Positions 1 through 64,000 of a stretch of 64,000 bases of DNA are shown here, piece after piece. The notes beneath the pieces were generated by a model. It had not been told where the DNA came from and did no database searches. It was given only the letters and a program-made list of their open reading frames with translations. Made by a program: the position numbers and the translations under genes. Origin of the DNA: Chloracidobacterium sp. GTDB taxonomy: Bacteria > Acidobacteriota > Blastocatellia > Chloracidobacteriales > Chloracidobacteriaceae. How positions within the stretch are numbered: the first letter of the stretch is position 1; the number at the start of each line of letters is the position of its first letter. Location of the stretch: contig JANWUV010000008.1 in assembly GCA_025057975.1 (NCBI GenBank), positions 62,001 to 126,000 on the forward strand, written 5' to 3'.

Positions 1-766
1 ACGCCGAGATGTCCACAGCTTCGACGCCGATCGAGCGACGGCGCACGCGCCCTAGCGTTCGCAGGTCGGGGAGGATGTCTTTCAAAATGTTGACGGGGAT
101 GGCGAAGCCGAGTCCCTGACCGCGCGCCAGCACCAGCGTGTTGATGCCAATGACTTCGCCAGTCAGCGCCACCAGCGGCCCGCCAGAATTGCCGAAGTTA
201 ATCGCGGCGTCGGTTTGTAGAAAGTCGTCATACGCTCCATCGAGTCCGCTGCGTCCTTTGCCGCTGATGATGCCGACCGTTACCGTGTGGTCAAGTTCAA
301 AGGGGCTGCCGATAGCGATCACCCAGTCGCCGACTCGTACGGCGTCGCTGTCGCCCAACGCCAGTGCAGGAAGCGGTTTTTGTCCGACATCCACTTCGAG
401 GAGCGCCAAGTCAGTCGCTTCGTCATAACCTCGCACACTGGCGGCCAGCGTGCGGCCGTCCTGCGTGACAACCAGAATTGGGCCGCCCACCTTAAGCGCG
501 TCCCGGATGACGTGGAAGTTGGTGACAATCTCACCCTTGGCGTCGAGACAGAACCCGCTGCCGATGGATGTGCCGCCATCTTCGGAAACCGATTGAATGT
601 TAACGACGCCGCCGTTGGTACGCGCCACAACATCCGCAATTGTTGGGAGCGTCGTTGTGGATGGCGACCGCGTCGCCGGTCGTTGCGCCGCCGGTCGTTG
701 CGCCGCCGAAGCGCCGCTGAACCACATCAGTAAGCCAATGAGGAAAGGAACACAAGACCTGTTCAT
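1..766 (-). CDS. HtrA/DegP-family trypsin-like serine protease, 3' end outside window
   Basis: Secreted or periplasmic serine protease of the HtrA/Deg family, which removes damaged envelope proteins. The visible 255 residues start at ATG 766 and run off the window edge. Residues 1-21 look like a signal peptide (hydrophobic FLIGLLMWF, then ASA). The trypsin triad is complete: His85 in TNFHVI, Asp119 in TDLALLEV, Ser194 in GNSGGPL. PDZ domains, normal for the family, would lie beyond base 1 and cannot be seen. The start overlaps the stop of the 64-residue gene upstream by four bases (ATGA), so the protease is probably translated with the V4R/ferredoxin/kinase cluster. Deg proteases help repair photosystem II in cyanobacteria; a similar role here is inference. 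Confidence 0.9.
   Translation of the reverse strand, partial: MNRSCVPFLIGLLMWFSGASAAQRPAAQRPATRSPSTTTLPTIADVVARTNGGVVNIQSVSEDGGTSIGSGFCLDAKGEIVTNFHVIRDALKVGGPILVVTQDGRTLAASVRGYDEATDLALLEVDVGQKPLPALALGDSDAVRVGDWVIAIGSPFELDHTVTVGIISGKGRSGLDGAYDDFLQTDAAINFGNSGGPLVALTGEVIGINTLVLARGQGLGFAIPVNILKDILPDLRTLGRVRRRSIGVEAVDISA
675..704. repeat. Tandem 15-bp duplication inside the protease gene
   Basis: Two perfect adjacent copies of GCCGGTCGTTGCGCC. On the coding strand they give AQRPA-AQRPA just after the predicted signal-peptide cleavage region of the HtrA protein. This is in frame and probably a slippage duplication in a disordered linker. Confidence 0.85.
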
Positions 767-957
767 TGGTTTGACTGAGACGGAACCCAAACAGGCGGAG
801 GCGACGACGGCGACTCCTCCACCACGGCCGGCGGCGGCGCAGCGGCGGTTTCACTTTGGAGCAGGGCGGCTAAGCGCTCGGCGTCGTAGCCGCAGGCTTC
901 GGCTAGGCGTTCTCGAATCGCATGCAGTTTTTCAAGGAAGCGCGGCTTGCGGTACAT
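763..957 (-). CDS. Small conserved protein (64 aa) with LxxIRE-type helix
   Basis: Short protein of unknown function. The N-terminal half is a charged helix (FLEKLHAIRERL) of a type I recall from short bacterial proteins that carry an IRExL motif. The C-terminal half is Pro/Ala/Ser-rich and probably disordered. It starts at ATG 957, five bases after the kinase stop, and its stop overlaps the HtrA start (ATGA). This tight packing is the main reason to accept it as a gene. No signal peptide or metal site is seen. It may couple translation of the kinase and protease. Confidence 0.65.
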   Translation of the reverse strand: MYRKPRFLEKLHAIRERLAEACGYDAERLAALLQSETAAAPPPAVVEESPSSPPPVWVPSQSNQ

Positions 958-962
958 CAGTA

Positions 963-2777
963 TCAGGTTGTTTCCGGCGGCGTGTATGTTGCCGGGCGAA
1001 ACGTCGTTAGGCGAAAAACATTGACGAACGTGTGCGGCGGGCGGCGCTCAAGATGCACGTAGGCGCGCGCCACCGGCGCCCAAGCGTCGTCCAGTATCAT
1101 ACCGACCGGCTGATATTCGGCAATCACTAATCCGTTCGACGCCAGCGAAATCCGCCCTGAGGGATGAAAAAAAGTGACGAAATCCCCATGATTTTTGGCG
1201 GCGTAAGCCGCCTCGCCCAGGTCTTGCGCCGCCACTTCGCGGTCGCCGCGAAAGGTCAGCAACCGCATGGGTTGCTGACCACCGTCGCCGAATAGCGCCA
1301 CCTGAAAATCACCTTCCCCGGAAGCGCGCAGCAAGGTCAACGCCGGCGCAGGAAGCGCGATGCGATACTTAATGCGGCCGCGCGCGTCTAGCCACGTCAC
1401 CGCTGGATGAATCGGTCCCGACGACACCAACACGTCGTCCTCACTCAGAACGACAAGCTGTGGCGACTGAAGGTAGTTGTACAACTCGATTTCCCATTGT
1501 CGTCGCCCCTCCAGTGAGTACCCGGCGACCAGCGCCTTGTTGGCTAGAATCAGCAGGGTTTCGGACGGCGTGACCGCTAGGCTCGTTACCGGAAAGAGGA
1601 GTTGGAAAAGGCGGCGCGGCGCGTGCTCGGTCGCTGTGAGGGCGTAGAGATGGCGATTCGTGGCAAAGTAGCTGGTCCTCGCCTGCAGTGTCGGTGCGGC
1701 CGCCGCCGTAATCCGCTCCGGGAGGAAATAGGGTACGAACCGTCGTCGGTCTAGCTCAAGAAAGCCGGTTGTCCGGTCGTCCACAATGTACACCACCGCG
1801 CGCCGACTTGGGTTGAGCGTAAACAGTTGTTGGCTGCCAGCCAGTTCATAGCTAAACAGTGGTTCGAGTACCGAGATGTGTTCTGAGACGTGTTCCTGCG
1901 CTGGTGGGGCCGGCGCTTGCGTTGTATCGTCGGCGGGCAGCGGTGCGTCGCCGCTATAGCCGACAGCGAAGACGCTCACGCCGGCCGGCGCGGACAGTGA
2001 CGCAAGTTGAGCCTCCAAGAGGTAGTGGAGCGCCTGCGCCGATCTGGGTCGCTCAGCAGGTGATTTCTGCAGGAGTTTAGCGACGATAGGCCGGACGGCT
2101 TCCGGTATCGGGTTCAAATCGGGCGGCTGCTTAGCATGCTTGACAAAGAGTTCCTCTGGTAAGCCCTGAAAGGGTCGGTCGCCGGTAAGCAGTTCATAGA
2201 AGATGACGCCGAGTGAGTAGAGGTCGCTGGCGTACGTTGCGAAGTCATAAAACTGCTCCGGTGCCATGTAAGCCGGGGAACCGTTCGGCTTTTGTCGGTC
2301 AAACACATTCGCTAAATGATTGGCGATACCGAGGTCGGCGATTTTGTAGGTGGTTCTGCCAGCGGCGTCGGGAAAGACCAGAATGTTTTCCGGCTTCAAA
2401 TCACGGTGTAGCACCTGACGGTCGTGCGCGTAGGCTAGACCGGCGGCCACATCCCGCATCACCTCCGCAGCCTCCCTCATCGGCAGCGCGCCGCGCCGGT
2501 TGAGAACGTCCCGCAGGCTTCCACCAGCGGCGTATTCCAGCACCAACTTGTTGCGCGCGCCTTCCTGCCCGTAAATCACGTCGAAGCACCGAACAATGTT
2601 GGAGTGCTGAAGCGCCGTCAGCGAGGAAAGCTCGCGAAAAAAGAAATGGGCGGCGCGGCCGCCGCCCAGGAATTCCTTGACGGCGTATAGGTCGCCGGTG
2701 GTTGTGTCCCGCGCCAGATAGACGACGGCGTGCGCGCCGCTGCCGAGGACTTTGATGTTTTCGTAGAAGGCCGTCAT
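963..2777 (-). CDS. Ser/Thr protein kinase with C-terminal propeller-like domain
   Basis: Eukaryotic-type Ser/Thr kinase of 604 residues. The kinase domain (about 1-260) has the Gly-rich loop GSGAHAVV (12-19), Lys34 in AVKEF, catalytic HRD 124-126 (HRDLKPEN), the metal loop as DLG 148-150 instead of DFG, and YMAPE. Residues about 310-600 have no membrane segment and show repeated beta-strand patterns suggesting a propeller-like sensor. An in-frame TTG at 2867 would add 30 residues with no kinase homology; ATG 2777 puts the start directly before the kinase fold, although neither start has a clear ribosome-binding site. It is the distal signalling gene of the cluster, 73 bp after the V4R gene. 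The Synechocystis slr0144-slr0152 operon also ends in a Ser/Thr kinase gene. Confidence 0.9.
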   Translation of the reverse strand: MTAFYENIKVLGSGAHAVVYLARDTTTGDLYAVKEFLGGGRAAHFFFRELSSLTALQHSNIVRCFDVIYGQEGARNKLVLEYAAGGSLRDVLNRRGALPMREAAEVMRDVAAGLAYAHDRQVLHRDLKPENILVFPDAAGRTTYKIADLGIANHLANVFDRQKPNGSPAYMAPEQFYDFATYASDLYSLGVIFYELLTGDRPFQGLPEELFVKHAKQPPDLNPIPEAVRPIVAKLLQKSPAERPRSAQALHYLLEAQLASLSAPAGVSVFAVGYSGDAPLPADDTTQAPAPPAQEHVSEHISVLEPLFSYELAGSQQLFTLNPSRRAVVYIVDDRTTGFLELDRRRFVPYFLPERITAAAAPTLQARTSYFATNRHLYALTATEHAPRRLFQLLFPVTSLAVTPSETLLILANKALVAGYSLEGRRQWEIELYNYLQSPQLVVLSEDDVLVSSGPIHPAVTWLDARGRIKYRIALPAPALTLLRASGEGDFQVALFGDGGQQPMRLLTFRGDREVAAQDLGEAAYAAKNHGDFVTFFHPSGRISLASNGLVIAEYQPVGMILDDAWAPVARAYVHLERRPPHTFVNVFRLTTFRPATYTPPETT

Positions 2778-2850
2778 GGGGGGGGATATGACCTTTAGCG
2801 TTCGTCGCCTACCGGCACGCAGATAGTCGTCAAGAAATCTGGGGGAGTTT

Positions 2851-3495
2851 CTAGACTGTCGCCACAACCTGCTCGTGCGTCATGCCGGCTTTGATCTTCT
2901 CCTGAATGCCGCGCAGCCGCCCGGCGCCGGTCACAACAAAACGGCTGGCTTCTGCGCCGCGCGAGATGCACGCAGTTTGGACGCAATCAAGGTCGTGGCC
3001 GCTAATGTGGCTCAGCATGCCAGCGAGAATGCCCGCAATCATCGGATCGGAAAAATCCTCCTCGTCACGAATGACTTCGGCGAAAATGGAATCTTCCAGC
3101 GCCGCTGTGACGATGCCCGTCTCCCGAGCCTGCGACACGTCAATCGTCATCAGTCCCCAGCCGTGATAGACGAAATATTCACGGAAGAAGCGTAGAAACA
3201 TCGAGATCGGCATTTCGCGGAGCTGAAGGTTGCCTACCGCCTGCGCTTCGCGTTCCAGCCGGCGCATGATGCGTTCTCCCCAGATTTTTCCGCAGGTTTT
3301 AAAAATGACCGGCCACGCAGGGCCGGCTTCGTCCTTGACGGCGGTGTACACACCCGCCAGGAAGTCGGTTGACAGGAGGCATAAGCGCGTTTTGGCTGGG
3401 TTCCACAACACGCCTTCGCGCAGGTCAAAGCCCAACCGTGATTCGTCAAAAAAACTCTCCAAACCCTCAAGTAAATCCACCGTAGCACGCATCAT
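2851..3495 (-). CDS. V4R-domain protein (4-vinyl-reductase / BchJ-like), first copy
   Basis: A 214-residue V4R protein. This small-molecule-binding fold was named from BchJ, once assigned to 4-vinyl reduction of chlorophyllide, and is now often viewed as a tetrapyrrole or ligand carrier. The C-terminal part has the typical Cys-containing strand (HDLDCVQTACISRG followed by SRFVV). The region around EYFVYHGWG matches the hydrophobic strand seen in V4R domains. It starts ATGATG at 3495 and overlaps the upstream stop by four bases (ATGA), so the phycobiliprotein-like protein and this one are probably made together. The second V4R gene at 4739-5401 is a diverged paralogue. Pigment binding is inferred from family and context, not from a visible catalytic site. 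Confidence 0.85.
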   Translation of the reverse strand: MMRATVDLLEGLESFFDESRLGFDLREGVLWNPAKTRLCLLSTDFLAGVYTAVKDEAGPAWPVIFKTCGKIWGERIMRRLEREAQAVGNLQLREMPISMFLRFFREYFVYHGWGLMTIDVSQARETGIVTAALEDSIFAEVIRDEEDFSDPMIAGILAGMLSHISGHDLDCVQTACISRGAEASRFVVTGAGRLRGIQEKIKAGMTHEQVVATV

Positions 3496-4091
3496 GCCCC
3501 GTAGTCCTCCGACAAGACATTCATGGCGAGGTCAAGATAAGGCGACAGCAACCGAAAGCTTGTCGGTTGCAGGTCCTGCTGACACTCACGTTTGACGACA
3601 TAGTACATGTGGTAAATGGACTTAACCTTCCCTTTGAAGGCTTTGAGTTTCGTCGCCAGCGCCGGGTCAATCTTGGCGAAGGCTTCCCGCATCGCCGCGG
3701 TCTGTCCAACTTCCGGGAAGTCAAACGCCTGCAAAATGGTTTTCATCCAGATGAGGAGCTTATTCTCAAACCAGCGCGGGTCTTCAATCAGCATCGAAAG
3801 CGTGGCGTATGACAGTACATAACGCGCGTCGCGGACGCACTTCGCCGTAGCATGCTCGTGATGCTGTTCGTAGGGATACATCGTGTAGATTTCCTTTACG
3901 CTCCGACTAACGATACCGGTTTCCTTAGCACGGATATCCTTCGCCGCCGCGATATGCGCGGAAAGATTGGGGTAGTAACTCTCCAGCTTGGCGAACTCGG
4001 CGTCGGTGAAGTATTTGCCCTCCGCCTGCCGAAACATGTTCGCCAAATCGGGGTGGCGGTGTGGTGGAACTACGGTGGCTGGTGCTGTCAT
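3492..4091 (-). CDS. Phycobiliprotein-like globin-fold protein with CxRD bilin-attachment motif
   Basis: A 199-residue, mostly helical protein similar to phycocyanin/allophycocyanin subunits. The key match is Cys85 in AKCVRDARYVLSYATLSM: phycobiliproteins attach bilin at the equivalent Cys84 within C-[LIVA]-R-D and continue with an aromatic-rich helix. The length also fits (about 160-180 in phycobiliproteins). Later helices (LKAFKGKVKSIYHMYYVVK) are compatible with the C-terminal globin helices. ATG 4091 is preceded by GGAGG about 13 bases upstream, and the stop overlaps the V4R start. Anoxygenic phototrophs lack phycobilisomes, so it is probably a sensor, carrier or assembly factor. The Pap operon of Synechocystis is reported to encode proteins with predicted bilin-binding domains. 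Bilin loading is unproven. Confidence 0.8.
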   Translation of the reverse strand: MTAPATVVPPHRHPDLANMFRQAEGKYFTDAEFAKLESYYPNLSAHIAAAKDIRAKETGIVSRSVKEIYTMYPYEQHHEHATAKCVRDARYVLSYATLSMLIEDPRWFENKLLIWMKTILQAFDFPEVGQTAAMREAFAKIDPALATKLKAFKGKVKSIYHMYYVVKRECQQDLQPTSFRLLSPYLDLAMNVLSEDYGA

Positions 4092-4194
4092 GGATGGAAA
4101 TCAACCTCCGTGAAGCCTTGGGCAGAGGACAGCGCGTAGGGAAACACAAGGAAACCCTACGCCGCAGCCGCCGCTCAGGGCAATGAGAGCAGGC

Positions 4195-4704
4195 TTATTT
4201 CTTGACTTGTGAAGCGCGGATGGCGCTTTCCGTCGCTACCCGCAAGAACTCGCTCGCGCCGGCGCTTGACCACGGCGACTGCGTCGAACGACCGCCGCCG
4301 TTGGTGTCCCAAGGGATGCTCTGGAAGAACGTAAAGGCGGCGATTTCGTCGGTTGGGGCTACCGCCGACGCAACAACGGCGACGGGTGCCGGCGCAGGAG
4401 AGGCATCGGCCGGCGGTGGGGCGACTTCCACCGGCAAAGGCAACAGCCCTTCCGTCGCGCGGCTGGTTGCCGCCGTTAGGCGTGTTGAAGACGGACGCGG
4501 CGCCGACCGGACAGGAGCGCCACCGCGTTGCGCCCAAGGCACAAGCTCCGTGAAAAACACCTCGGCGGTATCCTCCAAACTCAGCGCCGCGCGAGCACGC
4601 TGGATAGCCAAGTTGAGCTTTTCACGACAGCGTGCAATCCGCGCCAGCAACGCCTCTTGTTCATCAAGTAAATCTTGGGGGAGCGAAAGACTAAGACTCG
4701 TCAT
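4195..4704 (-). CDS. Unrecognised protein with two FF..PW motifs
   Basis: No family recognised (169 residues). Residues 10-45 form a charged amphipathic helix or coiled coil. This is followed by FFTELVPW (50-57), a Pro/Ala-rich linker (about 60-120) and a related FFQSIPW (126-132). The two aromatic-PW motifs at the ends of a flexible linker look like short docking motifs for a partner protein. No signal peptide or membrane segment is seen. It lies between the two pigment-type genes with gaps of 34 and 103 bp on the same strand, which supports its being a real gene of the cluster. Confidence 0.7.
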   Translation of the reverse strand: MTSLSLSLPQDLLDEQEALLARIARCREKLNLAIQRARAALSLEDTAEVFFTELVPWAQRGGAPVRSAPRPSSTRLTAATSRATEGLLPLPVEVAPPPADASPAPAPVAVVASAVAPTDEIAAFTFFQSIPWDTNGGGRSTQSPWSSAGASEFLRVATESAIRASQVKK

Positions 4705-4738
4705 GTTCTGTACCTTTTGAAGTTAGGCGGATACATTG

Positions 4739-5401
4739 TCAGTCGATGAGCTTCTCCATGATTTCTTGCGCCGACGCGCCTTCGCGCCGCCAGAACTCAG
4801 CCGCATTGACCTTTTTCTGAGAACCGACAATAAACTTACAGCAGTCATTGCCCATTGAGTAGCACTGCACCTCAATCCCTCCGCGCTCCTCACGGTCAAA
4901 GACGCTGAAGACGCCGGCAAACATGCCGGCATACATATAGCAAACTGGCTTACCGACTTGCTCCATTGCCTTTGCCACGGCGGAGTTCTTGATGGTGATA
5001 AAAACCATGCCTTGCTTTTCAAAGCTGAAGTCAATTGCCCATGCACCCCAGCCTTCAGCTGTCAGCGGCCACCACCAAGATTCGAGGACGAACTTGCGGT
5101 TCATTTGCCAGATATCGAGTTTACCGCCGCCGAACTCGTGGCGCATTTTTTCAGCAAAGCGCTTCATGTCACTGACGCCCCACTCGTAGCCGCATTTGTA
5201 CATTACAAGGTTAGAGGCGTCACCAATTTCTTCATCCAGTCCGGCATGGAGACTGGTGATAAAGTCTTCTGACGCATAGACGCCGCGCTGACCGTCGCGG
5301 AGACGAATCGTGCGGGTGCGCGGATCACGCGAAAGAAAGTCTTCTGGGACAAAGTAATTGTGGTAATTTTTGATGCCGCCGTCAGCGACGTTGATGGCCA
5401 T
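4739..5401 (-). CDS. V4R-domain protein, second copy
   Basis: A 220-residue V4R protein. The C-terminal Cys-rich strand pattern (REERGGIEVQCYSMGNDCC followed by KFIVG) is the V4R signature, and an aromatic stretch (ESWWWPLTAEGWGAW) precedes it. ATG 5401 is preferred over GTG 5410 because AAGGAG lies eight bases before the ATG. It differs clearly from the copy at 2851-3495; paired V4R genes are also a feature of the Synechocystis slr0144-slr0152 operon. Probable role: binding a tetrapyrrole or related ligand in the cytosol. A 141-bp gap with an A7T5 tract (5468-5479) separates it from the upstream ferredoxin gene and could hold an internal promoter. Confidence 0.87.
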   Translation of the reverse strand: MAINVADGGIKNYHNYFVPEDFLSRDPRTRTIRLRDGQRGVYASEDFITSLHAGLDEEIGDASNLVMYKCGYEWGVSDMKRFAEKMRHEFGGGKLDIWQMNRKFVLESWWWPLTAEGWGAWAIDFSFEKQGMVFITIKNSAVAKAMEQVGKPVCYMYAGMFAGVFSVFDREERGGIEVQCYSMGNDCCKFIVGSQKKVNAAEFWRREGASAQEIMEKLID

Positions 5402-5542
5402 ATATGTCACTCCTTGATGGAAATGGCTATTGACGCCGTGTGTGCTATACGCAAGTCCGCTTGGGAGAAAAAAATTTTTAGGGACATCAGTGAACGCCGG
5501 CGCTAAGGCAATGCTTAAGGCCGAACTTGAGCTTAGGAAGCC

Positions 5543-6016
5543 TTACGTAGCCGACGCCGCCAGTTTAGTCATATCAAAGTCTTCGCCTTCGAGTTCTAGG
5601 ATTCTGGACTTTGTAATGATTTTCCCGCGATCAATCAAGACGCGACCATCGCGCGGGTGAAGGATCGGCACTTCAGCGCGCTTGCCGATGAGCGCCCGCA
5701 AGTCGTCAATGCTTTGCACATACATCCCTTCAGGCAACTCAACGACGACGCCGTCGCCGATGATGCGCGCCTGACAGGACAACCGTGAACGGGCAGTCGC
5801 GCCGGTGATCGTCCCAAGTGTTCGAATTTCGCGTTCCGTACGCGGGGTTAGGGATTGTTCGCCCTTGATGACGAAAACATGGCAGGTTGCACATAGTCCC
5901 ATACCGCCGCACGCCATCGCCACCTCACACTGTGAAGCTAACAGCGTGTCGAGCACCTTGGTGTCCGTCTTAACCGAAATTGTCCTATTGATTGGCTGTA
6001 ACGTGATGCTTTTCAT
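5543..6016 (-). CDS. [2Fe-2S] ferredoxin with C-terminal extension
   Basis: A 157-residue 2Fe-2S ferredoxin. Cluster ligands are Cys36, Cys42, Cys45 and Cys81 (CGGMGLCATC and RLSC). The C-x5-C-x2-C spacing is that of adrenodoxin/bacterial ferredoxins rather than the C-x4-C-x2-C of plant-type photosynthetic ferredoxin. Residues about 98-157 are an extra segment not found in simple ferredoxins. It starts at ATG 6016, five bases after the FNR-like gene, so the two are certainly cotranscribed. Likely role: one-electron carrier to or from a partner in this cluster; the partner is unknown. Confidence 0.92.
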   Translation of the reverse strand: MKSITLQPINRTISVKTDTKVLDTLLASQCEVAMACGGMGLCATCHVFVIKGEQSLTPRTEREIRTLGTITGATARSRLSCQARIIGDGVVVELPEGMYVQSIDDLRALIGKRAEVPILHPRDGRVLIDRGKIITKSRILELEGEDFDMTKLAASAT

Positions 6017-6021
6017 AGCAA

Positions 6022-6717
6022 CTAACTCCAGCGCTCGACAGTAATGTTTGACTTTGGGATTCCGGCTGACTGGAAGGTTTGCTGATAAAACTTTATCTCG
6101 GGATACTCACCTGCAGCATAAAATTTTGTATTTGGGTTTTCGAGATACAAGCTTCTCAGCATAACCGGTGTCACACGCCCCAGCCCACCAACCCATCCAA
6201 CAGGACGTGTTGGCTGGTTCAGGATTAGTATGCGCGTAAGTGGGCTGTTTTTTTCAAAATGCTTGAATTCATCATCGTAGAGGATTTGGCTTGAGTCAGT
6301 AAGTTCATGAAAGAGCGTAAGGCGGCGTTCTGGCTGACGAGTGAGAATGTAGTAGAAAAAGCTGCGTGCAGCTGGGATACAGTAATCCATGCCAATGAAG
6401 CAAACCGGATCTAAACTGTCAGTTTGTAACTTGAGCTGTCCCATTGGCTCAGTGACATGGATAATGTCACCAACTTTTACTTGGTCGTAAAATTGCGTTC
6501 CGAAATTGCCAATTCGTTTGACTGTTACCTGAAAATACTTTTGGTCATGGGGAGACGAGCTGAAAGTTAGGCAAGCTTGTCGTTCAGCATTGAGATGGAA
6601 AACGGCAAACTGTCCCGGTGTAAAGCTGAAAGGGTATTCTCCGAAGTCAAAAATAAACGAGCGTACATCTGTGGTTTCTTGAATAATGCGGCAAACAGTA
6701 TATGGTCGCGTGCTCAT
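6022..6717 (-). CDS. Ferredoxin-NADP reductase-like protein with degenerate cofactor motifs
   Basis: A 231-residue protein with the overall FNR pattern: an N-terminal beta-barrel with FTPGQF, and a C-terminal domain ending in a YAAGEYP...YQQTFQSAG region. The usual flavin motif RxYSxxS appears as CLTFSSS (49-55), lacking Arg and Tyr. The pyridine-nucleotide motif GGxGxxP appears as GMDYCIP (109-115). It may therefore have lost flavin or NAD(P)H binding, or bind them differently. It is the first gene of the pigment-type cluster, 45 bp after the coiled-coil gene. Its DNA is visibly AT-richer than its surroundings (6121-6180 is 26/60 G+C), which may point to transfer. Confidence 0.75.
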   Translation of the reverse strand: MSTRPYTVCRIIQETTDVRSFIFDFGEYPFSFTPGQFAVFHLNAERQACLTFSSSPHDQKYFQVTVKRIGNFGTQFYDQVKVGDIIHVTEPMGQLKLQTDSLDPVCFIGMDYCIPAARSFFYYILTRQPERRLTLFHELTDSSQILYDDEFKHFEKNSPLTRILILNQPTRPVGWVGGLGRVTPVMLRSLYLENPNTKFYAAGEYPEIKFYQQTFQSAGIPKSNITVERWS

Positions 6718-6762
6718 AGAAATAAGGTAAGGCTCTACAAGAGAATCGGGGTGTCGGCAGAG

Positions 6763-7557
6763 TTAACGCGTGCGGAGCGCCGCCAGTTCAGCTTCCAGAG
6801 CCTGAATATAGGCTGCCGTCTGGCTGTTGGTTTGGGCGACTTCCGCCACAATTGTCTCCAACTCCTGCGACAGACGGGCGTTCTCCGCCATTGCTTCGCG
6901 ATAGACCCGTAAAAGCGCCCTTTGGTAGTGATCTACCTGTTGGACGAACAGCTCCAACTCGGTTTCCGCCTCCTGAGCAGCGTCGAGCGTACCGAGCAGC
7001 GCCATATCCTTCTGTCCAATCCGGCGGTCGAGTTGAGCCTGATGACTGCGGAAGGCTGAAGCAATGGCGTCAAGATCAGCCTGCGCTTCCTGCATATCCA
7101 AAGCGGCTTCCCGCAGACGCTGCTGAAGGTAGAGGATATGGTTGACCAGTTGTTCGGTGTGCTCTGCAACGCGCGCCTGATGCGCAGCGACATCCCGGCG
7201 GATGGCTTCCAATTCACGGGTGACTTCGCCGACGGCTGCAAAGAAGTTGCGCAGAGCCGTGTCGTAGTGCGCCAGCTCATTGTTGCGTTCACGGAGAAAC
7301 CCAAGGGCTTCGTCCCGCTCATACCGAAGCTGCCGGATGGTGGTTTCCGCCACTTCCAAGCGCTTAATGCCGTGCCGAAGACCAGGAAAACGCTCAAGCG
7401 TGCGATTAATGAGGCTGACGCACCAGCGATAGAGAACACGGGTGACGGTTGGCAGCCGCTGAAGGCCGTACTGCTCTGGCGGTGCTGATGTGGGCGAAGG
7501 GGAAACGCCACTGGCTATCATCGCTCTGTCGAGGGCTTGGGCAATCGGGGGATGCAA
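6763..7557 (-). CDS. Coiled-coil protein of unknown function
   Basis: No family recognised. A 264-residue protein from TTG 7557, or 252 from ATG 7521; no good ribosome-binding site is seen for either. From about residue 65 to the end it is a nearly continuous charged coiled coil (for example LRERNNELAHYDTALRNFF and LRTR at the end). No signal peptide is seen; a short hydrophobic patch near residue 45 is too weak to call a membrane anchor. It lies 45 bp upstream of the FNR-like gene in the same direction and may be the first gene of the operon, possibly as a scaffold. Confidence 0.7.
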   Translation of the reverse strand: MHPPIAQALDRAMIASGVSPSPTSAPPEQYGLQRLPTVTRVLYRWCVSLINRTLERFPGLRHGIKRLEVAETTIRQLRYERDEALGFLRERNNELAHYDTALRNFFAAVGEVTRELEAIRRDVAAHQARVAEHTEQLVNHILYLQQRLREAALDMQEAQADLDAIASAFRSHQAQLDRRIGQKDMALLGTLDAAQEAETELELFVQQVDHYQRALLRVYREAMAENARLSQELETIVAEVAQTNSQTAAYIQALEAELAALRTR

Positions 7558-7657
7558 AGGTGAACTGCAGTCGCAAGGATACTCAAACTTTCTAAGAAGT
7601 CACTGTCTTTTTTTCCAGCAGTTACCGGATAAGGTGACAAATTATGTCATCTTGCCG

Positions 7658-8773
7658 TCAGGTAGCGCCGGGTGAGGTCGCAACCGGCGTCTCGGTTTCC
7701 TGCAACAAACCGGCGGCCCGCAAACCCCCAACGAGGAAAAGAAACACCAAGGCTTCGTTCGGAACCGCCGCCAACAACTCGCCGAGCGTTCGGCGGCCGT
7801 CAAAAAGGCGCAGTAACCCAACCGTTTGCTGGGGGAGGGCGTTGGCCTCCAACCGGCGGCGCAAATCCGGCGCAAGGACGTAAGTTCTAGTGTCTTCGAC
7901 TTTGGTGTGCAGCAAACGGTCAGCCAACGTCAGCAGCAACTCGGCCGTCTGAAGCGCCGACGCCGGCGTGTGGTGGGCGGCGGACGGATGGACGGCTGCG
8001 CTCAGTTCAGCGAGTGGCTCTTGGTCTTCCGCCGCTGTCGCAGTCGGCGTCGGAGTATCCTCTAAGGTCGCCGACTTGCTTGTCCGACGCAGGGCTTCCG
8101 CCGCTTCGTCGCGTCGCCGAAAAGCTTCCATCAGCAAACCCATGAGCCGGTCGTGCAGTGTACACGGCGGCGGAACAGGCGGTGGCGGGGTCATCTGAAG
8201 CTTGACGCCTTCCCACAGGAGGATGTCATAGGCGGCCGGCTCGCCGGACCGGTCGCCGGTTTCGGCGTGAACAAGATCACCATTGCTGAAGTAAAGGTAG
8301 CCGACCCGTCCTCCAGCAGCGATGCGCAGGACGCAGCTTTTGCGTTCCATCTCTAGAAGCTGGAGGAATGAAGCAAGGGTCAGGCCCTGAATTACGCCCT
8401 GCTGACGCGCGTTCAACTCGTTGCAGATCACGGTGTAGAGCGTGCTCACGCTGAACGGTTTGCGGATGACCGGGAGCGCGCCGATCTGGTGCAGACGGCT
8501 TTCGACATCGCTGACCGCCATGGCAGTCAGAATGACGATGGGGAGGTTGACCTGCTCGCTCAATAGGTGAGCGATGAGTTCAAAGCCGTCCATGACGGGC
8601 ATCTGGAGGTCAGTGACAACGATGTCCGCCGGCTGATGCGCCAGAATGTCGAGCGCCTCCTGTCCGTGTCCGGCCGTCACGACGGAAAAACCGTCCTGAT
8701 GCTGGCTCAGCCACTTGGACACAAGCCCGGCAATGGCGTCGTCATCTTCAACCAAGAGCACGCGCTTCTTCAT
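7658..8773 (-). CDS. Response regulator with DUF4388 (PatA-like) domain
   Basis: A 371-residue regulator. Residues 1-120 form a receiver domain (acidic LVEDDD, phospho-acceptor Asp in VVTDLQMP, conserved Lys in IRKPFS). Residues about 125-235 form a DUF4388 domain (LASFLQLLEMERKSCVLRI, GYLYFSNGDLVHAETG). A variable Ala/Thr/Pro linker and a C-terminal alpha-helical region with LRLFDGRRTLGELL follow. DUF4388 proteins are frequent in myxobacteria and acidobacteria, with outputs through protein contacts rather than DNA binding. ATG 8773 is preceded by GGAG. No cognate kinase is adjacent. Confidence 0.88.
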   Translation of the reverse strand: MKKRVLLVEDDDAIAGLVSKWLSQHQDGFSVVTAGHGQEALDILAHQPADIVVTDLQMPVMDGFELIAHLLSEQVNLPIVILTAMAVSDVESRLHQIGALPVIRKPFSVSTLYTVICNELNARQQGVIQGLTLASFLQLLEMERKSCVLRIAAGGRVGYLYFSNGDLVHAETGDRSGEPAAYDILLWEGVKLQMTPPPPVPPPCTLHDRLMGLLMEAFRRRDEAAEALRRTSKSATLEDTPTPTATAAEDQEPLAELSAAVHPSAAHHTPASALQTAELLLTLADRLLHTKVEDTRTYVLAPDLRRRLEANALPQQTVGLLRLFDGRRTLGELLAAVPNEALVFLFLVGGLRAAGLLQETETPVATSPGAT

Positions 8774-8831
8774 AAAACGCTCCGTTGTAGAAAAACAGGT
8801 GTGTAGGCCGGACGGCTGTCGCCGACGGGCG

Positions 8832-9296
8832 TCATAAACCGCTCAGCACCAAAAACTCCGGCGTCACAATGACGGGACAGGGAAAGCCGCTCGTCAGATT
8901 GAATCGCCGCACCCGCGCCTGCCGGTGGATGCTGGCGATATGCCCAAAGTTCCAGGTGACGAAAAAGTCCACATTGTGTACGGAGGCGAGGGCGACATGG
9001 AAGGCGTCGGCCAGGAAGCGCCGCTGAAAAATGCCGCAGCCAATGTAACCCGCCGCCAACATGGCGGCTTCCTCGCAGATGGGAAGGTAGGGGAGCGGCC
9101 GAATCAAGTTCAGGTACGCCGAACGGTGCGGTTCCGCCAGTTGTTCGAGTTCATAGCGCACCAGCGGTGAGACGAACGGCTGGTACTCGTTCAGGTCGTA
9201 TTCCCACCACCGCAGGGTGAGGTCGCGCCGAAAGGGGTCATCATTGTCGAGATACGCCCCAATAACGGATGTTTCAAGGTAGAGCGTTAGTTTCAC
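8832..9296 (-). CDS. Solitary PIN-domain (VapC-like) protein
   Basis: A 154-residue PIN domain, the fold of VapC-type toxin RNases. The first acidic position is in LYLETSVIGAYLD (Glu instead of the usual Asp), and later acidic residues are in LADAFHVALA and at the WNFGHI strand. It starts with GTG 9296. No antitoxin gene lies directly upstream (only the prkA leader) or downstream (a response regulator). It may be an orphan toxin, a remnant, or an RNA-processing nuclease. Confidence 0.8.
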   Translation of the reverse strand: MKLTLYLETSVIGAYLDNDDPFRRDLTLRWWEYDLNEYQPFVSPLVRYELEQLAEPHRSAYLNLIRPLPYLPICEEAAMLAAGYIGCGIFQRRFLADAFHVALASVHNVDFFVTWNFGHIASIHRQARVRRFNLTSGFPCPVIVTPEFLVLSGL

Positions 9297-9323
9297 CGGA
9301 AAACCTCAAGCCTTTCCATCTAC

Positions 9324-9353
9324 ACGACAATTGACACTACGACAATTGACGCT
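9324..9353. repeat. Tandem 15-bp repeat between the PIN gene and prkA
   Basis: ACGACAATTGACACT (9324-9338) is followed directly by ACGACAATTGACGCT (9339-9353), 14 of 15 bases identical. Each copy contains the palindrome CAATTG and a TTGAC box resembling a sigma70 -35 element. The repeat lies in the divergent space between the PIN gene and prkA and could be an operator for either. No convincing -10 box follows at 17 bases. Confidence 0.6.
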
Positions 9354-9469
9354 GACGCCGAATGCGCCCATACTTCCCGGCAAGACGGTCTGCGCGCTCA
9401 GCGCAGGCCGCGCGCAGACTGCTTGCGCTGGATTTTTGCATCTCATCGTCCGTGACGGGAGTCGCTGCC

Positions 9470-11401
9470 ATGTCTGACACTACACCCGCAAAGCCCGATA
9501 TTACCCAGCTTTTAGAAGCGCACCGGCGTGAACGCGCTTCGCTGCATTGGGAAGGGACCTTCCGTGAGTACTTCGAAATGGCGGTCAAGCGGCCCAAACT
9601 GACGCAACTGGCGCATGCCCGCATCTGCGACATGATTCTGGCCGCCGGTACGACGGTCATCAATCCGGGGACACAAGACGAAGTCACGCGCTATAACTTC
9701 TTCAGTGAAGAACTCTTCGGGATTGATGAAACCATCGAACAACTGGTCGAGTACTTCAAGTCCGCGGCGCAGCGTCTGGAGGTGCGCAAGCGGATTCTTC
9801 TCCTGATGGGGCCAGTCGGCGGCGGGAAGTCCACCATTGTCACGCTGCTCAAGCGCGGCCTCGAAAAGTGGACGCGCACTGAAGAGGGCGCCGTTTACGC
9901 CATCAAGGGCGACCCAATGCACGGCGACCCGATGCTTCTGATCCCACAGGAACTGCGCCCCGAAATCCAAAAGCACTACGGAATTTACATTGAAGGGGAA
10001 CTTAGCCCGCAGGCGCGCTACGATTTGGAGCACACCTACAAGGGCCGCCACGAGGATGTCATCGTTGAACGCATTGTGTTTTCTGAGAAGGACCGCGTCG
10101 GCATTGGAACATTCGCTCCGAGCGATCCAAAATCGCAAGATGTTTCTGAGTTGACCGGTTCGGTTGATCTTTCGATGATTGGCGAAGTTGGCGTGGAAAG
10201 CGATCCACGCGCCTACCGCTTCGACGGTGAACTCAATGTCGCCAATCGCGGCATGATGGAGTTTATTGAAATCCTCAAGTGCGATGAAAAGTTCCTCTAC
10301 TCGCTGCTAACGCTTTCTCAGGAACAGGCCATCAAGACCGGCCGGTATGCGATGATCTACGCCGACGAGGTGATCATTTCGCATACGAACGAAAATGAAT
10401 ACCTGGCGTTTGTTGGGAATAAGAAAAACGAAGCCTTGCAGGACCGCATCATTATGATCAAGGTGCCGTACAACCTCAAGGTTTCGGAAGAGGAACGCAT
10501 CTACAAGAAGCTGATCTCGCAAAGCAATCTTCAGGATGTCCACATTGCGCCCTACACGTTGCGCGTCGCAGCAATGTTCGCTGTACTGACCCGTCTAGAG
10601 CCGCCGAAGCGAGCCAACATTGATCTCATCAAGAAGATGAAACTCTATGACGGTGAGGACGTAGACGGCTTCAAGAGCAAGGATGTCAAAGAGCTAAAGG
10701 CTGAAGCTGTCCGCGAGGGGATGTTCGGCATTTCGCCGCGCTATATCATCAACCGTTTGTCGAGCGCGCTCGTGCAGGACTCGAAGAAGTACATCACGCC
10801 GATTGACGCGCTGCGCGCCATCCGTGACGGCTTCGATCAGCACACTGGCATCACGCCTGAAGAACGTGAGCGGTATCTCAATCTGCTAACACTGGTACGG
10901 AAGGAGTACGACGAAATCGCCAAGAATGAAGTGCAGCGGGCGTTTGTCTATTCGTTCGAGGAAATGGCGAAGAGCATCTGCGACAACTACCTCGACAACG
11001 TAGAAGCCTACTGCAACAAGGAGAAAATTAAGGACGCGATTACTGAAGAGGAAATGGAGCCGGATGAGCGGCTCATGCGCTCGATTGAAGAGCAGATTGG
11101 GATTTCAGAGAACGCCAAGAACATGTTCCGGCAGGAAATCCTGATCCGTATCTCAACCTATGCCCGCAAAGGCAAGCGGTTTGAGTACACCTCGCACGAG
11201 CGCCTGAAGGAGGCTATTGAGAAGAAAATCTTTGCTGACTTGAAGGATATTGTCAAAATTACGACCTCAACCAAGTCGCCGGATGCCGATCAGTTGCGAC
11301 GGATCAACGAAGTGATTGACCGACTGGTGAAAAAGCATGGCTATACGCCGGAAAGCGCCAACGAGTTGCTCAAGTACGTCGGCAGTTTGCTGTCCCGGTA
11401 A
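9470..11401 (+). CDS. prkA: PrkA-family serine protein kinase / AAA+ protein
   Basis: A 643-residue PrkA (YeaG-like) protein, normal in length. The N-terminal AAA+ part has Walker A GPVGGGKST and a long conserved core (for example EFIEILKCDEKFLYSLL and MIYADEVIISHTNENEY). The C-terminal part is the PrkA kinase-like domain. ATG 9470 is chosen because GGGAG precedes it and the family begins near here; an ATG at 9362 would add an atypical Arg-rich tail. In other bacteria PrkA works with YeaH and SpoVR in stress or starvation responses; neither is a neighbour here. Members have been reported as kinases and as ATP-dependent proteases, so the activity is not settled. Confidence 0.95.
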   Translation: MSDTTPAKPDITQLLEAHRRERASLHWEGTFREYFEMAVKRPKLTQLAHARICDMILAAGTTVINPGTQDEVTRYNFFSEELFGIDETIEQLVEYFKSAAQRLEVRKRILLLMGPVGGGKSTIVTLLKRGLEKWTRTEEGAVYAIKGDPMHGDPMLLIPQELRPEIQKHYGIYIEGELSPQARYDLEHTYKGRHEDVIVERIVFSEKDRVGIGTFAPSDPKSQDVSELTGSVDLSMIGEVGVESDPRAYRFDGELNVANRGMMEFIEILKCDEKFLYSLLTLSQEQAIKTGRYAMIYADEVIISHTNENEYLAFVGNKKNEALQDRIIMIKVPYNLKVSEEERIYKKLISQSNLQDVHIAPYTLRVAAMFAVLTRLEPPKRANIDLIKKMKLYDGEDVDGFKSKDVKELKAEAVREGMFGISPRYIINRLSSALVQDSKKYITPIDALRAIRDGFDQHTGITPEERERYLNLLTLVRKEYDEIAKNEVQRAFVYSFEEMAKSICDNYLDNVEAYCNKEKIKDAITEEEMEPDERLMRSIEEQIGISENAKNMFRQEILIRISTYARKGKRFEYTSHERLKEAIEKKIFADLKDIVKITTSTKSPDADQLRRINEVIDRLVKKHGYTPESANELLKYVGSLLSR

Positions 11402-11421
11402 GCGCGTTATCGGAGTCCGAG

Positions 11422-12711
11422 ATGGCGCGGCGGCTTGAGCCGACCCGTCGTCTGTGTGGGCGGGTCCACCTACCGGGTGACAAATCCATTTCGCATCGCA
11501 TGGCGATGTTGGCCGCCATTGCGGACGGCGACACTGAACTTGAAAACTACTCGACAAGCGCTGATTGCGCAGCGACCCTTGAGTGTCTGAAGCGATTGGG
11601 CGTGAGCGTCCGCCCTGCCGTGTCGGGTGTGGTCATCGGCGGGGTGGGGAGGAGCGGTTTCCGGCCGAGCGCCGCCACCCTCGACGCCGCCAACTCCGGC
11701 ACGACCATCCGCCTGCTGGCGGGCTTGCTCGCTGGGCAGCCGTTTGAGACGCGCATCACCGGCGATGCTTCGCTGCGGCGGCGGCCAATGCGGCGCATCA
11801 TCGAGCCGCTGCGACGCATGGGCGCAACCCTGACCGCCGTGGATGACAATTTTGCCCCGCTGAGTGTGCGGGGCGGCGACCTGCGGGGCATAACGTATGA
11901 GTCGCCTGTCGCCAGCGCGCAGGTCAAGTCCTGCCTGTTGTTGGCTGGACTGTTCGCCGCTGGTGACACGACGGTGATTGAGCCGATGCCGACACGCGAC
12001 CACACGGAGCGCCTGTTGGGCGCGTTCGGTGTGCCGGTCACCATTCAGGGTTCAGCCTGTACGGTGACGGGCGGTTTGCCGTTACAAAGTCCGGGACGGC
12101 TGCGCGCGCCGGGCGACTTTTCGGCGGCGGCGTTTTTCATCGCCGCCGGTTTGATGACGCCGACGGCCGACATCAGGCTTGAGGGCGTCGGGCTCAATCC
12201 AACCCGCACCGGCTTCCTGACGGTGCTGCGCGCCGCCGGGGCAGAGGTTGAAGTAGCGAACGAGCGCCTTGAAGGGGGAGAACCGGTTGCCGACTTACGG
12301 GTGACGCCCGCAACGCCGCGTCCGATAAGGACCCTTCGCGCAACCGGTGCATTGACCGCCAACGCCATTGACGAAATCCCTATCCTCGCCATCTTGGGCG
12401 CGTACTTCCATGGTCTTGAAGTCGCCGACGCCAGCGAGTTGCGCGTCAAGGAAAGCGACCGGCTGGCGCTCATTGCGCACAACTTGCGCGCGATGGGCGT
12501 TGCGGTGGAAGAACGCCCGGACGGCTTGACCATTCCCGGCGGCCAACGGCTGCGTGGGGCGACCATTCACACCGCTGGCGACCACCGCATTGCTATGGCG
12601 TTCGCCGTGGCTGCGCTAGTTGCCGACGGCCCGACGACGCTTGACGACGCCGACTGTGTCTGCGTGTCATTCCCGAATTTCTTCGCCGTGCTGGATCAGG
12701 TGCGGGGCTAA
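11422..12711 (+). CDS. aroA: 3-phosphoshikimate 1-carboxyvinyltransferase (EPSP synthase)
   Basis: Cytosolic shikimate-pathway enzyme that joins shikimate-3-phosphate and phosphoenolpyruvate to give EPSP, a precursor of chorismate and aromatic amino acids. It is 429 residues long, as usual. Diagnostic motifs are LPGDKSISHR near the N-terminus, NSGTTIRLL, RVKESDRL and GDHRIAMA. It starts at ATG 11422, 20 bp after prkA, with CGGAG upstream. It is not grouped with other aro genes here. Confidence 0.97.
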   Translation: MARRLEPTRRLCGRVHLPGDKSISHRMAMLAAIADGDTELENYSTSADCAATLECLKRLGVSVRPAVSGVVIGGVGRSGFRPSAATLDAANSGTTIRLLAGLLAGQPFETRITGDASLRRRPMRRIIEPLRRMGATLTAVDDNFAPLSVRGGDLRGITYESPVASAQVKSCLLLAGLFAAGDTTVIEPMPTRDHTERLLGAFGVPVTIQGSACTVTGGLPLQSPGRLRAPGDFSAAAFFIAAGLMTPTADIRLEGVGLNPTRTGFLTVLRAAGAEVEVANERLEGGEPVADLRVTPATPRPIRTLRATGALTANAIDEIPILAILGAYFHGLEVADASELRVKESDRLALIAHNLRAMGVAVEERPDGLTIPGGQRLRGATIHTAGDHRIAMAFAVAALVADGPTTLDDADCVCVSFPNFFAVLDQVRG

Positions 12712-12760
12712 GCCTGACGTGATGCGTTCAAGTGAGTGTTGAGAGAAGTAGAGAGGGACG

Positions 12761-14167
12761 ATGCCGAGAAAAGGTTCACTATTGGTCGTAGACGACGAAG
12801 AGGTCATGCGCGACGTGCTGGAGACCCTGCTTTCCAGCGCAGGGTATAGCGTCAGGGTTGCCCGAACGGGCGAAGAAGGGTTGGAACTCTACCGCGAACA
12901 CGTCTTTGACGCCGTTCTGCTAGATGTTTCGATGCCGGGCATGGGCGGGCTGGCGACGCTGGACGCGCTGCTCAGGCACGACCCGGAAGCCGTCGTGATT
13001 ATGATCACCGCCTATGCCACGTTTGAAACAGCGGTCGCCGCGTGGCAGCGTGGCGCGTTCAACTGCATTCGCAAGCCTTTTGAAAACAGCGACATCTTGC
13101 GCGTGGTCGAAGCTGGTGTGCGTCGCCGCCGCAAGGACGAGGAACATGCCCAGCTCAAACGCACCCTTCAACAGAGCGCGGAAATGCATGGCATTGTCGC
13201 TCGCAGCGCCGCCATGCGCGAGATTCTGGCGCTCGTCGAACAGATTGCTCCGGCCCGCACCACGGTGTTGATTCAGGGCGAATCCGGGACGGGGAAGGAA
13301 CTTATCGCCCGCGCGATTCACTTTGCGAGTCCACGCGCTAAAACCGGCCAGTTTGTGCCCGTCAACTGCAGCAACATTCCGACAGAACTGTTGGAAAGCG
13401 AGTTGTTCGGCCATGCACGCGGCGCCTTCACTGGCGCGTTCACAGCCAAAAAAGGGCTGTTTGACATCGCCGACGGCGGGACGTTGTTTTTGGATGAAAT
13501 CGGCAACATCGCCTTCGAGACCCAAGGCAAGTTGCTGCGCGTCATTCAGGAACGCGAGTTCATCCCACTTGGTGAGACGACACCGCACCGGGTGGACACG
13601 CGCATCGTCGCTGCAACGAACCTTGACCTCAAACAGGCTGTCCAAGAAGGTAAGTTTCGGGAAGACCTGTTTTATCGCCTCAATGTCATCACGATCAAAA
13701 TTCCACCTCTGCGCGAACGCCCAGAGGATATCTTGCCGCTGGCGCGACACTTCATCCGCAAGTACAACGCTGAAAACCAGCGCCAGATGTCTGAAGACAT
13801 TGACCCAGAGGTGCTTGCTCTGCTCGAAGCCTATCCGTTTCCCGGTAACGTCCGTGAGCTGGAGAACGTTATCGAGCGGGCGGTGGTTATCTCGCGTACC
13901 AACTCACTGACGGTGGAATGCCTGCGGGATGAGATTCTCAACCCCCCAACGAAGCGGTCTGCAACGACGCCGCCGGGTAGCTTGCTGCCTTCACATCTCG
14001 ACATTTCACAGGGCATTCACTTCTATGACGTGGTTGCGCAGTTTGAGATTGAGCTGATTCGGCGGGCGCTTGAGCTGACGCGCAATCATCAAAGTCGGGC
14101 GGCGAAACTCCTTGGGCTGAACCCAACGACGCTCAACAGTAAGATTAAGAACTACAACATCAAATGA
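12761..14167 (+). CDS. NtrC/PilR-type sigma54 response regulator
   Basis: A 468-residue activator: receiver domain (DDEE acidic pocket, Asp in VLLDVSMPG, Lys in IRKPFE), AAA+ domain with Walker A GESGTGKE and the sigma54 loop GAFTGA (ARGAFTGAF), and a C-terminal Fis-type helix-turn-helix (RAAKLLGLNPTTLNSKI). It activates sigma54 promoters by ATP hydrolysis. The histidine kinase at 15966-17750 has a PilS/NtrB layout and lies one gene away on the other strand, a plausible partner. Targets are unknown; no pilus genes are in the window. Confidence 0.95.
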   Translation: MPRKGSLLVVDDEEVMRDVLETLLSSAGYSVRVARTGEEGLELYREHVFDAVLLDVSMPGMGGLATLDALLRHDPEAVVIMITAYATFETAVAAWQRGAFNCIRKPFENSDILRVVEAGVRRRRKDEEHAQLKRTLQQSAEMHGIVARSAAMREILALVEQIAPARTTVLIQGESGTGKELIARAIHFASPRAKTGQFVPVNCSNIPTELLESELFGHARGAFTGAFTAKKGLFDIADGGTLFLDEIGNIAFETQGKLLRVIQEREFIPLGETTPHRVDTRIVAATNLDLKQAVQEGKFREDLFYRLNVITIKIPPLRERPEDILPLARHFIRKYNAENQRQMSEDIDPEVLALLEAYPFPGNVRELENVIERAVVISRTNSLTVECLRDEILNPPTKRSATTPPGSLLPSHLDISQGIHFYDVVAQFEIELIRRALELTRNHQSRAAKLLGLNPTTLNSKIKNYNIK

Positions 14168-14177
14168 ACAACATCTA

Positions 14178-15824
14178 ATGACAGTGTTTATGTACCTAAC
14201 CTCTCTGCGTTTTTTGGAGCAACCTCAGAACTGGCTTCCCATTGTTCAGGGAATATCCGATCTAGAGAAATTTTCCCGAACGAATAACATTAGTTATCTC
14301 TACACATCTGACACATTTGACTGGATAATCTTTTTTCTGTACTTCGGCTTACTCTTTATCCTAGCTGTTTATGGTGCTTATCGGTTGAGGATCACCTACC
14401 TCTTTTTGAAGTACCGTCGCTTTCGTCCACAACCGAAAGCATATTTTGACGAAGCAAATCTACCACGTGTGACGGTTCAGTTGCCCTTGTTCAATGAGAT
14501 GTATGTCGTCGAGCGTCTGCTGGCAGCTTGCGTCGCATTAGACTACCCAAAGGATAAACTGGAGATTCAAGTTCTGGATGACTCGACCGATGAGACGCAG
14601 GCTATTGCCAGGGCCGCCGTCGAGCGTTACGCCGCGCAGGGAATTGACATTGTTTACCTCCACCGGACGGAGCGGAAAGGCTTCAAAGCCGGCGCTCTAA
14701 GTGAGGGACTGAAGGTCGCTAAGGGGCAATTCATCCTCATTTTTGACGCGGATTTCCAACCGAAGCCGGATTGCATTCGGAAGATGATCCACTACTTTAC
14801 AGAGCCCCGCGTTGGCGTCGTTCAGTTCCGGTGGAGCCACCTCAATGCTGAGTACAACCTACTGACGCGCGTTCAGAGCGTCATGCTGGACGGCCATTTC
14901 GTTGTCGAACACACGGCGCGGCATCGCAGCGGCGGCTTTTTCAACTTTAACGGTACGGCCGGCATGTGGCGGCGGGAAGCGATTGAATGGTCGGGTGGCT
15001 GGCAGGCGGATACACTGGCAGAGGACACGGATTTGAGCTACCGCGCGCAACTACTGGGCTGGAAGTTTGTGTATATTCTGGATGAAGATGTGCCGGCTGA
15101 GCTTCCGGTGGACATCAATGCCTTCAAGGTTCAGCAGCGCCGGTGGGCGAAAGGCTATACGCAGGTTGCTATGAAGATTCTGCCGCGACTAAGCGGTTTG
15201 CACTTGCCGTTGCATGCTAAGATTGAAACCTTCTTTCATTTGTCAGGCAACTTGATTTATCCATTGATGATTTTGTTCCACTTGCTTCATCTGCCGATTC
15301 TCATTGTTCGGTACAATCAGGGACTTTTTCACCTGATGCTGCTGGATGTGCCGTTTATGTTGCTTTCAACGTTCTCAGTGACGTTATACTACCTCATATC
15401 GCTCAAAGAACTGCACGGAAGACGTTGGAAAGATTTACTGATGATTTATTTAGCGATGTCTATCGGCATCGGTATCTCCATCAGCAACGCCAAGGCCGTC
15501 TTGGAGGCCCTGCTTGGCGTTCAGAGCGGATTTGCGAGGACGCCAAAGTACGCCATTGATGGAACGTCACCGGCGCAAGACTGGCAGCGAAAGAAATACC
15601 GCCGGAACATGGGTTGGCTGCCGGCGCTTGAAATCAGTATGGCGATCTACTTTGTCTTGGCGATTGCTTACGCGGTACGCAGTGAGATTTGGGGCGTCCT
15701 ACCGTTTCTTGCCATTTTTGTCATTGGCTATGGCTATGTCGGTGTCGCTTCTCTACTAAACGGGCTGGGGGTCCAACGGGAGACGGAGCGAATCAGCGGT
15801 GACCTTACGCCGGCGATGGAGTAA
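14178..15824 (+). CDS. Membrane glycosyltransferase family 2 (cellulose-synthase-like)
   Basis: A 548-residue processive-type GT2. An N-terminal membrane helix (about 52-70) is followed by a catalytic domain with DDSTDE, the DAD metal motif (IFDADFQP), the acceptor motif AEDTDLSY and QQRRWAKG (QxxRW), then three to four membrane helices at the C-terminus. It probably makes or exports a beta-linked surface polysaccharide or glycolipid. The start at ATG 14178 is 10 bp after the regulator stop, so it is cotranscribed with it. Product and acceptor cannot be told from sequence. Confidence 0.92.
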   Translation: MTVFMYLTSLRFLEQPQNWLPIVQGISDLEKFSRTNNISYLYTSDTFDWIIFFLYFGLLFILAVYGAYRLRITYLFLKYRRFRPQPKAYFDEANLPRVTVQLPLFNEMYVVERLLAACVALDYPKDKLEIQVLDDSTDETQAIARAAVERYAAQGIDIVYLHRTERKGFKAGALSEGLKVAKGQFILIFDADFQPKPDCIRKMIHYFTEPRVGVVQFRWSHLNAEYNLLTRVQSVMLDGHFVVEHTARHRSGGFFNFNGTAGMWRREAIEWSGGWQADTLAEDTDLSYRAQLLGWKFVYILDEDVPAELPVDINAFKVQQRRWAKGYTQVAMKILPRLSGLHLPLHAKIETFFHLSGNLIYPLMILFHLLHLPILIVRYNQGLFHLMLLDVPFMLLSTFSVTLYYLISLKELHGRRWKDLLMIYLAMSIGIGISISNAKAVLEALLGVQSGFARTPKYAIDGTSPAQDWQRKKYRRNMGWLPALEISMAIYFVLAIAYAVRSEIWGVLPFLAIFVIGYGYVGVASLLNGLGVQRETERISGDLTPAME

Positions 15825-15965
15825 ATCCCCCAGCTCGGCTTGGACATACCACCTTCCGTCGGCGGAAGCAGGAAGGATGGAAGCATCGAGCGTCGGCGCT
15901 TATTGTCTCCCATTGAACGTGAGTTTTTCGAGAGGGCCGCTGGCATGCTGGTGAGTCGCTACACG

Positions 15966-17750
15966 TCACTTTGCCCCGTCTGAAGTGGGTTGCTGCGTTG
16001 ACGCCGGCGCGACGGTCTCTCCTGATGTGAGCGTCGCTGGCGTGGGAACACCAGTCGGCGTACGCCGGAAGCTTAGTCGTGAATCTGTGACGGTCTCAGG
16101 GGGGGACGCCGGCGCTGTGGCCTCCCACGGAAGCGCCACCACCACCTCGGCACCGGTAACGCCATCGGTACGGTTGCCAATCCTGACTCGCCCGCCATGG
16201 TCGGAAACAATCTGATAAACAATCGCCATCCCCAGCCCTGTGCCGCCTTCCCGGTTGGAGTTAAACGGCTCAAACGGACGCGCCAAGTTTTCCGGCGGAA
16301 AACCAGTGCCGGTGTCGGTGAGGTGAATCTCGACGTACTCGGCGGTGGGACGGATGGCGATAGTGAGCCGACCACCCTGTGGCATCGCCTGAACAGCGTT
16401 CCGCGCAAGATTCCAAAAGACTTGCTTGATCTGGTCGCCGTCAGCCGTAATCGGCGGCAGGTCGGGTGGGGCGTCGAGGATGATTTCGTGGTCGGGGCGT
16501 ATTTCAGGGCTATGCTGCAATAGGGAAATTGTCTCGCCGATGAGCCGGGCCACGTTGACGGATGCCAGTTGGAGTGGTCGTGGTCGGGCATACCGGAGAA
16601 AATCCTCAATCGTCCGGTTGAGACGGTCTGATTCCCGGAGCACAATCCGCATCAGCTTGGCTTGTTCTTCGTCAAGGTTTAGTTCCGATTGCAGGAGCTG
16701 GATCGAACCACGCATGGCGGCTAGCGGATTGCGGATTTCATGGGCGATGCCAGCGGCCATCTTGCCCAGTGCAGCCAGCCGATCTTGGCGGCGGATTTCT
16801 TCTTCCAGCTTGAGGATTTCCGTCAAATCCTGAAAGGAGAAAACGTAGCCGGTTGTCTCACCGGCTTCGCTCGTCAGCGGCGAGACAGCGAAGCCCAACC
16901 GCAGCAGGCGTCCGTCAGCCGCCCGACAGTCGGTTTCAAACCGGCGGAAATCGTCTTTTGCGTTCGGCGATGGTTCTCCGGGGAACGCCTGATGAAGCAT
17001 ACCAAACACCTCCTGAAGCGGTTTGCCCCGGACACGGCTGGCGCAGTAGCCAGTGATTTCCTCGGCGGCGCGATTGAAGGTCATAATGCGTCCCGTTAGA
17101 TCCACCGTCACTAGCCCGCTTTTGACGCTTTCCACGATCCGTTCATTGAAGGCGCGCAGTTGGGCGAGGTCGCGGGCGGCGGCTTCCAGTTCGGCGTCGC
17201 TGCGGCGCAGCCGTTCGGCCAGCTGGCCGCCAAGCACCGTCAACGCCAGAATCGCAATAACGTACAGCAGCGGGTTGTTTTGGAAATACCGCTCGTTTTG
17301 TTCAACGATGGCATAGCCGCCCACTAACAGCCCGACTTTGAACGAGACCAGCAAACCGACATAGGCCAGCGCACAGGCGACGCCGACGGCGATGGTTCCA
17401 ATGCGCGGCAGAATCATCGCCGCCACAAACACAATCACCAAGTAGAGCGGCGCAAGTGGAAAGGCTGAATCGCGCATCTGGTAGGTCAGCCATGTCACGG
17501 CGACCACATCCCCCAGCAGTTGGACGTATCCCTGAAGGAGATAGCGTTCGGACATTCGCAGCCACGTGAAATACGCCACCGACAGCGCCCCAACAGCGAC
17601 CGCCAGCCAGACCAGTGGTTGGGGGTTGATGTTAGCGTTCGCCCATGAACTGTCGGAACGCGCCATGGCGACGGCCAACGCCAGCAGCGTCGAAACGACC
17701 ACCAACCGTGTGACGATGAGGTTGCTAAGGCGCGCGTAAAGAGGGTTCAT
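15966..17750 (-). CDS. PilS/NtrB-type membrane histidine kinase with PAS domain
   Basis: A 594-residue sensor kinase from ATG 17750; a TTG at 17771 is less likely. About six N-terminal membrane helices (residues 10-190) are followed by a coiled linker, a PAS domain (around VDLTGRIMTFNRAAEEITGY), the H-box HEIRNPLAAMRGS with the phospho-accepting His, and the ATP-binding domain (FWNLARNAVQAM, TDTGTGFPPEN, GTGLGMAI). The layout is that of PilS. It is convergent with the glycosyltransferase gene and is the likely partner of the sigma54 regulator at 12761-14167. The C-terminal 50 residues are Thr/Pro-rich. Confidence 0.93.
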   Translation of the reverse strand: MNPLYARLSNLIVTRLVVVSTLLALAVAMARSDSSWANANINPQPLVWLAVAVGALSVAYFTWLRMSERYLLQGYVQLLGDVVAVTWLTYQMRDSAFPLAPLYLVIVFVAAMILPRIGTIAVGVACALAYVGLLVSFKVGLLVGGYAIVEQNERYFQNNPLLYVIAILALTVLGGQLAERLRRSDAELEAAARDLAQLRAFNERIVESVKSGLVTVDLTGRIMTFNRAAEEITGYCASRVRGKPLQEVFGMLHQAFPGEPSPNAKDDFRRFETDCRAADGRLLRLGFAVSPLTSEAGETTGYVFSFQDLTEILKLEEEIRRQDRLAALGKMAAGIAHEIRNPLAAMRGSIQLLQSELNLDEEQAKLMRIVLRESDRLNRTIEDFLRYARPRPLQLASVNVARLIGETISLLQHSPEIRPDHEIILDAPPDLPPITADGDQIKQVFWNLARNAVQAMPQGGRLTIAIRPTAEYVEIHLTDTGTGFPPENLARPFEPFNSNREGGTGLGMAIVYQIVSDHGGRVRIGNRTDGVTGAEVVVALPWEATAPASPPETVTDSRLSFRRTPTGVPTPATLTSGETVAPASTQQPTSDGAK

Positions 17751-17792
17751 AAGCCGCCGTGGGCGGCGCAACGCCAGGTTGTTGTGGGGCAG

Positions 17793-18536
17793 TCACAACC
17801 AGCCAGCGGTGACAATCTCAGGCGTGCTGTCCAACCACCGCTCGACCGCCAGCGCCGCGCACACGCCCTCCCGTACAACATCCTTGACCAGCCAAGAGCC
17901 GCCGTGCCGATCCTGTATCGTGAATGCAGCCGGATGCGCCGTGCAAGGCGTTTCCCACCGCAGCAACCGCCGCAGGGCAGCCTGTCCGCTCGCTTTGAGG
18001 AGCGCTTCGTGGCGCGTCCAACCGCGCTGCACCGCTTGGACACGATCGGCTTCCGGCAGCGCCTGAAGCCGCCGCCAGGCGTCTTCCGACAGACACCGGC
18101 GCGCGACAGCCAACCAGCGCGCCGTTCGGTCGGAAAGCTCAACATCCACGCCAAGCCGCCGCCGGTAGGTCACGGCGAGCAGCCCGATATCGCCGCTGTG
18201 CGCCAAGCTGAACGACAAGTGCGGCGCGTCCTGAATGGACGGCTTGCCGTTCGGTGTGTAGGCAAACCGCAGCGTCCGAGGCGCTGTTCCGAGGTAGCTT
18301 GCCAAAACACGGCGCAGGTGCGCTCGTCCCCGGCGAAAGCGACGCGCCGCTTCGGAATGCGCCAATCGCTCCGCCCGACAGTGTTCGTCGCGGCTGAGCA
18401 GATCGGCATCGGCGTCCGTCGCTGGCCCGTCTAGCGACAGCCACCAGAGATGAACAGTTTCCGGCGGCAACGCCCAACGTTTCGTCGCCGGAGTTGCCGA
18501 TTGAGGCGTACTTTGGTTTAAGTAGACCGCTGTCAT
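17793..18536 (-). CDS. 4'-phosphopantetheinyl transferase (Sfp family)
   Basis: Transfers phosphopantetheine from CoA to carrier-protein serine residues. Sfp-type, 247 residues. Motifs: GKPS, FSLAHSGD, VGVDVE (as LGVDVEL) with the Mg2+ acids, and WTRHEALLKASG. The last is normally WxxKEAxxK, so His replaces the first conserved Lys. It starts at ATG 18536 with no ribosome-binding site and faces the PHA-synthase-like gene only 29 bp away. The substrate carrier protein is not in the window; the enzyme could serve fatty-acid or polyketide carriers. Confidence 0.9.
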   Translation of the reverse strand: MTAVYLNQSTPQSATPATKRWALPPETVHLWWLSLDGPATDADADLLSRDEHCRAERLAHSEAARRFRRGRAHLRRVLASYLGTAPRTLRFAYTPNGKPSIQDAPHLSFSLAHSGDIGLLAVTYRRRLGVDVELSDRTARWLAVARRCLSEDAWRRLQALPEADRVQAVQRGWTRHEALLKASGQAALRRLLRWETPCTAHPAAFTIQDRHGGSWLVKDVVREGVCAALAVERWLDSTPEIVTAGWL

Positions 18537-18565
18537 AACGTTGAAGTCTTGTTTGTAACGCCGTT

Positions 18566-19726
18566 ATGTCGCTGCTCCTTGCCGAACGCCTTTTTACAGC
18601 CTTTTTCGGCCCGCCGACCGGCCCGCTTGAGGAAGACGGCTACGCTGAAGGCCGGCCGCGACGGACGGCCGCCGCTGCGCGTCCACTGCGCTACGAACTA
18701 CTCATAGATGCGCCGACGTTGAAACTGCGGCGTTACCTTCCCCTACGGCGGCCGCGCCGTCGCCTGCCTATTTTGCTTGTGCCGCCGCTGATGGTCACGG
18801 CCGACGTGTTTGAACTCCACCCAAAACGCAGTCTGGCGCGTTATCTGGTTGAACAAGGCTACGAGGTTTTTCTGTTGGACTACGGCAAGCCGCAGGCGCG
18901 CGACCGGCGGCTGTCGCTGGGGCGATATATTGCGCACCGCGTCCATCAGGGCGTGCGGTTGGTCAAGGAAGCGACCGGGTGCGAGGAGCTTTCGCTTGTC
19001 GGTTATTGTCTGGGCGGAATTTTCGCCAACTGTTATGCGGCGTTGCATCCACAGGCTGGCATCCGCAATCTTGTCACCATTGGCACGCCGACCGATTTTT
19101 CAGCAATGACACTCCATCGCGTTTTGGCCGGCGTTTCGCGTCAGCCGTTGGAAGCGCTCGCCGCGCATTACGGCTACATTCCGGCTCCGGTCTGCAACGC
19201 GGCGTTTCATCTACTGCATCCTGACGCCATCATGCGACATCCGGTGGAGTTTTGGCGCGGTTTGAGCGACCCTGATTTCGTCGCTACGCCACGCCCGGAC
19301 GGCGGCCGCTATCTGGAGTACGTCAATCTGACGGAAGCCGCCTTCAAACAGTTGTGGCATAACCTTGTACTTGGCAATGAACTCATGACCGATCAGTTCA
19401 CCGTTGGTCGCCGCCGCGTGCGGTACGAACGCATCCGCGCCGCCGTGCTGGTCATCGCCAGTCGGGAGGACCGGTTGGTGTCGCCGGCGGCTGTCACCGC
19501 CGTCACAAAAAAGCTGACGACCGACGATGTCACAGTTCGCTTTGTAAAAGGTGGGCACTTGGGCATGCTCATTGGCTCGCAGGCGCAGCGGACGTGGCGC
19601 GTGACGGCCGAGTGGCTGGATACGCGCTCGCGTCTCCAGCGCGTTGCGGCGACCAAGCCGACCACAGTTGTCCCGCTGTCGGTCGGCGCGGCGCAACCGG
19701 CGGTCGCTCTGCGCAAAGTCTCATAG
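18566..19726 (+). CDS. PHA synthase (PhaC)-like alpha/beta hydrolase
   Basis: A 386-residue alpha/beta hydrolase. The nucleophile elbow is GYCLGG with Cys148, the Cys lipase-like box of polyhydroxyalkanoate synthases rather than the Ser of lipases. An Asp in ASREDRLVSP (about 296) and a His in GGHLGMLIG (about 335) complete the triad. The length fits class III PhaC, which needs PhaE; no phaE is adjacent. The N-terminal text about PPLMVTADVFELHP and FLLDYGKP also fits PhaC. It is followed 24 bp later by a crotonase gene that could feed hydroxyacyl-CoA. It could alternatively be a related acyltransferase. Confidence 0.8.
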   Translation: MSLLLAERLFTAFFGPPTGPLEEDGYAEGRPRRTAAAARPLRYELLIDAPTLKLRRYLPLRRPRRRLPILLVPPLMVTADVFELHPKRSLARYLVEQGYEVFLLDYGKPQARDRRLSLGRYIAHRVHQGVRLVKEATGCEELSLVGYCLGGIFANCYAALHPQAGIRNLVTIGTPTDFSAMTLHRVLAGVSRQPLEALAAHYGYIPAPVCNAAFHLLHPDAIMRHPVEFWRGLSDPDFVATPRPDGGRYLEYVNLTEAAFKQLWHNLVLGNELMTDQFTVGRRRVRYERIRAAVLVIASREDRLVSPAAVTAVTKKLTTDDVTVRFVKGGHLGMLIGSQAQRTWRVTAEWLDTRSRLQRVAATKPTTVVPLSVGAAQPAVALRKVS

Positions 19727-19750
19727 TTCACATCCCGGAAGCGACCACCC

Positions 19751-20515
19751 ATGGAAACCGTCACGTACGAGGTACAAGAGAACGTCGCCGTCGTAACGCT
19801 CCAGCGACCTGAGGCGCGCAACGCGGTGGATGACGCGACGGCGGCGGCTCTGGACGCTGCGTTTGCGCGTTTCGACGCGGATGACGCCGTCGCGGTCGCC
19901 GTCCTGACTGGAGCCGGCGGACATTTTTGCGCCGGAGCTGATCTCAAAGCCGTTGCGGCCGGCGCACGGGTCAACCTCCACGAAACTGGCGTCGCTCCCA
20001 TGGGACCGACTCGCCGCCGCCTGTCCAAACCCGTTATTGCGGCTGTTGAAGGCTATGCCGTCGCCGGCGGACTGGAGCTGGCGCTCTGGTGTGATCTGCG
20101 CGTCGCCGCCGAGACGGCCGTCTTCGGCGTCTTTTGCCGACGCTTTGGCGTCCCGCTCATTGACGGCGGAACGGTGCGCCTTCCTCGATTGATTGGCTTT
20201 GGACGGGCCATGGACTTGATCTTGACGGGTCGTCCGGTGCGCGCCGACGAAGCGTTGGCGATAGGTCTTGTCAATCGCCTCTGTCCGACGGGAACGGCGC
20301 TGGAAACGGCGGTGGCGTTGGCGCGGGACATCGCCGCCTTCCCGCAGACTTGCCTGCGCAGCGACCGCCTGTCGCTCTACGAACAGGCTGAACTCACCTG
20401 GGAACAAGCGCTCCACAACGAGTTTCGGCGCGGTATGGCGGTTGTCGCCTCTGGTGAAACCCAAGCCGGCGCGCAACGCTTTGCGGAAGGCAGTGGCCGC
20501 CACGGAGCTTTCTAA
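19751..20515 (+). CDS. Enoyl-CoA hydratase/isomerase family protein (crotonase)
   Basis: A 254-residue crotonase-fold enzyme. The oxyanion-hole motif GHFCAGADLK and the second motif AVAGGLELALWCD with conserved Glu are present. The position of the second catalytic Glu in hydratases (GVPLIDGGTVRLPRL) does not show a clear Glu, so isomerase or another crotonase reaction is possible. ATG 19751. Located between the PhaC-like gene and a propeller protein whose start is directly next to its stop, suggesting one transcript. Confidence 0.9.
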   Translation: METVTYEVQENVAVVTLQRPEARNAVDDATAAALDAAFARFDADDAVAVAVLTGAGGHFCAGADLKAVAAGARVNLHETGVAPMGPTRRRLSKPVIAAVEGYAVAGGLELALWCDLRVAAETAVFGVFCRRFGVPLIDGGTVRLPRLIGFGRAMDLILTGRPVRADEALAIGLVNRLCPTGTALETAVALARDIAAFPQTCLRSDRLSLYEQAELTWEQALHNEFRRGMAVVASGETQAGAQRFAEGSGRHGAF

Positions 20516-21643
20516 ATGACTGATTGCAGCCGACGCCAGTTGATTTGCGGGCTGGCCGGCTTGGCGGCAGAAATGTCCGTAGCAGGTGCGCAGCGGCGGC
20601 CGCGCCTTCGGGTGACGACCGTGCTCAACGGACGGGCGTCGGTGCCACTGGTCACATTGCCGACCGAGTGGCTGTACCTTGATCCGGACGGCGCACGCCG
20701 GGAGCCGCTGGCGACGGAAACCGCCGTGTATGTGCCGCTGCGCAGCGGGAAAGTCGTCGCCTTGGTGCAACGGGACGGCGCGCGTCTGTGGGAAACCGCG
20801 CCCGGTGTGGCAACGACGGGGGCGTTGGCGCGGTTGGGCGAGCGCCTCATTGCCTGTGCAACGCGCCCGGTGGCGGACGGTGTAACTGGGCCGGTCGGCA
20901 TTGTGCGCTTCCTCGACGCAGCGACTGGCGTTGTCCGGCGCGAAATAGAACTGCCGTCTCCCATCACATCGCCGTTGGTCGGTGATGGGGTGCGGTTGTA
21001 CGCCCGGCTGGGGACAACGGAAGCAGCGGCGTTCAGGCCGGATGATTTCTCTCTGCTGTGGCAAGTGACCGGCGACTTCACAGAACACCTAACCTGTGAC
21101 GGCGACGGCGTTCTGGTTGGAACAAGGTCTGGTGCGCTTTGGCGGCTGCGTGCAGCCGATGGCGGACGGCAGTGGGGATGCACCTTAGGTGGCGCACCTG
21201 GGCCGGCGACCGGCGACGCCGAACAGGTGTACTGTGGTACGGCGCAGGGAGAAGTGGTCGCCATACGCCGTGCCGACGGCCGCATCCGTTGGCGGCGGCG
21301 TGTTGGCGGAACGGTCGCCGCGCCGCCGCTGATTGATCGGGAACGTGTGCTCATCGCTTCGTATGATAACTTTCTCTATGCCTTCGCCGGGCGGACCGGC
21401 GTTATGCTGTGGCGGCAGCAGATGGCTGGACGGCTGGCGACGCCACCGGTGCGCTTGACAGAGGACAGCGTGGCGGTGGCGGCGCTCGACGATGATGAGA
21501 TTACAATTGTGAGCAGCGTGGACGGGCGGATTATCGCGCGACGGCGGCTGGCGTCGGAGCGCGTCTTTTCAGCGTTGCACTTAGCTGGTGGGTTGGTCAT
21601 TGCCGCCACCGAACGCGGCGTCGTCGCCGCCAAACTGTTGTAG
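20516..21643 (+). CDS. PQQ-like beta-propeller protein, probably exported
   Basis: A 375-residue protein. The N-terminus has a possible twin-arginine signal (SRRQLICGLAGLAA). The rest is made of repeated strands with W/G spacing typical of PQQ-like propeller repeats (for example GARLWETAP, SLLWQV, GRIRWRRR, GVMLWRQQ). It could be an outer-membrane assembly-like or scaffold propeller; there is no enzyme motif for a true quinoprotein. ATG 20516 directly follows the crotonase TAA. A rho-independent terminator follows. Confidence 0.8.
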   Translation: MTDCSRRQLICGLAGLAAEMSVAGAQRRPRLRVTTVLNGRASVPLVTLPTEWLYLDPDGARREPLATETAVYVPLRSGKVVALVQRDGARLWETAPGVATTGALARLGERLIACATRPVADGVTGPVGIVRFLDAATGVVRREIELPSPITSPLVGDGVRLYARLGTTEAAAFRPDDFSLLWQVTGDFTEHLTCDGDGVLVGTRSGALWRLRAADGGRQWGCTLGGAPGPATGDAEQVYCGTAQGEVVAIRRADGRIRWRRRVGGTVAAPPLIDRERVLIASYDNFLYAFAGRTGVMLWRQQMAGRLATPPVRLTEDSVAVAALDDDEITIVSSVDGRIIARRRLASERVFSALHLAGGLVIAATERGVVAAKLL

Positions 21644-21662
21644 CCGGAACTAGGCTAGAACT

Positions 21663-21695
21663 ACCGGCACGGGCTGCGTCTTTGCCGGTCTTTTT
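21663..21695 (+). terminator. Rho-independent terminator after the propeller gene
   Basis: ACCGGCA (21663-21669) pairs with TGCCGGT (21683-21689) around a 13-base loop and is followed by C and TTTTT (21691-21695). It ends the PhaC-like/crotonase/propeller transcript just before the selenocysteine tRNA. Confidence 0.75.
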
Positions 21696-21719
21696 GGGGT
21701 CGAGCTTCTGAGAAGGGTT

Positions 21720-21817
21720 GGAGGCGCATGCGGTCGGGTGGCCGTCACGGACTTCAAATCCGGTGCGTCCGTATGGAGATACGGATGGGTGGGTTCGACT
21801 CCCACACGCCTTCGCCA
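21720..21817 (+). tRNA. selC: tRNA-Sec (anticodon TCA)
   Basis: Selenocysteine tRNA, 98 bases with encoded CCA. The anticodon loop CTTCAAA holds TCA. The acceptor pairs GGAGGCG with CGCCTTC (one G-U) and discriminator G; an eighth pair, normal in bacterial tRNA-Sec, would be C-A. The D arm is CGGTC/GGCCG, the T arm GTGGG-TTCGACT-CCCAC. The long variable arm (GTCCGTAT-GGAG-ATACGGAT) is the hallmark of this tRNA. Only 24 bases lie between the upstream terminator and the 5' end, so its promoter is unclear. It implies that SelA, SelB, SelD and UGA-containing selenoproteins exist elsewhere; none is in this window. Confidence 0.95.
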
Positions 21818-21917
21818 ACAAACCCGGCCGTGCGGCGCAGATTGCACAATGTAAAAAGTCGGCGAATAATCCGCCCCACAGGAGCGTTCCCTCGGTTGTG
21901 GGAACGGTAGCCGCTCT

Positions 21918-24629
21918 ATGTCAAACGTTCTCAAGTTGTCTTACCTGGATGAAGCGCTGACTGCGTCCGTCGCAGCGCTACCGTCGGTGTGGCGTCGCCG
22001 GTTGTTTCTCCCGTTGTCGCTGCTGGCCGCCGCCGCCGCCGGATCGCTAAGCATGTGGCTGTTCCTACAATGGTTCGCCACGACAGACGACCACCGCCAA
22101 GTGGCGGCGCTGGCCGATTTTCAGCCCAGCGTGGTAACGCGCGTGTACGCCGAAGACGGCCGTACCGTAATTGGTGAGTTCGCCCTTGAACGCCGTGTGC
22201 CGCTCGCCTACGAGGACATCCCCCTGCGCATGCGGCAGGCGATTATGGCAATTGAGGACGTACGCTTCGAGCACCACTGGGGTGTGGACCCGATTGGGCT
22301 GGCGCGCGCCGCGTGGAAAAATTTCCTAGCCGGCCGCACCGTAGAAGGCGGTTCAACCCTAACCCAGCAGTTGACGAAAATTCTGTTCCTGTCGCCGGAA
22401 CGCACCCTTGAGCGCAAAGTGCGGGAAGCCATCCTTGCGCTGCAAATCGAGCGGCAGTACAGCAAGGAGCAAATCATGGAGCTGTACTGCAACCAGATCA
22501 ATCTGGGCGGCGGCGCGTACGGCGTCGAGGCCGGCGCACAGTACTACTTCGGCAAGTCAGTCAAGGACTGCACGATTGAGGAGTGCGCGCTGCTGGCGGC
22601 GATTCCCAAAGCTCCGTCCAGCTACTCGCCGATTCTCAAGCCGCAGGAAGCCAAACGTCGGCGGAATCTGGTCATTACGAACATGCTCGAAGCGGGCTAC
22701 ATCACGCCGGCCGAAGCCGAAGCCGCCAAGGCGACCGACCTGAAGCTCAATGTCACCTCGGCGCGCGAACTCAACACGAGCGGCCCGTTTGCCTACATCG
22801 TCGAAGAAGTGCGTCGCGAACTGGAAAGTCGCTTTGGGACGCGCGGAACACATACCGGCGGACTGCAAGTCATCACAACGATTGATGCGCCCGCGCAGAT
22901 TCAGGCGGTCAACGCCGTTCGGTGGGGACTGCACCGGTACGAAGAGCGCCATGGCGGCCCTCGGGGAGACGCCCCCATCCCAAACGTTTTGGAGGAACTC
23001 AAGGGCAAGGACTTGTCCGCCTACCGCCATCCGGAGTGGGCCTATGAGCCGTTCAACGGGATGTATCTCCATGGGCTGGTGACGCGCGTCAGTGGGCGGA
23101 CGGCGGAAGTGTCGTTTGGGAAATACCGCGCGACGGTAACATTTCCGCCCGATCGCCCGCTGCGTGAAGGCGACCTGCCGATGTTTCTTATCAAGAGTGG
23201 AGCGCCGCGCAATGACGCCTTTGCACCGGCGGTGGAAGCTACTGCTGCGACCGCGCCGCCGCCGACCAGCCGTAAAGGGCGGCGTGATGGGGGAAAGCCG
23301 ACGCCGGAGACGACGGCCGGTGACGGAACGCTGCAAGTGGAATTGTGTCACCTGCCGTCCGTTGCTGGGGCGATGCTGTGCCTCAACGCCCAAACTGGCG
23401 AAATCAAGGTCATGGTCGGTGGCTATGACTTTTCACAGTCGAAGTTCAACAACGCCACGCAGGCAAACCGGCAGACCGGCTCATGCTTTAAGCCGTTTAT
23501 CTACGCGGCGGCGATTGAGAACGGCTGGACGCCCGACGATCTGGTGTCCGACACGCCCTTCCAGTCGGGGAACTGGTCGCCGCGCAACTACGACGGCGGC
23601 TATACTGGCTCGATTTCACTGCGTACGGCGCTGGCCAAATCGCGGAACATCCCCGCCGTACGTCTGCTGGCTAGCATCGGCATTCGGCGCGGCGCAGAGA
23701 TGGTGCGCCGATTTGGGATCACCAACCCCATGGCGCCCTACCTGCCGTCCGCATTGGGCGCGACTGAAGTGCCGCTAATTGAAATGGTGTCTGCGTATTC
23801 GGTGTTTCCCAACCATGGGAAACGCGCCAAGCCGCATCTGATCCGGCGCATTCTCGACTATGACGGCCGAACGGTTTTTGACTTTGATCGGGATGAAACC
23901 GAACGTGAAACGCGCGTCTTGTCAGAGTATGTGGCGGCCCAAATGGTAGATATGATGCGCGGCGTCGTTGACGGTGGGACGGCCGCAAAAATCCGCACCG
24001 TAACCGACGGCGACCTTGACAAACGCCAACTGGGTGGCAAAACCGGAACGGTCAACGATTGGACGGATGCTTGGTTTATCGGCTACACCCCGTCGCTGAC
24101 CTGCGGCGTCTGGATCGGCTATCCGGGTGAAAAACGAACGCTTGGGCGCGGCGAAACCGGCAGTCAAGCCGCTCTCCCGATGTGGATTGAGTTTATGAAG
24201 GTTTATCTTCGCGGGCGGCCACTAGAGACCTTCGATAAAACGCCGGCTCCTGACCCTGAAATTGAAAAATTGCAAGCTGAACATGACCGGCAAGAGCGGA
24301 AGGAACTGGAAAGCGGCGTGGCGACACTGATGGAGGACACGGAAGCTGCGTCGGCGAAGCAAGCGGCGACGGGCCATACGAAAGCGGCGCGCGACGAAGA
24401 GCCGGCCAAACCGCGTCATGACCGCACGCTCATTGAAGAAACCACCGGCCAGACCGCTACAGATGAAGCACCGTCGGCCAAACGCGCCCAGCGGCGCGAA
24501 GCGTCCGACCAAGACGAATCGCCCCAGCCGCGGCCGAAGGTCAAGAAACCGTCGTTTGTGATGGATGAGCCGCTTAAGCCACCACGTCGTACCTCGCCTC
24601 GCTCTGAGACACCGGAAAATGACCGGTAG
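21918..24629 (+). CDS. mrcA: Penicillin-binding protein 1A (class A PBP)
   Basis: Bifunctional peptidoglycan synthase of 903 residues. One N-terminal membrane helix (about 27-50). The GT51 glycosyltransferase domain has [12 protein letters not shown] with catalytic Glu, GGSTLTQQL and [18 protein letters not shown] central linker domain with OB-like sequence follows, then the transpeptidase with SCFK (Ser522), SRN and KTG (Lys708). The C-terminal 130 residues are Lys/Glu/Pro-rich and disordered. It acts in the periplasm. ATG 21918, 100 bp after tRNA-Sec; ftsY follows 44 bp downstream. Confidence 0.96.
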
Positions 24630-24673
24630 CGGCGCAGCCGGGCGGCAAACTGCGCCGCCGTCGCAAAAGCGCT

Positions 24674-26047
24674 ATGTTGTTTTGGAGACGCAAGAAGGAA
24701 GAAACTCCCGCCGAACGCGCCGGCCTGACGACGCTCTTTGGGAACGAACCGATTCCTGTAGCGCAACCGCAGCCGGCCGAGCCGTCGCCCGCGCCGGTTC
24801 TAGAAAGTCCGCCGTCCAAAGCTACCCAAACCGTCGTCGCTGAGCCAGTGATGGTACCGCCACCGACCTTGTCGGATGTGGCGGCGGTCAGTCCATCCGC
24901 GCCAGCGACTGCGCCGCTGCCGTTGGCTGAGCAATCACCGCCAGCAAAAACGTCGCCGGAGACGGAGAAACGGGGCTTTTTGTCGCGTTGGTTTGGGCGA
25001 ACCCAACCAGTAGAGCCTACGGTTTCTGAACCGGCACCGCCGGTCGCTGAACCGGCGGCGTCTCTTGCCGCGCCGCCTACACCGCTGGTGGAAGAGCCCC
25101 CCAAGGCGACATTTCTCCTGCGGATGAAAAACGCCGTCCGGCGGACGCGGCAGCAGCTCGTCGGACGGCTGGATACACTGATTCACGGCAAGAAGGTCAT
25201 CAGCCCGGAGGTGTTGGAAGAACTAGAGGAAATCCTTATCGGGGCTGATATTGGCGTCCGCACAACGATGGAGTTGGTCGAGAAGATTCGGACGCAGGTA
25301 GATCGCAAACTCCTCAACGATACGGAGGAACTTAAACGGGCACTGCGGCAGGAGTTGCTAGCGTTGTTGCGCGCGCCGGTGAGGTCCGTATCCGGCCGCG
25401 CCGTACACTCGGAAGCCGACCTACCGCTGGACATTCGTCCGTACGTCATGATGGTGGTGGGCGTCAACGGCGTCGGCAAGACAACGACCATCGCCAAGTT
25501 GGCCAACCTCATTAAGCGTGAAGGAAACGAAGTCATTGTCTGCGCAGCGGACACGTTCCGGGCGGCGGCGGCCGACCAGTTGACTATTTGGGCGGAGCGG
25601 GTCGGCATCCCGGTCATTCGTCAGAAGCCCGGCACAGACCCGGCGGCAGTGGTGTACGACGCCCTCCAGGCTGCTAAATCACGCGACGCCGATGTGGTGA
25701 TTGTGGACACCGCCGGGCGCTTGCACAACAAGGTCAACCTAATGAATGAGTTGGAAAAAATGTCTCGCATCGCCCGCCGTGAAGTGCCGCAGGCCCCCCA
25801 TGAAGTGCTGCTGGTGATGGACGCCGCCACCGGACAAAACGGGCTGGAGCAAGCTCGGCAATTTGCTAAAACCGTACCGGTGACGGGTTTGGTGCTAACC
25901 AAGCTGGACGGGACGGCCAAAGGCGGCATCGTCGTCGCCATTGCGCGTGAACTGGGTCTGCCCATTCGGTACGTCGGCACAGGAGAACAACTCGACGACT
26001 TAACGGTGTTTTCACCAGAAGCTTTTGTGGACAGCCTTTTTGAGTAG
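24674..26047 (+). CDS. ftsY: Signal recognition particle receptor FtsY
   Basis: SRP receptor GTPase that docks ribosome-SRP complexes at the inner membrane. 457 residues: an N-terminal basic start ([10 protein letters not shown]), a Pro/Ala-rich A region of about 150 residues, then the NG domain. G motifs: GVNGVGKTT (G1), [15 protein letters not shown] (G3), [10 protein letters not shown] (G4), and the closing GTGEQLDDL. Ends at 26047 in a convergent gap. Confidence 0.97.
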
Positions 26048-26341
26048 TTGCACGGCGGGATTTCGTTTAGAGCCGAAAATGGAGGCTTGTTACATTCGGG
26101 CGGCTCAAAGTCTTGGCGGCCCCTAACCCTTGACGTTTCTTACCCCACAACCCCGCAAATTAGGCGACACAATCCTACTCGCTGTTGGCAGGCGGGAACG
26201 ACCGGCAGCCAGGTACATCCAACTTAGCCAGTAAGATGCTGTGTGCGCTTCTTGAAGTGCTGCCGCGGCCCACCAAGCGGTCTATGGTTTTATATCCTTT
26301 TGAGGACTGCTCTTGTCGAAGGCTGAGCGCGTATTGGGAGC
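26048..26341. other. Convergent intergenic region, no gene seen
   Basis: 294 bp between ftsY and a response regulator on the other strand. It contains a weak inverted repeat, GAGCCG (26070-26075) and CGGCTC (26101-26106), without a T-tract. No convincing coding sequence, RNA or repeat was found. Confidence 0.6.
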
Positions 26342-27709
26342 TTAGAGCATTTCACCGCAGTGCGGGCAGATGATGTCGCTTTCGAGGACCCGCCCGCCGC
26401 AGTGTGGGCAAGTCATTTCCGCCACGACCACTGGGACGCTTTCAGTCGGCGGCGTAACGGCGACAATGACTGCGCTGGCCAGAATGTCGGTGCCGGTTTC
26501 CTGAAGCAACGCCACTTCCTCTAAAACCCCATCGCTTGAGACATCCGCCTCATCGAACGTTTCCGAAGAGGCTGCTGAAACGTCCATCGCCGCCGTCGCT
26601 TCCGGCGTGAGTGGAATCTCCTGTGTGTTGTTTTCTGGCAGTTCGACTTCGGTCACTTCGTACAGCCCGCCGATGTGCACCGCCGCATTGCTAGTGTCGA
26701 ATCGGATGCTAAGCCCAGCCGCCGGGTCTGGAGGTGGAAGTTCAGCCGTAATGCGCTCCGGCAGACTAAAGCTGACATCCGTTGTCATTTGCGTCGGAAT
26801 CGGCGCAAAGAAGTTGGTTGAAGGGTAGGGATCGGTAAAGGGAGTCGCCTGGCTCGTGACGGTCTCCGAAGGAGTGGTTGCCTGTGTCGGAGTGGTTTCC
26901 GGCATCGCCGTCGCTGCCGTGGAAACGGCGTCGCTTGTCGCCATCTGGTCGAAAGGCGTTTCACTGAAGTACGCCGCATAATCGCCCCTGGCGACAACCG
27001 AGTATGGATCGGGCAACTCCATCGTCGGTGTGGTTGGCGCAGGCGGCGCTGTTTCCTGGGGCGTCTCCATCACCGCTGGTGACAATGCCGACGGGGGGGA
27101 AGGTAAGGCGTTGGCTTCCTCTAAAGAATGCGCCGGTGTTGGCGCATCGCCGTCAACCGCTTCTGACGCGACTACGTCCGGCGACGCTTCAACAGCTTGC
27201 AGAGGGGCTTCGGCGATAGGGAACGACGCTTCATCCGTGTGCGGTGACTCAGCAGGTGGCTCGCCGCCAAAGACCGCCTCAACGTCTTCCTCCCGAACCT
27301 CTTGGACGAAATCGCCCGACTCAAAACCGATTGGCGGACGTCCATACTTGCGCCAGAGTGCATTGACGGTTTCAAGAAGGGCGAACGGATCAAGCGGTTT
27401 GACCAAGATTTCATCCGCGCCGACACGCAGCGCCTCGTCTCGGTCAAACGGTTCGCCGTCGTGGTGAATCATCAGCACCGGAAGCTCTAGTTTGAGGACC
27501 TGCTTGATGTGACGACAGGCCTCATAGCCCGTCTTTCCGGGCATCAACACGTCGAGGACCACCAAGTCAGGATGCATTTCACCGGCGCGGCGGGCCGCCA
27601 AATCGCCGTTGCCGACCGCAACCACTTCAAACCCCTGTTGCTGAAAAAAGGCTTGCAGGTCACGGCGGGTGGGTACGTGATCGTCGGCAATCAGGATGCG
27701 GCGGGTCAT
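26342..27709 (-). CDS. Response regulator with long acidic linker and C-terminal zinc ribbon
   Basis: A 455-residue protein. Residues 1-122 are a receiver domain (ADDHVPTR, Asp in VVLDVLMPG, Lys in LVKPLDPF). Residues about 130-425 are a Pro/Thr/Glu/Ala-rich, acidic and probably disordered linker. The C-terminus is a double CPxCG zinc ribbon (CPHCGGRV and CPHCGEML). A receiver tethered to a zinc ribbon by a long linker suggests a protein-protein adaptor. ATG 27709; it lies 33 bp after the stop of the TPR/receiver/DUF4388 gene and is probably cotranscribed with it. Confidence 0.85.
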   Translation of the reverse strand: MTRRILIADDHVPTRRDLQAFFQQQGFEVVAVGNGDLAARRAGEMHPDLVVLDVLMPGKTGYEACRHIKQVLKLELPVLMIHHDGEPFDRDEALRVGADEILVKPLDPFALLETVNALWRKYGRPPIGFESGDFVQEVREEDVEAVFGGEPPAESPHTDEASFPIAEAPLQAVEASPDVVASEAVDGDAPTPAHSLEEANALPSPPSALSPAVMETPQETAPPAPTTPTMELPDPYSVVARGDYAAYFSETPFDQMATSDAVSTAATAMPETTPTQATTPSETVTSQATPFTDPYPSTNFFAPIPTQMTTDVSFSLPERITAELPPPDPAAGLSIRFDTSNAAVHIGGLYEVTEVELPENNTQEIPLTPEATAAMDVSAASSETFDEADVSSDGVLEEVALLQETGTDILASAVIVAVTPPTESVPVVVAEMTCPHCGGRVLESDIICPHCGEML

Positions 27710-27742
27710 TCCGAGGCGAGTGGTTGACGTAGCTGACCGTGA

Positions 27743-29992
27743 TCAAAGCCCTTTGGCGATGAACTTGACACGCCCGTTGTCAACCGAAACTGAAAATGAG
27801 ATGTGGGTGCAGTTGAGCTGGCTTTTGATTTTGGCCGACTGGTCGCACAGGATGCGATGAAAACGCGCAAAGGTGAAATCCTGAATTGACTCGCCGCACT
27901 GTCGCTTGGCTGCAACGACGGCATCATAAAGTTGTCTGGCAAGGGCTTCTTCCTTGGCCGGGTCGGTGAATGTAACCCGATACTCACCTTGAAACGCAGG
28001 CGGCGGTGGGTCTGACGGTGACGACGGCGGAGCAGTGTAACCCGACGGGGCCGCTGGCACGCCGGGATCATAAGCCGGCGGAATTAACGGTGGCAGGGTC
28101 GGTTGCCCCGGAGGCGGAGTCGCTCCATAGGCTGAAGGGGCGGTGTACGGCGGCTGGTAGCCGGGCGGCGCATAGGTCGGTTGAGGTGGCGGCGGATAGC
28201 TGCCTTGTCCGTAGCCGGCCTGCCCGTAGCCAGCCGGCGGATATGCTGGCGGGAATGTCTGCGCCGAGTAAGGCGGTGCCGTGGGTGGCAGGTAAGGCGC
28301 TTGCGGCACTAAGGGCGCACTGCCGCCCGCCGGAGGATACGCGCCGCCGGGATAGGGCTGGCTGGTCGGGTAGGCTTGACCGGCCGGGTAATGCAATGGC
28401 CCAGTCGCCGGATAAGACGGCAGGGACGGTGAGGTGGGCAGGGAAGCCGGAGGAATCGGCGAGGCGCTGGGCGGGGGGACAAGCGGTGCATTCGAAGCTG
28501 GCGGTGGAGTTTGTTCGCGGCTGCCGGGAGACCAAAGCACCGCAAATATCCGCAGCAGGTCAATGTCGTGGTGCGCTTGCTGGATGCATTGCCCAACCGT
28601 ACGTTTGCCGTCTATGAGCGCCATGACACGGCGAACTTTCTCCGGGGGGAAACCAGCAAGCCACGAAGCATCGAAACCCGGCGGCAGCGTCGCTGGCGTA
28701 CTGGGTGGCGGCAGCGCGGCGATCAAACCTTGCTCTTCATCGTAGCGATGGAGCGCCTCCAAGATGAGCTCTGATGCCCGCATGTTAATGACGTTCGGGC
28801 GCGTCACCGGTTGCTGAGTGAAGACGTAACTTCCCTCCGACCACTGCACCATGTGGATGATGGCGGCGATGCCAGTAAAAGAACCGCTTTCCGCATCCAC
28901 GGCGGCGCCGTCTTTGAAGTAAATCGTTCCGGTCTCCTGACTTGGCGTGACGATCTTGACGACGCCTTCTTTACGTTCGCGTTCCATCTGATTGAGGATG
29001 TCGGTGAGGCTCGTGTGGGAGAGTTGTCCTCCGACCCGCGTCGTCGCTGGTTGCCGCTTGAGGATACGCTTGACCTTGAGCGGGATTTCCCGAACGCTAA
29101 AAGGCTTGGCCCAGTAATCCTCAACGCCGAGTTCGAGGGCGGAAACCTTCTCGTCTTCCTGTGCGCGGGAGGAAAGGCAGACAAACGGAATTTTGGCGAG
29201 GTTTGGGTCGTCCTGAAGGGCAGCGAAAAGCTGGCTGCCGTCCATCTTGGGCATCATCAAGTCGGAAATAATCAGCGCTGGGGTGTGCTGTTTGAGGATG
29301 TTCAGCGCCTCCAACCCGTTGTTGGCCGTCATAATCTGACAACCAAGCGGCTTGATGATTTTCTCCAGAATCATCAAAACATGGGGCTCGTCGTCTACCA
29401 GCAAAACCAGCCGGTCGGAGAAATCCTCCTGATCTTTGTCTTTCTGAGCGCGGCTACTATTCTCCTCCGTGACCCAAGTGGCTTTCGCCCCCTGCATCCA
29501 CTTTTCGCTGCGCTCCTGAATCATTTCGCGCAGCTCTTTGCGGTAATCGGCGTCTTTTTCCCCAAAGCCGGGCAGCATTTTGAGGAAGCCCATCGCCGCT
29601 TCAGGTTGTTGCTCGCTCAAGTACAGGCTGATCACCTGCCGGCAGTATTCGTACGCCCGGTCGAACTGTCGCGTCTCAAAGTAGATGTTGACGATGTTTT
29701 TGAGAATGGTGGCGCGCTGGGCCGGTTCCACCATGCGCTCCACCTTGCGGTAGAACACCAGCGCCAGCTCATACTGCTTGCTGCTGCGATAAACGTCCGC
29801 CAGCCGCATAAAGTGGCTAATGGCGGCTTCGAGGTTGCCGCTTTCCTGATACGCCTCGGCTAACCGCTTGAGTGCGTCCACATTGGCAGGGTTGTCGCGG
29901 ACGGCGTTTGAAAGCTGCTCGATCTCACGCGCCAGCTTCATTTGGTCAAGCTGATTGGCGACTTGTCGGCGGACGTTCTTGAAAAGTTCCAT
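27743..29992 (-). CDS. TPR / receiver / DUF4388 multidomain regulator with Pro/Tyr/Gln-rich linker
   Basis: A 749-residue protein. Domains: helical TPR repeats (about 20-170), receiver (about 195-315; Asp in IISDLMMPKMDG, Lys in WAKPFS), DUF4388 (about 320-430; LTDILNQMERERKEGVV, GTIYFKDGAAVDAESG), a helical region, a low-complexity linker rich in Pro, Tyr, Gly and Gln (about 505-665, bases about 28000-28480), and a C-terminal domain (671-749) similar to the C-terminal domain of MXAN_5187-type proteins. ATG 29992. It is the upstream gene of a two-gene unit with the zinc-ribbon regulator. It probably assembles a cytosolic signalling complex; pathway unknown. Confidence 0.87.
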   Translation of the reverse strand: MELFKNVRRQVANQLDQMKLAREIEQLSNAVRDNPANVDALKRLAEAYQESGNLEAAISHFMRLADVYRSSKQYELALVFYRKVERMVEPAQRATILKNIVNIYFETRQFDRAYEYCRQVISLYLSEQQPEAAMGFLKMLPGFGEKDADYRKELREMIQERSEKWMQGAKATWVTEENSSRAQKDKDQEDFSDRLVLLVDDEPHVLMILEKIIKPLGCQIMTANNGLEALNILKQHTPALIISDLMMPKMDGSQLFAALQDDPNLAKIPFVCLSSRAQEDEKVSALELGVEDYWAKPFSVREIPLKVKRILKRQPATTRVGGQLSHTSLTDILNQMERERKEGVVKIVTPSQETGTIYFKDGAAVDAESGSFTGIAAIIHMVQWSEGSYVFTQQPVTRPNVINMRASELILEALHRYDEEQGLIAALPPPSTPATLPPGFDASWLAGFPPEKVRRVMALIDGKRTVGQCIQQAHHDIDLLRIFAVLWSPGSREQTPPPASNAPLVPPPSASPIPPASLPTSPSLPSYPATGPLHYPAGQAYPTSQPYPGGAYPPAGGSAPLVPQAPYLPPTAPPYSAQTFPPAYPPAGYGQAGYGQGSYPPPPQPTYAPPGYQPPYTAPSAYGATPPPGQPTLPPLIPPAYDPGVPAAPSGYTAPPSSPSDPPPPAFQGEYRVTFTDPAKEEALARQLYDAVVAAKRQCGESIQDFTFARFHRILCDQSAKIKSQLNCTHISFSVSVDNGRVKFIAKGL

Positions 29993-30267
29993 AGCTGCTT
30001 ACAGATGTTCGGACAGATCCCCCGAAAGCCTTGACGAGTAGAGACGAGTCAAGCGGTCCTTGAGACTTTCCAGCGCCCGCCTACGGCTCTGAGGGAACAT
30101 TCGGCGGGCGGACAGCGTCGGCAACCAACGCCTCTGACTTGGGTTCAGTCTAGGACAGGTTGATAAATGAAGCAACGGACGACTGAGAACCTGCCTAGAA
30201 GGAGAACTTTTTGCTGGAAAAGCAGCGATTCGTTCAGCCTTGTAAACAAAAGCCTTCTCCTCGGAAA

Positions 30268-31332
30268 TTACCCCCGTTTGAAGTTTTGCTTCAAAAGAGC
30301 GTTGAGTTGGCTGCGCGTCATCTGAACGGTCGCCGTCAGACGCTTGCCGTCAGCCTTAATGCTGGTATTGTTGAGGAAAGCCGTCGTTTCGGGCTTGCGC
30401 GGTACTAGCGCTAGTCCGCTGTTGATGAGCTTTTGCAGGGCGGTGGCTTCGAGTGGCGAGGCGGCAAACCCACCGATGCGCAGCGTCATAAACTGCGGCC
30501 CGACGTCCAGCGTCAGCGTTGTCGAAGTCAGAATATGTAGCGGCCCCAGCGCCTGCGAGGCGCTGACAGCGCGCGCAATGGTGAGCGCCGCCTCGTCTAC
30601 GGCGTCAATACCCGACGACCGCATAATCCGAATGTTGGACAGGCGCCCGCTCGGCTCGACGCGGAAAGCCAGCGTGATGACAAAGGTCTCTTGCTCAAGG
30701 TTAAGTTCGCCCGACTCACTGAGCGCATACAGCTTGGTGACAACGGCTTTGATTGGGCCGACATCCACCTTGCCGAAACCCAGCGGACGATTGACGGCGG
30801 CGTTCGGTTCATCTCGGGTTGAGTCATCTCGCCGATGCCGCTGCACCTGCTCCTCCGCCTCACGCGCCTGTTCGCGCCGCCGACGTTCAGCTTCAGCGCG
30901 ACGACGCGCCTCTTCTTCACGTTTGCGGCGGCGAGCTTCTTCTTCGGCGCGGCGACGGGCGGCATCCGCCACCGCGTCCTTGATCGGTGCATCCGGAGCA
31001 ACTAGTCCTTCGGGATTCGGCAGCGGTTTGTAGCGTGGATCGGTAAGCGTCACCCAGTCCACGTCATACTCGCTTTCGACGACATCCACGTCAAACGGCA
31101 CGATGAACGTCCGGTAGATTTGATACCCCCAGAACGGCAAGTGCAGCGCCAGCGCCAACGCCAGCCCCAACTTGAAACCGTGCCGCACCCAAAACGAAGG
31201 TTGCCCCTCAAAGTCGAGCGTGTGCGGCGTGGCGTAAATGAAGCCGTGCAGGATGTATGTCCGCAGGGAAGGCACGGAGACGGACGGGTCGGAGGTCGGA
31301 GGTAGGTCATGAGATGGGCGTTGGTCGGGCAT
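30268..31332 (-). CDS. TonB-family energy-transducer-like protein
   Basis: A 354-residue protein from ATG 31332. A membrane helix (about 36-55, LGLALALALHLPFWGY) is followed by a periplasmic linker, an Arg/Glu-rich helical stretch (about 110-165), a TonB C-terminal-like domain (about 195-270: ITLAFRVEPSGRLSNIRIMRSSGIDAVD with the V-x-x-SG pattern) and a further 80 residues. The SG-xx-D-xx-A pattern is the TonB_C signature. The long charged helix resembles TolA. It could work in outer-membrane energy transfer; no ExbB/ExbD is adjacent. Confidence 0.78.
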   Translation of the reverse strand: MPDQRPSHDLPPTSDPSVSVPSLRTYILHGFIYATPHTLDFEGQPSFWVRHGFKLGLALALALHLPFWGYQIYRTFIVPFDVDVVESEYDVDWVTLTDPRYKPLPNPEGLVAPDAPIKDAVADAARRRAEEEARRRKREEEARRRAEAERRRREQAREAEEQVQRHRRDDSTRDEPNAAVNRPLGFGKVDVGPIKAVVTKLYALSESGELNLEQETFVITLAFRVEPSGRLSNIRIMRSSGIDAVDEAALTIARAVSASQALGPLHILTSTTLTLDVGPQFMTLRIGGFAASPLEATALQKLINSGLALVPRKPETTAFLNNTSIKADGKRLTATVQMTRSQLNALLKQNFKRG

Positions 31333-31468
31333 AGGCAAAAGCGTCGTCCATCAAGCGTCCGTCCAGACGCCGCATCGTGGAGAAAAGTTCCCTAGGTTGC
31401 AAGCGCGTCGTCTGGTTTGTCCGGGTTCAGCGCTGGGCGGGGTCGAACACAGGGGATTCGGCCCTTGC

Positions 31469-31497
31469 TTGTCACGCTTCGCTTGCTTTCGTACTAT
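31469..31497 (+). promoter_or_regulatory. Candidate sigma70 promoter for the UbiB-type gene
   Basis: TTGTCA (31469-31474), a 17-base spacer and TACTAT (31492-31497): five of six and four of six consensus bases. It lies about 75 bases before the start at 31575 in the divergent gap with the TonB-type gene. Confidence 0.55.
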
Positions 31498-31574
31498 CCT
31501 CTCGCCGGAAGTCCTGAGGAATCCGCACTAAGTGCGCATCCAACCGTACTTTCCAACATTCGCCGATATCTGAC

Positions 31575-33050
31575 GTGACGCTCCAAGGTCCTACCATCAA
31601 CGTCCCCCGCCCGGAACGCGCCGCCTCCGCGTCGGTTCACCGTACGATGGCCGGACGCTACCAAGTCGCGCGCCGTGCGGCGCAGGTTGTCGGAGCGGCG
31701 ACACCGTTGATTTTGGGTTACTGGCGGGACGGTCGGCGGTTTTTCTTTTTCGGCGGCGCGCGGCGCGTGACCGAAGCGACGCACGCCGAGCGGGCGCGGC
31801 GTATCCGCGCCGAAATTGAGCGGCTTGGCGTCAGCTTCATCAAAGTCGGTCAAGTCGTCAGTACACGCGGCGACCTGCTGCCGAAGCCCTATCTCGAGCA
31901 ACTCCGTCAACTACAGGACAATCTGACGCCGTTGACGTTCGGCGAGGTGCGGGCGGCGTTAGAGGCGACCTATGGCTGTCCGCTGGAGGACGTATTTGAA
32001 GATTTCGAGCCGACGCCCATCGCCACCGCCAGCATTGGGCAGGTACACCGCGCACGGTACGCTGGTCAGCCGGTGGTCGTTAAGCTCATCCGACCCGGTA
32101 TTCAACATCAACTCGCCACAGACTTCCGCATTGTGACGGCGCTGTTGCGATTCCTTGACGAACAGTTGGTGCGCTTTCGACAGGAAAACTCGGATGTCCA
32201 CGTTCTGACGCGCCTGTTTTCGCAAATCGTGACGGAAGTCAACGCCGGACTGCGCGAGGAGATGGATTTTGTCTTTGAACGCGCCAATGCGGAGCGTTTG
32301 GGGGCGTTGTTGGCGGACAACCCACTGGTTGTCGTCCCGCAGGTCATCGGCGAGTTGTGTCGTCCTGAGGTCCTAGTCTTGGAATACCGCCCCGGCATCA
32401 AGATCAGCGATGGCGAAGCGCTGCGCGCCGCTGGCTTTGAGCCGCTGCAGATCGTTGAGCGCTTGGTGGAAGTCTATCTGGAGATGATTTTGGTTCACGG
32501 CGTCTATCACGCCGATCCGCATCCGGGCAACATCGCCGTGGACGAACGCGGACGCATCATTTTGTATGACTTCGGCATTGTGCGGACACTGTCGGCACGC
32601 ATCCGGGACAGCCTGCTCAAGATGACGCTAGACGGCCTGCGCGGCGACGTACCGGCAATTGTAGATGAACTCTACCGGATGGGCGTGGTGGACCCGGCGG
32701 CTGACCGGACGATTGCACTGCGAGTCGGCGAGAAGTTTCGGGAACTCTATCTGCGCGATATGCCAACGGCGGAGCGGATTGAGGCCATCGGACGCTACAT
32801 GCGGGATGCGTTCGGGTACGTCCCGCTGCGGATGCCGAAGGAAATGGTTTACGTTTTTCGCGTTGTTTCCATGCTGGAGGGACTGGGCACTTGCTTCAAG
32901 CCCGGTTGGAACATCATGGCGGACGCTTCACCGGCGGTGCAGCGGGGCGTCCGTAAGATGATGATGGCAAACAACACCATCAACTGGCCGGAACTCATCG
33001 CCCAGTGGGTTGGGCGGTGGCTTCGGACGCTTTTCGTACGCCCGGCTTGA
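31575..33050 (+). CDS. ABC1/UbiB-family atypical kinase
   Basis: A 491-residue ABC1/UbiB/AarF-type protein kinase-like protein (475-residue core if ATG 31647 is used). The family hallmark KxGQ is present as FIKVGQ, followed by IGQVHRA and the ATP-binding Lys (VVVKLIRPG), catalytic HADPHPGN and metal-binding YDFG. UbiB proteins support quinone biosynthesis through ATPase activity; in phototrophs homologues are also linked to plastoquinone or tocopherol metabolism. Quinone role is by family. The upstream gene is divergent. Confidence 0.92.
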   Translation: MTLQGPTINVPRPERAASASVHRTMAGRYQVARRAAQVVGAATPLILGYWRDGRRFFFFGGARRVTEATHAERARRIRAEIERLGVSFIKVGQVVSTRGDLLPKPYLEQLRQLQDNLTPLTFGEVRAALEATYGCPLEDVFEDFEPTPIATASIGQVHRARYAGQPVVVKLIRPGIQHQLATDFRIVTALLRFLDEQLVRFRQENSDVHVLTRLFSQIVTEVNAGLREEMDFVFERANAERLGALLADNPLVVVPQVIGELCRPEVLVLEYRPGIKISDGEALRAAGFEPLQIVERLVEVYLEMILVHGVYHADPHPGNIAVDERGRIILYDFGIVRTLSARIRDSLLKMTLDGLRGDVPAIVDELYRMGVVDPAADRTIALRVGEKFRELYLRDMPTAERIEAIGRYMRDAFGYVPLRMPKEMVYVFRVVSMLEGLGTCFKPGWNIMADASPAVQRGVRKMMMANNTINWPELIAQWVGRWLRTLFVRPA

Positions 33051-33090
33051 GCGCCTACGGCGTCGGCTGCGGCGGCAGGGAGGGGTTTCA

Positions 33091-34365
33091 ATGCGGCGTT
33101 ACATGAAGCGACTTCTGTACACAGGTTGTCGTTTGGTTGGCGCGGCGCTCGTGTTAGGCGTGAGCGGTCATGGGGTTTGGGCGCAAAACGGCGCCATTCG
33201 CGGCACGGTCTTCTATCAAGCGTCGCCGGACGCCAAGCCGGAGCCGAAACCGGGGGTGGAGATTCTCATCCTGCGGCAGGACATCAAGGGGCGGCTGACG
33301 ACCAAGACGGATAAGAAAGGCGGCTACTTTTACACAGTCCAAGCGTTTGGGACGTACGTTGTCGTCGCCCACGGACCGGGGTTGAAGTATCAGGTCAAAC
33401 CGCCGGTGCGCATCACCAGCACCGAGCCGGTCGTCATTGACATCACCATCACGCCGGGCGACGGGACGCTCCCACCGGACGCCCAACTGCTGGAAGAAGC
33501 CAAGGGTGGTGGAACCCCCGTGGCGATTCCTGTTGCGCCAACCACGCCACCTCAACCGACTGCCGAGGAAAAGGCGGCGGCGGCCAAGCTCAAGACCGAA
33601 CGTGAACGCATTGAGAAGGAAAATGAGCGTGCCCGTACCATCAACGAGCAATTGCGCGCTCTGATGGATTCGGGTAACGCGGCTTTCAACCGCAAGGACT
33701 TTGAAACGGCGGCAAGCGAGTACCGCAAGGCGCTGGCGCTGGACGAAAATCAACCGGGCTTCCTGGGTAACCTTGCCTCGGCGATGCTCGAAATCGCCGT
33801 CAGAAAGTACAATGCCAAGCAGCGCGACGAAGCGCGGAAGGCGTTTCAGGAGTCGGCTGAGGCGGCGGCACGGGCGGTCGCCATCAACGACGCCCAGCCC
33901 CCTGAAAAGCGTGACCCCGTTTACCGCAGCAAGGCGGCGGAAGCCTATCGTTTTTTGGCTGAACTTTATGCCGATGCGGAAGCCGGCGAGAAGGCCGGAA
34001 AGTTCTACAGTGAACTCGCTGACCTCCAAACCGACCCGAAGAAACGCCACGAAATGAAGGTCAAGGCAGGGGATTCATACCGGTTCGCCGGGAAGTTCAA
34101 TCAGGCCGATGAGTTTTACCGGGCCGTCCTTCAGGAGGACGGGAACAACATTGCGGCAATGAACGGTTTGGCGATGTCGCTGCTGTCGTCGGACCCGGAA
34201 CTACTGAATCCGAACAAAGCCGGGGAAGCGATTGCGCTGTTTGAAATGGTGGCCGCTAAGGCGACTGATCCAAACATCAAGCAATCCGCGCAGGCCAGCG
34301 CTGAGTACATTCGGACGACGGCGAAGGAAATCGTTCGTCCCAAGCCCGGCCGGAAGAAAAACTAA
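33091..34365 (+). CDS. Secreted TPR protein with N-terminal carboxypeptidase-regulatory-like domain
   Basis: A 424-residue protein. Signal peptide (about 1-31, LYTGCRLVGAALVLGVSG then WAQ). A beta-sandwich domain of the carboxypeptidase regulatory type (GAIRGTVFYQ ... KGGYFYTVQAFGTYVV, about 34-125), a coiled segment (about 165-195) and TPR repeats (about 200-400, GNAAFNRKDFETAASEYRKAL and similar). ATG 33091 is chosen because GGAGGGG precedes it and the signal peptide begins there; a GTG or ATG further upstream overlaps the UbiB gene. Probably periplasmic, with protein-protein contacts. Function unknown. Confidence 0.85.
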   Translation: MRRYMKRLLYTGCRLVGAALVLGVSGHGVWAQNGAIRGTVFYQASPDAKPEPKPGVEILILRQDIKGRLTTKTDKKGGYFYTVQAFGTYVVVAHGPGLKYQVKPPVRITSTEPVVIDITITPGDGTLPPDAQLLEEAKGGGTPVAIPVAPTTPPQPTAEEKAAAAKLKTERERIEKENERARTINEQLRALMDSGNAAFNRKDFETAASEYRKALALDENQPGFLGNLASAMLEIAVRKYNAKQRDEARKAFQESAEAAARAVAINDAQPPEKRDPVYRSKAAEAYRFLAELYADAEAGEKAGKFYSELADLQTDPKKRHEMKVKAGDSYRFAGKFNQADEFYRAVLQEDGNNIAAMNGLAMSLLSSDPELLNPNKAGEAIALFEMVAAKATDPNIKQSAQASAEYIRTTAKEIVRPKPGRKKN

Positions 34366-34411
34366 AACCTTTGGCATCCCAGCGAGCTAGTCACAAAGCG
34401 GGTATCAACGT

Positions 34412-35631
<1,220 letters not shown>

Positions 35632-35632
<1 letters not shown>

Positions 35633-35677
35633 GTCGGCGAGGCGGTGTTTTGAACAGCCGCCCATCATCGGCCGACC
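35632..35677 (+). terminator. Nested hairpin at the ispG stop
   Basis: GGTCGGC (35632-35638) pairs with GCCGACC (35671-35677), enclosing GGCGGTG (35641-35647) paired with CAGCCGCC (35655-35662, one bulged G) around TTTTGAA. No T-tract follows, so it may end transcription poorly or protect the 3' end. Confidence 0.5.
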
Positions 35678-35941
35678 CTCGATAAGCGGAATACACCGCT
35701 TTCCGCAGGTTGTTCCTTCATCGTTGGGTCAGGCGCTAGTGTGCTTTTCAAGAAATCTACCGGCGGCGGTGAAAAACCGTCACAGCCCGTCAGGTAAGAC
35801 AGCCCACGAAGCAGGCAGCGGCTTTCGCCCTCTCCAGCGGCGAGGCGGAGCGTTCCCCGCTACGCAGGCTGGACCGTTGCAGTCCCCGCCGCCGGCCGCC
35901 CACGCCGGGGCATGGCGCGATTACCTCCTCGGAAACCGCCT
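35678..35941. other. Intergenic region between ispG and the PuhE fusion gene (convergent)
   Basis: About 264 bp without a credible gene. A short open frame on the plus strand (108 codons from 35619) is Arg/Pro-rich and overlaps both neighbours. The sequence GGTGAAAAACCG (about 35769-35780) recalls the core of a cobalamin riboswitch, but the other conserved boxes are missing and no plus-strand gene follows. Confidence 0.5.
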
Positions 35942-37717
35942 CTAGCCGACCGTCGTCGGCAAGTAACGATGCGCCTCGGCTGACGCGACGGCGGACGCCA
36001 AGCCTCCCGCCGGTGACGCAATAACCGCCGTACGAACAGCCGCCATCAGATTTGCCATCAGATTTGGACTTAGTTCCCGACCAATGACGACCAGCGAGCT
36101 TTCCGGCGCGGCCGCGCAAGGATTGAGGTTGAACGACCGCCCGGCATATTCCAAGCGTAACCAGCCGCCGGCCGTCCTAAAGACACCTTTGGCGCGGGCG
36201 ACCTCGCCGAAGCGTCCGGCGGCGATGTCCTCAAACACTTGTTGGAGAGCGGCGGCGTCAAAGGTCTCGGCGAAGGTTTCCGCGCGCTGCTCAAACGCAA
36301 TGCGTGGGGCGAATGTGTCTCCCAGACAGGCGTCTTCCTGCGTGTCGCTCAGGTCGCGCAGGCTAATCCGCCCAAAGCTTGTGTAAAGCATGCGCGCCGT
36401 CGGATTGCAGCGGGCGATCCGGTCGGTAATGCGTTCCAGTTCAGCCTGCGATAGGCTGTCGCACTTGTTGACGATGACCGTCGCGGCGGCCTCAACGTAG
36501 GCTTCAATGGCGCTTTGTACGGCGCGGTCGGCCGTCAGCCATTGCTTGCCGTCCACCACCGCGACGACGCGGATAGGGCCGAGCAGTTCACGACAACCGG
36601 GCTGATGCAGCGTGCCCAGCAAGTCGCCGAGGGCCGCTGCGCCGGACGGCTCAATCAAAATCCGCTCCGGGGCGTAGTCACGGATGAGTTGGGCCAGCGT
36701 CGCTGCGACGTTGCGCGAGAGCGTGCAGCATAGACACCCGCCGGCCATTTCAACCACCGGCGTCGCGTCAGCGTCGCTTTTGGCTTCGCGTAACCGTGCG
36801 CCGTCCAAGCCGACATCAGCGAATTCGTTGACGAGGACGATGGTTTTAGCGTCAAGCTGTGGGATGAGATTCCGCAGCAGCGTGGTTTTGCCGGCGCCGA
36901 GAAAGCCGCCGATGACATCCACCGTCGGCTTGACTTCTGGCGTACGCCGCGAAAGCAGGCCCCATGCCCAGACGCCGACCGGCTGCGGCAGAATCAACCA
37001 CCAGTGTTCGAGAATCGCCAGCGCCATCAGCGTACACGCCAAGCCGTTGGCGGCGACGGTGAAGGCGTCGGTTGCTTGGACGGCGCGGTAAAAGAGCCAG
37101 TGTGCGACGGCCGTGGAAATGGTGACGGAGAAGGGAAAGAACCAGTTGATGGGGCGTTTGGAGAAAAACTGCGTCATGCGACGCAGATGCTCCGGCAAGT
37201 ACTCCTCGTTGAGGTTGCGGACGCCAAAAAACACGTTGAGCTTGGCGGATTGGTGCATCCACCAATGGATGGTAAACGTCCACAGCGCGACCTGATTTGG
37301 TCCTGGCGTCACCGCCCAGACCAGTGCAAAGCCGGCGAAGATGGAGAGTTCGTGAAAGAGGTTGGCCTTGACGCCGTGGACGAAGTGCCGCCATCCGCCG
37401 CAGTTGGGAGCGCAGGGCGGCGTGTCTAAGCCGACGACATAGCCCGTGTAGTAGCTTGTCTCAAACCAGCCCCAGGCGACAATCCCCAGCAAAAATCCCG
37501 CCGCCGCGCCCAGCGGCGTCGTGATGTAGCTAACGCTGGGCATCAACGCCGTCGCCGCCAGCGCCGCCAAGGAAGACAGCACGAACACTGGCCGCCGCCA
37601 ACTCCGGCGACCACAGGCGAAGATAATCCCCACGGTCGCCGCCCACCAGACGGCGACGGCGAACAACGGCAGCCCAAGCCAGAGCAACCACGGGCTTTGT
37701 AGATTCCAATCGGACAT
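35942..37717 (-). CDS. puhE: Fusion: PuhE-family photosynthetic complex assembly domain + CobW/COG0523 GTPase
   Basis: A 591-residue fusion. Residues 1-257 are a polytopic membrane domain of the PuhE (DUF3623) family, which in purple bacteria affects photosynthetic complex assembly. Matches include AWGWFETSYYTGYVVG, FHELSIFAGFALVWAV, SAKLNVFFGVRNLNEEYLP, INWFFPFSVT and LEHWWLILP. Residues 265-591 are a COG0523 (CobW/ZNG1-type) GTPase: Walker A GFLGAGKTT (271-279), VNEFADVG switch, CxCC metal motif GGCLCC (Cys328, 330, 331), NKCD (417-420) and a CobW C-terminal domain. Such GTPases deliver metals, often zinc. The fusion ties metal delivery to assembly of a bacteriochlorophyll protein; Chloracidobacterium reaction centres contain Zn-BChl a'. 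That link is inference. ATG 37717, divergent from mnmG. Confidence 0.93.
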   Translation of the reverse strand: MSDWNLQSPWLLWLGLPLFAVAVWWAATVGIIFACGRRSWRRPVFVLSSLAALAATALMPSVSYITTPLGAAAGFLLGIVAWGWFETSYYTGYVVGLDTPPCAPNCGGWRHFVHGVKANLFHELSIFAGFALVWAVTPGPNQVALWTFTIHWWMHQSAKLNVFFGVRNLNEEYLPEHLRRMTQFFSKRPINWFFPFSVTISTAVAHWLFYRAVQATDAFTVAANGLACTLMALAILEHWWLILPQPVGVWAWGLLSRRTPEVKPTVDVIGGFLGAGKTTLLRNLIPQLDAKTIVLVNEFADVGLDGARLREAKSDADATPVVEMAGGCLCCTLSRNVAATLAQLIRDYAPERILIEPSGAAALGDLLGTLHQPGCRELLGPIRVVAVVDGKQWLTADRAVQSAIEAYVEAAATVIVNKCDSLSQAELERITDRIARCNPTARMLYTSFGRISLRDLSDTQEDACLGDTFAPRIAFEQRAETFAETFDAAALQQVFEDIAAGRFGEVARAKGVFRTAGGWLRLEYAGRSFNLNPCAAAPESSLVVIGRELSPNLMANLMAAVRTAVIASPAGGLASAVASAEAHRYLPTTVG

Positions 37718-37918
37718 CGGCCGAAAAACGGGGGCGCGGAAGGTCGGCCGCGTAACTGATACGCCCAGCCTGCCACCAACCTACTTTGCGCCGGACACGC
37801 ACTGCAATGACATCCCGACCGTAGAGCGGGCGGCGCGCCACCTCGGCTGGTTGTCATCGCGCTCGTCCTGTCGCTAGACTGCCCGACCTGACCCCTTGCT
37901 TGAGGTTTTGCGTCGGCT

Positions 37919-39814
37919 ATGAGCGAGTACCGTTTCAACGAGGTCTTTGATGTGGTGGTCGTCGGCGCTGGTCATGCCGGATGCGAAGCAGCGTACGCCG
38001 CCGCTAAGCTGGGCTGCCGGACGGCGCTGATTACGCTCAACCTCGATCTGGTCGCCCAGATGTCATGCAATCCGGCAATTGGCGGCATCGCCAAAGGCCA
38101 CCTTGTCCGCGAGATGGACGCACTGGGCGGCCTAATGGGCAAAATTATTGACCGCACCGGCGTGCAGTTCCGTCTGCTCAACCGTAGTCGCGGCCCGGCG
38201 GTACAGTCACCGCGCGCTCAAGCTGACCGTGGACTGTACCGCACGGAAATGCGTCGTTTCCTCGAAACGGTTGACAATCTGCACTTGCGGCAGGGCGAAG
38301 TCATTGATTTGATGGTCGAACAGGACCGGGTTCTAGGGGTTGAAATGTGGGACGGCCGCCGCTTGGCGGCGGCGTCCGTTGTGATTTGCACCGGGACGTT
38401 CCTCAACGGCCTCATCCACATTGGGACGCGCACCTATCAGGCGGGGCGCGCCGGGGAATTGCCTTCAATCCTGCTGGCTGAAAGCTTCCGCCGCCTAGGG
38501 TTCCGCGTCGGACGGCTCAAGACCGGTACGCCGCCGCGCGTGCACGCCAAGACCATTGATTGGTCGAAGTGTGAGGAACAACCGGGCGACCCCAACCCGA
38601 CGCCCTTTTCGTTTACCACCAAAGCCATCACGCGGCGGCAGCTCTCGTGCTACATCACGTACACCAACGAAGAGACGCACCGCATCATTCGTGAAAACCT
38701 TGATAAGTCGCCAATGTACAGCGGGCAAATCCGGTCGGTCGGCCCGCGCTACTGCCCTTCCATTGAGGATAAAGTCGTCAAGTTCCCCGACAAGGATCGT
38801 CACCAGGTTTTCCTTGAACCGGAGGGCTTTGACACGCACGAGGTCTATGTCAACGGCATTTCGACCAGCCTGCCGATTGACGTGCAGGAGCGCATGGTGC
38901 GGACGATTCCGGGCCTCGAACAAGCGCAGCTGATTCGTCCGGGGTACGCCATTGAGTACGACATGGTAGACCCAACGGAACTGAAACCGACGCTCGAAAC
39001 CAAGCGCATCAAGGGGTTGTTCCACGCCGGGCAGATCAATGGGACGACTGGCTACGAAGAGGCCGGTTGTCAGGGCTTGGTGGCTGGTATTAACGCCGCC
39101 CGTTCGGCCAAGGGGCTGCCGCCGGTTGTGCTTGACCGTGCAACCAGCTACATCGGCGTCCTTGTGGACGACCTGACGACGCAGGGTGTGGATGAACCCT
39201 ACCGGATGTTTACTTCCCGCTCAGAAGTGCGGTTGCTGCTGCGGATTGATAACGGCGATCAACGCTTGACGCCGCTGGGTCACGCCATCGGTTTGGTAAG
39301 CGATGAGGAGTTTCACGCCTTTCAGCAACGACAGGCGCGCATCCAGTCCTGTCGGACGCTGTTGGAAACGGTGGCGATTGCCCCGAATTCAAGCGAAGCC
39401 GACGCTTTTGCGGCTGAGACCGGGACAGTCATCAAGGAAAAGCAGCGCCTATCTGTACTGGCGCGGCGGCCTGAAATCACAACCGAGCATTTGGCGGCGG
39501 CGCTTCGGCGGGCCGGCGTGACCGACTTTGACGAGGCTGAGTTGAGCGTGGCGGTCAACGACCTGAAATACGAAGGCTATGTCCGTCACCACGAGATGAC
39601 GGCGAAGAAGCTTTCCAAAGCAGCGGACATTGCTATCCCGCCGAACTTTGAGTTTGCCGGTCTGCCGGGCCTCTCGCGTGAAATGACGGAAAAGCTGACG
39701 CGCATTCGTCCAACGACGCTTGGCCAAGCGGCGCGGATTCCCGGCGTGACGCCGGCGGCGCTGGCGATTTTGAGTCTGCACCTCGGGCCGGGGAAGCGCG
39801 TCGCCGCCATCTAG
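37919..39814 (+). CDS. mnmG: tRNA uridine-5-carboxymethylaminomethyl modification enzyme MnmG (GidA)
   Basis: FAD enzyme that works with MnmE to modify wobble U34 of certain tRNAs. 631 residues, as usual. FAD motif [12 protein letters not shown] near the N-terminus, then the family blocks [54 protein letters not shown] and the C-terminal [19 protein letters not shown] 37919, divergent from the PuhE fusion gene across 201 bp. Confidence 0.98.
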
Positions 39815-39866
39815 TCCCTTTCCTAAGTGAACGTCGCCATCCTTCCTGCGAGGGCGCGCCAGCCGG

Positions 39867-42062
39867 CTACCGTCTGCGCAAGCGCCGCCGAAGCGATTGA
39901 AGAGCGCGGTCAATGCGTCTAGAGTCCACCTCCGGCCGCGCGCTGTACCGCGCTTGGTTATAAGCCTGAGTAATCGTCAGTACCTCTTCAAAACCGACGG
40001 CAGCGGCGAATTCCAACGGCGTTTGGTGCGGCGCACGCCGATAACCGGCACGGGCCAATAGCGCCGCCATCTCGTCGTAAAACAATACCGCCGACTCGCG
40101 TTCGTCGCGGCGCAGCATCCGCCGCAAGAACGGCGTCAGCCAACGTAGCCACCAACGCTCAAAAAGCAGGCGCGGCGTGCGCCGAAGGCGTCGCCAGAGC
40201 CAGTAGCCGCCGAGCGCCGCCGTCCCCATCCCAAACGCCAAAGTAAGGGCAAAGACGTTGTATAGAAACCGGTCGTCCTGTGAGACCTGATAGAGCCAGT
40301 AGCTGTAGGCTTCAATCCAGGCCCTAAAGTTCCGGCGGAAGTCATTGACGTATCGCCAGACGACGATCTGGTATTGCGCAGCGGCGGTGCCGGCGTCGCG
40401 CGCCAACGCACGCTGACGCTGGGCGTCGTAGGCAATCACATAGTCAATGTAGAACATCCGCAGGGCGTCAACGTAGCGCCGTACCGAGGCGAACCAGCCG
40501 GTTGTGTTCGTACGTGTGTTCGCCGCCGCCGGCGTCGGGTCAAACTCCACCCACGTTCCGGTTTGCGGAAAATACACTTCAACCCAAGCATGGGCGTCGG
40601 CCTGCCGGACAATGTAGGTCCGGTTGACCTCGTTGTACTCGCCAAGGTGGTAGCCGCCAGCTAAGCGCGCCGCAAGACCAAGCGAACGGCACATAAGCGC
40701 CATCGCTGAAGCAAAGTACTCGCAGTGCCCACGCCGGGTCTCAAATAAAAAGTCCACAATCGGGTCCGGCTCACGACCGCGCTGTAAGTCCAGCGTGTAG
40801 GAGCAGCGTGTTTTGAGATGCCGCTCGATGGCGCGCGCCCGGTCATAGCCGTTGGTCGCTTCGGCCGTCACTTCACGCGCCAACTGGGTAATGCGCGGGT
40901 CAAAATCAGCAGGAAGTTGTAAGAACATCGCGCGGGTCGGCTCGTCATACTTGAGCGGGTCCCGACGCAGGGTTTCTTCCGGCGTGTCAACAAGGCTAGC
41001 GGCGACGGTGTAGCTAAGGCGCACCCCACGTTCCGCTCGGTAAAACGTTCCGGTTGCGTCGCGCGCCAGCCCACGCAGGTTGTACGCAAACCACGGCTCG
41101 CCACAGTGAAATAATGCGCCGGTTGGCATCGGTTCGACGTACACGGTCTGCGTCACAAGCGGTCCGGGACGACGCTCGTCCAAAATGTAGCGTCCGTCGC
41201 GCTGTTCGACGGCGAACCGCCGCTCGGCCTCCGGCCGCGTCCATTCGTGTCCGTCAAAATGCGTCATAACCATGCCGCGCCAGTGTCGGTTCGGCGGCAG
41301 CGGCCCGTCAACTCGGACGCGAAAGGCGGTGCGGTCGTCGGTCTTGATGCTTTCCACCGAGCCAAGCGAAATCGAAAGGTCGGAAAAGCCAGTCATAGCG
41401 GTGTCTTCGCTAAACGACTGCGCTAAGAGTCCGGTGTTCCAGCGCGGCAAAATGAAAAACATCGGCGCGCTCAAAGCGCCGATAAGCAATGCCATGACGA
41501 ACGTCAGCAGGACGAGGTGGCGGACAGGGCGCTCCGCAGCGCGCAGGCGTTGTCCGTCGTACGAAAAGGTGACAGTGCGCATGGCCGGCCGCGCGGCGCG
41601 GCGCGTCCGCACGATCTCAAACGCCTGAAGCGCCGCCAATCCCGTCAAGGTGAAGCCGCCGAGCAAAACAAGAAATAGCGCGTCAATGGTGAGACCGGCG
41701 GCCAACAGCATTTCAAAAACCGCCAGCAGGTAAAGAAATACCCAGTCGCGGTCGCGCTTGACCTGAAAGAGCTTGAAAACAGAAACAAAGAGAACAAAGT
41801 GAACCAGCGGCGCAATCCACGAACTGCTGAGGTAACGAAAATCCAGGTAGGCAAAGGGCAGATAGATCAGCACACACCAGTTGGCGACGCGCTCACTGAT
41901 TTGCAGGCGGAAACCAGGCCGGTCGGCGAACCAGCTTGCCGCCAGTGCCATTGCGTAGAGGATGCAGGTGACAACGTCCACGCGCCCCGTCAGCGCGAGT
42001 GTCAGAAAGCCGCCGGTAATCAGCGCGTAGGATGTCGCCTTGAAAAACTTTTCAACGGTCAT
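39867..42062 (-). CDS. TgpA-like membrane transglutaminase (DUF3488 + transglutaminase core)
   Basis: A 731-residue membrane protein. N-terminal helices (about 10-190) belong to the DUF3488 region, followed by a periplasmic transglutaminase-like domain with Cys in [13 protein letters not shown], His in [10 protein letters not shown] and Asp in VEFDPTPA. One helix and a DUF4129-like cytosolic tail follow. TgpA of Pseudomonas is an essential periplasmic-side protein of this type with unknown substrates. ATG 42062 is chosen since typical family N-termini begin near MTVEKFF; an upstream GTG at 42095 overlaps the divergent gene. Only 10 bp separate its start from that of 42073-42492. Confidence 0.92.
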
Positions 42063-42072
42063 AAGGCTCTCA

Positions 42073-42492
42073 ATGATGCAGATACGCCAACTCACAAAGC
42101 ATCAGGAACACGTCGTCAAGCACATCTTTGGCTGCCGAATCTTAGGCGTTTATGCTCAACCTGAACACCTCCATTTCCTCCTTGATATCCCCTATCTTTG
42201 GAGTGTGGACGCCGACGGAAGCATGGCGTTGGTGCAGGATGAGGAAGCCATCCGGGGACTGAACGTGCCGGAGGCTGTTGCTGACGCCTTATCGGAAGAA
42301 GCGCAGGCCCTGCGCGAGGATGGCGCGGAGGCAGTCGTCCGTTACTTTGCTCACCCGCCGCGAGAGATTGGGGCGATTGAGGACGTTACGCTCTATGCGA
42401 GGGAAACGGAAACCCACATGCAGGTCATCGGCGAGTCCGGTGTTCTCACGGCGGCCTGGCAGGGGGCAACCATTCGTCTGCTAGAGGGTTAG
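42073..42492 (+). CDS. Unrecognised small protein (139 aa)
   Basis: No family recognised. A 139-residue mixed alpha/beta protein from ATG 42073 (ATGATG), with AAGG nine bases upstream; a TTG-type upstream start would run into the divergent TgpA-like gene. N-terminal part contains several His residues ([29 protein letters not shown]); acidic middle; no signal peptide. hisB lies convergent 93 bp downstream. Its start is 10 bp from that of the TgpA-like gene, so both promoters must lie within the neighbouring coding sequences. Confidence 0.7.
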
Positions 42493-42585
42493 TGCATTTT
42501 TGGTGCATGGTTAGCGAACACACCGTCGTGGCTGGCGCAGGACTGCCGTATCTACCACTGCTACAGCTGACTTTGCTCTAGACGC

Positions 42586-43176
42586 TTACAAAACGCCCTT
42601 TGTTGAGGGAACTTCGTTGCGGCCGGCAATGCGGCGGGTCGCCGCGCCCAGCGCGCGTGCCGTCGCCTTGAACGCCGCTTCCAGAATGTGGTGCTGGTTG
42701 CGCCCGTATAGTACGGTGATGTGAAGTGTGACGCCCGCGCTAAAGGCGAACGACCGCCAGAAATGCTCGGCCATTTCGACGGCGAAGTTCCCGATGCGTT
42801 CGCGTGGGTTGGCGACTTCGTACACCAAATAGGGTCGGCCAGAAATGTCCACGACCGCCCGCGCCAGCGTTTCATCCATCGGCGCGTAGGCGTGTCCGAA
42901 GCGGGCGATGCCGGCCTTGTCGCCCAATGCCTGCGCGAGGGCTTGTCCCAGCGTGATGCCCACATCCTCGACGGTGTGGTGGCCGTCAACGTCGAGGTCG
43001 CCATCGCAGTGAATGTCAAGGTCTATGTCGCTGTGGCGAGCCAGTTGCGCCAGCATGTGATCGAAGAAGCCAATGCCGGTCGTGACACGGGCGAGGCCTG
43101 TCCCATCCAAGCCAAGGGTGACGACGACGTTGGTCTCGTTGGTGCGGCGGGTGAGCGAAGCGGTGCGAGGGGTCAT
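42586..43176 (-). CDS. hisB: Imidazoleglycerol-phosphate dehydratase
   Basis: Manganese enzyme of histidine biosynthesis; converts imidazoleglycerol phosphate to imidazoleacetol phosphate. 196 residues from ATG 43176. Diagnostic motifs are [25 protein letters not shown] and the second HH motif in [14 protein letters not shown]. It lies 17 bp after the M1 peptidase stop on the same strand; other his genes are not here. Confidence 0.96.
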
Positions 43177-43193
43177 GGCGGTGGGTAAAGGTT

Positions 43194-45158
43194 TCAGATG
43201 AGACTGACCGCGCCGTGCAGAAGCCACTGCATGAGCGCTAGGGCGCGGACGAACAGACTTGCATTAGCGCGTCCGCTGGACAGGCGGGTGCGGCTATTGT
43301 CGGCTGGGTTCATCTCCAGCCGCAGGGTGTCGTCGGGATCAAGCACGACGGACACCAGTTCACGGTCGGTCGTCAGGCGGTATTCCGCCTCCCGTCCGTC
43401 CCACCGCTCACGGCGCGTAGAGCCGTCGGCGAAGCGCAGTTCGATGTCATGCGGCATGACGGCTTCGCCCTTGCGGACAATGACGGCTTCGCGGGCGTCC
43501 AGCGACGCTACGGCGTAGTCGAGAATCTTTGTCCCGCGAAAGTACTGATCAAAGAACCACTTCAGGTCTTCACCAGCGACTTCCGAAGCGACGGCAAAGA
43601 AATCGTCCGAAGTCGGATGCTTGAAGCGCCACCGCTCGAAATACGTCTTCAGGATGCGCCGCATGGTTTCCACGCCGACATAGCCTTCCAGCATTTTGAG
43701 CGTGAGCGCCGGCCGCGCGTAGGCGTTGAAGCCGTAAAGTCCCGGATTGGGGAACTTCCAGGCCGGTGTGATGATTGGGGCTGTGGTGATGCCTTGCGGG
43801 CCTATCACAAACAACTGTGCCCGTTGAAACGACCAATCAGGAACGCGCACCGGTAGCCGCCAGAGCGGCCGCCCACCGAGGCGCAGCCAGAGAGCGGTGT
43901 TTTCGGGGTAATACGCCGCCATGAGATTGGCTTCGCAGTAGCTGTTGATGCCTTCGTCAAGCCAAGCTTCCTCAAACTCGTTGCTGGCGACCATACCGTA
44001 CCAGTACTGGTGGCCGAACTCGTGAATCAGCACAACCTCCGGCCCCAGCAGGTCATCATCAGGCGCACGGCGGCTTGTTCCGACGGTGATGAGCGTTGGG
44101 TACTCCATCCCGCCTGCGCCGCCCGCGCCATAAGCCGGATCAACGATGGTCAATGTTTCGTACGGGTAAGGGCCGATCTGCCGCCCGTAGGCTTCAAGCG
44201 CTATGCGCGCCGCCCGAAAGTGCCGGTCGCGCTGCTCGGCGTGTTCCGGTTGAAGCAGCAGAATGAGCCTGACCGGCGGCAATCCTTCGGCTTCAAAACG
44301 TTCTTCCGAAACGAGAAAATCCGGCGAACACGTCCAAGCGAAATCGTGTACGTCCGCCTGCGTAAATCGGTAGCGCGTCCGCCCGTCGCCGAGGTCGCGG
44401 CGTTCGCGCTCCACGCCCGTTGCGCCCACTTTGAAACGGCTCGGCACGTCAAGCGTCACGTCATACTCGCCGAAATCGGCGTAAAACTCCGTCGTCGCAT
44501 GAAACTGGTGACAGTTCCAGCCCGACTCGGCGCGGCGGCGCATGCCGGCTGGCTCATAGACGCCCAGCTTGGGAAACCACTGCGCGACCATAAAGAAATC
44601 GCCGTAGTAGCCGGTTCGAGCAAAGACGCGCGGCAGCTTGGCGACAAATTCGATGTCAAGCTCAACGCCGCCGCCGGCCGGGACGGGCTGCGGCAGCACA
44701 ACCCGCCATACGGTACGATCGTCGGCGTTGTCATCATCGGGATGGATGAACTCGCCGCGCGGGAGCAAATCAACGCCGTCGGCAGTGCGGACACTCAACA
44801 AGTCAATCCAGCCGGGCGCGGTGGGGTCCATTTCATCGCCGCGCAGTTGTCCGCCGCCGGATTCACGTCGAAACGAGCTTTTTTCATCGCGGAAGGCGTT
44901 GAGGTAGAGGTGAAACTGCAAGTCCGGCACGGGATGGGGCGCGGGATTGCGCCATGTCAGACGCTCACGGCCGCGTACTTCCTTTTTCTCCGTATCGAGC
45001 ACCGCTTCAATCCGGTAGCATACACGGCGGTCGGACAGCGGGGTGGTTTGTTCGGCAGCGCAGACCGGCTCAGGTGCCACGCCCGGAGCAAACCACAATG
45101 ACAGGACAATGCCGGCGGCGACGAACGCCTTGACCATCCGGCGACCGGCAGGCGACAT
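43194..45158 (-). CDS. Secreted M1-family zinc metallopeptidase
   Basis: A 654-residue aminopeptidase-type protein. Signal peptide from ATG 45158 ([16 protein letters not shown], cleavage near AEP/CAA); AAGG lies eight bases upstream, which favours this start over ATG 45194. Zinc motif HEFGH with the third ligand Glu in [12 protein letters not shown] (HExxH-x18-E), and the substrate-binding GGMEYPT. The N-terminal beta domain fits the family. Acts in the periplasm or outside, releasing N-terminal residues. Divergent from the M48 gene. Confidence 0.93.
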
Positions 45159-45303
45159 TTTCAAACCTTTCGAGGGATAAGCCGTTCTAACCATAGGCGG
45201 TGAGCGCAGGATTGGGCGTTGCGTCAAAAGAGGAAAGACGAACCGCTCAGTCACGTGTACACTAGCGTGCCGTAGGAGATTTCGTCACGGGAGGATTCTG
45301 GTC

Positions 45304-46425
45304 ATGTTCTTAACACAAGCGTTTCGACGGCGGCTCAGCCGGTTGTTAGCCGTTGGGTTGATTGTGAGTCCGGTGTTTTGGTTGAGCGCACAGGCTGACG
45401 ATAAGGACAAGCGAACAAGTTCGCCCGTGACGCGCAAGCTCTCCGACAAGGAAAATCCCCTAATGATCGGCAAGCGCGACATCAACAAGGGGAGCATCAA
45501 CTTTTACTCGAAAGAGAAGGAAATGGCGATCGGCGCGCAGTTGGCGTCCGAACTGGATCGGCAACTGAAGTTTGTGACCGACCCGATGGTGGTGGAATAC
45601 ATCAACCGGATTGGCCAAACCGTCGCCCAGAACTCCGACGCGAAGATTCCCTTTACCATCAAGGTGGTGGATTCCCCGGAAGTCAACGCCTTTGCGCTAC
45701 CGGGTGGTTACTTTTATGTCAACAAGGGGTTGATTTTGGCGGCTGATAATGAAGCACAGGTGGCGAGCGTGATGGCGCACGAAATTGCGCATGTCGCAGC
45801 GCGGCATGCGACTGAACAGGTATCGAAAGGGCAGTTGGCGCAGTTTGGAATGATTCCACTGATCTTCATCGGCGGCGTAGCCGGCGTGCTAGTCGCCAAC
45901 GCGGCGAACATCCTTGTGCCGCTGACGTTTCTCAAGTTTGGCCGCAACGCCGAACTCGAAGCCGACATGCTCGGCGCACAGTACGCTTGGGCGAGCGGCT
46001 ATGACCCAGACGAGTTCATCGCTTTTTTTGAAAAGCTGAAGGCGCAGCAGGACCCGAAGCAAAAGATTCCGACGATTTTCTCGACGCACCCGCCAAATGA
46101 GGAGCGCGCTAACAAGATGCGTCAGTTGACGGCGGCATTCCCGCAGCGGGATGAATACATCATTAGTTCGTCGGAATTTGCGCGCGTCAAAGCGCGGCTA
46201 GGAGCCATCGCCCCGGATGTAGGACGGCGCATTGGGCCAGGGGGCGGCGATCAGGGACCGAGCCGGCCGACGCTGCGACGGCGACAGCCCGATGCGCCGC
46301 CGGAGGACGATGAGATGAACGCGCCGAGTGAGCGTCCGCAAAAATCCGAGCCAGCGAATCGGCCAACGCTGCGTCGGCGAACCGAGACCCCACCGCCTAG
46401 CGACGATGCGCCTCCTCTCAACTAA
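45304..46425 (+). CDS. M48-family metallopeptidase (BepA/LoiP-like) with RPTLRRR tail
   Basis: A 373-residue periplasmic zinc protease. Signal peptide (RLLAVGLIVSPVFWLSAQA). Zinc motif HEIAH in SVMAHEIAHVAARH, with the third ligand in the NAELEADMLGAQYA region; family block DSPEVNAFALPGGYFYVNKGL. It resembles the BepA/LoiP type that maintains outer-membrane proteins. The C-terminal 60 residues are Pro/Arg-rich with two RPTLRRR copies. GGGAGG precedes ATG 45304 and the gene is divergent from the M1 gene. Confidence 0.94.
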   Translation: MFLTQAFRRRLSRLLAVGLIVSPVFWLSAQADDKDKRTSSPVTRKLSDKENPLMIGKRDINKGSINFYSKEKEMAIGAQLASELDRQLKFVTDPMVVEYINRIGQTVAQNSDAKIPFTIKVVDSPEVNAFALPGGYFYVNKGLILAADNEAQVASVMAHEIAHVAARHATEQVSKGQLAQFGMIPLIFIGGVAGVLVANAANILVPLTFLKFGRNAELEADMLGAQYAWASGYDPDEFIAFFEKLKAQQDPKQKIPTIFSTHPPNEERANKMRQLTAAFPQRDEYIISSSEFARVKARLGAIAPDVGRRIGPGGGDQGPSRPTLRRRQPDAPPEDDEMNAPSERPQKSEPANRPTLRRRTETPPPSDDAPPLN

Positions 46426-46509
46426 GGTCCTCCTCCTGATTGGCGCACGTACCGCCTCCGGCGTCCGACAGGCTGCCCGGAGGCGATTCTTTTGGAAGAT
46501 GACCCTGCG

Positions 46510-48018
46510 ATGACCACTCGCTACATACTCGCACTGGACCAAGGGACGACCAGTTCGCGCGCGATTGTGTTTGACCACGACGGCCGGATTGCGGCGCTGG
46601 CGCAGCGCCCATTTGAGCAACTCTTCCCACAGCCCGGTTGGGTCGAGCACCGCCCAGAAGACATTTGGAACTCGCAAATCGGCGCGGCGCGCGAAGCGCT
46701 GCGAATGGCCGGCGTGACGGCGGCGGAAGTAGCCGCCGTCGGCGTCGCCAATCAGCGCGAAACCACGCTGGTCTGGGATCGAACGACCGGCGAGCCAGTC
46801 GGCAACGCCATCGTCTGGCAGTGTCGGCGGACGGCCGCCCGCTGCGACGCCCTGCGCCAAACGGCGGCGGCCGAGACTATTCAGGCGAAAACCGGCCTTG
46901 TTGTGGACGCCTACTTTTCGGCGAGCAAAATCGAGTGGATGCTGGAGAACATCCCCGGCGCGCGGCAGCGGGCCGAAGCCGGCGATCTGGCTTTCGGCAC
47001 AGTGGACACGTGGTTGGTGTGGCAGTTGACCGGCGGGCGCGCGCACGTGACGGATGTGACCAACGCCGCCCGGACGATGCTGTTCAACATCCACGAACTA
47101 ACCTGGGACGCCGACCTGTGCGCGCTGTTTTCCGTTCCGATGGCAATGCTGCCGCAGGTGACGCCGTCAAGCGGTGTGGTGGGTGAGACCACCCCAGAGT
47201 GGTTCGGTGCGGCGCTGCCGATTGCCGGAATCGCCGGCGACCAGCAGGCGGCGCTGTTTGGGCAGATGTGCTCGCAGATCGGTATGGCCAAAAACACCTA
47301 TGGGACAGGCTGTTTTTTGTTGCTGCACACCGGAACACAGCCTTGCCTATCGCGGCAGTCTTTGCTGTCAACTATTGCGTGGCAGTTGGGTGACGCTCCG
47401 GCCGAGTACGCCTTGGAAGGAAGCGTTTTCATTGCAGGCGCGGCTGTCCAGTGGCTACGCGACGGTTTGCAAATCATCGGTGGTGCGGCTGAAACCGAGG
47501 CTGTCGCTCGTTCAGTGAAAGACACCGACGGCGTGATGTTTGTCCCAGCTTTCGTCGGGTTGGGCGCGCCCTACTGGGACCCACATGCGCGGGGCCTCAT
47601 CACGGGATTGACGCGCGGGACGACGCGGGCGCACCTTGTCCGGGCCGCCTTGGAAGCGATCGCCTACCAGACGCGGGATGTCGTGGAGGCGATGCTGGCG
47701 GACGCACGGCGGTCATTGGGCGCAGGCTTTGCGCTGACGGAACTGCGGGTGGATGGCGGCGCAGCGGCGAATGATTTTCTAATGCAGTTTCAGGCGGATG
47801 TGCTCGGCGTGCCGGTCGTGAGGCCGACAGTGACGGAGACAACGGCGGCCGGCGCGGCGTATTTAGCTGGACTGGGCGTCGGGTTCTGGCGCGACTTGCC
47901 AGAAGTGGGGCGCGTCTGGCGGCGGGAGCGGGTATTTGAACCGACGCCGAACGCACCAGCACGAGACGCCGGTTATGCCGCGTGGCAGGCGGCGGTTCGG
48001 CGGGCGCGGAGTGGATGA
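46510..48018 (+). CDS. glpK: Glycerol kinase
   Basis: Phosphorylates glycerol to glycerol-3-phosphate for lipid synthesis or catabolism. 502 residues from ATG 46510; a TTG at 46492 gives an unsupported extension. FGGY signatures: [54 protein letters not shown], and [19 protein letters not shown]. No glpF or glpD is adjacent. Confidence 0.97.
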
Positions 48019-48198
48019 CGGCGCGTGAATAGTCGAAGCGGGTTTCCCAGTTTTTGGGTGTGTAGGTGATGCTTGGCTGGGCGGCGCATCGGCGGTCGGA
48101 GTCTGCCGGGAGCGGTTCTAGAAGATTCGGACAGGCTCAGGGCTAGAAGACCGAGCGCTCCAAGATGAGGATGCATCTGCAGGGTCTGCGACTGGCGC

Positions 48199-48738
48199 CT
48201 ATAGCAGAAGCGGCGCATAGTTGAATCGGTAGCGTAAGTCGGTTGTGCGCGTCCCAATCGGTCGCGCCGGGACACCGCCGACAATCGTGTACGGCGCTAC
48301 GTCCTGCGTGACGACGGCACCGGCGGCGACAACCGCGCCTTCACCCAGCGTCACGCCAGGCATGATGACGGCGCGGTAGGCAATCCAAACACGGTCGCCG
48401 ATGACGACTTCGCCCCCTTGGTCGGCGAAATCCGGCGACTGCGGATCATGACCGAGGGTGAGAATTGTCGCTTCGGGGCCGATGGAGACATCGCTCCCGG
48501 TACGGATGGCATAGCGCCGCCCGTCAAACAGGCAGCCAAAATTGACGGCGTTACGCGGCCCTAGAAACACCTTGCGTCCATTGAGAAACCGGCAGCCCAT
48601 CTGAACCCACGTCTGCGCACCGCAGCCGCCTAGGTAGGCGCGCAAATACGCCCGGCGAATGTGATGCGATGGGCAATAGGTCAGCCAGTGGTTGTAGAAG
48701 TAACTCAGCAGGCTTCCAGCAAAGACGCGCAACGTCAT
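48199..48738 (-). CDS. Hexapeptide-repeat (LbetaH) acyltransferase
   Basis: A 179-residue O-acyltransferase of the WcaF/maltose-acetyltransferase type. After a short N-terminal helix the hexapeptide repeats run through (V/I)xIGxxxxI steps: VSIGPEATILTLGHD, VVIGDRVWIAYRAVIMPGVTLGEGAVVAAGAVVTQDV, then IVGGVPARPIG. Its ATG 48738 overlaps the gmhA-like stop by four bases, so both belong to one surface-sugar unit. Acceptor unknown. Confidence 0.9.
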   Translation of the reverse strand: MTLRVFAGSLLSYFYNHWLTYCPSHHIRRAYLRAYLGGCGAQTWVQMGCRFLNGRKVFLGPRNAVNFGCLFDGRRYAIRTGSDVSIGPEATILTLGHDPQSPDFADQGGEVVIGDRVWIAYRAVIMPGVTLGEGAVVAAGAVVTQDVAPYTIVGGVPARPIGTRTTDLRYRFNYAPLLL

Positions 48739-49349
48739 AGGTCGTCCCCACAGAAGGCGCGTTCCGCAACCTCGCACAGGATGTGCCCGACTAGAATGTG
48801 CATTTCCTGAATGCGCGGGGTGGCGTCTGAAGGAACGCACAGGCACAGGTCGCACAGAGCAAGCAGCTTTCCGCCGGTGCGTCCCGTGAGGCCGACGACG
48901 GTCAGGCGTTCCTGCCGCGCAACTTCGGCGGCGCGGAGAACGTTGGGACTGTCGCCGCTGGTCGAAATGGCAAGCAGCAGGTCATTGGGACGGCTCAGCG
49001 CGGCAAGCTGGCGGGCGAAAACTTCCGTGTAGCCAAGGTCGTTCGCAACAGCTGTCAGGATTGAAGTATCGGTTGTGAGCGCCACGGCCGGGAGCGGCCG
49101 CCGGTCGCGCCGGAAGCGGCCGACCAGTTCGGCGGCGAGGTGTTGGGCGTCGGCGGCCGAACCGCCGTTGCCGCACAGGAAAATCCGCCCATCGCGGCGC
49201 AGCGTCTCAACGAGTTTGGCGGCGACGGCGGCGATGGTCGGCAACAGCGGAGGCAGGGCGGCGACGACTTCGGCGTGCTCGCGTAAGGCGGCGTCGGCCA
49301 GCGCAGCAGCGGCGACGGTAAGCGGGGGCTGGTCAGCGGAAGGCGACAT
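48735..49349 (-). CDS. gmhA: SIS-domain phosphoheptose isomerase (GmhA-like)
   Basis: A 204-residue SIS protein, normal length for sedoheptulose-7-phosphate isomerase, first step of ADP-heptose synthesis for LPS. Blocks FLCGNGGSAADAQHLAAELVGRF, ALTTDTSILTAVANDLGY and SGDSPNVLRAAEVA match GmhA; the DiaA type is similar but lacks the enzyme context. Its stop overlaps the acyltransferase start (ATGA). The gene at 49443-51023 is on the same strand, 93 bp upstream. Confidence 0.9.
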   Translation of the reverse strand: MSPSADQPPLTVAAAALADAALREHAEVVAALPPLLPTIAAVAAKLVETLRRDGRIFLCGNGGSAADAQHLAAELVGRFRRDRRPLPAVALTTDTSILTAVANDLGYTEVFARQLAALSRPNDLLLAISTSGDSPNVLRAAEVARQERLTVVGLTGRTGGKLLALCDLCLCVPSDATPRIQEMHILVGHILCEVAERAFCGDDL

Positions 49350-49442
49350 AAGGCACGACGCATTAAACTGCCGTAAACGCTAGCAGGCGGCGCAGTGCGG
49401 CGCAACGCAGTGACGGCGCGCCCACCTCGCGCCGTCCGACGC

Positions 49443-51023
49443 CTACTGCCGCCTGAGTTCCACTACCCGCACCTTCGGATACTCGCTTGGAAAATCCATC
49501 ACCCGCAGCGCCTGAAAACCCGGTACGGCGAGCCTCTCAAACCGCTCCGACCGGTAATCGAGCATGACCCACGCCCGTTGGACGGCCGACTCCAAAGGCA
49601 AACGGTCAAGCTGACTGTGGCCGTTCGGCTCGCCGGTCGGTACGGTCTGCGTCGGGTAGACGGCTTCCCCAAGTCCGTAGCGCGGCGCGTAGTAGTTCAA
49701 ACACACATCCACTGCGTCCGGGTCAATCACCACCCGGTCGCCCGGTTGGAGGTTTTGCCGAATGAAGGCCAAGGCCGGACGCAGGTCGCTGTCGCGCGCC
49801 GTCGTCGCGTAGTGGACGCGCGCCCCTTGCCAAAACAAGCCGCCGACGCAAAAACCAATCAGCACAACCCGCAACCATCGCACGCCGATGTCATGCAGCC
49901 CCGCCGCAATGAGGAACCACACGGCGGGCGTGGTGAACATCAGATAACGCCCCAGTTCCATGCCGCCTTTGCGCAGCGACAGGACACTCGCCGCCGACAG
50001 TGGGACAACCAGCAACAGGATGGGCAGCGCCGCACGTACGTCCGTCCGCGCCAACCGCAGGCAACGCCACAGTCCCCAGGCCGCCCACCCGCCAAGAAAC
50101 ACGATGAACAGCACGTTGAACGCCAACGGCTGCTGAAAGAAGCTACGCGGTAGGGCGACGTTTTCCACAAACAGTTTGGTCAACCACTCGCGGACGTGAT
50201 CAAGATACACGGCATGCCCCAGCGTCGTTTCCTGTAGGTAGCCCAGCGCCTGCCAGGCGGCGTCGGCCAGCGTCAGGGGCTTGCGCCACGTTTGTCCGCG
50301 CCGCATTTGCGCGACCATGACCCCCACCCACGGGGCGTAAAGCAGCGCCGTCACAACCTGTACGCCGAGCCAGCGCCGAACTTGACGGCGCGTCCCGGCG
50401 CGGGTCGGGCCGTAAGCGGAAAGCAAAACGTGGAGGTTGAAAACAAGAACGGCCAACGCCGCGAAATAATGGCAATAGAGCGCCGCCAGCGAGCACCAGA
50501 AGTAGACCGCCAGCCCCCGCTCAACACCGGCCTCCCGCCAGAGCGCGTAGCCGTGCGTCGCGCCCAAGACCAGCGCCGTCACCGGCGCATACATCCGCGC
50601 TTCCTGCGCAAAGAAAATCTGGTGCGCCGAAACAGCCATCAGCAGCGTCGTCGTCAGCGCCGCGCCGCCGCCGTAGCGCGGCGCAATCAGGCGAAACGCG
50701 GAGACGAGCGCCGCAATGCTTGCCGCGACGGACAACGACCGAACAGCCGCCGCGCCGTCGCCGAAGAGTCGCATCCACGCCTTCAAAACAACATAAAACA
50801 GCGGCGGGTGAACGTCCGCCGCTGCGCACCGGACAATCTCAGTGAGCGACTTGCGCGCCACGTCAATTGAATACAGCTCATCCAGCCAGAGGTTTTGCGT
50901 CTCAATGCCCCACAGCCGCAACCCAACCGCCAGCGGCAAAACGCCAAACCAAAACACTCGGCTCGTCCAGTCCCCAACCCTGGCGGCCGGTTCGGCGTGG
51001 GCGGCGACGGCGTGCGCACTCAC
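49443..51023 (-). CDS. Polytopic glycosyltransferase (GT39/ArnT-like)
   Basis: A 526-residue membrane glycosyltransferase using a polyprenyl-phosphate sugar donor. The first periplasmic loop has the metal-site motif NLWLDELYSID and later HPPLFYVVL, both typical of the GT-C type; about ten membrane helices follow and a soluble C-terminal region. Start GTG 51023, six bases after the radical SAM stop, so cotranscribed with it. Acceptor unknown. Confidence 0.88.
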   Translation of the reverse strand: MSAHAVAAHAEPAARVGDWTSRVFWFGVLPLAVGLRLWGIETQNLWLDELYSIDVARKSLTEIVRCAAADVHPPLFYVVLKAWMRLFGDGAAAVRSLSVAASIAALVSAFRLIAPRYGGGAALTTTLLMAVSAHQIFFAQEARMYAPVTALVLGATHGYALWREAGVERGLAVYFWCSLAALYCHYFAALAVLVFNLHVLLSAYGPTRAGTRRQVRRWLGVQVVTALLYAPWVGVMVAQMRRGQTWRKPLTLADAAWQALGYLQETTLGHAVYLDHVREWLTKLFVENVALPRSFFQQPLAFNVLFIVFLGGWAAWGLWRCLRLARTDVRAALPILLLVVPLSAASVLSLRKGGMELGRYLMFTTPAVWFLIAAGLHDIGVRWLRVVLIGFCVGGLFWQGARVHYATTARDSDLRPALAFIRQNLQPGDRVVIDPDAVDVCLNYYAPRYGLGEAVYPTQTVPTGEPNGHSQLDRLPLESAVQRAWVMLDYRSERFERLAVPGFQALRVMDFPSEYPKVRVVELRRQ

Positions 51024-51029
51024 GGAGCG

Positions 51030-52142
51030 TCACACAAAGTTGGGGTTGTTGCTCGGATGGCGCAGCGTCCAGAGCATTTTGTTGATGGGATGGCAGCGGC
51101 AAATCGGCTGGCACTCGTCTACGTTGATGGCGGCGATGACTTGCCGCCGTCGCTCGCCTTCCCAGATTTCCTTGAAGGTCTGTTTGCTGAGATCGCCAAG
51201 GCAGAATTCTTCTTGGCCGCGCGTCTGCGAGCAGTAATACACCTTCTTGTTGGCTTCAATCACCGGAAAGAACGTGGCGTAGCATTTCCGATAGGCGCTG
51301 CGCTCCAAATCCGGCGACAGAACGCCGGCGAATTGATCCTCCTTGACGAAGACGCGAAACGTCTCGGTCTCGTACATTTGCTTGGCGGCGCGGGCGCGAT
51401 AGAGCGCGTCAAGGTAAAAATCGCGGTCGTAAAACTCGCTGGATGACTTCGGGTGCAGGATGACCGGCTTGATCTGGAAGTAGTCAATGCCGGTTTCCCG
51501 GACGCGCCGCGCAGCCTCCTCGACTTCCGCGAGGTTTGTTGGCTCAACGGCAATTTGCGCGCCAATCTGCACTTTTGAACCCTGCCGACGCTTTTCCTCC
51601 GCCAAGGTGGTCAGATTGCCGAGCACTTTCTCGAAGTCATTGACCTTGTGAATTTTCTCGCGAGTTTCAGGCGTACCGGCGTTGAGCGAGATACGAATCC
51701 ACGTGCAATGCCGGACGACCACTTTGGCTTTTTCCGGCGTCAGTAGGCCGCCATGCGTAATTATCGCCGATTCCACTCCTTTGTGGGCGGTGTATTCGAC
51801 AAACTCCATGAAGTTTGGGTTGACGAACGGCTCGCCGCTCCCCGAAAAAATCATGCTCTTCGTACCGAGCGTGACGAGTTCATCCAGCAGCGTCCGGTAG
51901 AACGGGAGCGGCATGATGCTCGCGTCCGGGTTGGCTTTCTTGGATTTGTCGTCGCCTTTGTGCGAGCCGAAATAACCGCCGTGCATGCACCACGTACAGA
52001 AGTGGTTGCAGATGGTTGAGGGACTAAGTTCCATCGTAATCGGGTAGACGTTCTTGCCCTGCCACCAGGCATACATCACGTCCATGTGCGTGAAAAGTTT
52101 GAGAGGCGAGAAAACATCCGTTTTGAGGTCAGGTTGGTGCAT
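51030..52142 (-). CDS. Radical SAM protein with SPASM-type C-terminus
   Basis: A 370-residue radical SAM enzyme from ATG 52142. The cluster motif CxxxCxxC is CNHFCTWC. GSGEPFVNP is the SAM-binding GGE-like strand (Ser replaces Gly), and RISLNAGT follows. The C-terminus has a SPASM-like Cys set (KCYATFFPVIEANKKVYYCSQ, EEFCLGDL, CQPICRC), suggesting auxiliary FeS clusters. Operon with a GT39-like enzyme; substrate could be a carbohydrate or peptide. Longer starts to 52358 have no supporting family similarity. Confidence 0.9.
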   Translation of the reverse strand: MHQPDLKTDVFSPLKLFTHMDVMYAWWQGKNVYPITMELSPSTICNHFCTWCMHGGYFGSHKGDDKSKKANPDASIMPLPFYRTLLDELVTLGTKSMIFSGSGEPFVNPNFMEFVEYTAHKGVESAIITHGGLLTPEKAKVVVRHCTWIRISLNAGTPETREKIHKVNDFEKVLGNLTTLAEEKRRQGSKVQIGAQIAVEPTNLAEVEEAARRVRETGIDYFQIKPVILHPKSSSEFYDRDFYLDALYRARAAKQMYETETFRVFVKEDQFAGVLSPDLERSAYRKCYATFFPVIEANKKVYYCSQTRGQEEFCLGDLSKQTFKEIWEGERRRQVIAAINVDECQPICRCHPINKMLWTLRHPSNNPNFV

Positions 52143-52359
52143 GGCCGGGTGGTGTTCCTTCCGTGTTGAGCAAGCGAGCAAGCGTGTGAATTCGCACGCA
52201 TCATTTGGAGCAGCCGCCAGGCATGTCAAGTCGCGTCTGTGGGCGGCCGCTGAAACCGAACCACGCCGACCACCGGAAAAGCCATACGGCATGGAAGAAA
52301 ATCGCCGGCTGCCGCGTCTAATAGGGTCAAAAGTCATGTTCTGAGGAAGCTCCCCCAAC

Positions 52360-52974
52360 GTGAACGCCGAAGACCTGTCCCTTGCCGTCCCCGTTGGTTG
52401 CCTGTCGCCGCCGCCGGAGATGACCGTCGGCGTTTCGTACGCGCTGCTTGAAGACTGTCGGCGCGGCGACGTTGAGGCTTTTCACCGGCTTTTCCTCATT
52501 TGCAAAGACCGGGTGTACAACATCGCCTACCGCTTCGCCGGCAATGAAGCCGAAGCGGGCGACATCACCCAGCGCGTGTTCGTCAAGCTCTTTACCGAGC
52601 TTCGTCGGTTTCGGCAGGACGCGCAGTTTTCCACTTGGCTGTACCGATTGGTTGTCAACGCCTGCCTGGACGAATACCGCCGGCGACGACGTTTCACACC
52701 GTTGGAAGCCCTGTCGCAACCGGCCGCCGCGACGGAAGCGAACTTGGAAAGCCGGATTCTGCGCGCTGAACTCCACCAAGCGGTCTGGCAGGCCGTCGCC
52801 GAATTGTCGCCGAAACTCCGCCTCCCAGTCGTTCTCAAGTACGTCGAAGGACTTTCCTACGAAGACATTGCCGCCGCGCTCGGTTGCTCGAAGGGCACCG
52901 TGGCGTCACGGCTCAACCGCGCCCACCGCGCACTGGCCGGCAAACTGGCCCATCTGCGTCATGTTCTGGATTAG
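52360..52974 (+). CDS. ECF-type RNA polymerase sigma factor
   Basis: A 204-residue sigma factor (GTG 52360; 184 if ATG 52420 is used). Region 2 (DITQRVFVKLFTELRRF, FSTWLYRLVVNACLDEYRRR) and region 4 with a helix-turn-helix (YEDIAAALGCSKGTVASRLNRAHR) are clear. Its 3' end overlaps the start of the anti-sigma gene by 14 bp, so the two are coupled. It is expected to transcribe its own operon, including the peroxidase and cytochrome genes downstream. Confidence 0.95.
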   Translation: MNAEDLSLAVPVGCLSPPPEMTVGVSYALLEDCRRGDVEAFHRLFLICKDRVYNIAYRFAGNEAEAGDITQRVFVKLFTELRRFRQDAQFSTWLYRLVVNACLDEYRRRRRFTPLEALSQPAAATEANLESRILRAELHQAVWQAVAELSPKLRLPVVLKYVEGLSYEDIAAALGCSKGTVASRLNRAHRALAGKLAHLRHVLD

Positions 52975-53905
52975 TTCGATACTTACGCGCTTGCTGCGGC
53001 GCGACGCGCGGCATGTCGCCCATCTGCTGACGGCCTACGTCCACCACGAACTTGCGCCGCGTCAAGCCGAGCGCGTTCGTCGCCATCTGTCGCAGTGTCC
53101 GGCATGCGCCGAAGCGTACAACGCCGTCCGCGCCGTCGCTGCGTCCGCTGAAGCGCCGGTACGCCGCGCTGCGCCGAACGCGCTCTGGCCGGCGATCGCC
53201 AAACAGTTGACCAGGGCTGACGCGGCGGAGCAACCCGTACGGCGGATGGTGCAATGGCCGGCCTTCGCCGCCGTCGCCGTGATGTTCCTCGTCGGCGGGG
53301 TCTGGTGGTGGGAGCACACAGCCGACGAACAGAAGCCGGAAACATTGCGTGTGTATCCGGCGTGCGGGCCGCAAACCACGCTTGAACTGGCGGCGCGCGA
53401 CCTGCACCGCGACTGGGCCGCCGGTACGCTTCGGTTCGAGATTGAAACCGACCAGCCGCCGGCGCTGACCGACTGGCTGCGGCGAACGGCAGGACTGGAC
53501 GTGCCGTTGACCGACCTCCCACCCGGCGTCCCGGCCGCTGTTCCGGCGCGCGCCTGTCCCAAGGGCGCCAAGCGCGTCACTGTCGGCGACCGGCGCGGCG
53601 TCATGGTGGGGTACATCTTGGACGGCGCCCCCGTCACGCTCCTCGTCACGCCTGCCGCCGAGTCGCCTGGCGTTGCTCAAGCTGCACAGATGATGAACGG
53701 TTTTGTGTATCGCGCCGACCTACAGGCGCAATTGACGTGGCTGACGTGGACGCGCGACGGACAGACCTACGCGCTGGTGTCTTCCCTGTCCGTCGGCGCG
53801 CAAAGTTGCCTGATTTGTCACCAGCGCGATGAGCGCCGCCGCCAGATCGCCAAGTTGGGCGACCTGACGACGGCGGAGACCACGTTTGGGGAGAAACGGC
53901 GATGA
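52961..53905 (+). CDS. Anti-sigma factor with zinc finger, membrane helix and periplasmic CxxCH haem motif
   Basis: A 314-residue membrane anti-sigma factor. The N-terminal zf-HC2 anti-sigma motif is His42-x3-Cys46-x2-Cys49 (HLSQCPAC). One membrane helix (97-117) follows, then a periplasmic domain of about 190 residues ending with Cys283-x-x-Cys286-His287 (CLICH), the covalent c-haem attachment motif. ATG 52961 overlaps the sigma gene; its stop overlaps the peroxidase start (ATGA). A haem on the sensor side suggests redox, oxidant or NO sensing; zinc and haem are inferred from motifs. An earlier frame start gives only an overlap with the sigma gene. Confidence 0.9.
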   Translation: MFWISSILTRLLRRDARHVAHLLTAYVHHELAPRQAERVRRHLSQCPACAEAYNAVRAVAASAEAPVRRAAPNALWPAIAKQLTRADAAEQPVRRMVQWPAFAAVAVMFLVGGVWWWEHTADEQKPETLRVYPACGPQTTLELAARDLHRDWAAGTLRFEIETDQPPALTDWLRRTAGLDVPLTDLPPGVPAAVPARACPKGAKRVTVGDRRGVMVGYILDGAPVTLLVTPAAESPGVAQAAQMMNGFVYRADLQAQLTWLTWTRDGQTYALVSSLSVGAQSCLICHQRDERRRQIAKLGDLTTAETTFGEKRR

Positions 53906-55068
53906 GCAAGAAACGTTTGCGTCAGTGTTCGGCGCTGCTGTTCGGCGTCGGTCTGTTTGTGTGGTGGGTGGCGGCGTCCGCGCCGTCTCCTGCGGAGCAG
54001 GGGCGGCGGCCGCCGGTTTCCATCCCGCGTGGGTTGCCGGCCGATTTCTGGGAGGCGCTCATTCCGGAGGACAACCCGATCACTGAAGAGAAAATCGCCC
54101 TTGGACGTGATTTGTTCTTCGACAAGCGGCTCTCCGCCGACGACTCCATCAGTTGCGCTGTCTGCCACGATCCGGCGTTGGCGTTTACCGACGGCAAGCC
54201 GGTGGCGGAAGGCATCGGCGGCAAACGCGGCGCGCGCAATACGCCGACGGTGCTTAACGCGATGTTTTACAGCGAACAGTTCTGGGACGGCCGCGCCGCC
54301 ACCCTCGAAGAGCAGGCGCTCCAACCCATCGTCAACCCGCTGGAAATGGGCATGCCGTCGGTGGAAGCCGTTACAAACAAGCTCAAGGGCATTCCCGAAT
54401 ACGCAGCCCGGTTCCAGAAAGTGTTCGGACGGCCGATCAACGCCGCCGATATTGCGCGCGCCATCGCCGCCTTTGAGCGCGCGCAACTGTCCGGCGACGC
54501 GCCGTTTGATCGCTTCATTGCCGGCGACAAGCAAGCCATCAGCGAAGCCGCCCAGCGAGGCTGGCAGTTGTTTCAGGGCAAGGCGCGGTGTCTGACCTGT
54601 CACGGCTTTAATCCCACCGCGCCGTTCTTCACCGATTTCCAGTACCACAACATCGGGGTCGGCATGCGCGCGACGCACAACTTTGAGTCGCTGGCGCGCT
54701 CCGTGCAGCGGCTGGCGCAGCAGGGCAAGCTCACCCCGCAGGAGATTGACCGGCTGGCCTTGACCGAAGGCTTCTCCGAACTCGGCCGCTTCCTGACCAC
54801 GCGCCAGCCGAAGGATTTGGGCGCGTTCAAAACGCCGGGGCTGCGTGATGTCGCCCTGACGGCGCCGTACATGCACGACGGCAGCCTGAAGACGCTGCGT
54901 GAGGTCATTGAGTTTTACAACCGGGGCGGCGAACCCAATCCGAACCTCGACGGCGGCATTGTTCCGTTGAACTTGTCCGAACAGGAAATGGCCGACTTGG
55001 AGGCGTTTTTAGAAACCCTGACCGGTGACGCCGCCCGCCGCGCCGCCGCGCCGGCGACCCGTCCCTGA
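53902..55068 (+). CDS. Dihaem cytochrome c peroxidase (CcpA/MauG family)
   Basis: A 388-residue periplasmic dihaem protein. Signal sequence (about 1-30). Haem motifs CAVCH (Cys85-His89) and CLTCH (Cys230-His234). Family blocks: LGRDLFFDKRLS, ARNTPTVLNAMFYSEQFWDGR, LGAFKTPGLRDVALTAPYMHDGSLKTL (axial Met region). It probably reduces hydrogen peroxide or oxidises a protein residue. ATG 53902 is coupled to the anti-sigma stop, so the peroxidase belongs to the sigma regulon. Confidence 0.95.
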   Translation: MSKKRLRQCSALLFGVGLFVWWVAASAPSPAEQGRRPPVSIPRGLPADFWEALIPEDNPITEEKIALGRDLFFDKRLSADDSISCAVCHDPALAFTDGKPVAEGIGGKRGARNTPTVLNAMFYSEQFWDGRAATLEEQALQPIVNPLEMGMPSVEAVTNKLKGIPEYAARFQKVFGRPINAADIARAIAAFERAQLSGDAPFDRFIAGDKQAISEAAQRGWQLFQGKARCLTCHGFNPTAPFFTDFQYHNIGVGMRATHNFESLARSVQRLAQQGKLTPQEIDRLALTEGFSELGRFLTTRQPKDLGAFKTPGLRDVALTAPYMHDGSLKTLREVIEFYNRGGEPNPNLDGGIVPLNLSEQEMADLEAFLETLTGDAARRAAAPATRP

Positions 55069-55100
55069 CAGCCACTTCACCAAACACAGGAGGAACCGTC

Positions 55101-56222
55101 ATGCTGTACCTCAAATGGAAAGCGCGTGAGGAACGCTATCGCGCCGAACGGACGGACTTCTTCGCCGCCCTGAAGCGACTTGACCGCCGTTCTTTTGTCA
55201 AAATTGCCGCGTTGGCCGGTGGTTACGCAGCGGCGCGCGGACTGGCCCCACATTCGTTTCAACTTGTGGATGTCGTCCGAGCGGCTGAGTCGGACAAGCC
55301 GGCCTTCCGCTTTGCGTACATTTCGGACACCCACCTCTACGAACGGACGCTCAACGAACGCTTTGTCAAAGCCGCCATGCGCGCCGTCGAAGACGTTAAC
55401 GCGCTTGATCCGCAGCCCGATTTTGTGCTGTTCGGGGGCGACTTGGCGCAACTCGGCAAGCCCGGCGAACTCGAACTCGGCAAGCAAATTCTCGCCGAAC
55501 TCAAAGCGCCGGTGAAAATGATTGTCGGCGAGCACGACTGGTTTCTCGACATGGGGGACAAGTGGAAGGAACTGTTCGGGCCGCCCCAGTATTCGTTTGA
55601 CCACAAGGGCGTTCACTTCATCGTTTTGATGAGCGTCAACGAGAAGGACTTCTGGACGGCGCGCAAGATGACGCCCGAAGAGCGTATGCAAACCGTCGCC
55701 GGTTTGGACAACGCTCTGCAAAGCCGCTTTGAAGTCGGCGCGGAGGGACGCGCGTGGCTGGCGAAGGATTTGGCGACCGTTCCGAAGGATCGTCCGATCA
55801 TCGTCTTTTCGCACTCGCCGCTTTACAAGTACTACCGTCCGTGGAACTTCTGGACGGAAGACGCCGAGGAGGTGCAAGCGTTGCTGGCGCCGTTCAAGTC
55901 GGTGACGGTCATTCACGGCCACACCCACCAAATGCTGACGAATCGCATCAAGAACATCCACTTCCACGGCATGCTGTCCACGGCGTGGCCGTGGCCGTAC
56001 GCCCCGGAGGGACTGCCGAAGCTGACTGTCCAGATGGATCGGGCTGATCCGTTCGATGAGGCCGACGGGACGGGTCACGGGGTCATTGACGCGCTTCAGG
56101 GCGGCTACGTTGACGCGCACTACACGCTTTGGAGTCGGAACCCGATCAAGGTCGCCAAGGCGTATCTGGAGTCGTGGGGGAAAACGGCCGTTCCGCCCGT
56201 CCCACAGTTTCCGTCCTATTGA
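55101..56222 (+). CDS. Tat-exported calcineurin-like metallophosphoesterase
   Basis: A 373-residue protein. Tat signal DRRSFVKIAALAGGYAAA (residues 28-46) then metallophosphoesterase motifs: SDTHLY, FGGDLAQ, GEHDW (usually GNHE/D), SHSPLY and GHTHQ, giving a two-metal site. GGAGG precedes ATG 55101, 32 bp after the peroxidase. Substrate could be a phosphoester or a non-phosphate ligand; the link with cytochromes suggests a periplasmic redox or haem-stress process. Confidence 0.93.
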   Translation: MLYLKWKAREERYRAERTDFFAALKRLDRRSFVKIAALAGGYAAARGLAPHSFQLVDVVRAAESDKPAFRFAYISDTHLYERTLNERFVKAAMRAVEDVNALDPQPDFVLFGGDLAQLGKPGELELGKQILAELKAPVKMIVGEHDWFLDMGDKWKELFGPPQYSFDHKGVHFIVLMSVNEKDFWTARKMTPEERMQTVAGLDNALQSRFEVGAEGRAWLAKDLATVPKDRPIIVFSHSPLYKYYRPWNFWTEDAEEVQALLAPFKSVTVIHGHTHQMLTNRIKNIHFHGMLSTAWPWPYAPEGLPKLTVQMDRADPFDEADGTGHGVIDALQGGYVDAHYTLWSRNPIKVAKAYLESWGKTAVPPVPQFPSY

Positions 56223-56256
56223 GCCGATTGAGCCAAAACCTGCGAGGAAGAAGCTT

Positions 56257-56910
56257 ATGTGGTCAAAAAAGTCAGCCAAGGTTGTCATCGTCGCTGGAGC
56301 CGTCATTGGTTGCGCGTTGGTTGCGCCGACGCTCAAACACGTGCATGACGCAACGGTGAAAGCACAGCAACCGGTGCAGCGTGCGCCGTTGCCGCGTCAT
56401 CCCGAAGTAAAAAGTCCCGATGGGTCGTTGGTCGTCCAGTTGTGCGATGGTGAAACGGCGGTCGCCGTCGCCGGCGTCAAGGAAGGCGACGTGCTTCCGC
56501 CTGAGACGGCGCGTGCGGTCGCCCATGAACTCATGACGCGCCACGCCGAACAGCAGGAAAAGCAAGCTTCAAAGTGGTCGGCGCGCGACCGTCTCATTTG
56601 GGAGCGCGAGCAGGCGCGGGTCGTCAGTGAAGGCGACAAGCTCTTTCACGACTGGAAGGCATTGGGCGGCACAATCGGCATTTCGTGCGACATGTGCCAT
56701 CCTGACGGCTCGAACACGCACCCGGAGACCTACCCAAAGTTCCAAACGCAGCTCAAGCGAGTCGCCACATTGCGCGACATGATCAACTGGTGCATTGAAA
56801 ACCCGATGAAGGGTCAGCCGTTAGCCGCCGACGACGCGCGGATGATTGCGCTGGAAGCCTACATCACGGCGCGGCGGAAGGGCGTCCCGTTGGAGCCGGG
56901 GAAACACTAA
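56257..56910 (+). CDS. Monohaem cytochrome c (SoxA-like helical domain)
   Basis: A 217-residue cytochrome. N-terminal signal-anchor (KVVIVAGAVIGCALVAP), a helical linker, then the haem motif CDMCH (Cys144-His148) and a helical tail with LRDMINWCIENPMKGQPLAADD, similar to SoxA/SoxX-type cytochromes. GAGGAAG precedes ATG 56257; it follows the phosphoesterase by 34 bp and ends the redox operon. It is the likely electron partner of the dihaem peroxidase. Confidence 0.88.
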   Translation: MWSKKSAKVVIVAGAVIGCALVAPTLKHVHDATVKAQQPVQRAPLPRHPEVKSPDGSLVVQLCDGETAVAVAGVKEGDVLPPETARAVAHELMTRHAEQQEKQASKWSARDRLIWEREQARVVSEGDKLFHDWKALGGTIGISCDMCHPDGSNTHPETYPKFQTQLKRVATLRDMINWCIENPMKGQPLAADDARMIALEAYITARRKGVPLEPGKH

Positions 56911-56939
56911 AAAGAACGAAGTAATGCCGTTTTGGGTGC

Positions 56940-56956
56940 GCGGGCTTCCGGCCTGC
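56940..56956. terminator. GC-rich hairpin between convergent genes
   Basis: GCGGGC (56940-56945) and GCCTGC (56951-56956) pair with one G-U around TTCCG. No T-tract is present; it may be a REP-like hairpin or a weak terminator between the cytochrome and the small gene on the other strand. Confidence 0.35.
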
Positions 56957-57055
56957 TTGACCAAAAACCGCACCGCCCTTGCAGGCGGCGGCTTGCACAC
57001 CCGGAACGGCGGCTTCTCTGTTCGAGGGCGTTCTTGTCAACCGACGTTGTGTGTT

Positions 57056-57337
57056 TCACTTCTCGTCGTTTTTGACCGAGCCGCCTTTGGTCTCCGCTTC
57101 CAGCTCTGCGATGGCCGCCTTCCAATCGGCAAGGTTGCCCAGTCTGACGGCTTTATCGATGCCCAAGTTTTCCAGCAGCATCGCCAGAACCGTCATCCGC
57201 TCTTCCTCACAGCCGAAGATGCAGCCGTCCACATATTCGATTTTCTCCGGGGACTGCTTATGCTCGAGGCGACGGAAAAATTCTTCTCCCCTCCAACTCC
57301 TTCCCTGACGCCGGATGTCCCACTCGTCTTTGTCCAT
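57056..57337 (-). CDS. Small conserved hypothetical protein (93 aa)
   Basis: No function known. 93 residues; the central part (PEKIEYVDGCIFGCEEERMTVLAMLL and DKAVRLGN) resembles a short protein pattern I recall from cyanobacteria and Chloroflexi (PEKIE...G....EERL..L..LLEN.G.DKAVRLG). Start at 57337, taken as the first plausible codon. Located between the haem operon (convergent) and the csb2 gene (same strand, 294 bp upstream). No link to CRISPR function can be shown. Confidence 0.65.
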   Translation of the reverse strand: MDKDEWDIRRQGRSWRGEEFFRRLEHKQSPEKIEYVDGCIFGCEEERMTVLAMLLENLGIDKAVRLGNLADWKAAIAELEAETKGGSVKNDEK

Positions 57338-57631
57338 CGGTTTTCTCGCTTTCTTGGGTGAGTTGACGTTTCGCCGGGGCGATGAATGAACCGTTTCGGT
57401 GTGCGCCGACCGACACAGGCGCGAACGACCTCGGGAGCGATAAAACCATGCCGCCCGCGTCGTGGTTGACAGATAACTACCACAGACTACCTAGGGGGCT
57501 TTCTGAGAAGAGGTGTACGACTTGGTTCTCACTCTTGGCTGAATGCACCAGCGGACGATTCGGCTGCCCGGATTTTTTTGACACTCGGCATTGGCTTGAC
57601 AAACCACCGGAGCATGGCGAACTTCGGCGGC
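57338..57631. other. Gap downstream of csb2, no gene, cas gene or CRISPR repeat seen
   Basis: 294 bp. In type I-G loci the adaptation genes (cas4/cas1 fusion, cas2) normally follow csb2; they are absent here. No repeat unit of 25-40 bases occurs more than once. Contains only a short low-confidence frame (57382-57645, plus strand) overlapping csb2. Confidence 0.7.
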
Positions 57632-59260
57632 TCAGCTTACTGTAGCCTTGCGATTACCTGCTGTGACCACGGACGGTTCCACCCCGCAAGCGCGAAATAG
57701 ACCCAGACCATAGTGCGCGGCATAACCAAGAAGTAAAGGGCCTTGGATCGGCTCGGTGAGATGGAGGCGCAATCCGTAGCCTACGTCCATTTTGGGTGGA
57801 ACGCCGCCACGAACTCGCCGGCGGACAAAATGGCGGAGAGATCGGGTCAATCCAAGATCAATTTCGACACTGGCGGCTTTGGGCAATCGCCGCGAAGCTA
57901 GTTCGGCTTGCACTTGACCTACGAGTGTGTCTTTGCCCTTCGTTTTCAAGAATCGTGGCGGCACAAACGGCGTCATACTTTCCCAAACGTGGGCGCCATC
58001 GGGTGGACCAAGAATTTTTTGGATTTCAATATTGAGTGGGGGCGGCAATCGTCGCAGCATCTTGAGATCGCCGCTACCGACGACAGCGACTTGGAGATCA
58101 CCAACGCCGCCTTTCGTCCACGTTCGCCTGAGGGTTCTAATGGCTTGCTGGGCGCTATCACCAAGCCCCATAGCCGCATAAATGATAATGTGGTCGAGAC
58201 GACCATCGCCATCCAGATCAACCGGAATTGTGTGCGCGTGCCTGTGGCGCTCGTGAAGGGGACGGTCAAACTCGTCTTTTCCCGTAAGTTCAGGGCAGTT
58301 TACGCGCCGGCCATTTCCAAGACGACCGATGATGGCGCGATGGAACAACTCCGCTTGCGGTAGTGTTCGTGTAACAGACGGCAGCGCCGACCGATTCCCA
58401 CTTGGGGTGGTGATGGCTAGAAGCATCGTCGTAACCGGTTGGGCAGAAACCCGTCGCGGTGCGGCCGGGACTCCAACTTGCAGGGCATCGCTCCGTCGCC
58501 AGTAAAGGATGCGTCGTGAACCCGGCGGCTGCGACCAGCCGTGGCCTTTCCACCAAGCCGTGTCCTTGGTCAGACAGGACAGCAGATCAGTCGGGTAAGG
58601 CTCGACGGCTTGTGTCTGCTTCTTCTTCACGTTTGCAGTCTGTTTTTGGCCTTGAAAGGGTCGCAACGCTTCTTGGACTTGAGCCTCGCGCCACTCTTCG
58701 TAGTCCGCCGGTGAAATGGCGGCCATCAGGGATACCTGTTCCCAACCGGGGACGCGATGCTCACCCTCTTGGCAGGGCACCGCGTTCCACTCAATGCCGG
58801 GGCCGTCGCGCAAGAGTTGGGCCTCCACCCAACTCTCACTGCGCCCCAGATAGCCCAGCGCGCCGACCAGTTTCTCAAGAAGCTCCGTTTCCTCAGCGTT
58901 GAGTTCACATGGCCAGTGAATCAGTAGTTTCCCGTCGCCGACGTTAGCCCAAGTGTCGAAGACGAGCGTTGTTTGCTCCCGTCCTTTGGCAAGGGCGCCA
59001 ACTGGCATGAAGTGCCGACTGTGGGCCGTGCCGGCGGCTGGTAAACAATAGGATGGCAGCACCGCCGCCAGCTTATTGATCAAGCTCCGGGCGACTGGTG
59101 GCATCTCGCTCCAACCCTGGCTGGTGAAGCCACGGGCGATGAGCGCGCGCAGCAATCGCCACGGACTCGGTGGCCACTCGATGAGGCCTTCGTTGACATG
59201 GTGCCCCCACGGCGTGGCATGGTAACGCCCGCCGGGAAACCAGAGTTTCACGGTCGGCAT
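57632..59260 (-). CDS. csb2: Type I-G CRISPR-associated protein Csb2 (Cas5-Cas6-like)
   Basis: A 542-residue Csb2, the I-G (I-U) protein regarded as a Cas5/Cas6 fusion that builds the crRNA handle and processes pre-crRNA. N-terminal RAMP block LWFPGGRYHATPWGHHVNEG and SPWRLLRALIA, and C-terminal Cas6-like Gly-rich loop LLGYAAHYGLGLFRACG. AAGGAG lies seven bases before ATG 59260. It starts 11 bp after csb1 on the same strand. Its Arg-rich segment (RSLRHFVRRRVRGG) may bind RNA. Role in I-G is by family. Confidence 0.93.
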   Translation of the reverse strand: MPTVKLWFPGGRYHATPWGHHVNEGLIEWPPSPWRLLRALIARGFTSQGWSEMPPVARSLINKLAAVLPSYCLPAAGTAHSRHFMPVGALAKGREQTTLVFDTWANVGDGKLLIHWPCELNAEETELLEKLVGALGYLGRSESWVEAQLLRDGPGIEWNAVPCQEGEHRVPGWEQVSLMAAISPADYEEWREAQVQEALRPFQGQKQTANVKKKQTQAVEPYPTDLLSCLTKDTAWWKGHGWSQPPGSRRILYWRRSDALQVGVPAAPRRVSAQPVTTMLLAITTPSGNRSALPSVTRTLPQAELFHRAIIGRLGNGRRVNCPELTGKDEFDRPLHERHRHAHTIPVDLDGDGRLDHIIIYAAMGLGDSAQQAIRTLRRTWTKGGVGDLQVAVVGSGDLKMLRRLPPPLNIEIQKILGPPDGAHVWESMTPFVPPRFLKTKGKDTLVGQVQAELASRRLPKAASVEIDLGLTRSLRHFVRRRVRGGVPPKMDVGYGLRLHLTEPIQGPLLLGYAAHYGLGLFRACGVEPSVVTAGNRKATVS

Positions 59261-59271
59261 CGCGGGCTCCT

Positions 59272-62694
<3,423 letters not shown>

Positions 62695-62698
<4 letters not shown>

Positions 62699-64000
62699 GG
62701 GTTGCTCTGTGCAGCCAAGGCTGGATCAAGGGCTGGATCAGATGTGGTCAACTGAGACGCCCGCGCATCGGCCGCCCGCAGGATCGCTTCAAGAAACGCC
62801 AGCGCGGCCGGGCCGTATCGCTCCAAAAGCCCAATACACCGTTCCCGCCAACTGATTCCGGTTTTCAACGACAAACCAAGTTTCGCCGGTTCTAAAGTGA
62901 GAGTCACTTCCGGGATTGGCTCTTGGTATGGCGCAAATTCGATACTCGGTAAGCGGTCTCCTTCACGAACGCCCCGGATCGGCAGCCCGCGGCCGTCGCG
63001 GTCCCGGTAGTCCTGATCCTTTGGGGCCGCGTGCAGGCCGACCCGTACCTTGCCGTGATGGCTGGCGACGAGATAGGCCACTAGGTCGAAGTCCTCTGCC
63101 GCACACTTCAGCAATCGCTCGACGAGGCAGATTGCCGGAGTTGGCTTGCCGTTGTTGGGCAAAGTGCCTCCCAGTTGGGGGAGCACACTCGCCCACCGGC
63201 CGAGTAGGGCTTCATGCGCCGGATCGTAGGTCTCCAGCAATGCGAACAGGCCAAGGGCACTGGCGAGTTCATGGCGAAACGCCGGCCGGGTTTCGCTGTC
63301 GTCGAGGTATTTATACAGACATTTCTTCGGCCAACAGTCACCGGGAGCCTTTGCCAAGTCCATCCGATCCGGCCTGGTGACGGTTCCGTTGCCGCGTATT
63401 GAGCCTTGAAATGCTGGATGAGCCTTGCCCCAGTCGTGCCAGAGGGCGGCCAATTCAAGAAGGTCTTCGAGCTTCGTAGGAAGCTTCAGTGCTTTGGCAA
63501 TCACTTTTACTTGTTCGGCGACTTCCTTGGCGTGAAACGCGATCGTCTTCCAAGTGTTGAAGCTCAACTGTTCGCCGTCTTGTTGATCGTCGGCTCCATC
63601 CAACAATATTCGTGGAGATGTGCCTTGTGGTCTGGCAATCGGAAGCACCGAAGCAGAGGATTGCGGATCGAATCCGCGCTTCGAACAATAGCCTCCCGAA
63701 TCCGCCGCCACACAGACCACCCGGCCGGGCAATAGCGCCTCGCGTGTCGCCGTCACCCACTCGCCGTCGAGCCAGTCCCAAACCCAAGCGCGTTTCGTCG
63801 CTTTCAGTTTGGACTGGCTTTTCTCACACAGCCAATCTCGGGCCTTCAGAAAGGGGATAGCACACAGTTCCTGTTGGTGTGGCTTGTAACTCTCAGGTGG
63901 CTTATGCGGTGGTTCACCTTTCGTATCGGGAGGAATCTCTAGCCAGAAGACTTGCAAATCTCGCTCCTCACCGGAGCGGATGAATCGGCTGATGTCGAGG
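62695..64000 (-). CDS. cas3: Type I-G Cas3, C-terminal part with HD nuclease domain (5' end outside window)
   Basis: The frame is open to base 64000, so the helicase part lies outside; the first visible residues (LDISRF, then SGEERDLQVFW) continue a larger protein. The TTG at 63957 is therefore not a true start. The HD nuclease domain is at the C-terminus, as in I-G Cas3: FHAKEVAEQV, the HD pair in LWHDWGKAHPAFQG, FRHELASALGL and ASHHGKVR. About 435 residues are visible. It degrades DNA opened by the effector. Stop overlaps the csx17 start (ATGA). Confidence 0.93.

Follow-up and report, generated by a model that had tools for sequence, protein, structure and literature searches.

A minus-strand operon of seven genes in Chloracidobacterium belongs to an old gene set that is common to cyanobacteria and apparently non-photosynthetic bacteria. 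The probable task of this set is to sense, by way of a linked kinase, both redox state and the products of pigment breakdown. The window analysed is a stretch of 64,000 nt (Chloracidobacterium sp., GCA_025057975.1, JANWUV010000008.1, positions 62,001–126,000, forward strand). An earlier note on this DNA had described seven same-strand genes at 963–6717, and their coordinates and domains were confirmed by the open reading frame (ORF) list and profile searches. The features, in window positions, are:

7658..8773, minus: response regulator with DUF4388, a neighbour kept in Chloracidobacterium-group loci
6763..7557, minus: coiled-coil protein, likewise a neighbour kept in Chloracidobacterium-group loci
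6022..6717, minus: FNR-like flavoprotein with no canonical NAD(P)H glycine motif (NAD_binding_1 4.8e-5)
5543..6016, minus: adrenodoxin-like [2Fe-2S] ferredoxin, its C-terminal extension conserved (Fer2 1.7e-9)
4739..5401, minus: V4R-A, slr0144 type (V4R 4.9e-16; ORF from 5410)
4195..4704, minus: FF/W (FF/PW) multi-motif protein, slr0145-position type (no convincing family)
4534..4557, minus: first FF/W motif, FFTELVPW (position counted from the translation)
4309..4329, minus: second FF/W motif, FFQSIPW (exact DNA pattern search)
3492..4091, minus: phycobiliprotein-like globin (BBAG), CVRD at residues 85–88 (PF00502 5.1e-21)
2851..3495, minus: V4R-B, slr0147 type (V4R 4.1e-7, slightly below the Pfam cut-off)
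963..2777, minus: Ser/Thr kinase from the cluster (SpkG-type) clade; its C-terminal domain is all-beta and propeller-like (8.2e-51; ORF to 2867)

The most likely start of V4R-A is the ATG at 5401 rather than the ORF start at 5410, because AAGGAG lies just upstream and homologues begin there; translation of the kinase most likely begins at the ATG at 2777 instead of the TTG at 2867. The several ATGA overlaps and five-base gaps described earlier reduce to one overlap (globin/V4R-B) and one gap (FNR/ferredoxin). Operon order is conserved in three further genomes of the genus (L015–L017) and in L018 and L019, while the L020 contig ends after the FF/W gene. In L021, whose genome is labelled Actinomycetota yet groups with Chloracidobacterium in the trees and was counted there, the kinase consists of two overlapping ORFs.

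Homology to the Synechocystis slr0144–slr0152 (Pap) operon, which had been proposed from the sequence, was borne out by the V4R clades, ferredoxin identity, the kinase clade and partial gene order. The block V4R-A, FF/W, globin, V4R-B is shared with cyanobacterial loci, an order taken from other cyanobacteria and not from Synechocystis DNA. The first V4R protein falls in clade A (support 99/99) and the second in clade B (95/93), each with a cyanobacterial counterpart, and the two clades cover Acidobacteriota, Verrucomicrobiota, Planctomycetota, Pseudomonadota and Cyanobacteriota. These trees were drawn from the midpoint, and the joining of a third V4R protein (V4R3) to clade A could be a long-branch artefact. 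The ferredoxin is 46–50% identical to cluster-type ferredoxins of Acaryochloris and shares their C-terminal extension; by sequence, it is the counterpart of cyanobacterial Fed5 (slr0148). V4R-A is followed by an FF/W-motif protein in 26 of 28 loci, many of which are close relatives; the regular expression was set after most sequences were known, and its second version was limited to forms in the window and L013, other rows also being known. The exact FFQSIPW DNA pattern matches once in this genome. In G123 and G165 it has four further matches beyond the FF/W gene, which lie in stop-to-stop frames (93 and 37 aa) with no methionine ahead of the motif.

Twenty cluster kinases, drawn from five non-cyanobacterial groups and three cyanobacteria, group in a single clade that excludes 51 paralogues, with support of 98/91 in a first tree and 97/86 in a second. 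Synechocystis SpkG itself is not among the rows of the tree. The second tree set the clade against 24 kinases of this genome, 27 cyanobacterial or Gemmataceae kinases and five upstream Planctomycete kinases. Paralogues came from 30 loci of 65 matches, two of the 30 being cluster kinases themselves, and 27 rows remained after length and motif filters. The first tree omitted four of 29 kinase matches of this genome, since no ORF carrying the catalytic motif was selected for them, and one long-branch row (L024 18875) was removed from the second. Nearest to the clade from outside is another kinase of this genome (L094; 84/91). Two of the cyanobacterial cluster kinases follow a TPR-type gene (L031 and L035; the SpkG position) and one lies upstream (L040). 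No kinase was seen in the other 7 of 10 cyanobacterial loci, and just two of these (L037 and L038) stop shortly beyond the TPR-type gene. Because the cluster kinases of all these groups share one clade, the kinase looks like an ancestral part of the module. A chance assembly of unrelated genes is ruled out by this clade and by the recurrence of the gene content in five non-cyanobacterial groups and in cyanobacteria.

The host had been taken for a probable anoxygenic phototroph, and FmoA, a PscA-like protein and BchL were indeed all found in the genome, with the PscA-like gene (PF00223 3.5e-7) adjoining FmoA and the BchL match above its cut-off. The Chloracidobacterium group is not known to have photosystem II. 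The results do not support the further proposal that the module assembles reaction centres, as orthologous clusters occur in genomes without BchL above its cut-off and the core corresponds to the pre-PcyA/BBAG cluster, described as belonging mainly to non-photosynthetic bacteria (Rockwell et al. 2023, PMC10151467). A wide spread among non-phototrophs had been named beforehand as the result that would count against it, and this is largely what was observed: leaving aside cyanobacteria and the Chloracidobacterium group, all nine genomes with the cluster (G400–G406, G409, G410; Planctomycetes, Opitutales, a Blastocatellia MAG, one proteobacterium and one bradymonad) have no BchL over the cut-off. 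Missing BchL alone does not prove non-phototrophy, because three of seven cyanobacterial genomes also fell below the cut-off in the same profile search; completeness is not given for genomes reached through loci, and single absences are weak. Restriction to phototrophs, as expected of a reaction-centre-specific system, was not found, and in both the V4R and the kinase trees L022 (Blastocatellia) and L023 (Opitutales) are the nearest relatives beyond the phototrophs. That these proteins help to build or mend a type I reaction centre is unlikely given those nine genomes, which include the nearest relatives L022 and L023, even though the homologous cyanobacterial operon is tied to PSII/PSI assembly and repair (PMC10151467) and the globin was found in only four of 396 sampled genomes of the phylum, each from the same phototrophic genus. 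This apparent restriction of the globin fails, because the sample evidently missed the genome of L022. A role in reaction-centre care may nevertheless exist in phototrophs, because of the cyanobacterial link to photosystem assembly and repair.

The globin is not a light-harvesting phycobiliprotein, being the lone PF00502 match in this genome and scoring far below the cut-offs of NCBIfam phycobiliprotein models. Its CxRD motif is intact (C85, R87 and D88 are invariant in five of five aligned globins), which is consistent with a pre-PcyA/BBAG globin, some BBAG-1/3 proteins having the same motif. A bilin reductase (FDBR) is encoded on contig C14; it scores 30.5 bits, slightly below the 31-bit cut-off, which is exceeded in seven relatives whose FDBRs are 59–81% identical to it. 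Its catalytic columns, without Glu76, His88 and Asp105, suggest the pre-1 type expected of such a cluster. FDBR is present in all eight BchL-positive Chloracidobacterium-group genomes and in 22 of 25 genomes searched. PF01126 heme oxygenase had no match in this genome or, genome-wide, in any of those eight, and no phytochrome PHY domain was found either. The Chloracidobacterium cluster is also described as lacking heme oxygenase by Rockwell, Martin and Lagarias (2023, PMC10151467).

The cluster could thus be mainly a bilin-making and electron-delivery unit, running from the FNR-like protein through ferredoxin to bilin reductase, where V4R and globin carriers hold reactive intermediates and the kinase only tunes. 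The wide occurrence of FDBR fits this, as do an FNR-like homologue adjoining bilin reductase in G400, a Blastocatellia MAG, and adjacent FDBR and heme oxygenase genes inside the cluster, between kinase and ferredoxin, in three Planctomycetes (G403, G404, G410). This account is rather doubtful, however, because no PF01126 heme oxygenase would supply biliverdin, FDBR lies on a different contig in this genome, and cyanobacterial clusters are reported to retain V4R, ferredoxin and globin without FDBR or heme oxygenase (PMC10151467).

FDBR is kept in all eight of these genomes, where PF01126 was not found, and V4R3 adjoins it in each. The eight FDBRs carry Thr in the PcyA His88 column, and the seven other distinct non-cyanobacterial FDBRs aligned carry Asn. 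This could reflect a rewiring of the module in phototrophic acidobacteria, away from heme-derived bilins and towards (bacterio)chlorophyll-derived tetrapyrroles; the FDBR–V4R3 pair would then work on a catabolite or precursor of BChl. Such rewiring is distinctly improbable: G400, without BchL, also lacks PF01126 (a weak, single absence), the heme oxygenase result covers only PF01126 among heme-opening enzymes, and Thr in the His88 column also occurs in pre-3 enzymes, one of them reported to be active on biliverdin (PMC10151467). V4R3 was also rejected as BchJ, having no NCBIfam match to the BchJ model. That an ancient bilin-sensing kinase module lost its heme oxygenase and now reads open-chain (bacterio)chlorophyll products in Chloracidobacterium, with the FDBR–V4R3 pair as a processing step, is a long shot. 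On that reading, a bacterium with a type I reaction centre would follow the turnover of its own pigments by means of a phycobiliprotein-like globin and a kinase of ferredoxin.

V4R-A is probably a zinc-containing small-molecule sensor domain, to judge from its model. The model matches MopR (Z 14.8, rmsd 3.5 over 181 residues), and TRAPP Bet3 scores within 1 Z of this (14.0), which means that fold by itself is not enough to identify a sensor. A profile search against the PDB gave MJ1460 as its sole match (E 0.068), so it is the predicted structure (mean pLDDT 77.9) that carries the likeness to MopR. C157, E180, C183 and C191 (numbering of the 223-aa ORF from 5410) are invariant in 20 of 20 sequences, and the three Cys are spaced like the zinc ligands of DmpR. 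The FF/W protein is probably a flexible scaffold, as its repeated motifs suggest. For the C-terminal beta domain of the kinase (modelled from five sequences, pTM 0.59) the fold search gave no name, the best 50 matches all being kinases.

Our tentative preference, with somewhat less than even confidence, is a signalling complex of the pre-PcyA/BBAG type that senses tetrapyrroles and redox state and whose kinase acts on the ferredoxin. It is favoured by the phylum-spanning V4R clades, the single clade of cluster kinases, the recurrence of the FF/W protein, the intact CxRD of the globin, the V4R-A model with its Cys spacing, and the FNR-like gene beside bilin reductase in G400. At Cys85 the globin would bear a bilin or a similar open-chain tetrapyrrole, and the V4R-A/V4R-B pair would bind a second small hydrophobic ligand, V4R-A doing so around a putative zinc site. 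The FF/W protein may link these partners into a complex through its motifs, while the FNR-like flavoprotein would pass electrons to the ferredoxin, which could serve the bilin reductase encoded on C14, report redox state, or both. The kinase is proposed to read the state of the complex and phosphorylate the ferredoxin. All 20 ferredoxins in the alignment have Thr in the T17 column. Reported phosphosites of Slr0148 are T18 and T72. Complex formation and the kinase target are proposed by analogy with Synechocystis, where Slr0144–Slr0149 are reported to interact (PMC9880817) and where phosphorylation of Fd5, the slr0148 product (PMC4284462), is reported to be absent without SpkG, whose own activity is putative (PMC11863333). 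Several observations count against the sensing complex: deletion of fed5 reportedly affected neither growth nor stress responses in the conditions tried (PMC4284462), seven of ten cyanobacterial loci show no kinase, Bet3 scores close to MopR in the V4R-A fold comparison, the FNR-like protein has GxDYxx(P/T)AAR in place of the usual NAD(P)H motif GGxGxxP (six of six aligned sequences, window included), and neither PF01126 nor a PHY domain was found, which leaves the bilin source as a gap in the model.

With these results the Pap proteins turn from a cyanobacterial photosystem II curiosity into one branch of a phylum-spanning module. The kinase and FF/W protein give direct tests of BBAG function, described as still unsettled (PMC10151467), and the presence of bilin reductase and globin without PF01126 heme oxygenase in eight Chloracidobacterium-group genomes makes chromophore identity a sharp, testable question.

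Among known systems, the aromatic sensor domains of MopR, PoxR and DmpR resemble V4R-A in fold (itself also TRAPP Bet3-like) and in three-Cys zinc-ligand spacing, whereas V4R-A is only ~17% identical and lacks AAA+ and DNA-binding domains. With the Pap operon, the window operon shares the ordered four-gene block, a Fed5-type ferredoxin and a same-clade kinase; here, by contrast, the ferredoxin precedes V4R-A, there is one globin instead of two, fed4 and the TPR gene are absent, and an FNR-like gene is added. The pre-PcyA/BBAG cluster is matched by the clade A and B V4R pair, the cluster-type Fe–S ferredoxin-like protein, the CxRD bilin-globin and, elsewhere in the genome, a putative pre-1-type FDBR; heme oxygenase, typical of that cluster though not universal, has no PF01126 match here, FDBR sits on another contig with the third V4R gene, and the FNR-like gene is again additional. 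The core set as named in the main text of PMC10151467 includes neither kinase nor FF/W protein, and our kinase clade, the FF/W protein and the absence of PF01126 heme oxygenase with FDBR and V4R3 kept extend the cluster beyond that text.

Analysis of the operon bore out the seven same-strand genes of the earlier note, all of which lie on the minus strand and carry the domains ascribed to them:

963-6717, minus strand: operon encoding, in order, an FNR-like protein, a [2Fe-2S] ferredoxin, a V4R protein (V4R-A), an FF/PW (FF/W) protein, a phycobilisome-family protein (the globin), a V4R protein (V4R-B) and a Ser/Thr kinase

Just one ATGA overlap and one five-base gap are present rather than several, and the start codons of V4R-A and the kinase should be shifted to 5401 and 2777, respectively. 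Upstream, the same strand encodes two further proteins that are retained in loci L015-L020, one a coiled-coil protein and the other a response regulator with DUF4388. The entire block is retained in three same-genus genomes, where V4R-A is closest to its window counterpart (94-96% identity), followed by the ferredoxin (90-92%), V4R-B (88-91%) and the globin (86-89%); the FNR-like protein (75-79%), kinase (69-70%) and FF/W protein (61-64%) are less conserved.

The same genome (3.52 Mb, 99.9% complete) encodes FmoA, an adjoining PscA-like reaction-centre protein (PF00223, 3.5e-7, 29.3 bits against a cut-off of 23.3) and a BchL that scores over its cut-off, which upholds the prediction of an anoxygenic phototroph. 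The three closest named loci are labelled Chloracidobacterium (two) and Blastocatellia (one). The host is a phototroph of the Chloracidobacterium group, with a type I reaction centre. At 35942-37717 (minus strand), the window encodes a fusion of a CobW GTPase domain with a PuhE homologue (TIGR03055, 202.8 bits, over cut-off; DUF3623); PuhE is known from purple bacteria, which have type II centres, although the centre of this host is of type I.

Homology to the Synechocystis Pap operon, also proposed earlier, held up against the annotated clusters on two plasmids of Acaryochloris marina MBIC10699. V4R-A and V4R-B find their best matches in the first (42-43%) and second (29-30%) cyanobacterial V4R proteins, while the ferredoxin shows 46-50% identity across 142-155 of its 157 residues, and the globin 29-31% across about 105. 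Scanning the V4R-A alignment against named genomes gave 23 loci, and the order V4R-A, FF/W, globin, V4R-B is common to Chloracidobacterium and most cyanobacterial loci. A tree of 51 V4R proteins contains clade A with 22 rows (99/99), clade B with 23 (95/93) and, for a third V4R (V4R3), a separate six-row clade (100/100) that joins clade A, perhaps through a long-branch effect. A V4R-A fragment 72% identical to that of the window lies at a contig end in an Eremiobacterota-labelled MAG, possibly a binning error; neither heme oxygenase nor bilin reductase (FDBR) was matched in this MAG, and BchL was not over cut-off.

Rockwell et al. 2023 (PMC10151467) attribute to pre-PcyA bacteria a cluster of Fe-S, V4R-A, V4R-B, globin and FDBR genes, which in Chloracidobacterium is without heme oxygenase, and derive cyanobacterial slr0144-slr0149 from it; they leave slr0150-slr0152 aside, citing a lack of evidence that these genes are conserved. 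PMC4284462 lists matching kinds of gene for the cyanobacterial cluster, a kinase among them in some genomes. We put forward the kinase, the FF/W protein and the missing heme oxygenase as new; among the papers listed for slr0145/slr0146, for Chloracidobacterium with V4R or phycobiliprotein, and for V4R with kinase and related terms, no title or displayed abstract reports the first two.

An FF/W-type protein (F-F/L-x2-3-hydrophobic-P/N-W, mostly at least two copies) is encoded after V4R-A in 26 of 28 loci (window, L013-L038, L040), the exceptions being L034 and L037; the L029 protein has only divergent copies, locus L020 is cut by its contig end, and the gene on Acaryochloris plasmid pREC3 (L014:8627-9000) is absent from the incomplete PLSDB gene table. 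In total, 47 copies occur in 23 FF/W proteins, 22 of which have at least one, whereas 2000 shuffles gave 0.46 on average and never more than 4. A narrower pattern, drawn only from the window and locus L013, was found 13 times in 10 of 14 other FF/W proteins (0.022 expected), and its four occurrences in 114,950 residues (ORF segments of at least 200 aa, 17 loci) are all in FF/W genes. The exact DNA form occurs once in the host genome, inside the FF/W gene; its eight matches across four genomes comprise four in FF/W genes and four in short frames elsewhere (G123, G165).

The kinase follows V4R-B in all 17 non-cyanobacterial loci with sequence reaching past V4R-B. A kinase of this clade occurs in 3/10 cyanobacterial loci, after a TPR-type gene (L031, L035) or about 1.3 kb upstream of V4R-A (L040), and two others stop soon after the TPR-type gene. 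All 20 cluster kinases form one clade, both with 24 own paralogues and six other neighbours (98/91) and in a 76-row tree that takes in the 24, 27 cyanobacterial and Gemmataceae paralogues and five upstream Planctomycete kinases (97/86). These last, from clusters L025-L028 and L033, are second kinases upstream of the ferredoxin, belong to a different clade and adjoin FDBR in 4/5. In Synechocystis, phosphorylation of Fd5 (slr0148, the cluster ferredoxin; PMC4284462) was not seen when SpkG was missing (PMC11863333). The ferredoxin Thr17 column is Thr in 20/20 aligned sequences; a phosphosite reportedly lies near this position.

The earlier note read the operon as a reaction-centre assembly module. 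This fits poorly with nine cluster genomes, neither cyanobacterial nor of the Chloracidobacterium group, that lack BchL over cut-off, although the marker is imperfect, as 3/7 cyanobacterial genomes likewise lack it. In both the V4R and the kinase tree, the Chloracidobacterium-group cluster has two of the nine (L022, Blastocatellia; L023, Opitutales) as its nearest relatives. We prefer a sensing and signalling complex to an assembly chaperone, because the modelled V4R-A fold, which is that of phenol-sensing MopR/PoxR/DmpR domains (TRAPP Bet3 scores nearly as high), its invariant C157, E180, C183 and C191 (20/20) and the C-terminal all-beta domain of the kinase model, taken together, would suit such a role. 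Against this, ligand, interaction and phosphorylation are only putative in this genus, SpkG activity is presumed, and fed5 is dispensable in Synechocystis (PMC4284462).

A further objection is that no bilin source was found: PF01126 heme oxygenase has no match in 8/8 BchL-positive Chloracidobacterium-group genomes (G000, G096, G123, G165, G396-G399), four of them at least 99% complete, and is matched in 14/25 genomes overall. A search of 10 genomes yielded no PHY domain. All eight BchL-positive genomes carry FDBR, each time adjoining a third V4R gene; in the host these are:

C14 (another contig of the host genome, not that of the operon), about 92601-94064 (L007:6602-8065): FDBR and third V4R gene

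A circularly permuted ATP-grasp protein lies near the operon (L008:1877-3235), and a by-eye look-alike near this pair (L007:13810-15189). In the FDBRs of the eight, the PcyA His88 column is Thr, versus Asn in seven other distinct non-cyanobacterial FDBRs aligned, and the Asp105 column is Glu. In Blastocatellia genome G400, where BchL is not over cut-off and heme oxygenase was not found, FDBR sits next to an FNR-like gene homologous to that of the operon, which suggests that the FNR-like protein and ferredoxin feed FDBR.

In comparison with DmpR, as printed in PMC7264223, the three Cys of V4R-A share the spacing of the zinc ligands, whereas the Glu after the first Cys stands at 21 residues in DmpR and 23 in V4R-A. 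As a precedent, bilins are reported to act in Chlamydomonas, a phototroph that has neither phycobiliproteins nor phytochromes (PMC9393634).

Follow-up and report, generated by a model that had tools for sequence, protein, structure and literature searches.

The window, a 64,000-nucleotide stretch of the genome of Chloracidobacterium sp., encodes a genuine homologue of cyanobacterial phycobiliproteins, a globin of the BBAG type (bilin biosynthesis-associated globin). All genus genomes examined keep its bilin-attachment cysteine, whereas a sister lineage (genome G399) has lost it and retains the Arg-Asp pair of the same motif. We favour the reading that the globin and its neighbours make up a tetrapyrrole-handling complex for assembly or repair of reaction centre or antenna, related to that of slr0144-0149, in which covalent bilin would be dispensable; we regard this reading as having an even chance of being right.

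BBAGs were named by Rockwell, Martin and Lagarias in 2023; three lineages of them bind bilins, and their function is given as unknown in the Discussion of that paper (PMC10151467). Since this family has already been published together with its cluster and its occurrence in Chloracidobacterium (PMC10151467), novelty is smaller than a preliminary description of this DNA had assumed. New here are the occurrence of the globin in seven of seven genus genomes with Cys85, Arg87 and Asp88 invariant, Ala85 in G399, the lack of canonical heme oxygenase matches over cut-off in all eight genomes together with their retention of a bilin-reductase-like protein next to a third V4R gene, the Glu and Ser residues of that protein and, in our sample, the restriction of BBAG-type globins to FMO-bearing genomes. 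The genus paper (PMC8245765) contains no mention of bilin, heme oxygenase, phycobili, phycocyanobilin, V4R or phytochrome, and PMC10156173 mentions Chloracidobacterium in a reference only. Among the papers listed for bilins, V4R or phytochromes of the genus and for pre-PcyA or bilin-binding globins since 2022, we recognised no study dedicated to the globin cluster in Chloracidobacterium.

The globin and its relatives

The globin ORF occupies exactly positions 3492-4091 of the minus strand and encodes 199 aa between an ATG start and a TGA stop. A phycobiliprotein-like protein had been proposed at this place, with its strand unstated, and the proposal is borne out by a match to Pfam PF00502 (Phycobilisome; E 5.1e-21, 75.7 bits, cut-off 22.2). 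Best sequence matches among solved structures are allophycocyanin beta chains (E 2.5e-9), and the bilin Cys of their C-x-R-D motif aligns to Cys85 of the globin, in agreement with the placement first described. The motif reads CVRD (residues 85-88; 3828-3839, minus strand) and contains, besides the attachment Cys, two residues of the bilin pocket, Arg and Asp. The PF00502 score and the allophycocyanin beta matches thus indicate homology far beyond chance, and a chance motif is ruled out by the former.

The fold of the globin is likewise predicted to be phycobiliprotein-like, which agrees with the globin fold expected at the outset. Its AlphaFold model has a mean pLDDT of 76.4 and is weak at about residues 121-160. 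All 50 matches listed by Foldseek are phycobiliproteins, and VIA gave Z of 12.4-15.0 over 50 rows, nearly all of them phycobiliproteins or derivatives such as smURFP, on a scale where helical folds reach middling Z by chance. Since 12 of the 16 rows in the alignment behind the model (A3) are allophycocyanin-like, this likeness is support and not independent proof.

Allophycocyanin and other light-harvesting phycobiliproteins share with the globin their fold and the positions of the attachment Cys, Arg and Asp, but identity to allophycocyanins is only 25-31%. The globin is extended at its N terminus and its C-terminal half is longer; with 199 aa, as compared with about 160 in allophycocyanin, the "matching length" of the preliminary description holds only roughly. 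A light-harvesting antenna protein is ruled out: PF00502 was found at one place only in the genome (3.52 Mb, 86 contigs), there is no alpha/beta pair, and all equivalog cut-offs for allophycocyanin, phycocyanin and phycoerythrin are missed (best apcB, 37.3 against 228 bits). The host had been described as an anoxygenic phototroph; it is indeed Chloracidobacterium, a chlorosome phototroph, and its genome encodes the FMO antenna protein. Cyanobacterial contamination is ruled out by the gene order common to seven genus genomes and by 86-93% identity of their globins, as against the values for allophycocyanins given above.

Photoglobins, which combine a globin with a B12-binding part, belong to the same wider globin clade. 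Within the 199 aa only PF00502 was found, with no fused B12-binding part, which rules out a photoglobin. Two photoglobin-like proteins are encoded in other Acidobacteriota genomes (L006 1456-2556 and L007 1352-2494). From their sequences we take them to be globins joined to a B12-type part, and in place of CxRD they have C-x-E-D-A. In a tree of 20 globins, 12 cluster globins (acidobacterial ones and those of two Acaryochloris plasmids, the only cyanobacterial cluster globins included) are split from 8 allophycocyanins and photoglobin-like proteins with a support of 92/91, just under the treekit star level of 95/80. Scans of viral contigs with the globin protein (11 pattern matches) and with globin alignment A1 (42 pattern matches) both gave 0 relatives.

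Gene order and cyanobacterial counterparts

All genes of this neighbourhood lie on the minus strand and are transcribed in the order response regulator, coiled-coil protein, flavin reductase-like protein, 2Fe-2S protein, V4R_A, 169-aa protein, globin, V4R_B and kinase. The response regulator (7658-8773; receiver PF00072 E 4.7e-23, DUF4388 PF14332 E 2.6e-17) and the coiled-coil-like protein (6763-7557) are syntenic neighbours in 6/7 loci, and their membership in the operon is uncertain. In G397 two ORFs (L026 1317-2433) take the place of the single response regulator gene, which is uninterrupted at the five remaining loci that extend this far. There follow the FAD/NAD(P)-binding reductase-like protein (6022-6717; PF00175 E 4.8e-5, PF00970 E 8e-4; 6/7 loci), whose NCBIfam match (E 1.6e-17) is below the cut-off of that model, and the 2Fe-2S ferredoxin-like protein (5543-6016; PF00111 E 1.7e-9). 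V4R_A (220 aa, 4739-5401; PF02830 E 4.9e-16) is 94-98% identical within the genus; its likely ATG start is at 5401, the listed ORF beginning at GTG 5410. The V4R domain is named for bacteriochlorophyll 4-vinyl reductase. Next is a Pro/Ala-rich protein of 169 aa (4195-4704; 6/7 genus loci) upstream of the globin gene. Downstream are V4R_B (214 aa, 2851-3495; PF02830 E 4.1e-7, with 30.4 bits slightly below the cut-off of 31) and a Ser/Thr protein kinase with C-terminal extension (963-2777; PF00069 E 8e-51; adjacent in 7/7), for which the listed ORF begins at TTG 2867 and the likely ATG start is at 2777.

The preliminary description spoke of translational coupling to a V4R protein, and the globin gene does overlap the V4R_B gene behind it. 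The overlap amounts to 4 nt in all seven genus genomes (ATGA; GTGA in one) and to 1 nt in G399. The order kinase-V4R_B-globin is kept in 7/7 genus genomes, and the run of 169-aa protein, V4R_A, Fe-S protein and reductase in 6/7; in the seventh (L027) the contig begins just before the globin.

Pre-1 clusters contain heme oxygenase, an Fe-S protein, two V4R proteins and one or two globins, and CXRD is found in some, not all, BBAGs (PMC10151467). The window resembles BBAG-1 in having a PF00502 globin with CxRD clustered with genes for two V4R proteins and one Fe-S protein, and in the presence of a putative FDBR-family reductase in the genome. It differs in four respects: no heme oxygenase exceeds the cut-off in Chloracidobacterium, the gene for the reductase-like protein lies next to a third V4R gene on a separate contig, the cluster contains extra genes for kinase and flavin reductase, and the Cys is lost in the sister lineage.

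The cyanobacterial slr0144-0149 cluster is derived from pre-1 clusters (PMC10151467). Its products (Pap proteins) interact according to affinity purification from Synechocystis and are located on the thylakoid (PMC9880817), and the operon has been tied to PSII or PSI assembly (PMC4853703). The role of V4R itself is described as unresolved (PMC13326532). Acaryochloris genes annotated as "apcA" are slr0149 homologues (PMC6002478). A plasmid search with the globin alone retrieved 2 records. Two Acaryochloris marina plasmids encode V4R, small protein(s), V4R, 2Fe-2S and "allophycocyanin". The set V4R / FF-W protein / V4R / 2Fe-2S / globin is common to the window, the slr0144-slr0149 cluster and its Acaryochloris plasmid copies. 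Identity to the proteins of the Acaryochloris clusters is 42-43% for V4R_A (against the first V4R protein), 29-30% for V4R_B (against the second), 48-50% for the Fe-S protein and, over about half the length, 29-31% for the globin. Cyanobacteria differ in possessing PSI/PSII and, with it, a second PF00502-like protein that lacks CxRD; Chloracidobacterium has one PF00502 protein.

In Acaryochloris this second protein is a hypothetical one encoded next to the second V4R gene (L133 8000-8488, L134 7995-8480), and it resembles PF00502 with E of 1.5e-4 and 0.0093. Further, FF-x(3-5)-W motifs occur twice in the 169-aa protein and three times in its G399 counterpart (L038 2055-2750); the small protein of one Acaryochloris cluster (L134 7624-7986) has three if FL is allowed. 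Such motif counts were reached in 0-1 of 5000 shuffles, and the motif is present in none of 11 other proteins checked. It possibly represents a shared docking repeat.

The attachment cysteine and bilin enzymes

The globin is found in all seven genus genomes, the other six copies having the identities to that of the window given above, and Cys85, Arg87 and Asp88 are invariant among them. Over the 21 genus pairs dN/dS is 0.020-0.074, with dS often saturated. The globin is under strong purifying selection within the genus.

The genome scan for globin relatives matched 586 stretches, 555 of them relatives, and the best 80 correspond to 79 loci. Among these best 80 of 555, the nearest relative from outside the genus is the globin of G399, a MAG of another FMO-encoding acidobacterium (labelled Actinomycetota, with "WN_Acidobacteria" in the contig name). 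It is 60% identical to that of the window and lies on an 8.1-kb contig. The G399 globin has Ala at position 85 and keeps both Arg87 and Asp88; the Ala codon is GCC, two bases from TGC. The change from Cys to Ala is read from this one MAG. Its cluster is otherwise intact, with reductase, Fe-S protein, V4R_A, FF-W protein, globin, V4R_B and kinase. Thirty of the 79 loci were compared for the motif: the G399 locus (L038) is without CxRD, and the other 29 keep it, being allophycocyanin-like loci that say nothing about BBAGs. Conservation of Cys85, proposed as a check in the preliminary description, therefore holds throughout the genus and fails in the sole orthologue found outside it.

Ala85 might be taken to mean that the globin has lost ligand binding altogether and serves only as scaffold of the V4R complex, Cys85 being a relic. 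The lack of any heme oxygenase match over cut-off would fit such a protein, as would the second PF00502-like protein without CxRD in the cyanobacterial cluster. Invariance of Cys-x-Arg-Asp in seven genus genomes against a background of 86-93% identity, and of Arg-Asp also in G399, argues against it, and we rate this explanation the lowest, as quite unlikely.

The question of a bilin source was approached through enzymes. Heme oxygenase PF01126 exceeds the cut-off in 0/7 genus genomes, with one fragment of E 0.22 in G396, and was not found in G399 by profile search; the same search was positive in two cyanobacterial genomes and in the Synechococcus elongatus control. PF14518 exceeds its cut-off in 0/8 genomes, with short sub-cut-off fragments in 4/8. 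That Chloracidobacterium is without heme oxygenase has already been remarked (PMC10151467). Of the bilin enzymes for which a genome search had been suggested, canonical heme oxygenase thus gave nothing over cut-off in the genus, and a bilin-reductase-like gene (PF05996) turned up in 7/7 genus genomes. The latter is over cut-off in 6/7, the window's own genome giving 30.5 against 31 bits. It is also found in G399, where two stops are flagged inside the match and an uninterrupted ORF of 237 aa nevertheless covers most of it.

The bilin-reductase-like gene lies on another contig (C14) than the globin of the window, and far from the globin in two-contig genomes. It adjoins the third V4R gene in 7/7 genus genomes and in G399. 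Together with a small gene of 128 aa these two genes form a second conserved cluster (L030 7204-9065, G000:C14) present in 7/7 genus genomes. A PDB search with the single protein sequence gave 0 matches; a profile aligned 6qwq and 2x9o. According to this profile alignment, the protein (L002 1453-2202) has Glu95 and Ser212 where both solved reductases have Asp, and Glu and Ser occupy these positions in 8/8 genomes. The second position (Ser212) presumably corresponds to Asp220 of PcyA, which we take to be catalytic. Asp105 of PcyA, the counterpart of the first position (Glu95), is catalytic, and pre-1 enzymes are without PcyA Glu76, His88 and Asp105, one tested enzyme being poorly active (PMC10151467). 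Pre-PcyA proteins have been described from heterotrophic and anoxygenic photosynthetic bacteria in a 2026 paper (PMC13193486).

These data bear on the possibility of a true biliprotein, in which biliverdin or a reduced bilin on Cys85 would serve as a pigment for photoprotection or signalling. The bilin would derive from an unrecognised heme-opening route or from cyanobacterial neighbours in the mat, and would be processed by the bilin-reductase-like protein. Invariance of Cys85, Arg87 and Asp88 in 7/7 and presence of the reductase-like gene in 7/7 and G399 speak for it, and heme oxygenases can diverge beyond detection (PMC10151467). Opposed to it are the lack of PF01126 and PF14518 matches over cut-off in any of the eight genomes, loss of the Cys in G399, replacement of Asp by Glu and Ser in the reductase-like protein of 8/8 genomes, and the behaviour of published BBAGs, which are photoinert or weakly fluorescent (PMC10151467). 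We consider a heme oxygenase-independent biliprotein improbable, placing it second after the favoured reading.

Distribution and role of the cluster

PF00502 is present in 6 of 396 sampled Acidobacteriota genomes, 4 of them of this genus and 2 with the photoglobin-like proteins. FMO occurs in exactly the 4 sampled genomes with a BBAG-type globin and in no other, and 8/8 carriers of the globin cluster (seven of the genus and G399) have FMO. Since the carriers form a single clade, this co-occurrence is a correlation without independent repeats and may reflect one inheritance event.

Confinement of the set to FMO-bearing acidobacteria in the sample would also fit a module for breakdown or detoxification of (bacterio)chlorophyll. 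The bilin-reductase fold would then act like red chlorophyll catabolite reductase (RCCR) on an opened (B)Chl catabolite, and globin and V4R would sequester the product. Replacement of the bilin-type active-site Asp residues and the vinyl reductase from which V4R takes its name point in the same direction. The FDBR fold family does include RCCR, but pre-1 clusters exist in non-phototrophs (PMC10151467). We judge such a module unlikely, ranking it below the biliprotein and above the pure scaffold.

The favoured reading is handling of tetrapyrroles, because the cluster persists under strong selection without recognisable heme oxygenase, because acidic residues of the reductase-like protein are changed, and because Cys85 is gone in G399 but Arg-Asp is kept. 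As a member of the sister group of light-harvesting phycobiliproteins and without an antenna role, the BBAG-type globin would hold the tetrapyrrole in a complex with the two V4R proteins and the 2Fe-2S protein, and the adjacent flavin reductase and Ser/Thr kinase would power or tune this complex. From the affinity-purification data of Synechocystis we infer, by analogy, that the cluster proteins form one complex. The pocket with Arg87 and Asp88 would be retained to accommodate an open-chain tetrapyrrole or one of similar shape, and the thioether through Cys85 would be an option that the genus has kept and that the cluster can do without. The complex would handle tetrapyrroles while the photosynthetic apparatus is being assembled or repaired, both in Chloracidobacterium and in the phototroph nearest to it. 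Light sensing, sequestration of breakdown products and cofactor delivery, as put forward in the preliminary description, are candidate functions.

Binding of tetrapyrrole by the globin and a role of the cluster in assembly or repair are inferred from several observations: homology and fold, conserved gene order, selection, the Acaryochloris set, FMO co-occurrence, the change of Cys85 to Ala and the heme oxygenase result. On the other side stand the single-clade nature of the FMO link, the remark that photosystem roles of the slr0144-0149 set may belong to slr0150-0152 (Rockwell et al., PMC10151467), and the binding of bilin, though poor, by BBAG-1 in E. coli (PMC10151467). Since pre-1 clusters occur in non-phototrophs too, the ancestral role was not photosystem assembly alone. 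A wider proposal, which we advance tentatively and hold to be rather doubtful, is that cyanobacteria and acidobacteria with type-1 reaction centres share the V4R/Fe-S/globin complex as an assembly module for photosynthesis. In the acidobacteria, without heme oxygenase-derived bilin, globin and reductase-like protein would handle a non-bilin or (B)Chl-derived tetrapyrrole, the Cys becoming dispensable.

Chloracidobacterium performs anoxygenic photosynthesis, its cluster is small and conserved, it has a single globin and no heme oxygenase that can be recognised, and a relative shows a natural Cys-to-Ala change. Questions that are tangled in cyanobacteria thus become separable here: whether the globin needs a covalent bilin, whether it needs heme oxygenase, and whether the complex has a role in reaction-centre assembly where neither phycobilisomes nor PSII are present.

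An allophycocyanin beta gene was also found on contig JAAUUT010000034.1 (L097 8959-9444), which is labelled Candidatus Gracilibacteria and is probably a misbinned cyanobacterial contig.

Follow-up and report, generated by a model that had tools for sequence, protein, structure and literature searches.

A PuhE–COG0523 GTPase fusion shared by Chloracidobacterium and Acetobacteraceae is a candidate for zinc transfer in bacteriochlorophyll metabolism

The main established producers of zinc bacteriochlorophyll (Zn-BChl) are Acidiphilium and Chloracidobacterium (PMC7242693, PMC12654162). Acidiphilium makes the pigment consistently and Acidisphaera upon raised zinc (PMC12654162), and in the type-1 reaction centre of Chloracidobacterium the special pair is Zn-BChl a', the remaining pigments being Mg forms (PMC9751088). 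Reviews of 2020 and 2025 describe the route by which zinc replaces magnesium in both genera as unknown or uncertain (PMC7242693, PMC12654162). In A. rubrum, according to the summary of Masuda 1999 given in PMC4944227, insertion of Mg comes first, and the entry of zinc is proposed to follow dechelation; in bchD mutants of R. sphaeroides Zn-BChl is made by ferrochelatase (PMC4944227, PMC5972617).

The systems closest to the gene described here come from four protein groups. Purple-bacterial PuhE (TIGR03055, PF12291) belongs to DUF3623, a family with seven transmembrane (TM) helices (PMC12423673), and its effect on BChl production is known only from R. capsulatus, where the title of a study cited in PMC11762602 presents it as a putative negative modulator. 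Our protein contains the same domain and is encoded, in Acetobacteraceae, at the usual site after acsF, but it carries a COG0523 GTPase in addition and His instead of Arg at position 155; in Chloracidobacterium it sits in an organism with a type-1 reaction centre, outside any photosynthesis cluster. Its GTPase half has the G domain, CxCC, NKxD and CobW_C in common with YjiA, ZigA and CobW, YjiA (PDB 1nij, 4ixm) being the closest solved structure (E 5.5e-15), and differs from other COG0523 GTPases in its seven-TM partner and in forming its own clade against 37 paralogues. Covalent joining of a G3E GTPase chaperone to the protein it serves is known from IcmF, a union of MeaB with its mutase client (PMC9164220), and PuhE would be the corresponding client here; IcmF, however, represents another G3E subfamily, and its cofactor is cobalamin rather than a metal ion. 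Mg-chelatase BchHID and ferrochelatase carry out the task putatively assigned below to the fusion, metal insertion into tetrapyrroles, but have no domain in common with it, the fusion being membrane-tethered and G3E-based.

The window, that is, the whole stretch of 64,000 nucleotides of Chloracidobacterium sp. DNA that was analysed, contains the fusion as one 591-residue frame on the minus strand, confirming an earlier note that had reported it from the same positions with no strand given. Its features are as follows.

35942..37717, minus strand: gene of the PuhE–COG0523 fusion protein (591 aa), start codon at 37717 (single uninterrupted frame with Pfam and NCBIfam matches)
36941..37666, minus strand: PuhE/DUF3623 domain, residues 18-259, seven predicted TM helices (PF12291, E 3.2e-66; TIGR03055)
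36389..36922, minus strand: COG0523 G domain (cobW), residues 266-443 (PF02492, E 3e-37)
36884..36907, minus strand: Walker A, GFLGAGKT, residues 271-278 (sequence and motif scan)
36725..36736, minus strand: CxCC metal motif CLCC (in GGCLCC), residues 328-331 (sequence and motif scan)
36458..36469, minus strand: NKxD motif NKCD, residues 417-420 (sequence and motif scan)
36038..36274, minus strand: CobW C-terminal domain (CobW_C), residues 482-560 (PF07683, E 1.4e-9)
37376..37414, minus strand: conserved C102, C106, H111 and H114 in the TM3-TM4 loop, probably cytosolic (alignment; side inferred from charge)
37253..37255, minus strand: H155 of the PuhE half, diagnostic of the fusion clade (alignment and tree)
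37769..37808, minus strand: upstream element of 40 bases, candidate promoter (upstream alignment of seven Chloracidobacterium genomes)

All three domain matches (DUF3623, cobW and CobW_C) exceed the curated Pfam cut-offs, and the PuhE equivalog TIGR03055 matches residues 17-254 with 202.8 bits against a cut-off of 164.05 (NCBIfam). The motif scan found Walker A, CxCC and NKxD intact, as the earlier note had read them, and with the P-loop, CxCC, NKxD and CobW_C all present the GTPase half is a member of COG0523. The two domains almost abut, with a minimal linker. The label 'zinc-type' goes back to the CxCC motif, which does not by itself specify the metal, COG0523 members being known for zinc, iron and cobalt (PMC9164220). 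The GTPase half scores 84.7 bits against the cut-off of 600 of the ZigA model NF038288, and it also falls below that of the PRK11537 GTPase model.

The same continuous frame occurs in seven Chloracidobacterium genomes: the window's own, three MAGs and another three from the genus, the last in assemblies of two contigs each that are 99-100% complete. Purifying selection acts on both halves, the PuhE part having a median dN/dS of 0.089 and the COG0523 part one of 0.123 across 21 pairs of these sequences. Together with the occurrence in Acetobacteraceae reported below, the shared frame and these ratios rule out an artefact of assembly or annotation. The neighbouring genes, named from their sequence and not by family search, read as ispG and mnmG on the opposite strand; the fusion gene therefore stands alone in Chloracidobacterium. 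Both flanks are kept in one MAG and the ispG side in two MAGs, and neither gene was matched in the short flanks of the three two-contig genomes. Conservation of the 40-base element 5' of the gene in seven of seven genomes suggests that it has its own promoter. Unlike its counterparts in Acetobacteraceae, the Chloracidobacterium gene does not lie in a purple-type photosynthesis cluster beside acsF. Among 396 genomes sampled from the phylum, none outside the genus gave a DUF3623 match above the cut-off; one such acidobacterium (G348) has a match below it (profile positions 10-91; L015:1501-1746) inside an 818-aa frame. The open-licence literature searched contained no description of a PuhE–COG0523 fusion, in line with the earlier note, nor any paper treating PuhE and COG0523 together, and the text of the 2009 COG0523 survey mentions neither fusion or fused proteins nor chlorophyll or photosynthesis.

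The fusion is nevertheless not confined to Chloracidobacterium, as its carriers among the Acetobacteraceae demonstrate. A full PuhE was found in 26 of 385 Alphaproteobacteria sampled, two of which (G733, G498) have the same fusion and 24 of which do not. In the family of G733, the Acetobacteraceae, a PuhE match is present in 79 of 249 genomes, and 18 carry the fusion; a truncated copy in G855, where the contig ends inside Walker A (VVAGCLGAGKT), brings the count to 19. One more carrier, G1380, came from 398 sampled Pseudomonadota (30 with PuhE); the genomes sampled are those of Acidobacteriota and Pseudomonadota, PuhE being present also in Gemmatimonadota, Myxococcota and other phyla. Pfam recovered both the PuhE and the COG0523 domains in all five non-Chloracidobacterium fusions tested, and three candidates with long frames (L047, L117, L123) were discarded for having no COG0523 domain. 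Plasmid identity gave names to three carriers, and thereby to the family sampled: Acidiphilium multivorum AIU301 (G1012; plasmid pACMV1, 271,573 bp, 100% identity over 7 kb), Rhodovastum atsumiense (G923) and Acidisoma sp. PAMC 29798 (G997), the latter two with intact fusions. A search of plasmid records yielded PuhE in unfused form only.

In the Acetobacteraceae carriers, which have type-2 reaction centres, the fusion gene lies directly 3' of acsF; in G844, for instance, puhA, puhB and further genes are followed by an acsF-like rubrerythrin-family gene, the fusion and 5-aminolevulinate synthase. The Acetobacteraceae proteins have loops rich in His, with as many as 21 His in 40 residues, that are absent from Chloracidobacterium. 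Two fusions, L081:1501-3273 (G857) and L111:1045-2727 (G802), lack CxCC and keep Walker A and NKxD, and thus represent natural variants bearing on the role of the metal. Among other observations on these genomes, the carrier G825 has two pufL loci (L150, L152), and of several nitrogenase-like matches in R. atsumiense (G923) one, at C1:332632-334011, exceeds the curated cut-off for VnfD of vanadium nitrogenase; no other genome passed that cut-off in the vanadium-nitrogenase search.

Both halves of the fusion have a single origin in phylogenetic trees. In the G-domain tree, 24 fused proteins were set against 37 COG0523 proteins that stand alone, from Chloracidobacterium, Acetobacteraceae and Notoacmeibacter; the fused ones group as a single clade (100/97) recovered in all 200 bootstrap trees. 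In the PuhE tree the fused halves, those of Chloracidobacterium included, fall within a 31-row clade (100/97) inside alphaproteobacterial PuhE, and just five rows of this clade were classed as unfused: the truncated G855 together with L085, L101, L106 and L116, the last four clustering with fusions that include the two lacking CxCC (L111, L081). These trees indicate one fusion event, common to Chloracidobacterium and Acetobacteraceae through horizontal transfer; two independent fusions find no support in the G-domain tree. The simplest reading is that the fusion formed in Acetobacteraceae and passed to the ancestor of Chloracidobacterium, with later decay in one sublineage. The transfer would thus have run from Acetobacteraceae to Chloracidobacterium; the Chloracidobacterium branch in the PuhE tree is long (1.62), so that its placement is imprecise.

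The AcsF proteins of Chloracidobacterium (L265-L270) share 38-41% identity with an alphaproteobacterial query from Acetobacteraceae and occupy a very long separate branch, from which it follows that the fusion gene was transferred without its operon partner; the AcsF tree rules out co-transfer. Chloracidobacterium acsF is found on contig C6 and the fusion gene on C8. The window's own genome also encodes on C6 a stand-alone COG0523 protein of 336 aa with the motif GCICC, approximately 2.6 kb from acsF (the two loci being L271:7449-8459 and L271:11061-12161), and in three more genomes (G396, G397, G398) a stand-alone COG0523 gene and acsF lie on one contig about 3 kb apart. This protein could be a second pigment-related metallochaperone.

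Position 155 of the PuhE half is His in every fused protein and Arg in 70 of the 76 rows classed as unfused, and the five such rows that have His are the five inside the fusion clade. C102, C106, H111 and H114 likewise occur throughout the fused proteins but also in some of the unfused ones; this set is hence older than the fusion, and H155 coincides with the clade. Both H155 and the Cys/His set are retained in relatives that no longer have CxCC in the GTPase, or no longer have the GTPase at all. Assuming a cytosolic GTPase, the positive charge of loop 35-43 and the positive-inside rule would place loop 98-117, with the four Cys/His residues, on the same side of the membrane as the GTPase, together with the end of TM7 (E237, H238). 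An AlphaFold run on six sequences gave a mean pLDDT of 55.7 and a pTM of 0.39, too low for judging a metal site, and a PDB sequence search with PuhE returned a single match at the level of noise (E 1.2). A membrane acyltransferase identity, suggested by the former Pfam clan, was discarded, DUF3623 having been excluded from that superfamily (PMC12423673).

The earlier note proposed that the fusion delivers zinc, or another metal, where reaction-centre pigments are inserted, and would have taken restriction to organisms with Zn-BChl a' as support. That restriction fails, the fusion being present in type-2 purple bacteria including R. atsumiense and Acidisoma sp., for neither of which the open-licence literature searched contained a report of Zn-BChl. 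The two carriers bear on a ground for refutation named in the note, occurrence in phototrophs without Zn-BChl, but would count as such only if they truly lack the pigment. What survives is the link to zinc pigments as such, now through one fusion common to makers of Zn-BChl a' and of Zn-BChl a. The known Zn-BChl lineages that were checked, A. multivorum and the seven Chloracidobacterium genomes, are all carriers. A further correlate is Glu at L168 of PufL, which from work on Acidiphilium rubrum we take to be an Acidiphilium hallmark, most other purple bacteria having His. It occurs in four genomes (G806, G1012, G877, G933), all with the fusion, and in none of the 30 other genomes of the family that were read (29 unfused and G855); the four form one clade of the PuhE tree (100/98) and so count as one observation only. 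In a Rhodopila-dominated mat Zn-BChl was undetectable (PMC12542754), the bearing of which depends on whether Rhodopila has the fusion.

We consider the fusion to be a membrane-tethered zinc-transfer GTPase of BChl metabolism with a probability of about 0.45, and likewise put the zinc-delivery idea, in this form broader than the original one, at a little under even odds. We infer zinc as the metal, a tetrapyrrole as the recipient and a hand-over from GTPase to PuhE. The COG0523 domain would bind Zn2+ at CxCC and, on GTP hydrolysis, release it to the PuhE membrane domain joined to it; the Cys/His cluster of that domain, on the cytosolic side, may then pass the zinc to a Mg-free BChl precursor presented by the membrane domain. 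Such a route would account for the special pair of Zn-BChl a' in Chloracidobacterium and for the whole Zn-BChl a pool in Acidiphilium. This reading is favoured by the presence of the fusion in A. multivorum AIU301 and seven Chloracidobacterium genomes, by the single clade of both halves and transfer without acsF, and by the four L168-Glu genomes, all fused, with the intact CxCC and the His-rich Acetobacteraceae loops. A negative-modulator role of PuhE in R. capsulatus, as worded in the cited title, is also consistent with a BChl-handling protein. Against it stand the intact fusions of R. atsumiense and Acidisoma sp. without a Zn-BChl report, and the survival of H155 and the Cys/His set after loss of CxCC or of the GTPase. 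Possible but doubtful is a bolder version, in which the fusion is the missing zinc-inserting or Mg-to-Zn exchanging system, a membrane insertase unrelated to known chelatases that arose a single time, in acid-adapted purple bacteria, and was passed to Chloracidobacterium, enabling its zinc special pair.

It may instead be that the GTPase serves PuhE itself as metal loader or metal sensor, PuhE tuning BChl synthesis by metal or acid status, and that pigment zinc does not come through the fusion. The modulator title cited in PMC11762602 fits such a role, the conserved His, Glu and Cys residues of PuhE are possible metal ligands, among the Acetobacteraceae carriers that could be named is an acidophile not known to make Zn-BChl (PMC7005127), and client-fused G3E chaperones have the precedent of IcmF (PMC9164220); by itself, however, this does not explain why two Zn-BChl lineages share the gene across phyla, and we regard it as rather unlikely. 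The coincidence with zinc could also be chance, if a factor that serves assembly or regulation in acid-adapted Acetobacteraceae was transferred to Chloracidobacterium with no tie to zinc pigment. One fusion and one transfer amount statistically to a single coincidence with Zn-BChl, and carriers without reported Zn-BChl exist. Yet in Chloracidobacterium the gene stands alone and both halves are maintained by purifying selection with no known type-2 centre to assemble, which makes such hitchhiking distinctly unlikely.

If the GTPase provided iron for AcsF, a di-iron cyclase, this would account for the position directly 3' of acsF in Acetobacteraceae, and the COG0523 member Nha3 handles iron (PMC9164220). 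This too seems very unlikely, given that most puhE-bearing Alphaproteobacteria have acsF-puhE without the GTPase and that Chloracidobacterium AcsF was not co-transferred and is encoded on C6 rather than C8. The earlier note had named a cobalamin-specific C-terminal domain as grounds against zinc, and CobW (TIGR02475) is indeed the best-scoring NCBIfam COG0523 model for the domain. Its 99.2 bits are nonetheless far below the equivalog cut-off of 332.1, Chloracidobacterium strains are apparently without B12 synthesis (PMC8245765), and no cobalamin gene was recognised adjoining the fusion gene in the window. Score and apparent B12 inability lead us to reject a cobalamin-pathway CobW, which is improbable in the extreme.

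To our knowledge, Chloracidobacterium has no type-2 reaction centre. With a type-1 centre only, the assumed job of PuhE in assembling purple-bacterial complexes is unlikely there, and it more plausibly acts on pigment; the fusion thus gives a clue to the mechanism of PuhE. Our analysis, going beyond what the earlier note foresaw, finds the fusion in both established Zn-BChl lineages, which belong to different phyla and differ in their type of reaction centre, and provides a concrete candidate for the machinery that places zinc in bacteriochlorophyll. As both lineages would have obtained this one gene through a single fusion and transfer, the zinc question becomes testable through a single gene.

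Follow-up and report, generated by a model that had tools for sequence, protein, structure and literature searches.

The best-known bacterial sensors of peroxide and disulfides, OxyR, PerR and RsrA, work in the cytosol. RsrA and ChrR, zinc anti-sigma factors of the oxidant response, do their sensing with cysteines or with zinc. Transmembrane anti-sigma factors of the zf-HC2 kind (RsiW and those of the COG5662 type) combine a cytosolic anti-sigma domain with an HxxxCxxC motif, one membrane helix, and a periplasmic domain homologous to the one described here. The RseA/RseB and MucA/MucB systems serve envelope stress.

The sCache_heme domain (PF11845; this includes GSU0582 and GSU0935) is an extracytoplasmic sensor domain with a covalent c-haem. 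Its authors propose that it arose when a non-haem sensor domain that already existed acquired the haem motif by insertion (PMC12889525). In the HasR/HasS/HasI system, haem acts on an ECF sigma factor through an anti-sigma factor (PMC11442138); there, haem is a signal that is bound by a TonB-dependent receptor. A c-haem that is a fixed cofactor of the anti-sigma factor itself would be different from both. The terms “anti-sigma”, “sigma factor” and “ECF” are absent from the main text of PMC12889525, so far as it was available, and neither heme nor cytochrome occurs in the accessible text of PMC7406223. Among the matches listed, no description of a c-haem anti-sigma factor was found in the open-access literature.

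Here, the window (the whole stretch of DNA that was analysed, 64,000 nucleotides from Chloracidobacterium sp.) holds a candidate for such a protein. An ECF sigma factor, an anti-sigma factor, a dihaem peroxidase, a Tat-type phosphoesterase and a SoxA-like cytochrome form a single tight operon (52360-56910; this and every feature below lies on the + strand). A sequence-only reading had claimed this layout, and translation and domain matches bear it out. The sigma gene (52360..52974) begins with GTG and encodes 204 amino acids, which match Sigma70_r2 (62.9 bits), Sigma70_r4_2 (59.8 bits) and sigma70-ECF (115.2 bits, with a cut-off of 42.9). Directly 3' of it comes the gene for a transmembrane anti-sigma factor of 314 amino acids (52961..53905), assigned from its zf-HC2 domain, its homologues and a tree. 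The last 14 bp of the sigma gene are also the first of the anti-sigma gene (52961-52974), and the anti-sigma stop overlaps the peroxidase start in an ATGA (53902-53905), both as that reading had them.

The same reading had claimed an HxxxCxxC finger, one membrane helix and a CLICH at residues 283-287. All three were confirmed, by translation, zf-HC2 match, hydropathy and the AlphaFold helix. The zf-HC2 domain (residues 18-50; 53012..53110) lies on the predicted cytosolic side; it scores 36.6 bits against PF13490, with a cut-off of 22.2, and its motif is H42-x3-C46-x2-C49. In AlphaFold models, the cytosolic part resembles the anti-sigma domains of ChrR, RslA and RsiW, while both NCBIfam names, RsrA and ChrR, score far below cut-off on the protein. 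The membrane helix (residues about 99-121; 53255..53323) rests on a hydrophobic peak that overlaps AlphaFold helix 99-121; the top 19-residue window starts at residue 96 with a mean of 1.82, and the next best elsewhere is 1.47 at 214. The putative periplasmic sensor domain follows (residues 139-287; 53375..53821), recognised by homology to a non-haem anti-sigma domain, and CLICH (53807..53821) ends it. A cytosolic sensor domain would have refuted the sequence-only reading. The domain follows the single predicted membrane helix, so that it is, by prediction, not cytosolic.

Any CxxCH might, of course, arise by chance. This is rejected here, because the motif is conserved across rows and confined to one side of a tree from which its columns had been left out. 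The search for proteins that combine zf-HC2 with CxxCH, which the earlier reading had suggested, found a motif-bearing family. The motif is present in 30 of 40 distinct domain rows and absent from the other 10, and the haem and non-haem rows split with 99/98 support, with no motif-less row inside the motif-bearing side. Thus, non-conservation in orthologues, set beforehand as a refutation, was not observed; the motif runs through an entire clade. Each of the 30 rows that bear it has C-x-x-C with an immediate His, the c-haem attachment signature, and none of the 10 non-haem rows has C, C or H at the aligned positions. The 40 rows omit L099, a truncated frame that carries CLVCH, and loci found twice; weak matches in G123, G386 and G238 and a second match in G122 were not among the rows read. 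The whole anti-sigma query gave no match to genome contigs, and the scan with a relative's domain gave 11 loci. Homology of the periplasmic domain to its non-haem anti-sigma counterpart persists when the haem columns are excluded (hhalign probability 99.6, E 2.1e-24). The window's genome also encodes cytochrome c assembly proteins (PF01578). The CxxCH in this exported domain is thus predicted to be a c-haem site, its covalent attachment being inferred, with no biochemical evidence for haem. No second axial ligand is strictly conserved across the domain rows, and AlphaFold pLDDT falls below 50 around the motif.

What kind of domain gained the motif is less clear from its modelled fold. Compared with the C-terminal domain of RseB/MucB, the predicted fold gives Z 6.5-7.1, about 7 in both models, and rmsd 2.4-3.4 over 82-87 residues. 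The comparison is weak; one MucB entry gives Z 4.6 and an unrelated chain Z 6.6. Foldseek alone found no match at E 0.001 and ranked an unrelated chain above RseB, hhalign found no sequence similarity to E. coli RseB, and a PDB sequence search with the domain gave no chain at E 1, the anti-sigma matches being confined to the N-terminal part. The likeness is suggestive only. Should it hold, the domain would differ from its RseB/MucB counterpart in being part of the anti-sigma factor itself and in carrying a haem motif. Membership of the Tll0287/sCache_heme family was considered and is not supported, since the sole Pfam match is weak and under cut-off (PF11845, 13.7 bits versus 24.1, E 0.084, residues 265-295 only). 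In the model, the CxxCH stands after the last strand and not between strands 3 and 4, in a region of low local confidence. No Cache chain appears among the fold matches listed for the domain, which is not evidence of absence.

Three genes follow. The peroxidase (53902..55068) belongs to the CcpA/MauG/MbnH superfamily, has a signal sequence and scores 198.8 bits against CCP_MauG; with its two CxxCH motifs, SCAVCH and CLTCH, it satisfies the criterion for a dihaem peroxidase. It lies under the NCBIfam equivalog cut-offs of MauG and MbnH, and its nearest solved chains are 6e1c, 9qdt and 2c1u. The calcineurin-like phosphoesterase (55101..56222; Metallophos, 65.6 bits) has a Tat-like leader, RRSFVK, which scores 11.6 bits against Pfam TAT_signal, under the cut-off of 22.7; its PDB relatives, in alignments of the first part only, are Phosphohydrolase (2dxl), Rv0805 and Icc protein. 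The last gene (56257..56910) encodes a SoxA/TsdA-type monohaem cytochrome c with CDMCH (SoxA-TsdA_cyt-c PF21342, 52.9 bits versus 27). Against the NCBIfam SoxA equivalog it reaches 42.8 bits, under the cut-off of 110.

The sequence-only reading had proposed that these genes complete a response circuit. Other genomes support this, as the same three genes adjoin relatives of the anti-sigma factor there, or share a promoter while unlinked. A peroxidase-type gene adjoins 13 of the 21 main-group loci (nine MauG-like, two KatG, and two other dihaem proteins with sub-cut-off CCP/MauG-type matches only). Two further loci adjoin phosphoesterase and cytochrome without peroxidase, and the remaining six main-group genomes keep the module elsewhere. 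Among 58 relatives, 15 genomes hold both the haem anti-sigma factor and a close phosphoesterase relative; the four that hold the former alone are exactly those with an adjoining KatG or other dihaem protein. No recognised peroxidase adjoins six loci of another family (L092-L097) or the window-type relative G065, and a second such relative (G009:C76) ends at a contig edge, followed by a small cytochrome c. A phosphoesterase relative and then a cytochrome c-like gene also adjoin a non-haem relative, L105. At another locus, L054, a neighbouring beta-propeller gene matches Cytochrom_D1 (63.2 bits, cut-off 25.5), with lactonase and YNCE propeller models scoring higher. To judge from sequence, then, the putative sensor is a family and its neighbours are peroxidases of several kinds; the window's own sigma/anti-sigma pair appears as a divergent lineage, yet it heads the same three-gene module. 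Gene linkage carries, of course, no direct information on the ligand.

A search for an ECF recognition motif, also suggested by the earlier reading, delivered two. Upstream of the window's sigma gene stands a candidate autoregulatory promoter, GGAAGAA-N14-GCGTCTAAT (52293..52322). The pattern was derived from two sites, one in the window and one upstream of its closest sigma relative, G065. In six genomes, searched with up to two mismatches, these are the only exact matches, and regulation of the window by its own promoter rests on them. Inexact sites mean little (75 at up to two mismatches against 31 in a reversed control).

The main group uses another element, a two-way ECF-like GGAATAA-N13-GTGTTAT that is common to many loci and also precedes unlinked modules at other places in the genome and, in one case, a Tat-type vanadium bromoperoxidase. 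With a matrix built on 16 sites from the sigma side, 18 of the 21 regions upstream of targets reach a score of 15 or more, versus 0.65% of 2622 control windows and neither of two modules in genomes where no haem anti-sigma factor was found. Three target regions lack the element, including that of a linked module (L035), and nine of 27 sigma upstream regions do not reach 12 of 14, in the case of L043 because an anchor was misplaced. The test was not blind, as the element had been seen on both sides of divergent loci before the matrix was built; four of the six unlinked modules share one genus; and the count leaves out the bromoperoxidase site, which the motif itself discovered, and a near-copy, L034. 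Exact sites number 12 in 396 genomes, against none in the reversed control. Eight are at haem anti-sigma loci, two elsewhere in genomes with such a factor, and two in genomes without one. In the search of 58 genomes, a ninth exact site precedes the bromoperoxidase gene, which has a Tat-like leader. One in G417 precedes a gene that resembles tssK and was not taken as a target. With one mismatch allowed, 58 genomes give 41 sites against 26 in the reversed control, so the pattern is not specific; six such sites away from the loci were discarded, since they fell within long open frames, at the margins of such frames, or in front of genes with no obvious relevance. The window's genome has no main-group site at up to one mismatch, and the best score over the 300 bp upstream of its sigma gene is 9.1.

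Anatomy, haem-motif conservation, conserved linkage and shared promoters are thus established, as far as sequence can establish them. What they do together is inferred. In the absence of signal, the cytosolic zinc finger of the anti-sigma factor would bind the ECF sigma factor and hold it, inhibited, at the membrane. One covalent c-type haem would sit at the C-terminal end of the periplasmic domain. An oxidant in the periplasm would react with, oxidise or ligate that haem (the most likely candidates are hydrogen peroxide and related substrates of peroxidases), the domain would change shape, and the anti-sigma factor would be inactivated or cleaved. The freed sigma factor would then transcribe its own operon; because that operon encodes peroxidase, phosphoesterase and cytochrome, sensor and response would be made together. 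We regard release of sigma when the haem meets peroxide or a related oxidant as the probable reading, by no means a secure one, with haem attachment, ligand and release step all inferred.

The haem might instead sense nitric oxide, as has been proposed for c-haem Cache domains joined to signalling modules, with the peroxidases serving in a response to nitrosative or mixed stress. In function the nearest analogue is sCache_heme (DUF3365/Tll0287), which in such fusions has the properties of an NO sensor (PMC12889525); a gas site would stay open without a fixed distal ligand; and the propeller protein beside L054 matches Cytochrom_D1, though not best. But the recurrent neighbours are peroxidases, and the subset of neighbours scanned contained no recognisable NO reductase or globin, which leaves nitric oxide unlikely. 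We also doubt, while keeping it in play, that the haem monitors how oxidised or reduced the pool of periplasmic cytochromes is, by electron exchange with the peroxidase or the SoxA-like cytochrome and without itself meeting peroxide. The sensor does share an operon with cytochrome and peroxidase genes, and the L105 arrangement, where no haem motif exists, would fit. Against this, other sites have KatG and vanadium bromoperoxidase, enzymes that do not depend on cytochromes.

Nor need the CxxCH bind haem. As a disulfide or zinc site it would let the anti-sigma factor sense thiol oxidation, and disulfide stress is what the zinc anti-sigma factor RsrA responds to (PMC4960319). The His comes invariably straight after the second Cys, the domain is by prediction exported, and the organism has cytochrome c assembly proteins, which together make this very improbable. 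Also very improbable is a checkpoint for cytochrome c maturation, in which the apo form signals failing attachment or the holo form licenses haem enzymes; many targets are haem proteins, but others are a vanadium bromoperoxidase and a metallophosphoesterase, and no maturation gene was recognised among the part of the neighbours scanned.

Peroxide sensing by the anti-sigma haem thus remains the preferred reading, and with it a possible new class of haem-based transmembrane transcription switches. Here, the periplasmic domain of an anti-sigma factor would have gained a c-haem, probably once, to control, in Acidobacteriota and in genome bins that bear the names of other phyla, a regulon whose exported peroxidases (dihaem, KatG and vanadium) are chemically unrelated, with at least two sigma lineages on the same peroxidase-phosphoesterase-cytochrome module. 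We judge this, too, somewhat better supported than not. The promoter and the target list make the idea directly testable. If true, it would be the second example, in another domain family, of what has been put forward for sCache_heme (PMC12889525), the making of a haem sensor from a sensor domain of the ordinary sort by a short motif like that of cytochromes. Bacteria would also have a new means of sensing oxidants outside the cytoplasm, with two proteins linking a periplasmic oxidant to transcription.

Five genes run head to tail on the + strand of the window at 52360-56910. By Pfam and NCBIfam the first is an ECF sigma factor gene and the second an anti-sigma factor gene; the remaining three encode a dihaem peroxidase, a calcineurin-like phosphoesterase of Tat type, and a cytochrome c of SoxA/TsdA type. 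The sigma and anti-sigma genes overlap by 14 bp, the anti-sigma and peroxidase genes by ATGA, and gaps of 32 and 34 bp follow the peroxidase and phosphoesterase genes. The anti-sigma factor carries a zf-HC2 domain (residues 18-50), a single predicted membrane helix (about 99-121), and CLICH at 283-287. Gene calls, family matches and the translated anti-sigma factor bear out the operon coordinates and motifs that the sequence-only reading had proposed. Domains of the zf-HC2 type hold ECF sigma factors, and CxxCH in an exported domain is an attachment site for haem c; cytochrome c assembly proteins are present in this genome. Divergent from the sigma gene lies a gene for a radical SAM/SPASM-like protein (51030-52136, - strand; the NCBIfam matches listed are all below cut-off). 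Downstream of the operon are the Type I-G CRISPR genes Csb2 and Csb1/Cas7 (57632-60282, - strand), with no repeat array evident in 60200-64000.

Full-length relatives of the anti-sigma factor occur throughout the window's class, in other classes of Acidobacteriota, and in two bins labelled Tectomicrobia and Deltaproteobacteria; four further genomes from the phylum of the Tectomicrobia-labelled bin contain none. Of 396 genomes sampled from the window's own phylum, 32 matched the domain model at E 1e-6. Among the 29 of these that were inspected, a member with CxxCH was read in 24 and only a member without it in five. The 40 distinct domain rows divide sharply: CxxCH is in all 30 with E up to 1.4e-20, and in none of the 10 weaker rows (E 1.3e-11 and above). 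These rows were selected by match to a model that itself includes CxxCH, and for this reason the tree was built without the motif columns. It still separates the two sets (support 99/98), with no motif-less row inside the other set. Homology between the two sets is clear even without those columns (hhalign probability 99.6, E 2.1e-24), which implies, at the level of sequence, that CxxCH was gained by, or lost from, a pre-existing anti-sigma domain.

What stands beside the predicted haem anti-sigma factors recurs. A main group of 21 loci excludes the window type (the window, L031 and L098) and family f16 (L092-L097). At eight of the 21, peroxidase, phosphoesterase and cytochrome genes adjoin the sigma/anti-sigma pair in divergent orientation, their products being 55-71%, 64-82% and 43-75% identical, respectively, to those of the window. 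A ninth locus, L053, has the peroxidase only, in a gene split across two reading frames (5235-6376; decay and assembly error were not distinguished). Two loci have phosphoesterase and cytochrome without peroxidase, two have KatG (NCBIfam 1289 and 1268 bits), and two have a different two-CxxCH protein with weak CCP/MauG likeness (no Pfam match; NCBIfam MauG-type matches far below cut-off). KatG and these other dihaem proteins look exported, because their N-termini resemble, by eye, signal peptides. At the other six loci, of which one sits on a contig of 4.4 kb, none of these neighbours is in view; the three-gene module lies elsewhere in their genomes (G007, G010, G020, G024, G036, G039). No recognised peroxidase adjoins the six f16 loci or L098, and L031, which a contig end cuts, has a small cytochrome c after it. 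At L098 (6490-7371), from genome G065, the pair most closely related to that of the window lacks the HxxxCxxC finger and retains its haem motif, CMLCH.

Across 58 related genomes, uncorrected for shared ancestry, haem anti-sigma factor and close phosphoesterase relative occur together in 15. In three (G013, G014, G049) the phosphoesterase is present but no haem anti-sigma factor was found, and in four (G018, G021, G023, G026) the haem anti-sigma factor is present without a close phosphoesterase relative. It is exactly these four genomes that have, next to the anti-sigma gene, KatG or the other dihaem protein. A divergent phosphoesterase relative (32-38% identity) is likewise found near four non-haem relatives of the anti-sigma factor (L060 9435-10220, L061 279-1124, L105 7732-8571, L042 17-313); at L105 it is followed by a cytochrome c-like gene whose matches fall below cut-off. 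In this sigma type, partnership with the phosphoesterase may predate the haem.

An element arranged back to back, GGAATAA-N13-GTGTTAT in both orientations, recurs in many intergenic regions of these loci. The 58 relatives hold nine exact sites, eight at haem anti-sigma loci; the ninth is 340 bp upstream of a gene for a protein with a Tat-like leader and a match to vanadium bromoperoxidases (E 1e-82). Once one mismatch is allowed this specificity is lost: the pattern has 41 sites and its reversed control 26. The 396 genomes hold 12 exact sites, against none for the reversed pattern: eight at haem anti-sigma loci, two elsewhere in genomes with a haem anti-sigma factor, and two in genomes without one. 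Of the two elsewhere in genomes with the factor, one precedes an unrelated-looking gene; the other lies before a cupin gene, 2.6 kb away from the haem anti-sigma gene of G190, in a run with a short-chain dehydrogenase and a chorismate mutase-like gene (L092 4574-6866). On the sigma side, at least 12 of 14 positions match at 18 of 27 loci, the misses being L047, L053, L054, L093-L097, and L043 (misplaced anchor). Of 21 target genes, 18 have an upstream score of at least 15, the threshold, with a weight matrix built from 16 sigma-side sites, compared with 0.65% of 2622 control windows; L035, L053 and the second phosphoesterase of G028 lack the element. This test was not blind, as the element had been seen before the matrix was built. 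All six unlinked modules pass; four of them belong to a single genus, and the G010 module has a poor -10. The modules of G013 and G014, where no haem anti-sigma factor was found, score 10.2 and -1.8.

Anatomy, motif conservation, linkage and shared promoters are thereby established from sequence; haem attachment and mechanism are inferred. A periplasmic oxidant would meet the haem of the anti-sigma domain, which would then free the sigma factor or expose the anti-sigma factor to inactivation. Peroxide would be the likeliest oxidant, given that the targets that recur are peroxidases and differ in their chemistry. Alternatively, the haem might sense NO or read the cytochrome pool, or CxxCH might serve as a checkpoint of haem maturation or as a thiol switch. 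The 30 CxxCH rows share as invariant residues only the motif's Cys, Cys and His, two Trp and one Tyr. A near-constant His (in 26 of the 28 rows that have a letter there) is equally constant in the non-haem rows; where a further His stands in 26 of 30, the window has Arg. From this conservation it is inferred that the distal side of a haem may be open or variable.

In AlphaFold models, both the window protein (pLDDT 65.5) and a relative (75.7) have helices followed by an antiparallel sheet, with no confident modelling of the CxxCH region. With VIA-align, the periplasmic part best matches the C-terminal domain of RseB/MucB, which partners the anti-sigma factors RseA/MucA; Z is 6.5-7.1, but only 4.6 for one MucB entry. 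An unrelated chain scores Z 6.6 and ranked first in Foldseek, which gave no match at E 0.001; the modelled likeness to RseB/MucB is suggestive only. No c-haem anti-sigma factor is described among the matches listed from the open-access literature. The closest published idea, so far as the main text of that paper goes, is a c-haem Cache domain (PMC12889525), a different domain with different outputs; the word "anti-sigma" does not occur in that main text.

The window operon itself lacks the GGAATAA element. Its sigma factor groups with that of G065 (47% identity, SH-aLRT 98), outside a clade of 23 others (18 main-group, five f16), and its anti-sigma domain falls together with the domains from G065 and G009:C76 (support 100/99, but long branches). 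Just upstream of the sigma gene, the window (52293-52322) and G065 share GGAAGAA-N14-GCGTCTNAT, the sole exact matches in six genomes searched. The window module is closest to modules of other families, not its own: its phosphoesterase is 78-82% identical to five from other families, versus 64-66% to the two of its own family. In both module trees it falls outside the group that contains its own family, and the phosphoesterase is absent from all six congeners searched. The simplest reading of these sequences is that the module was acquired, and then came under another haem anti-sigma/sigma lineage. The occurrence of one module with two sigma lineages that share a type of sensor is an argument for a real tie between sensor and module.
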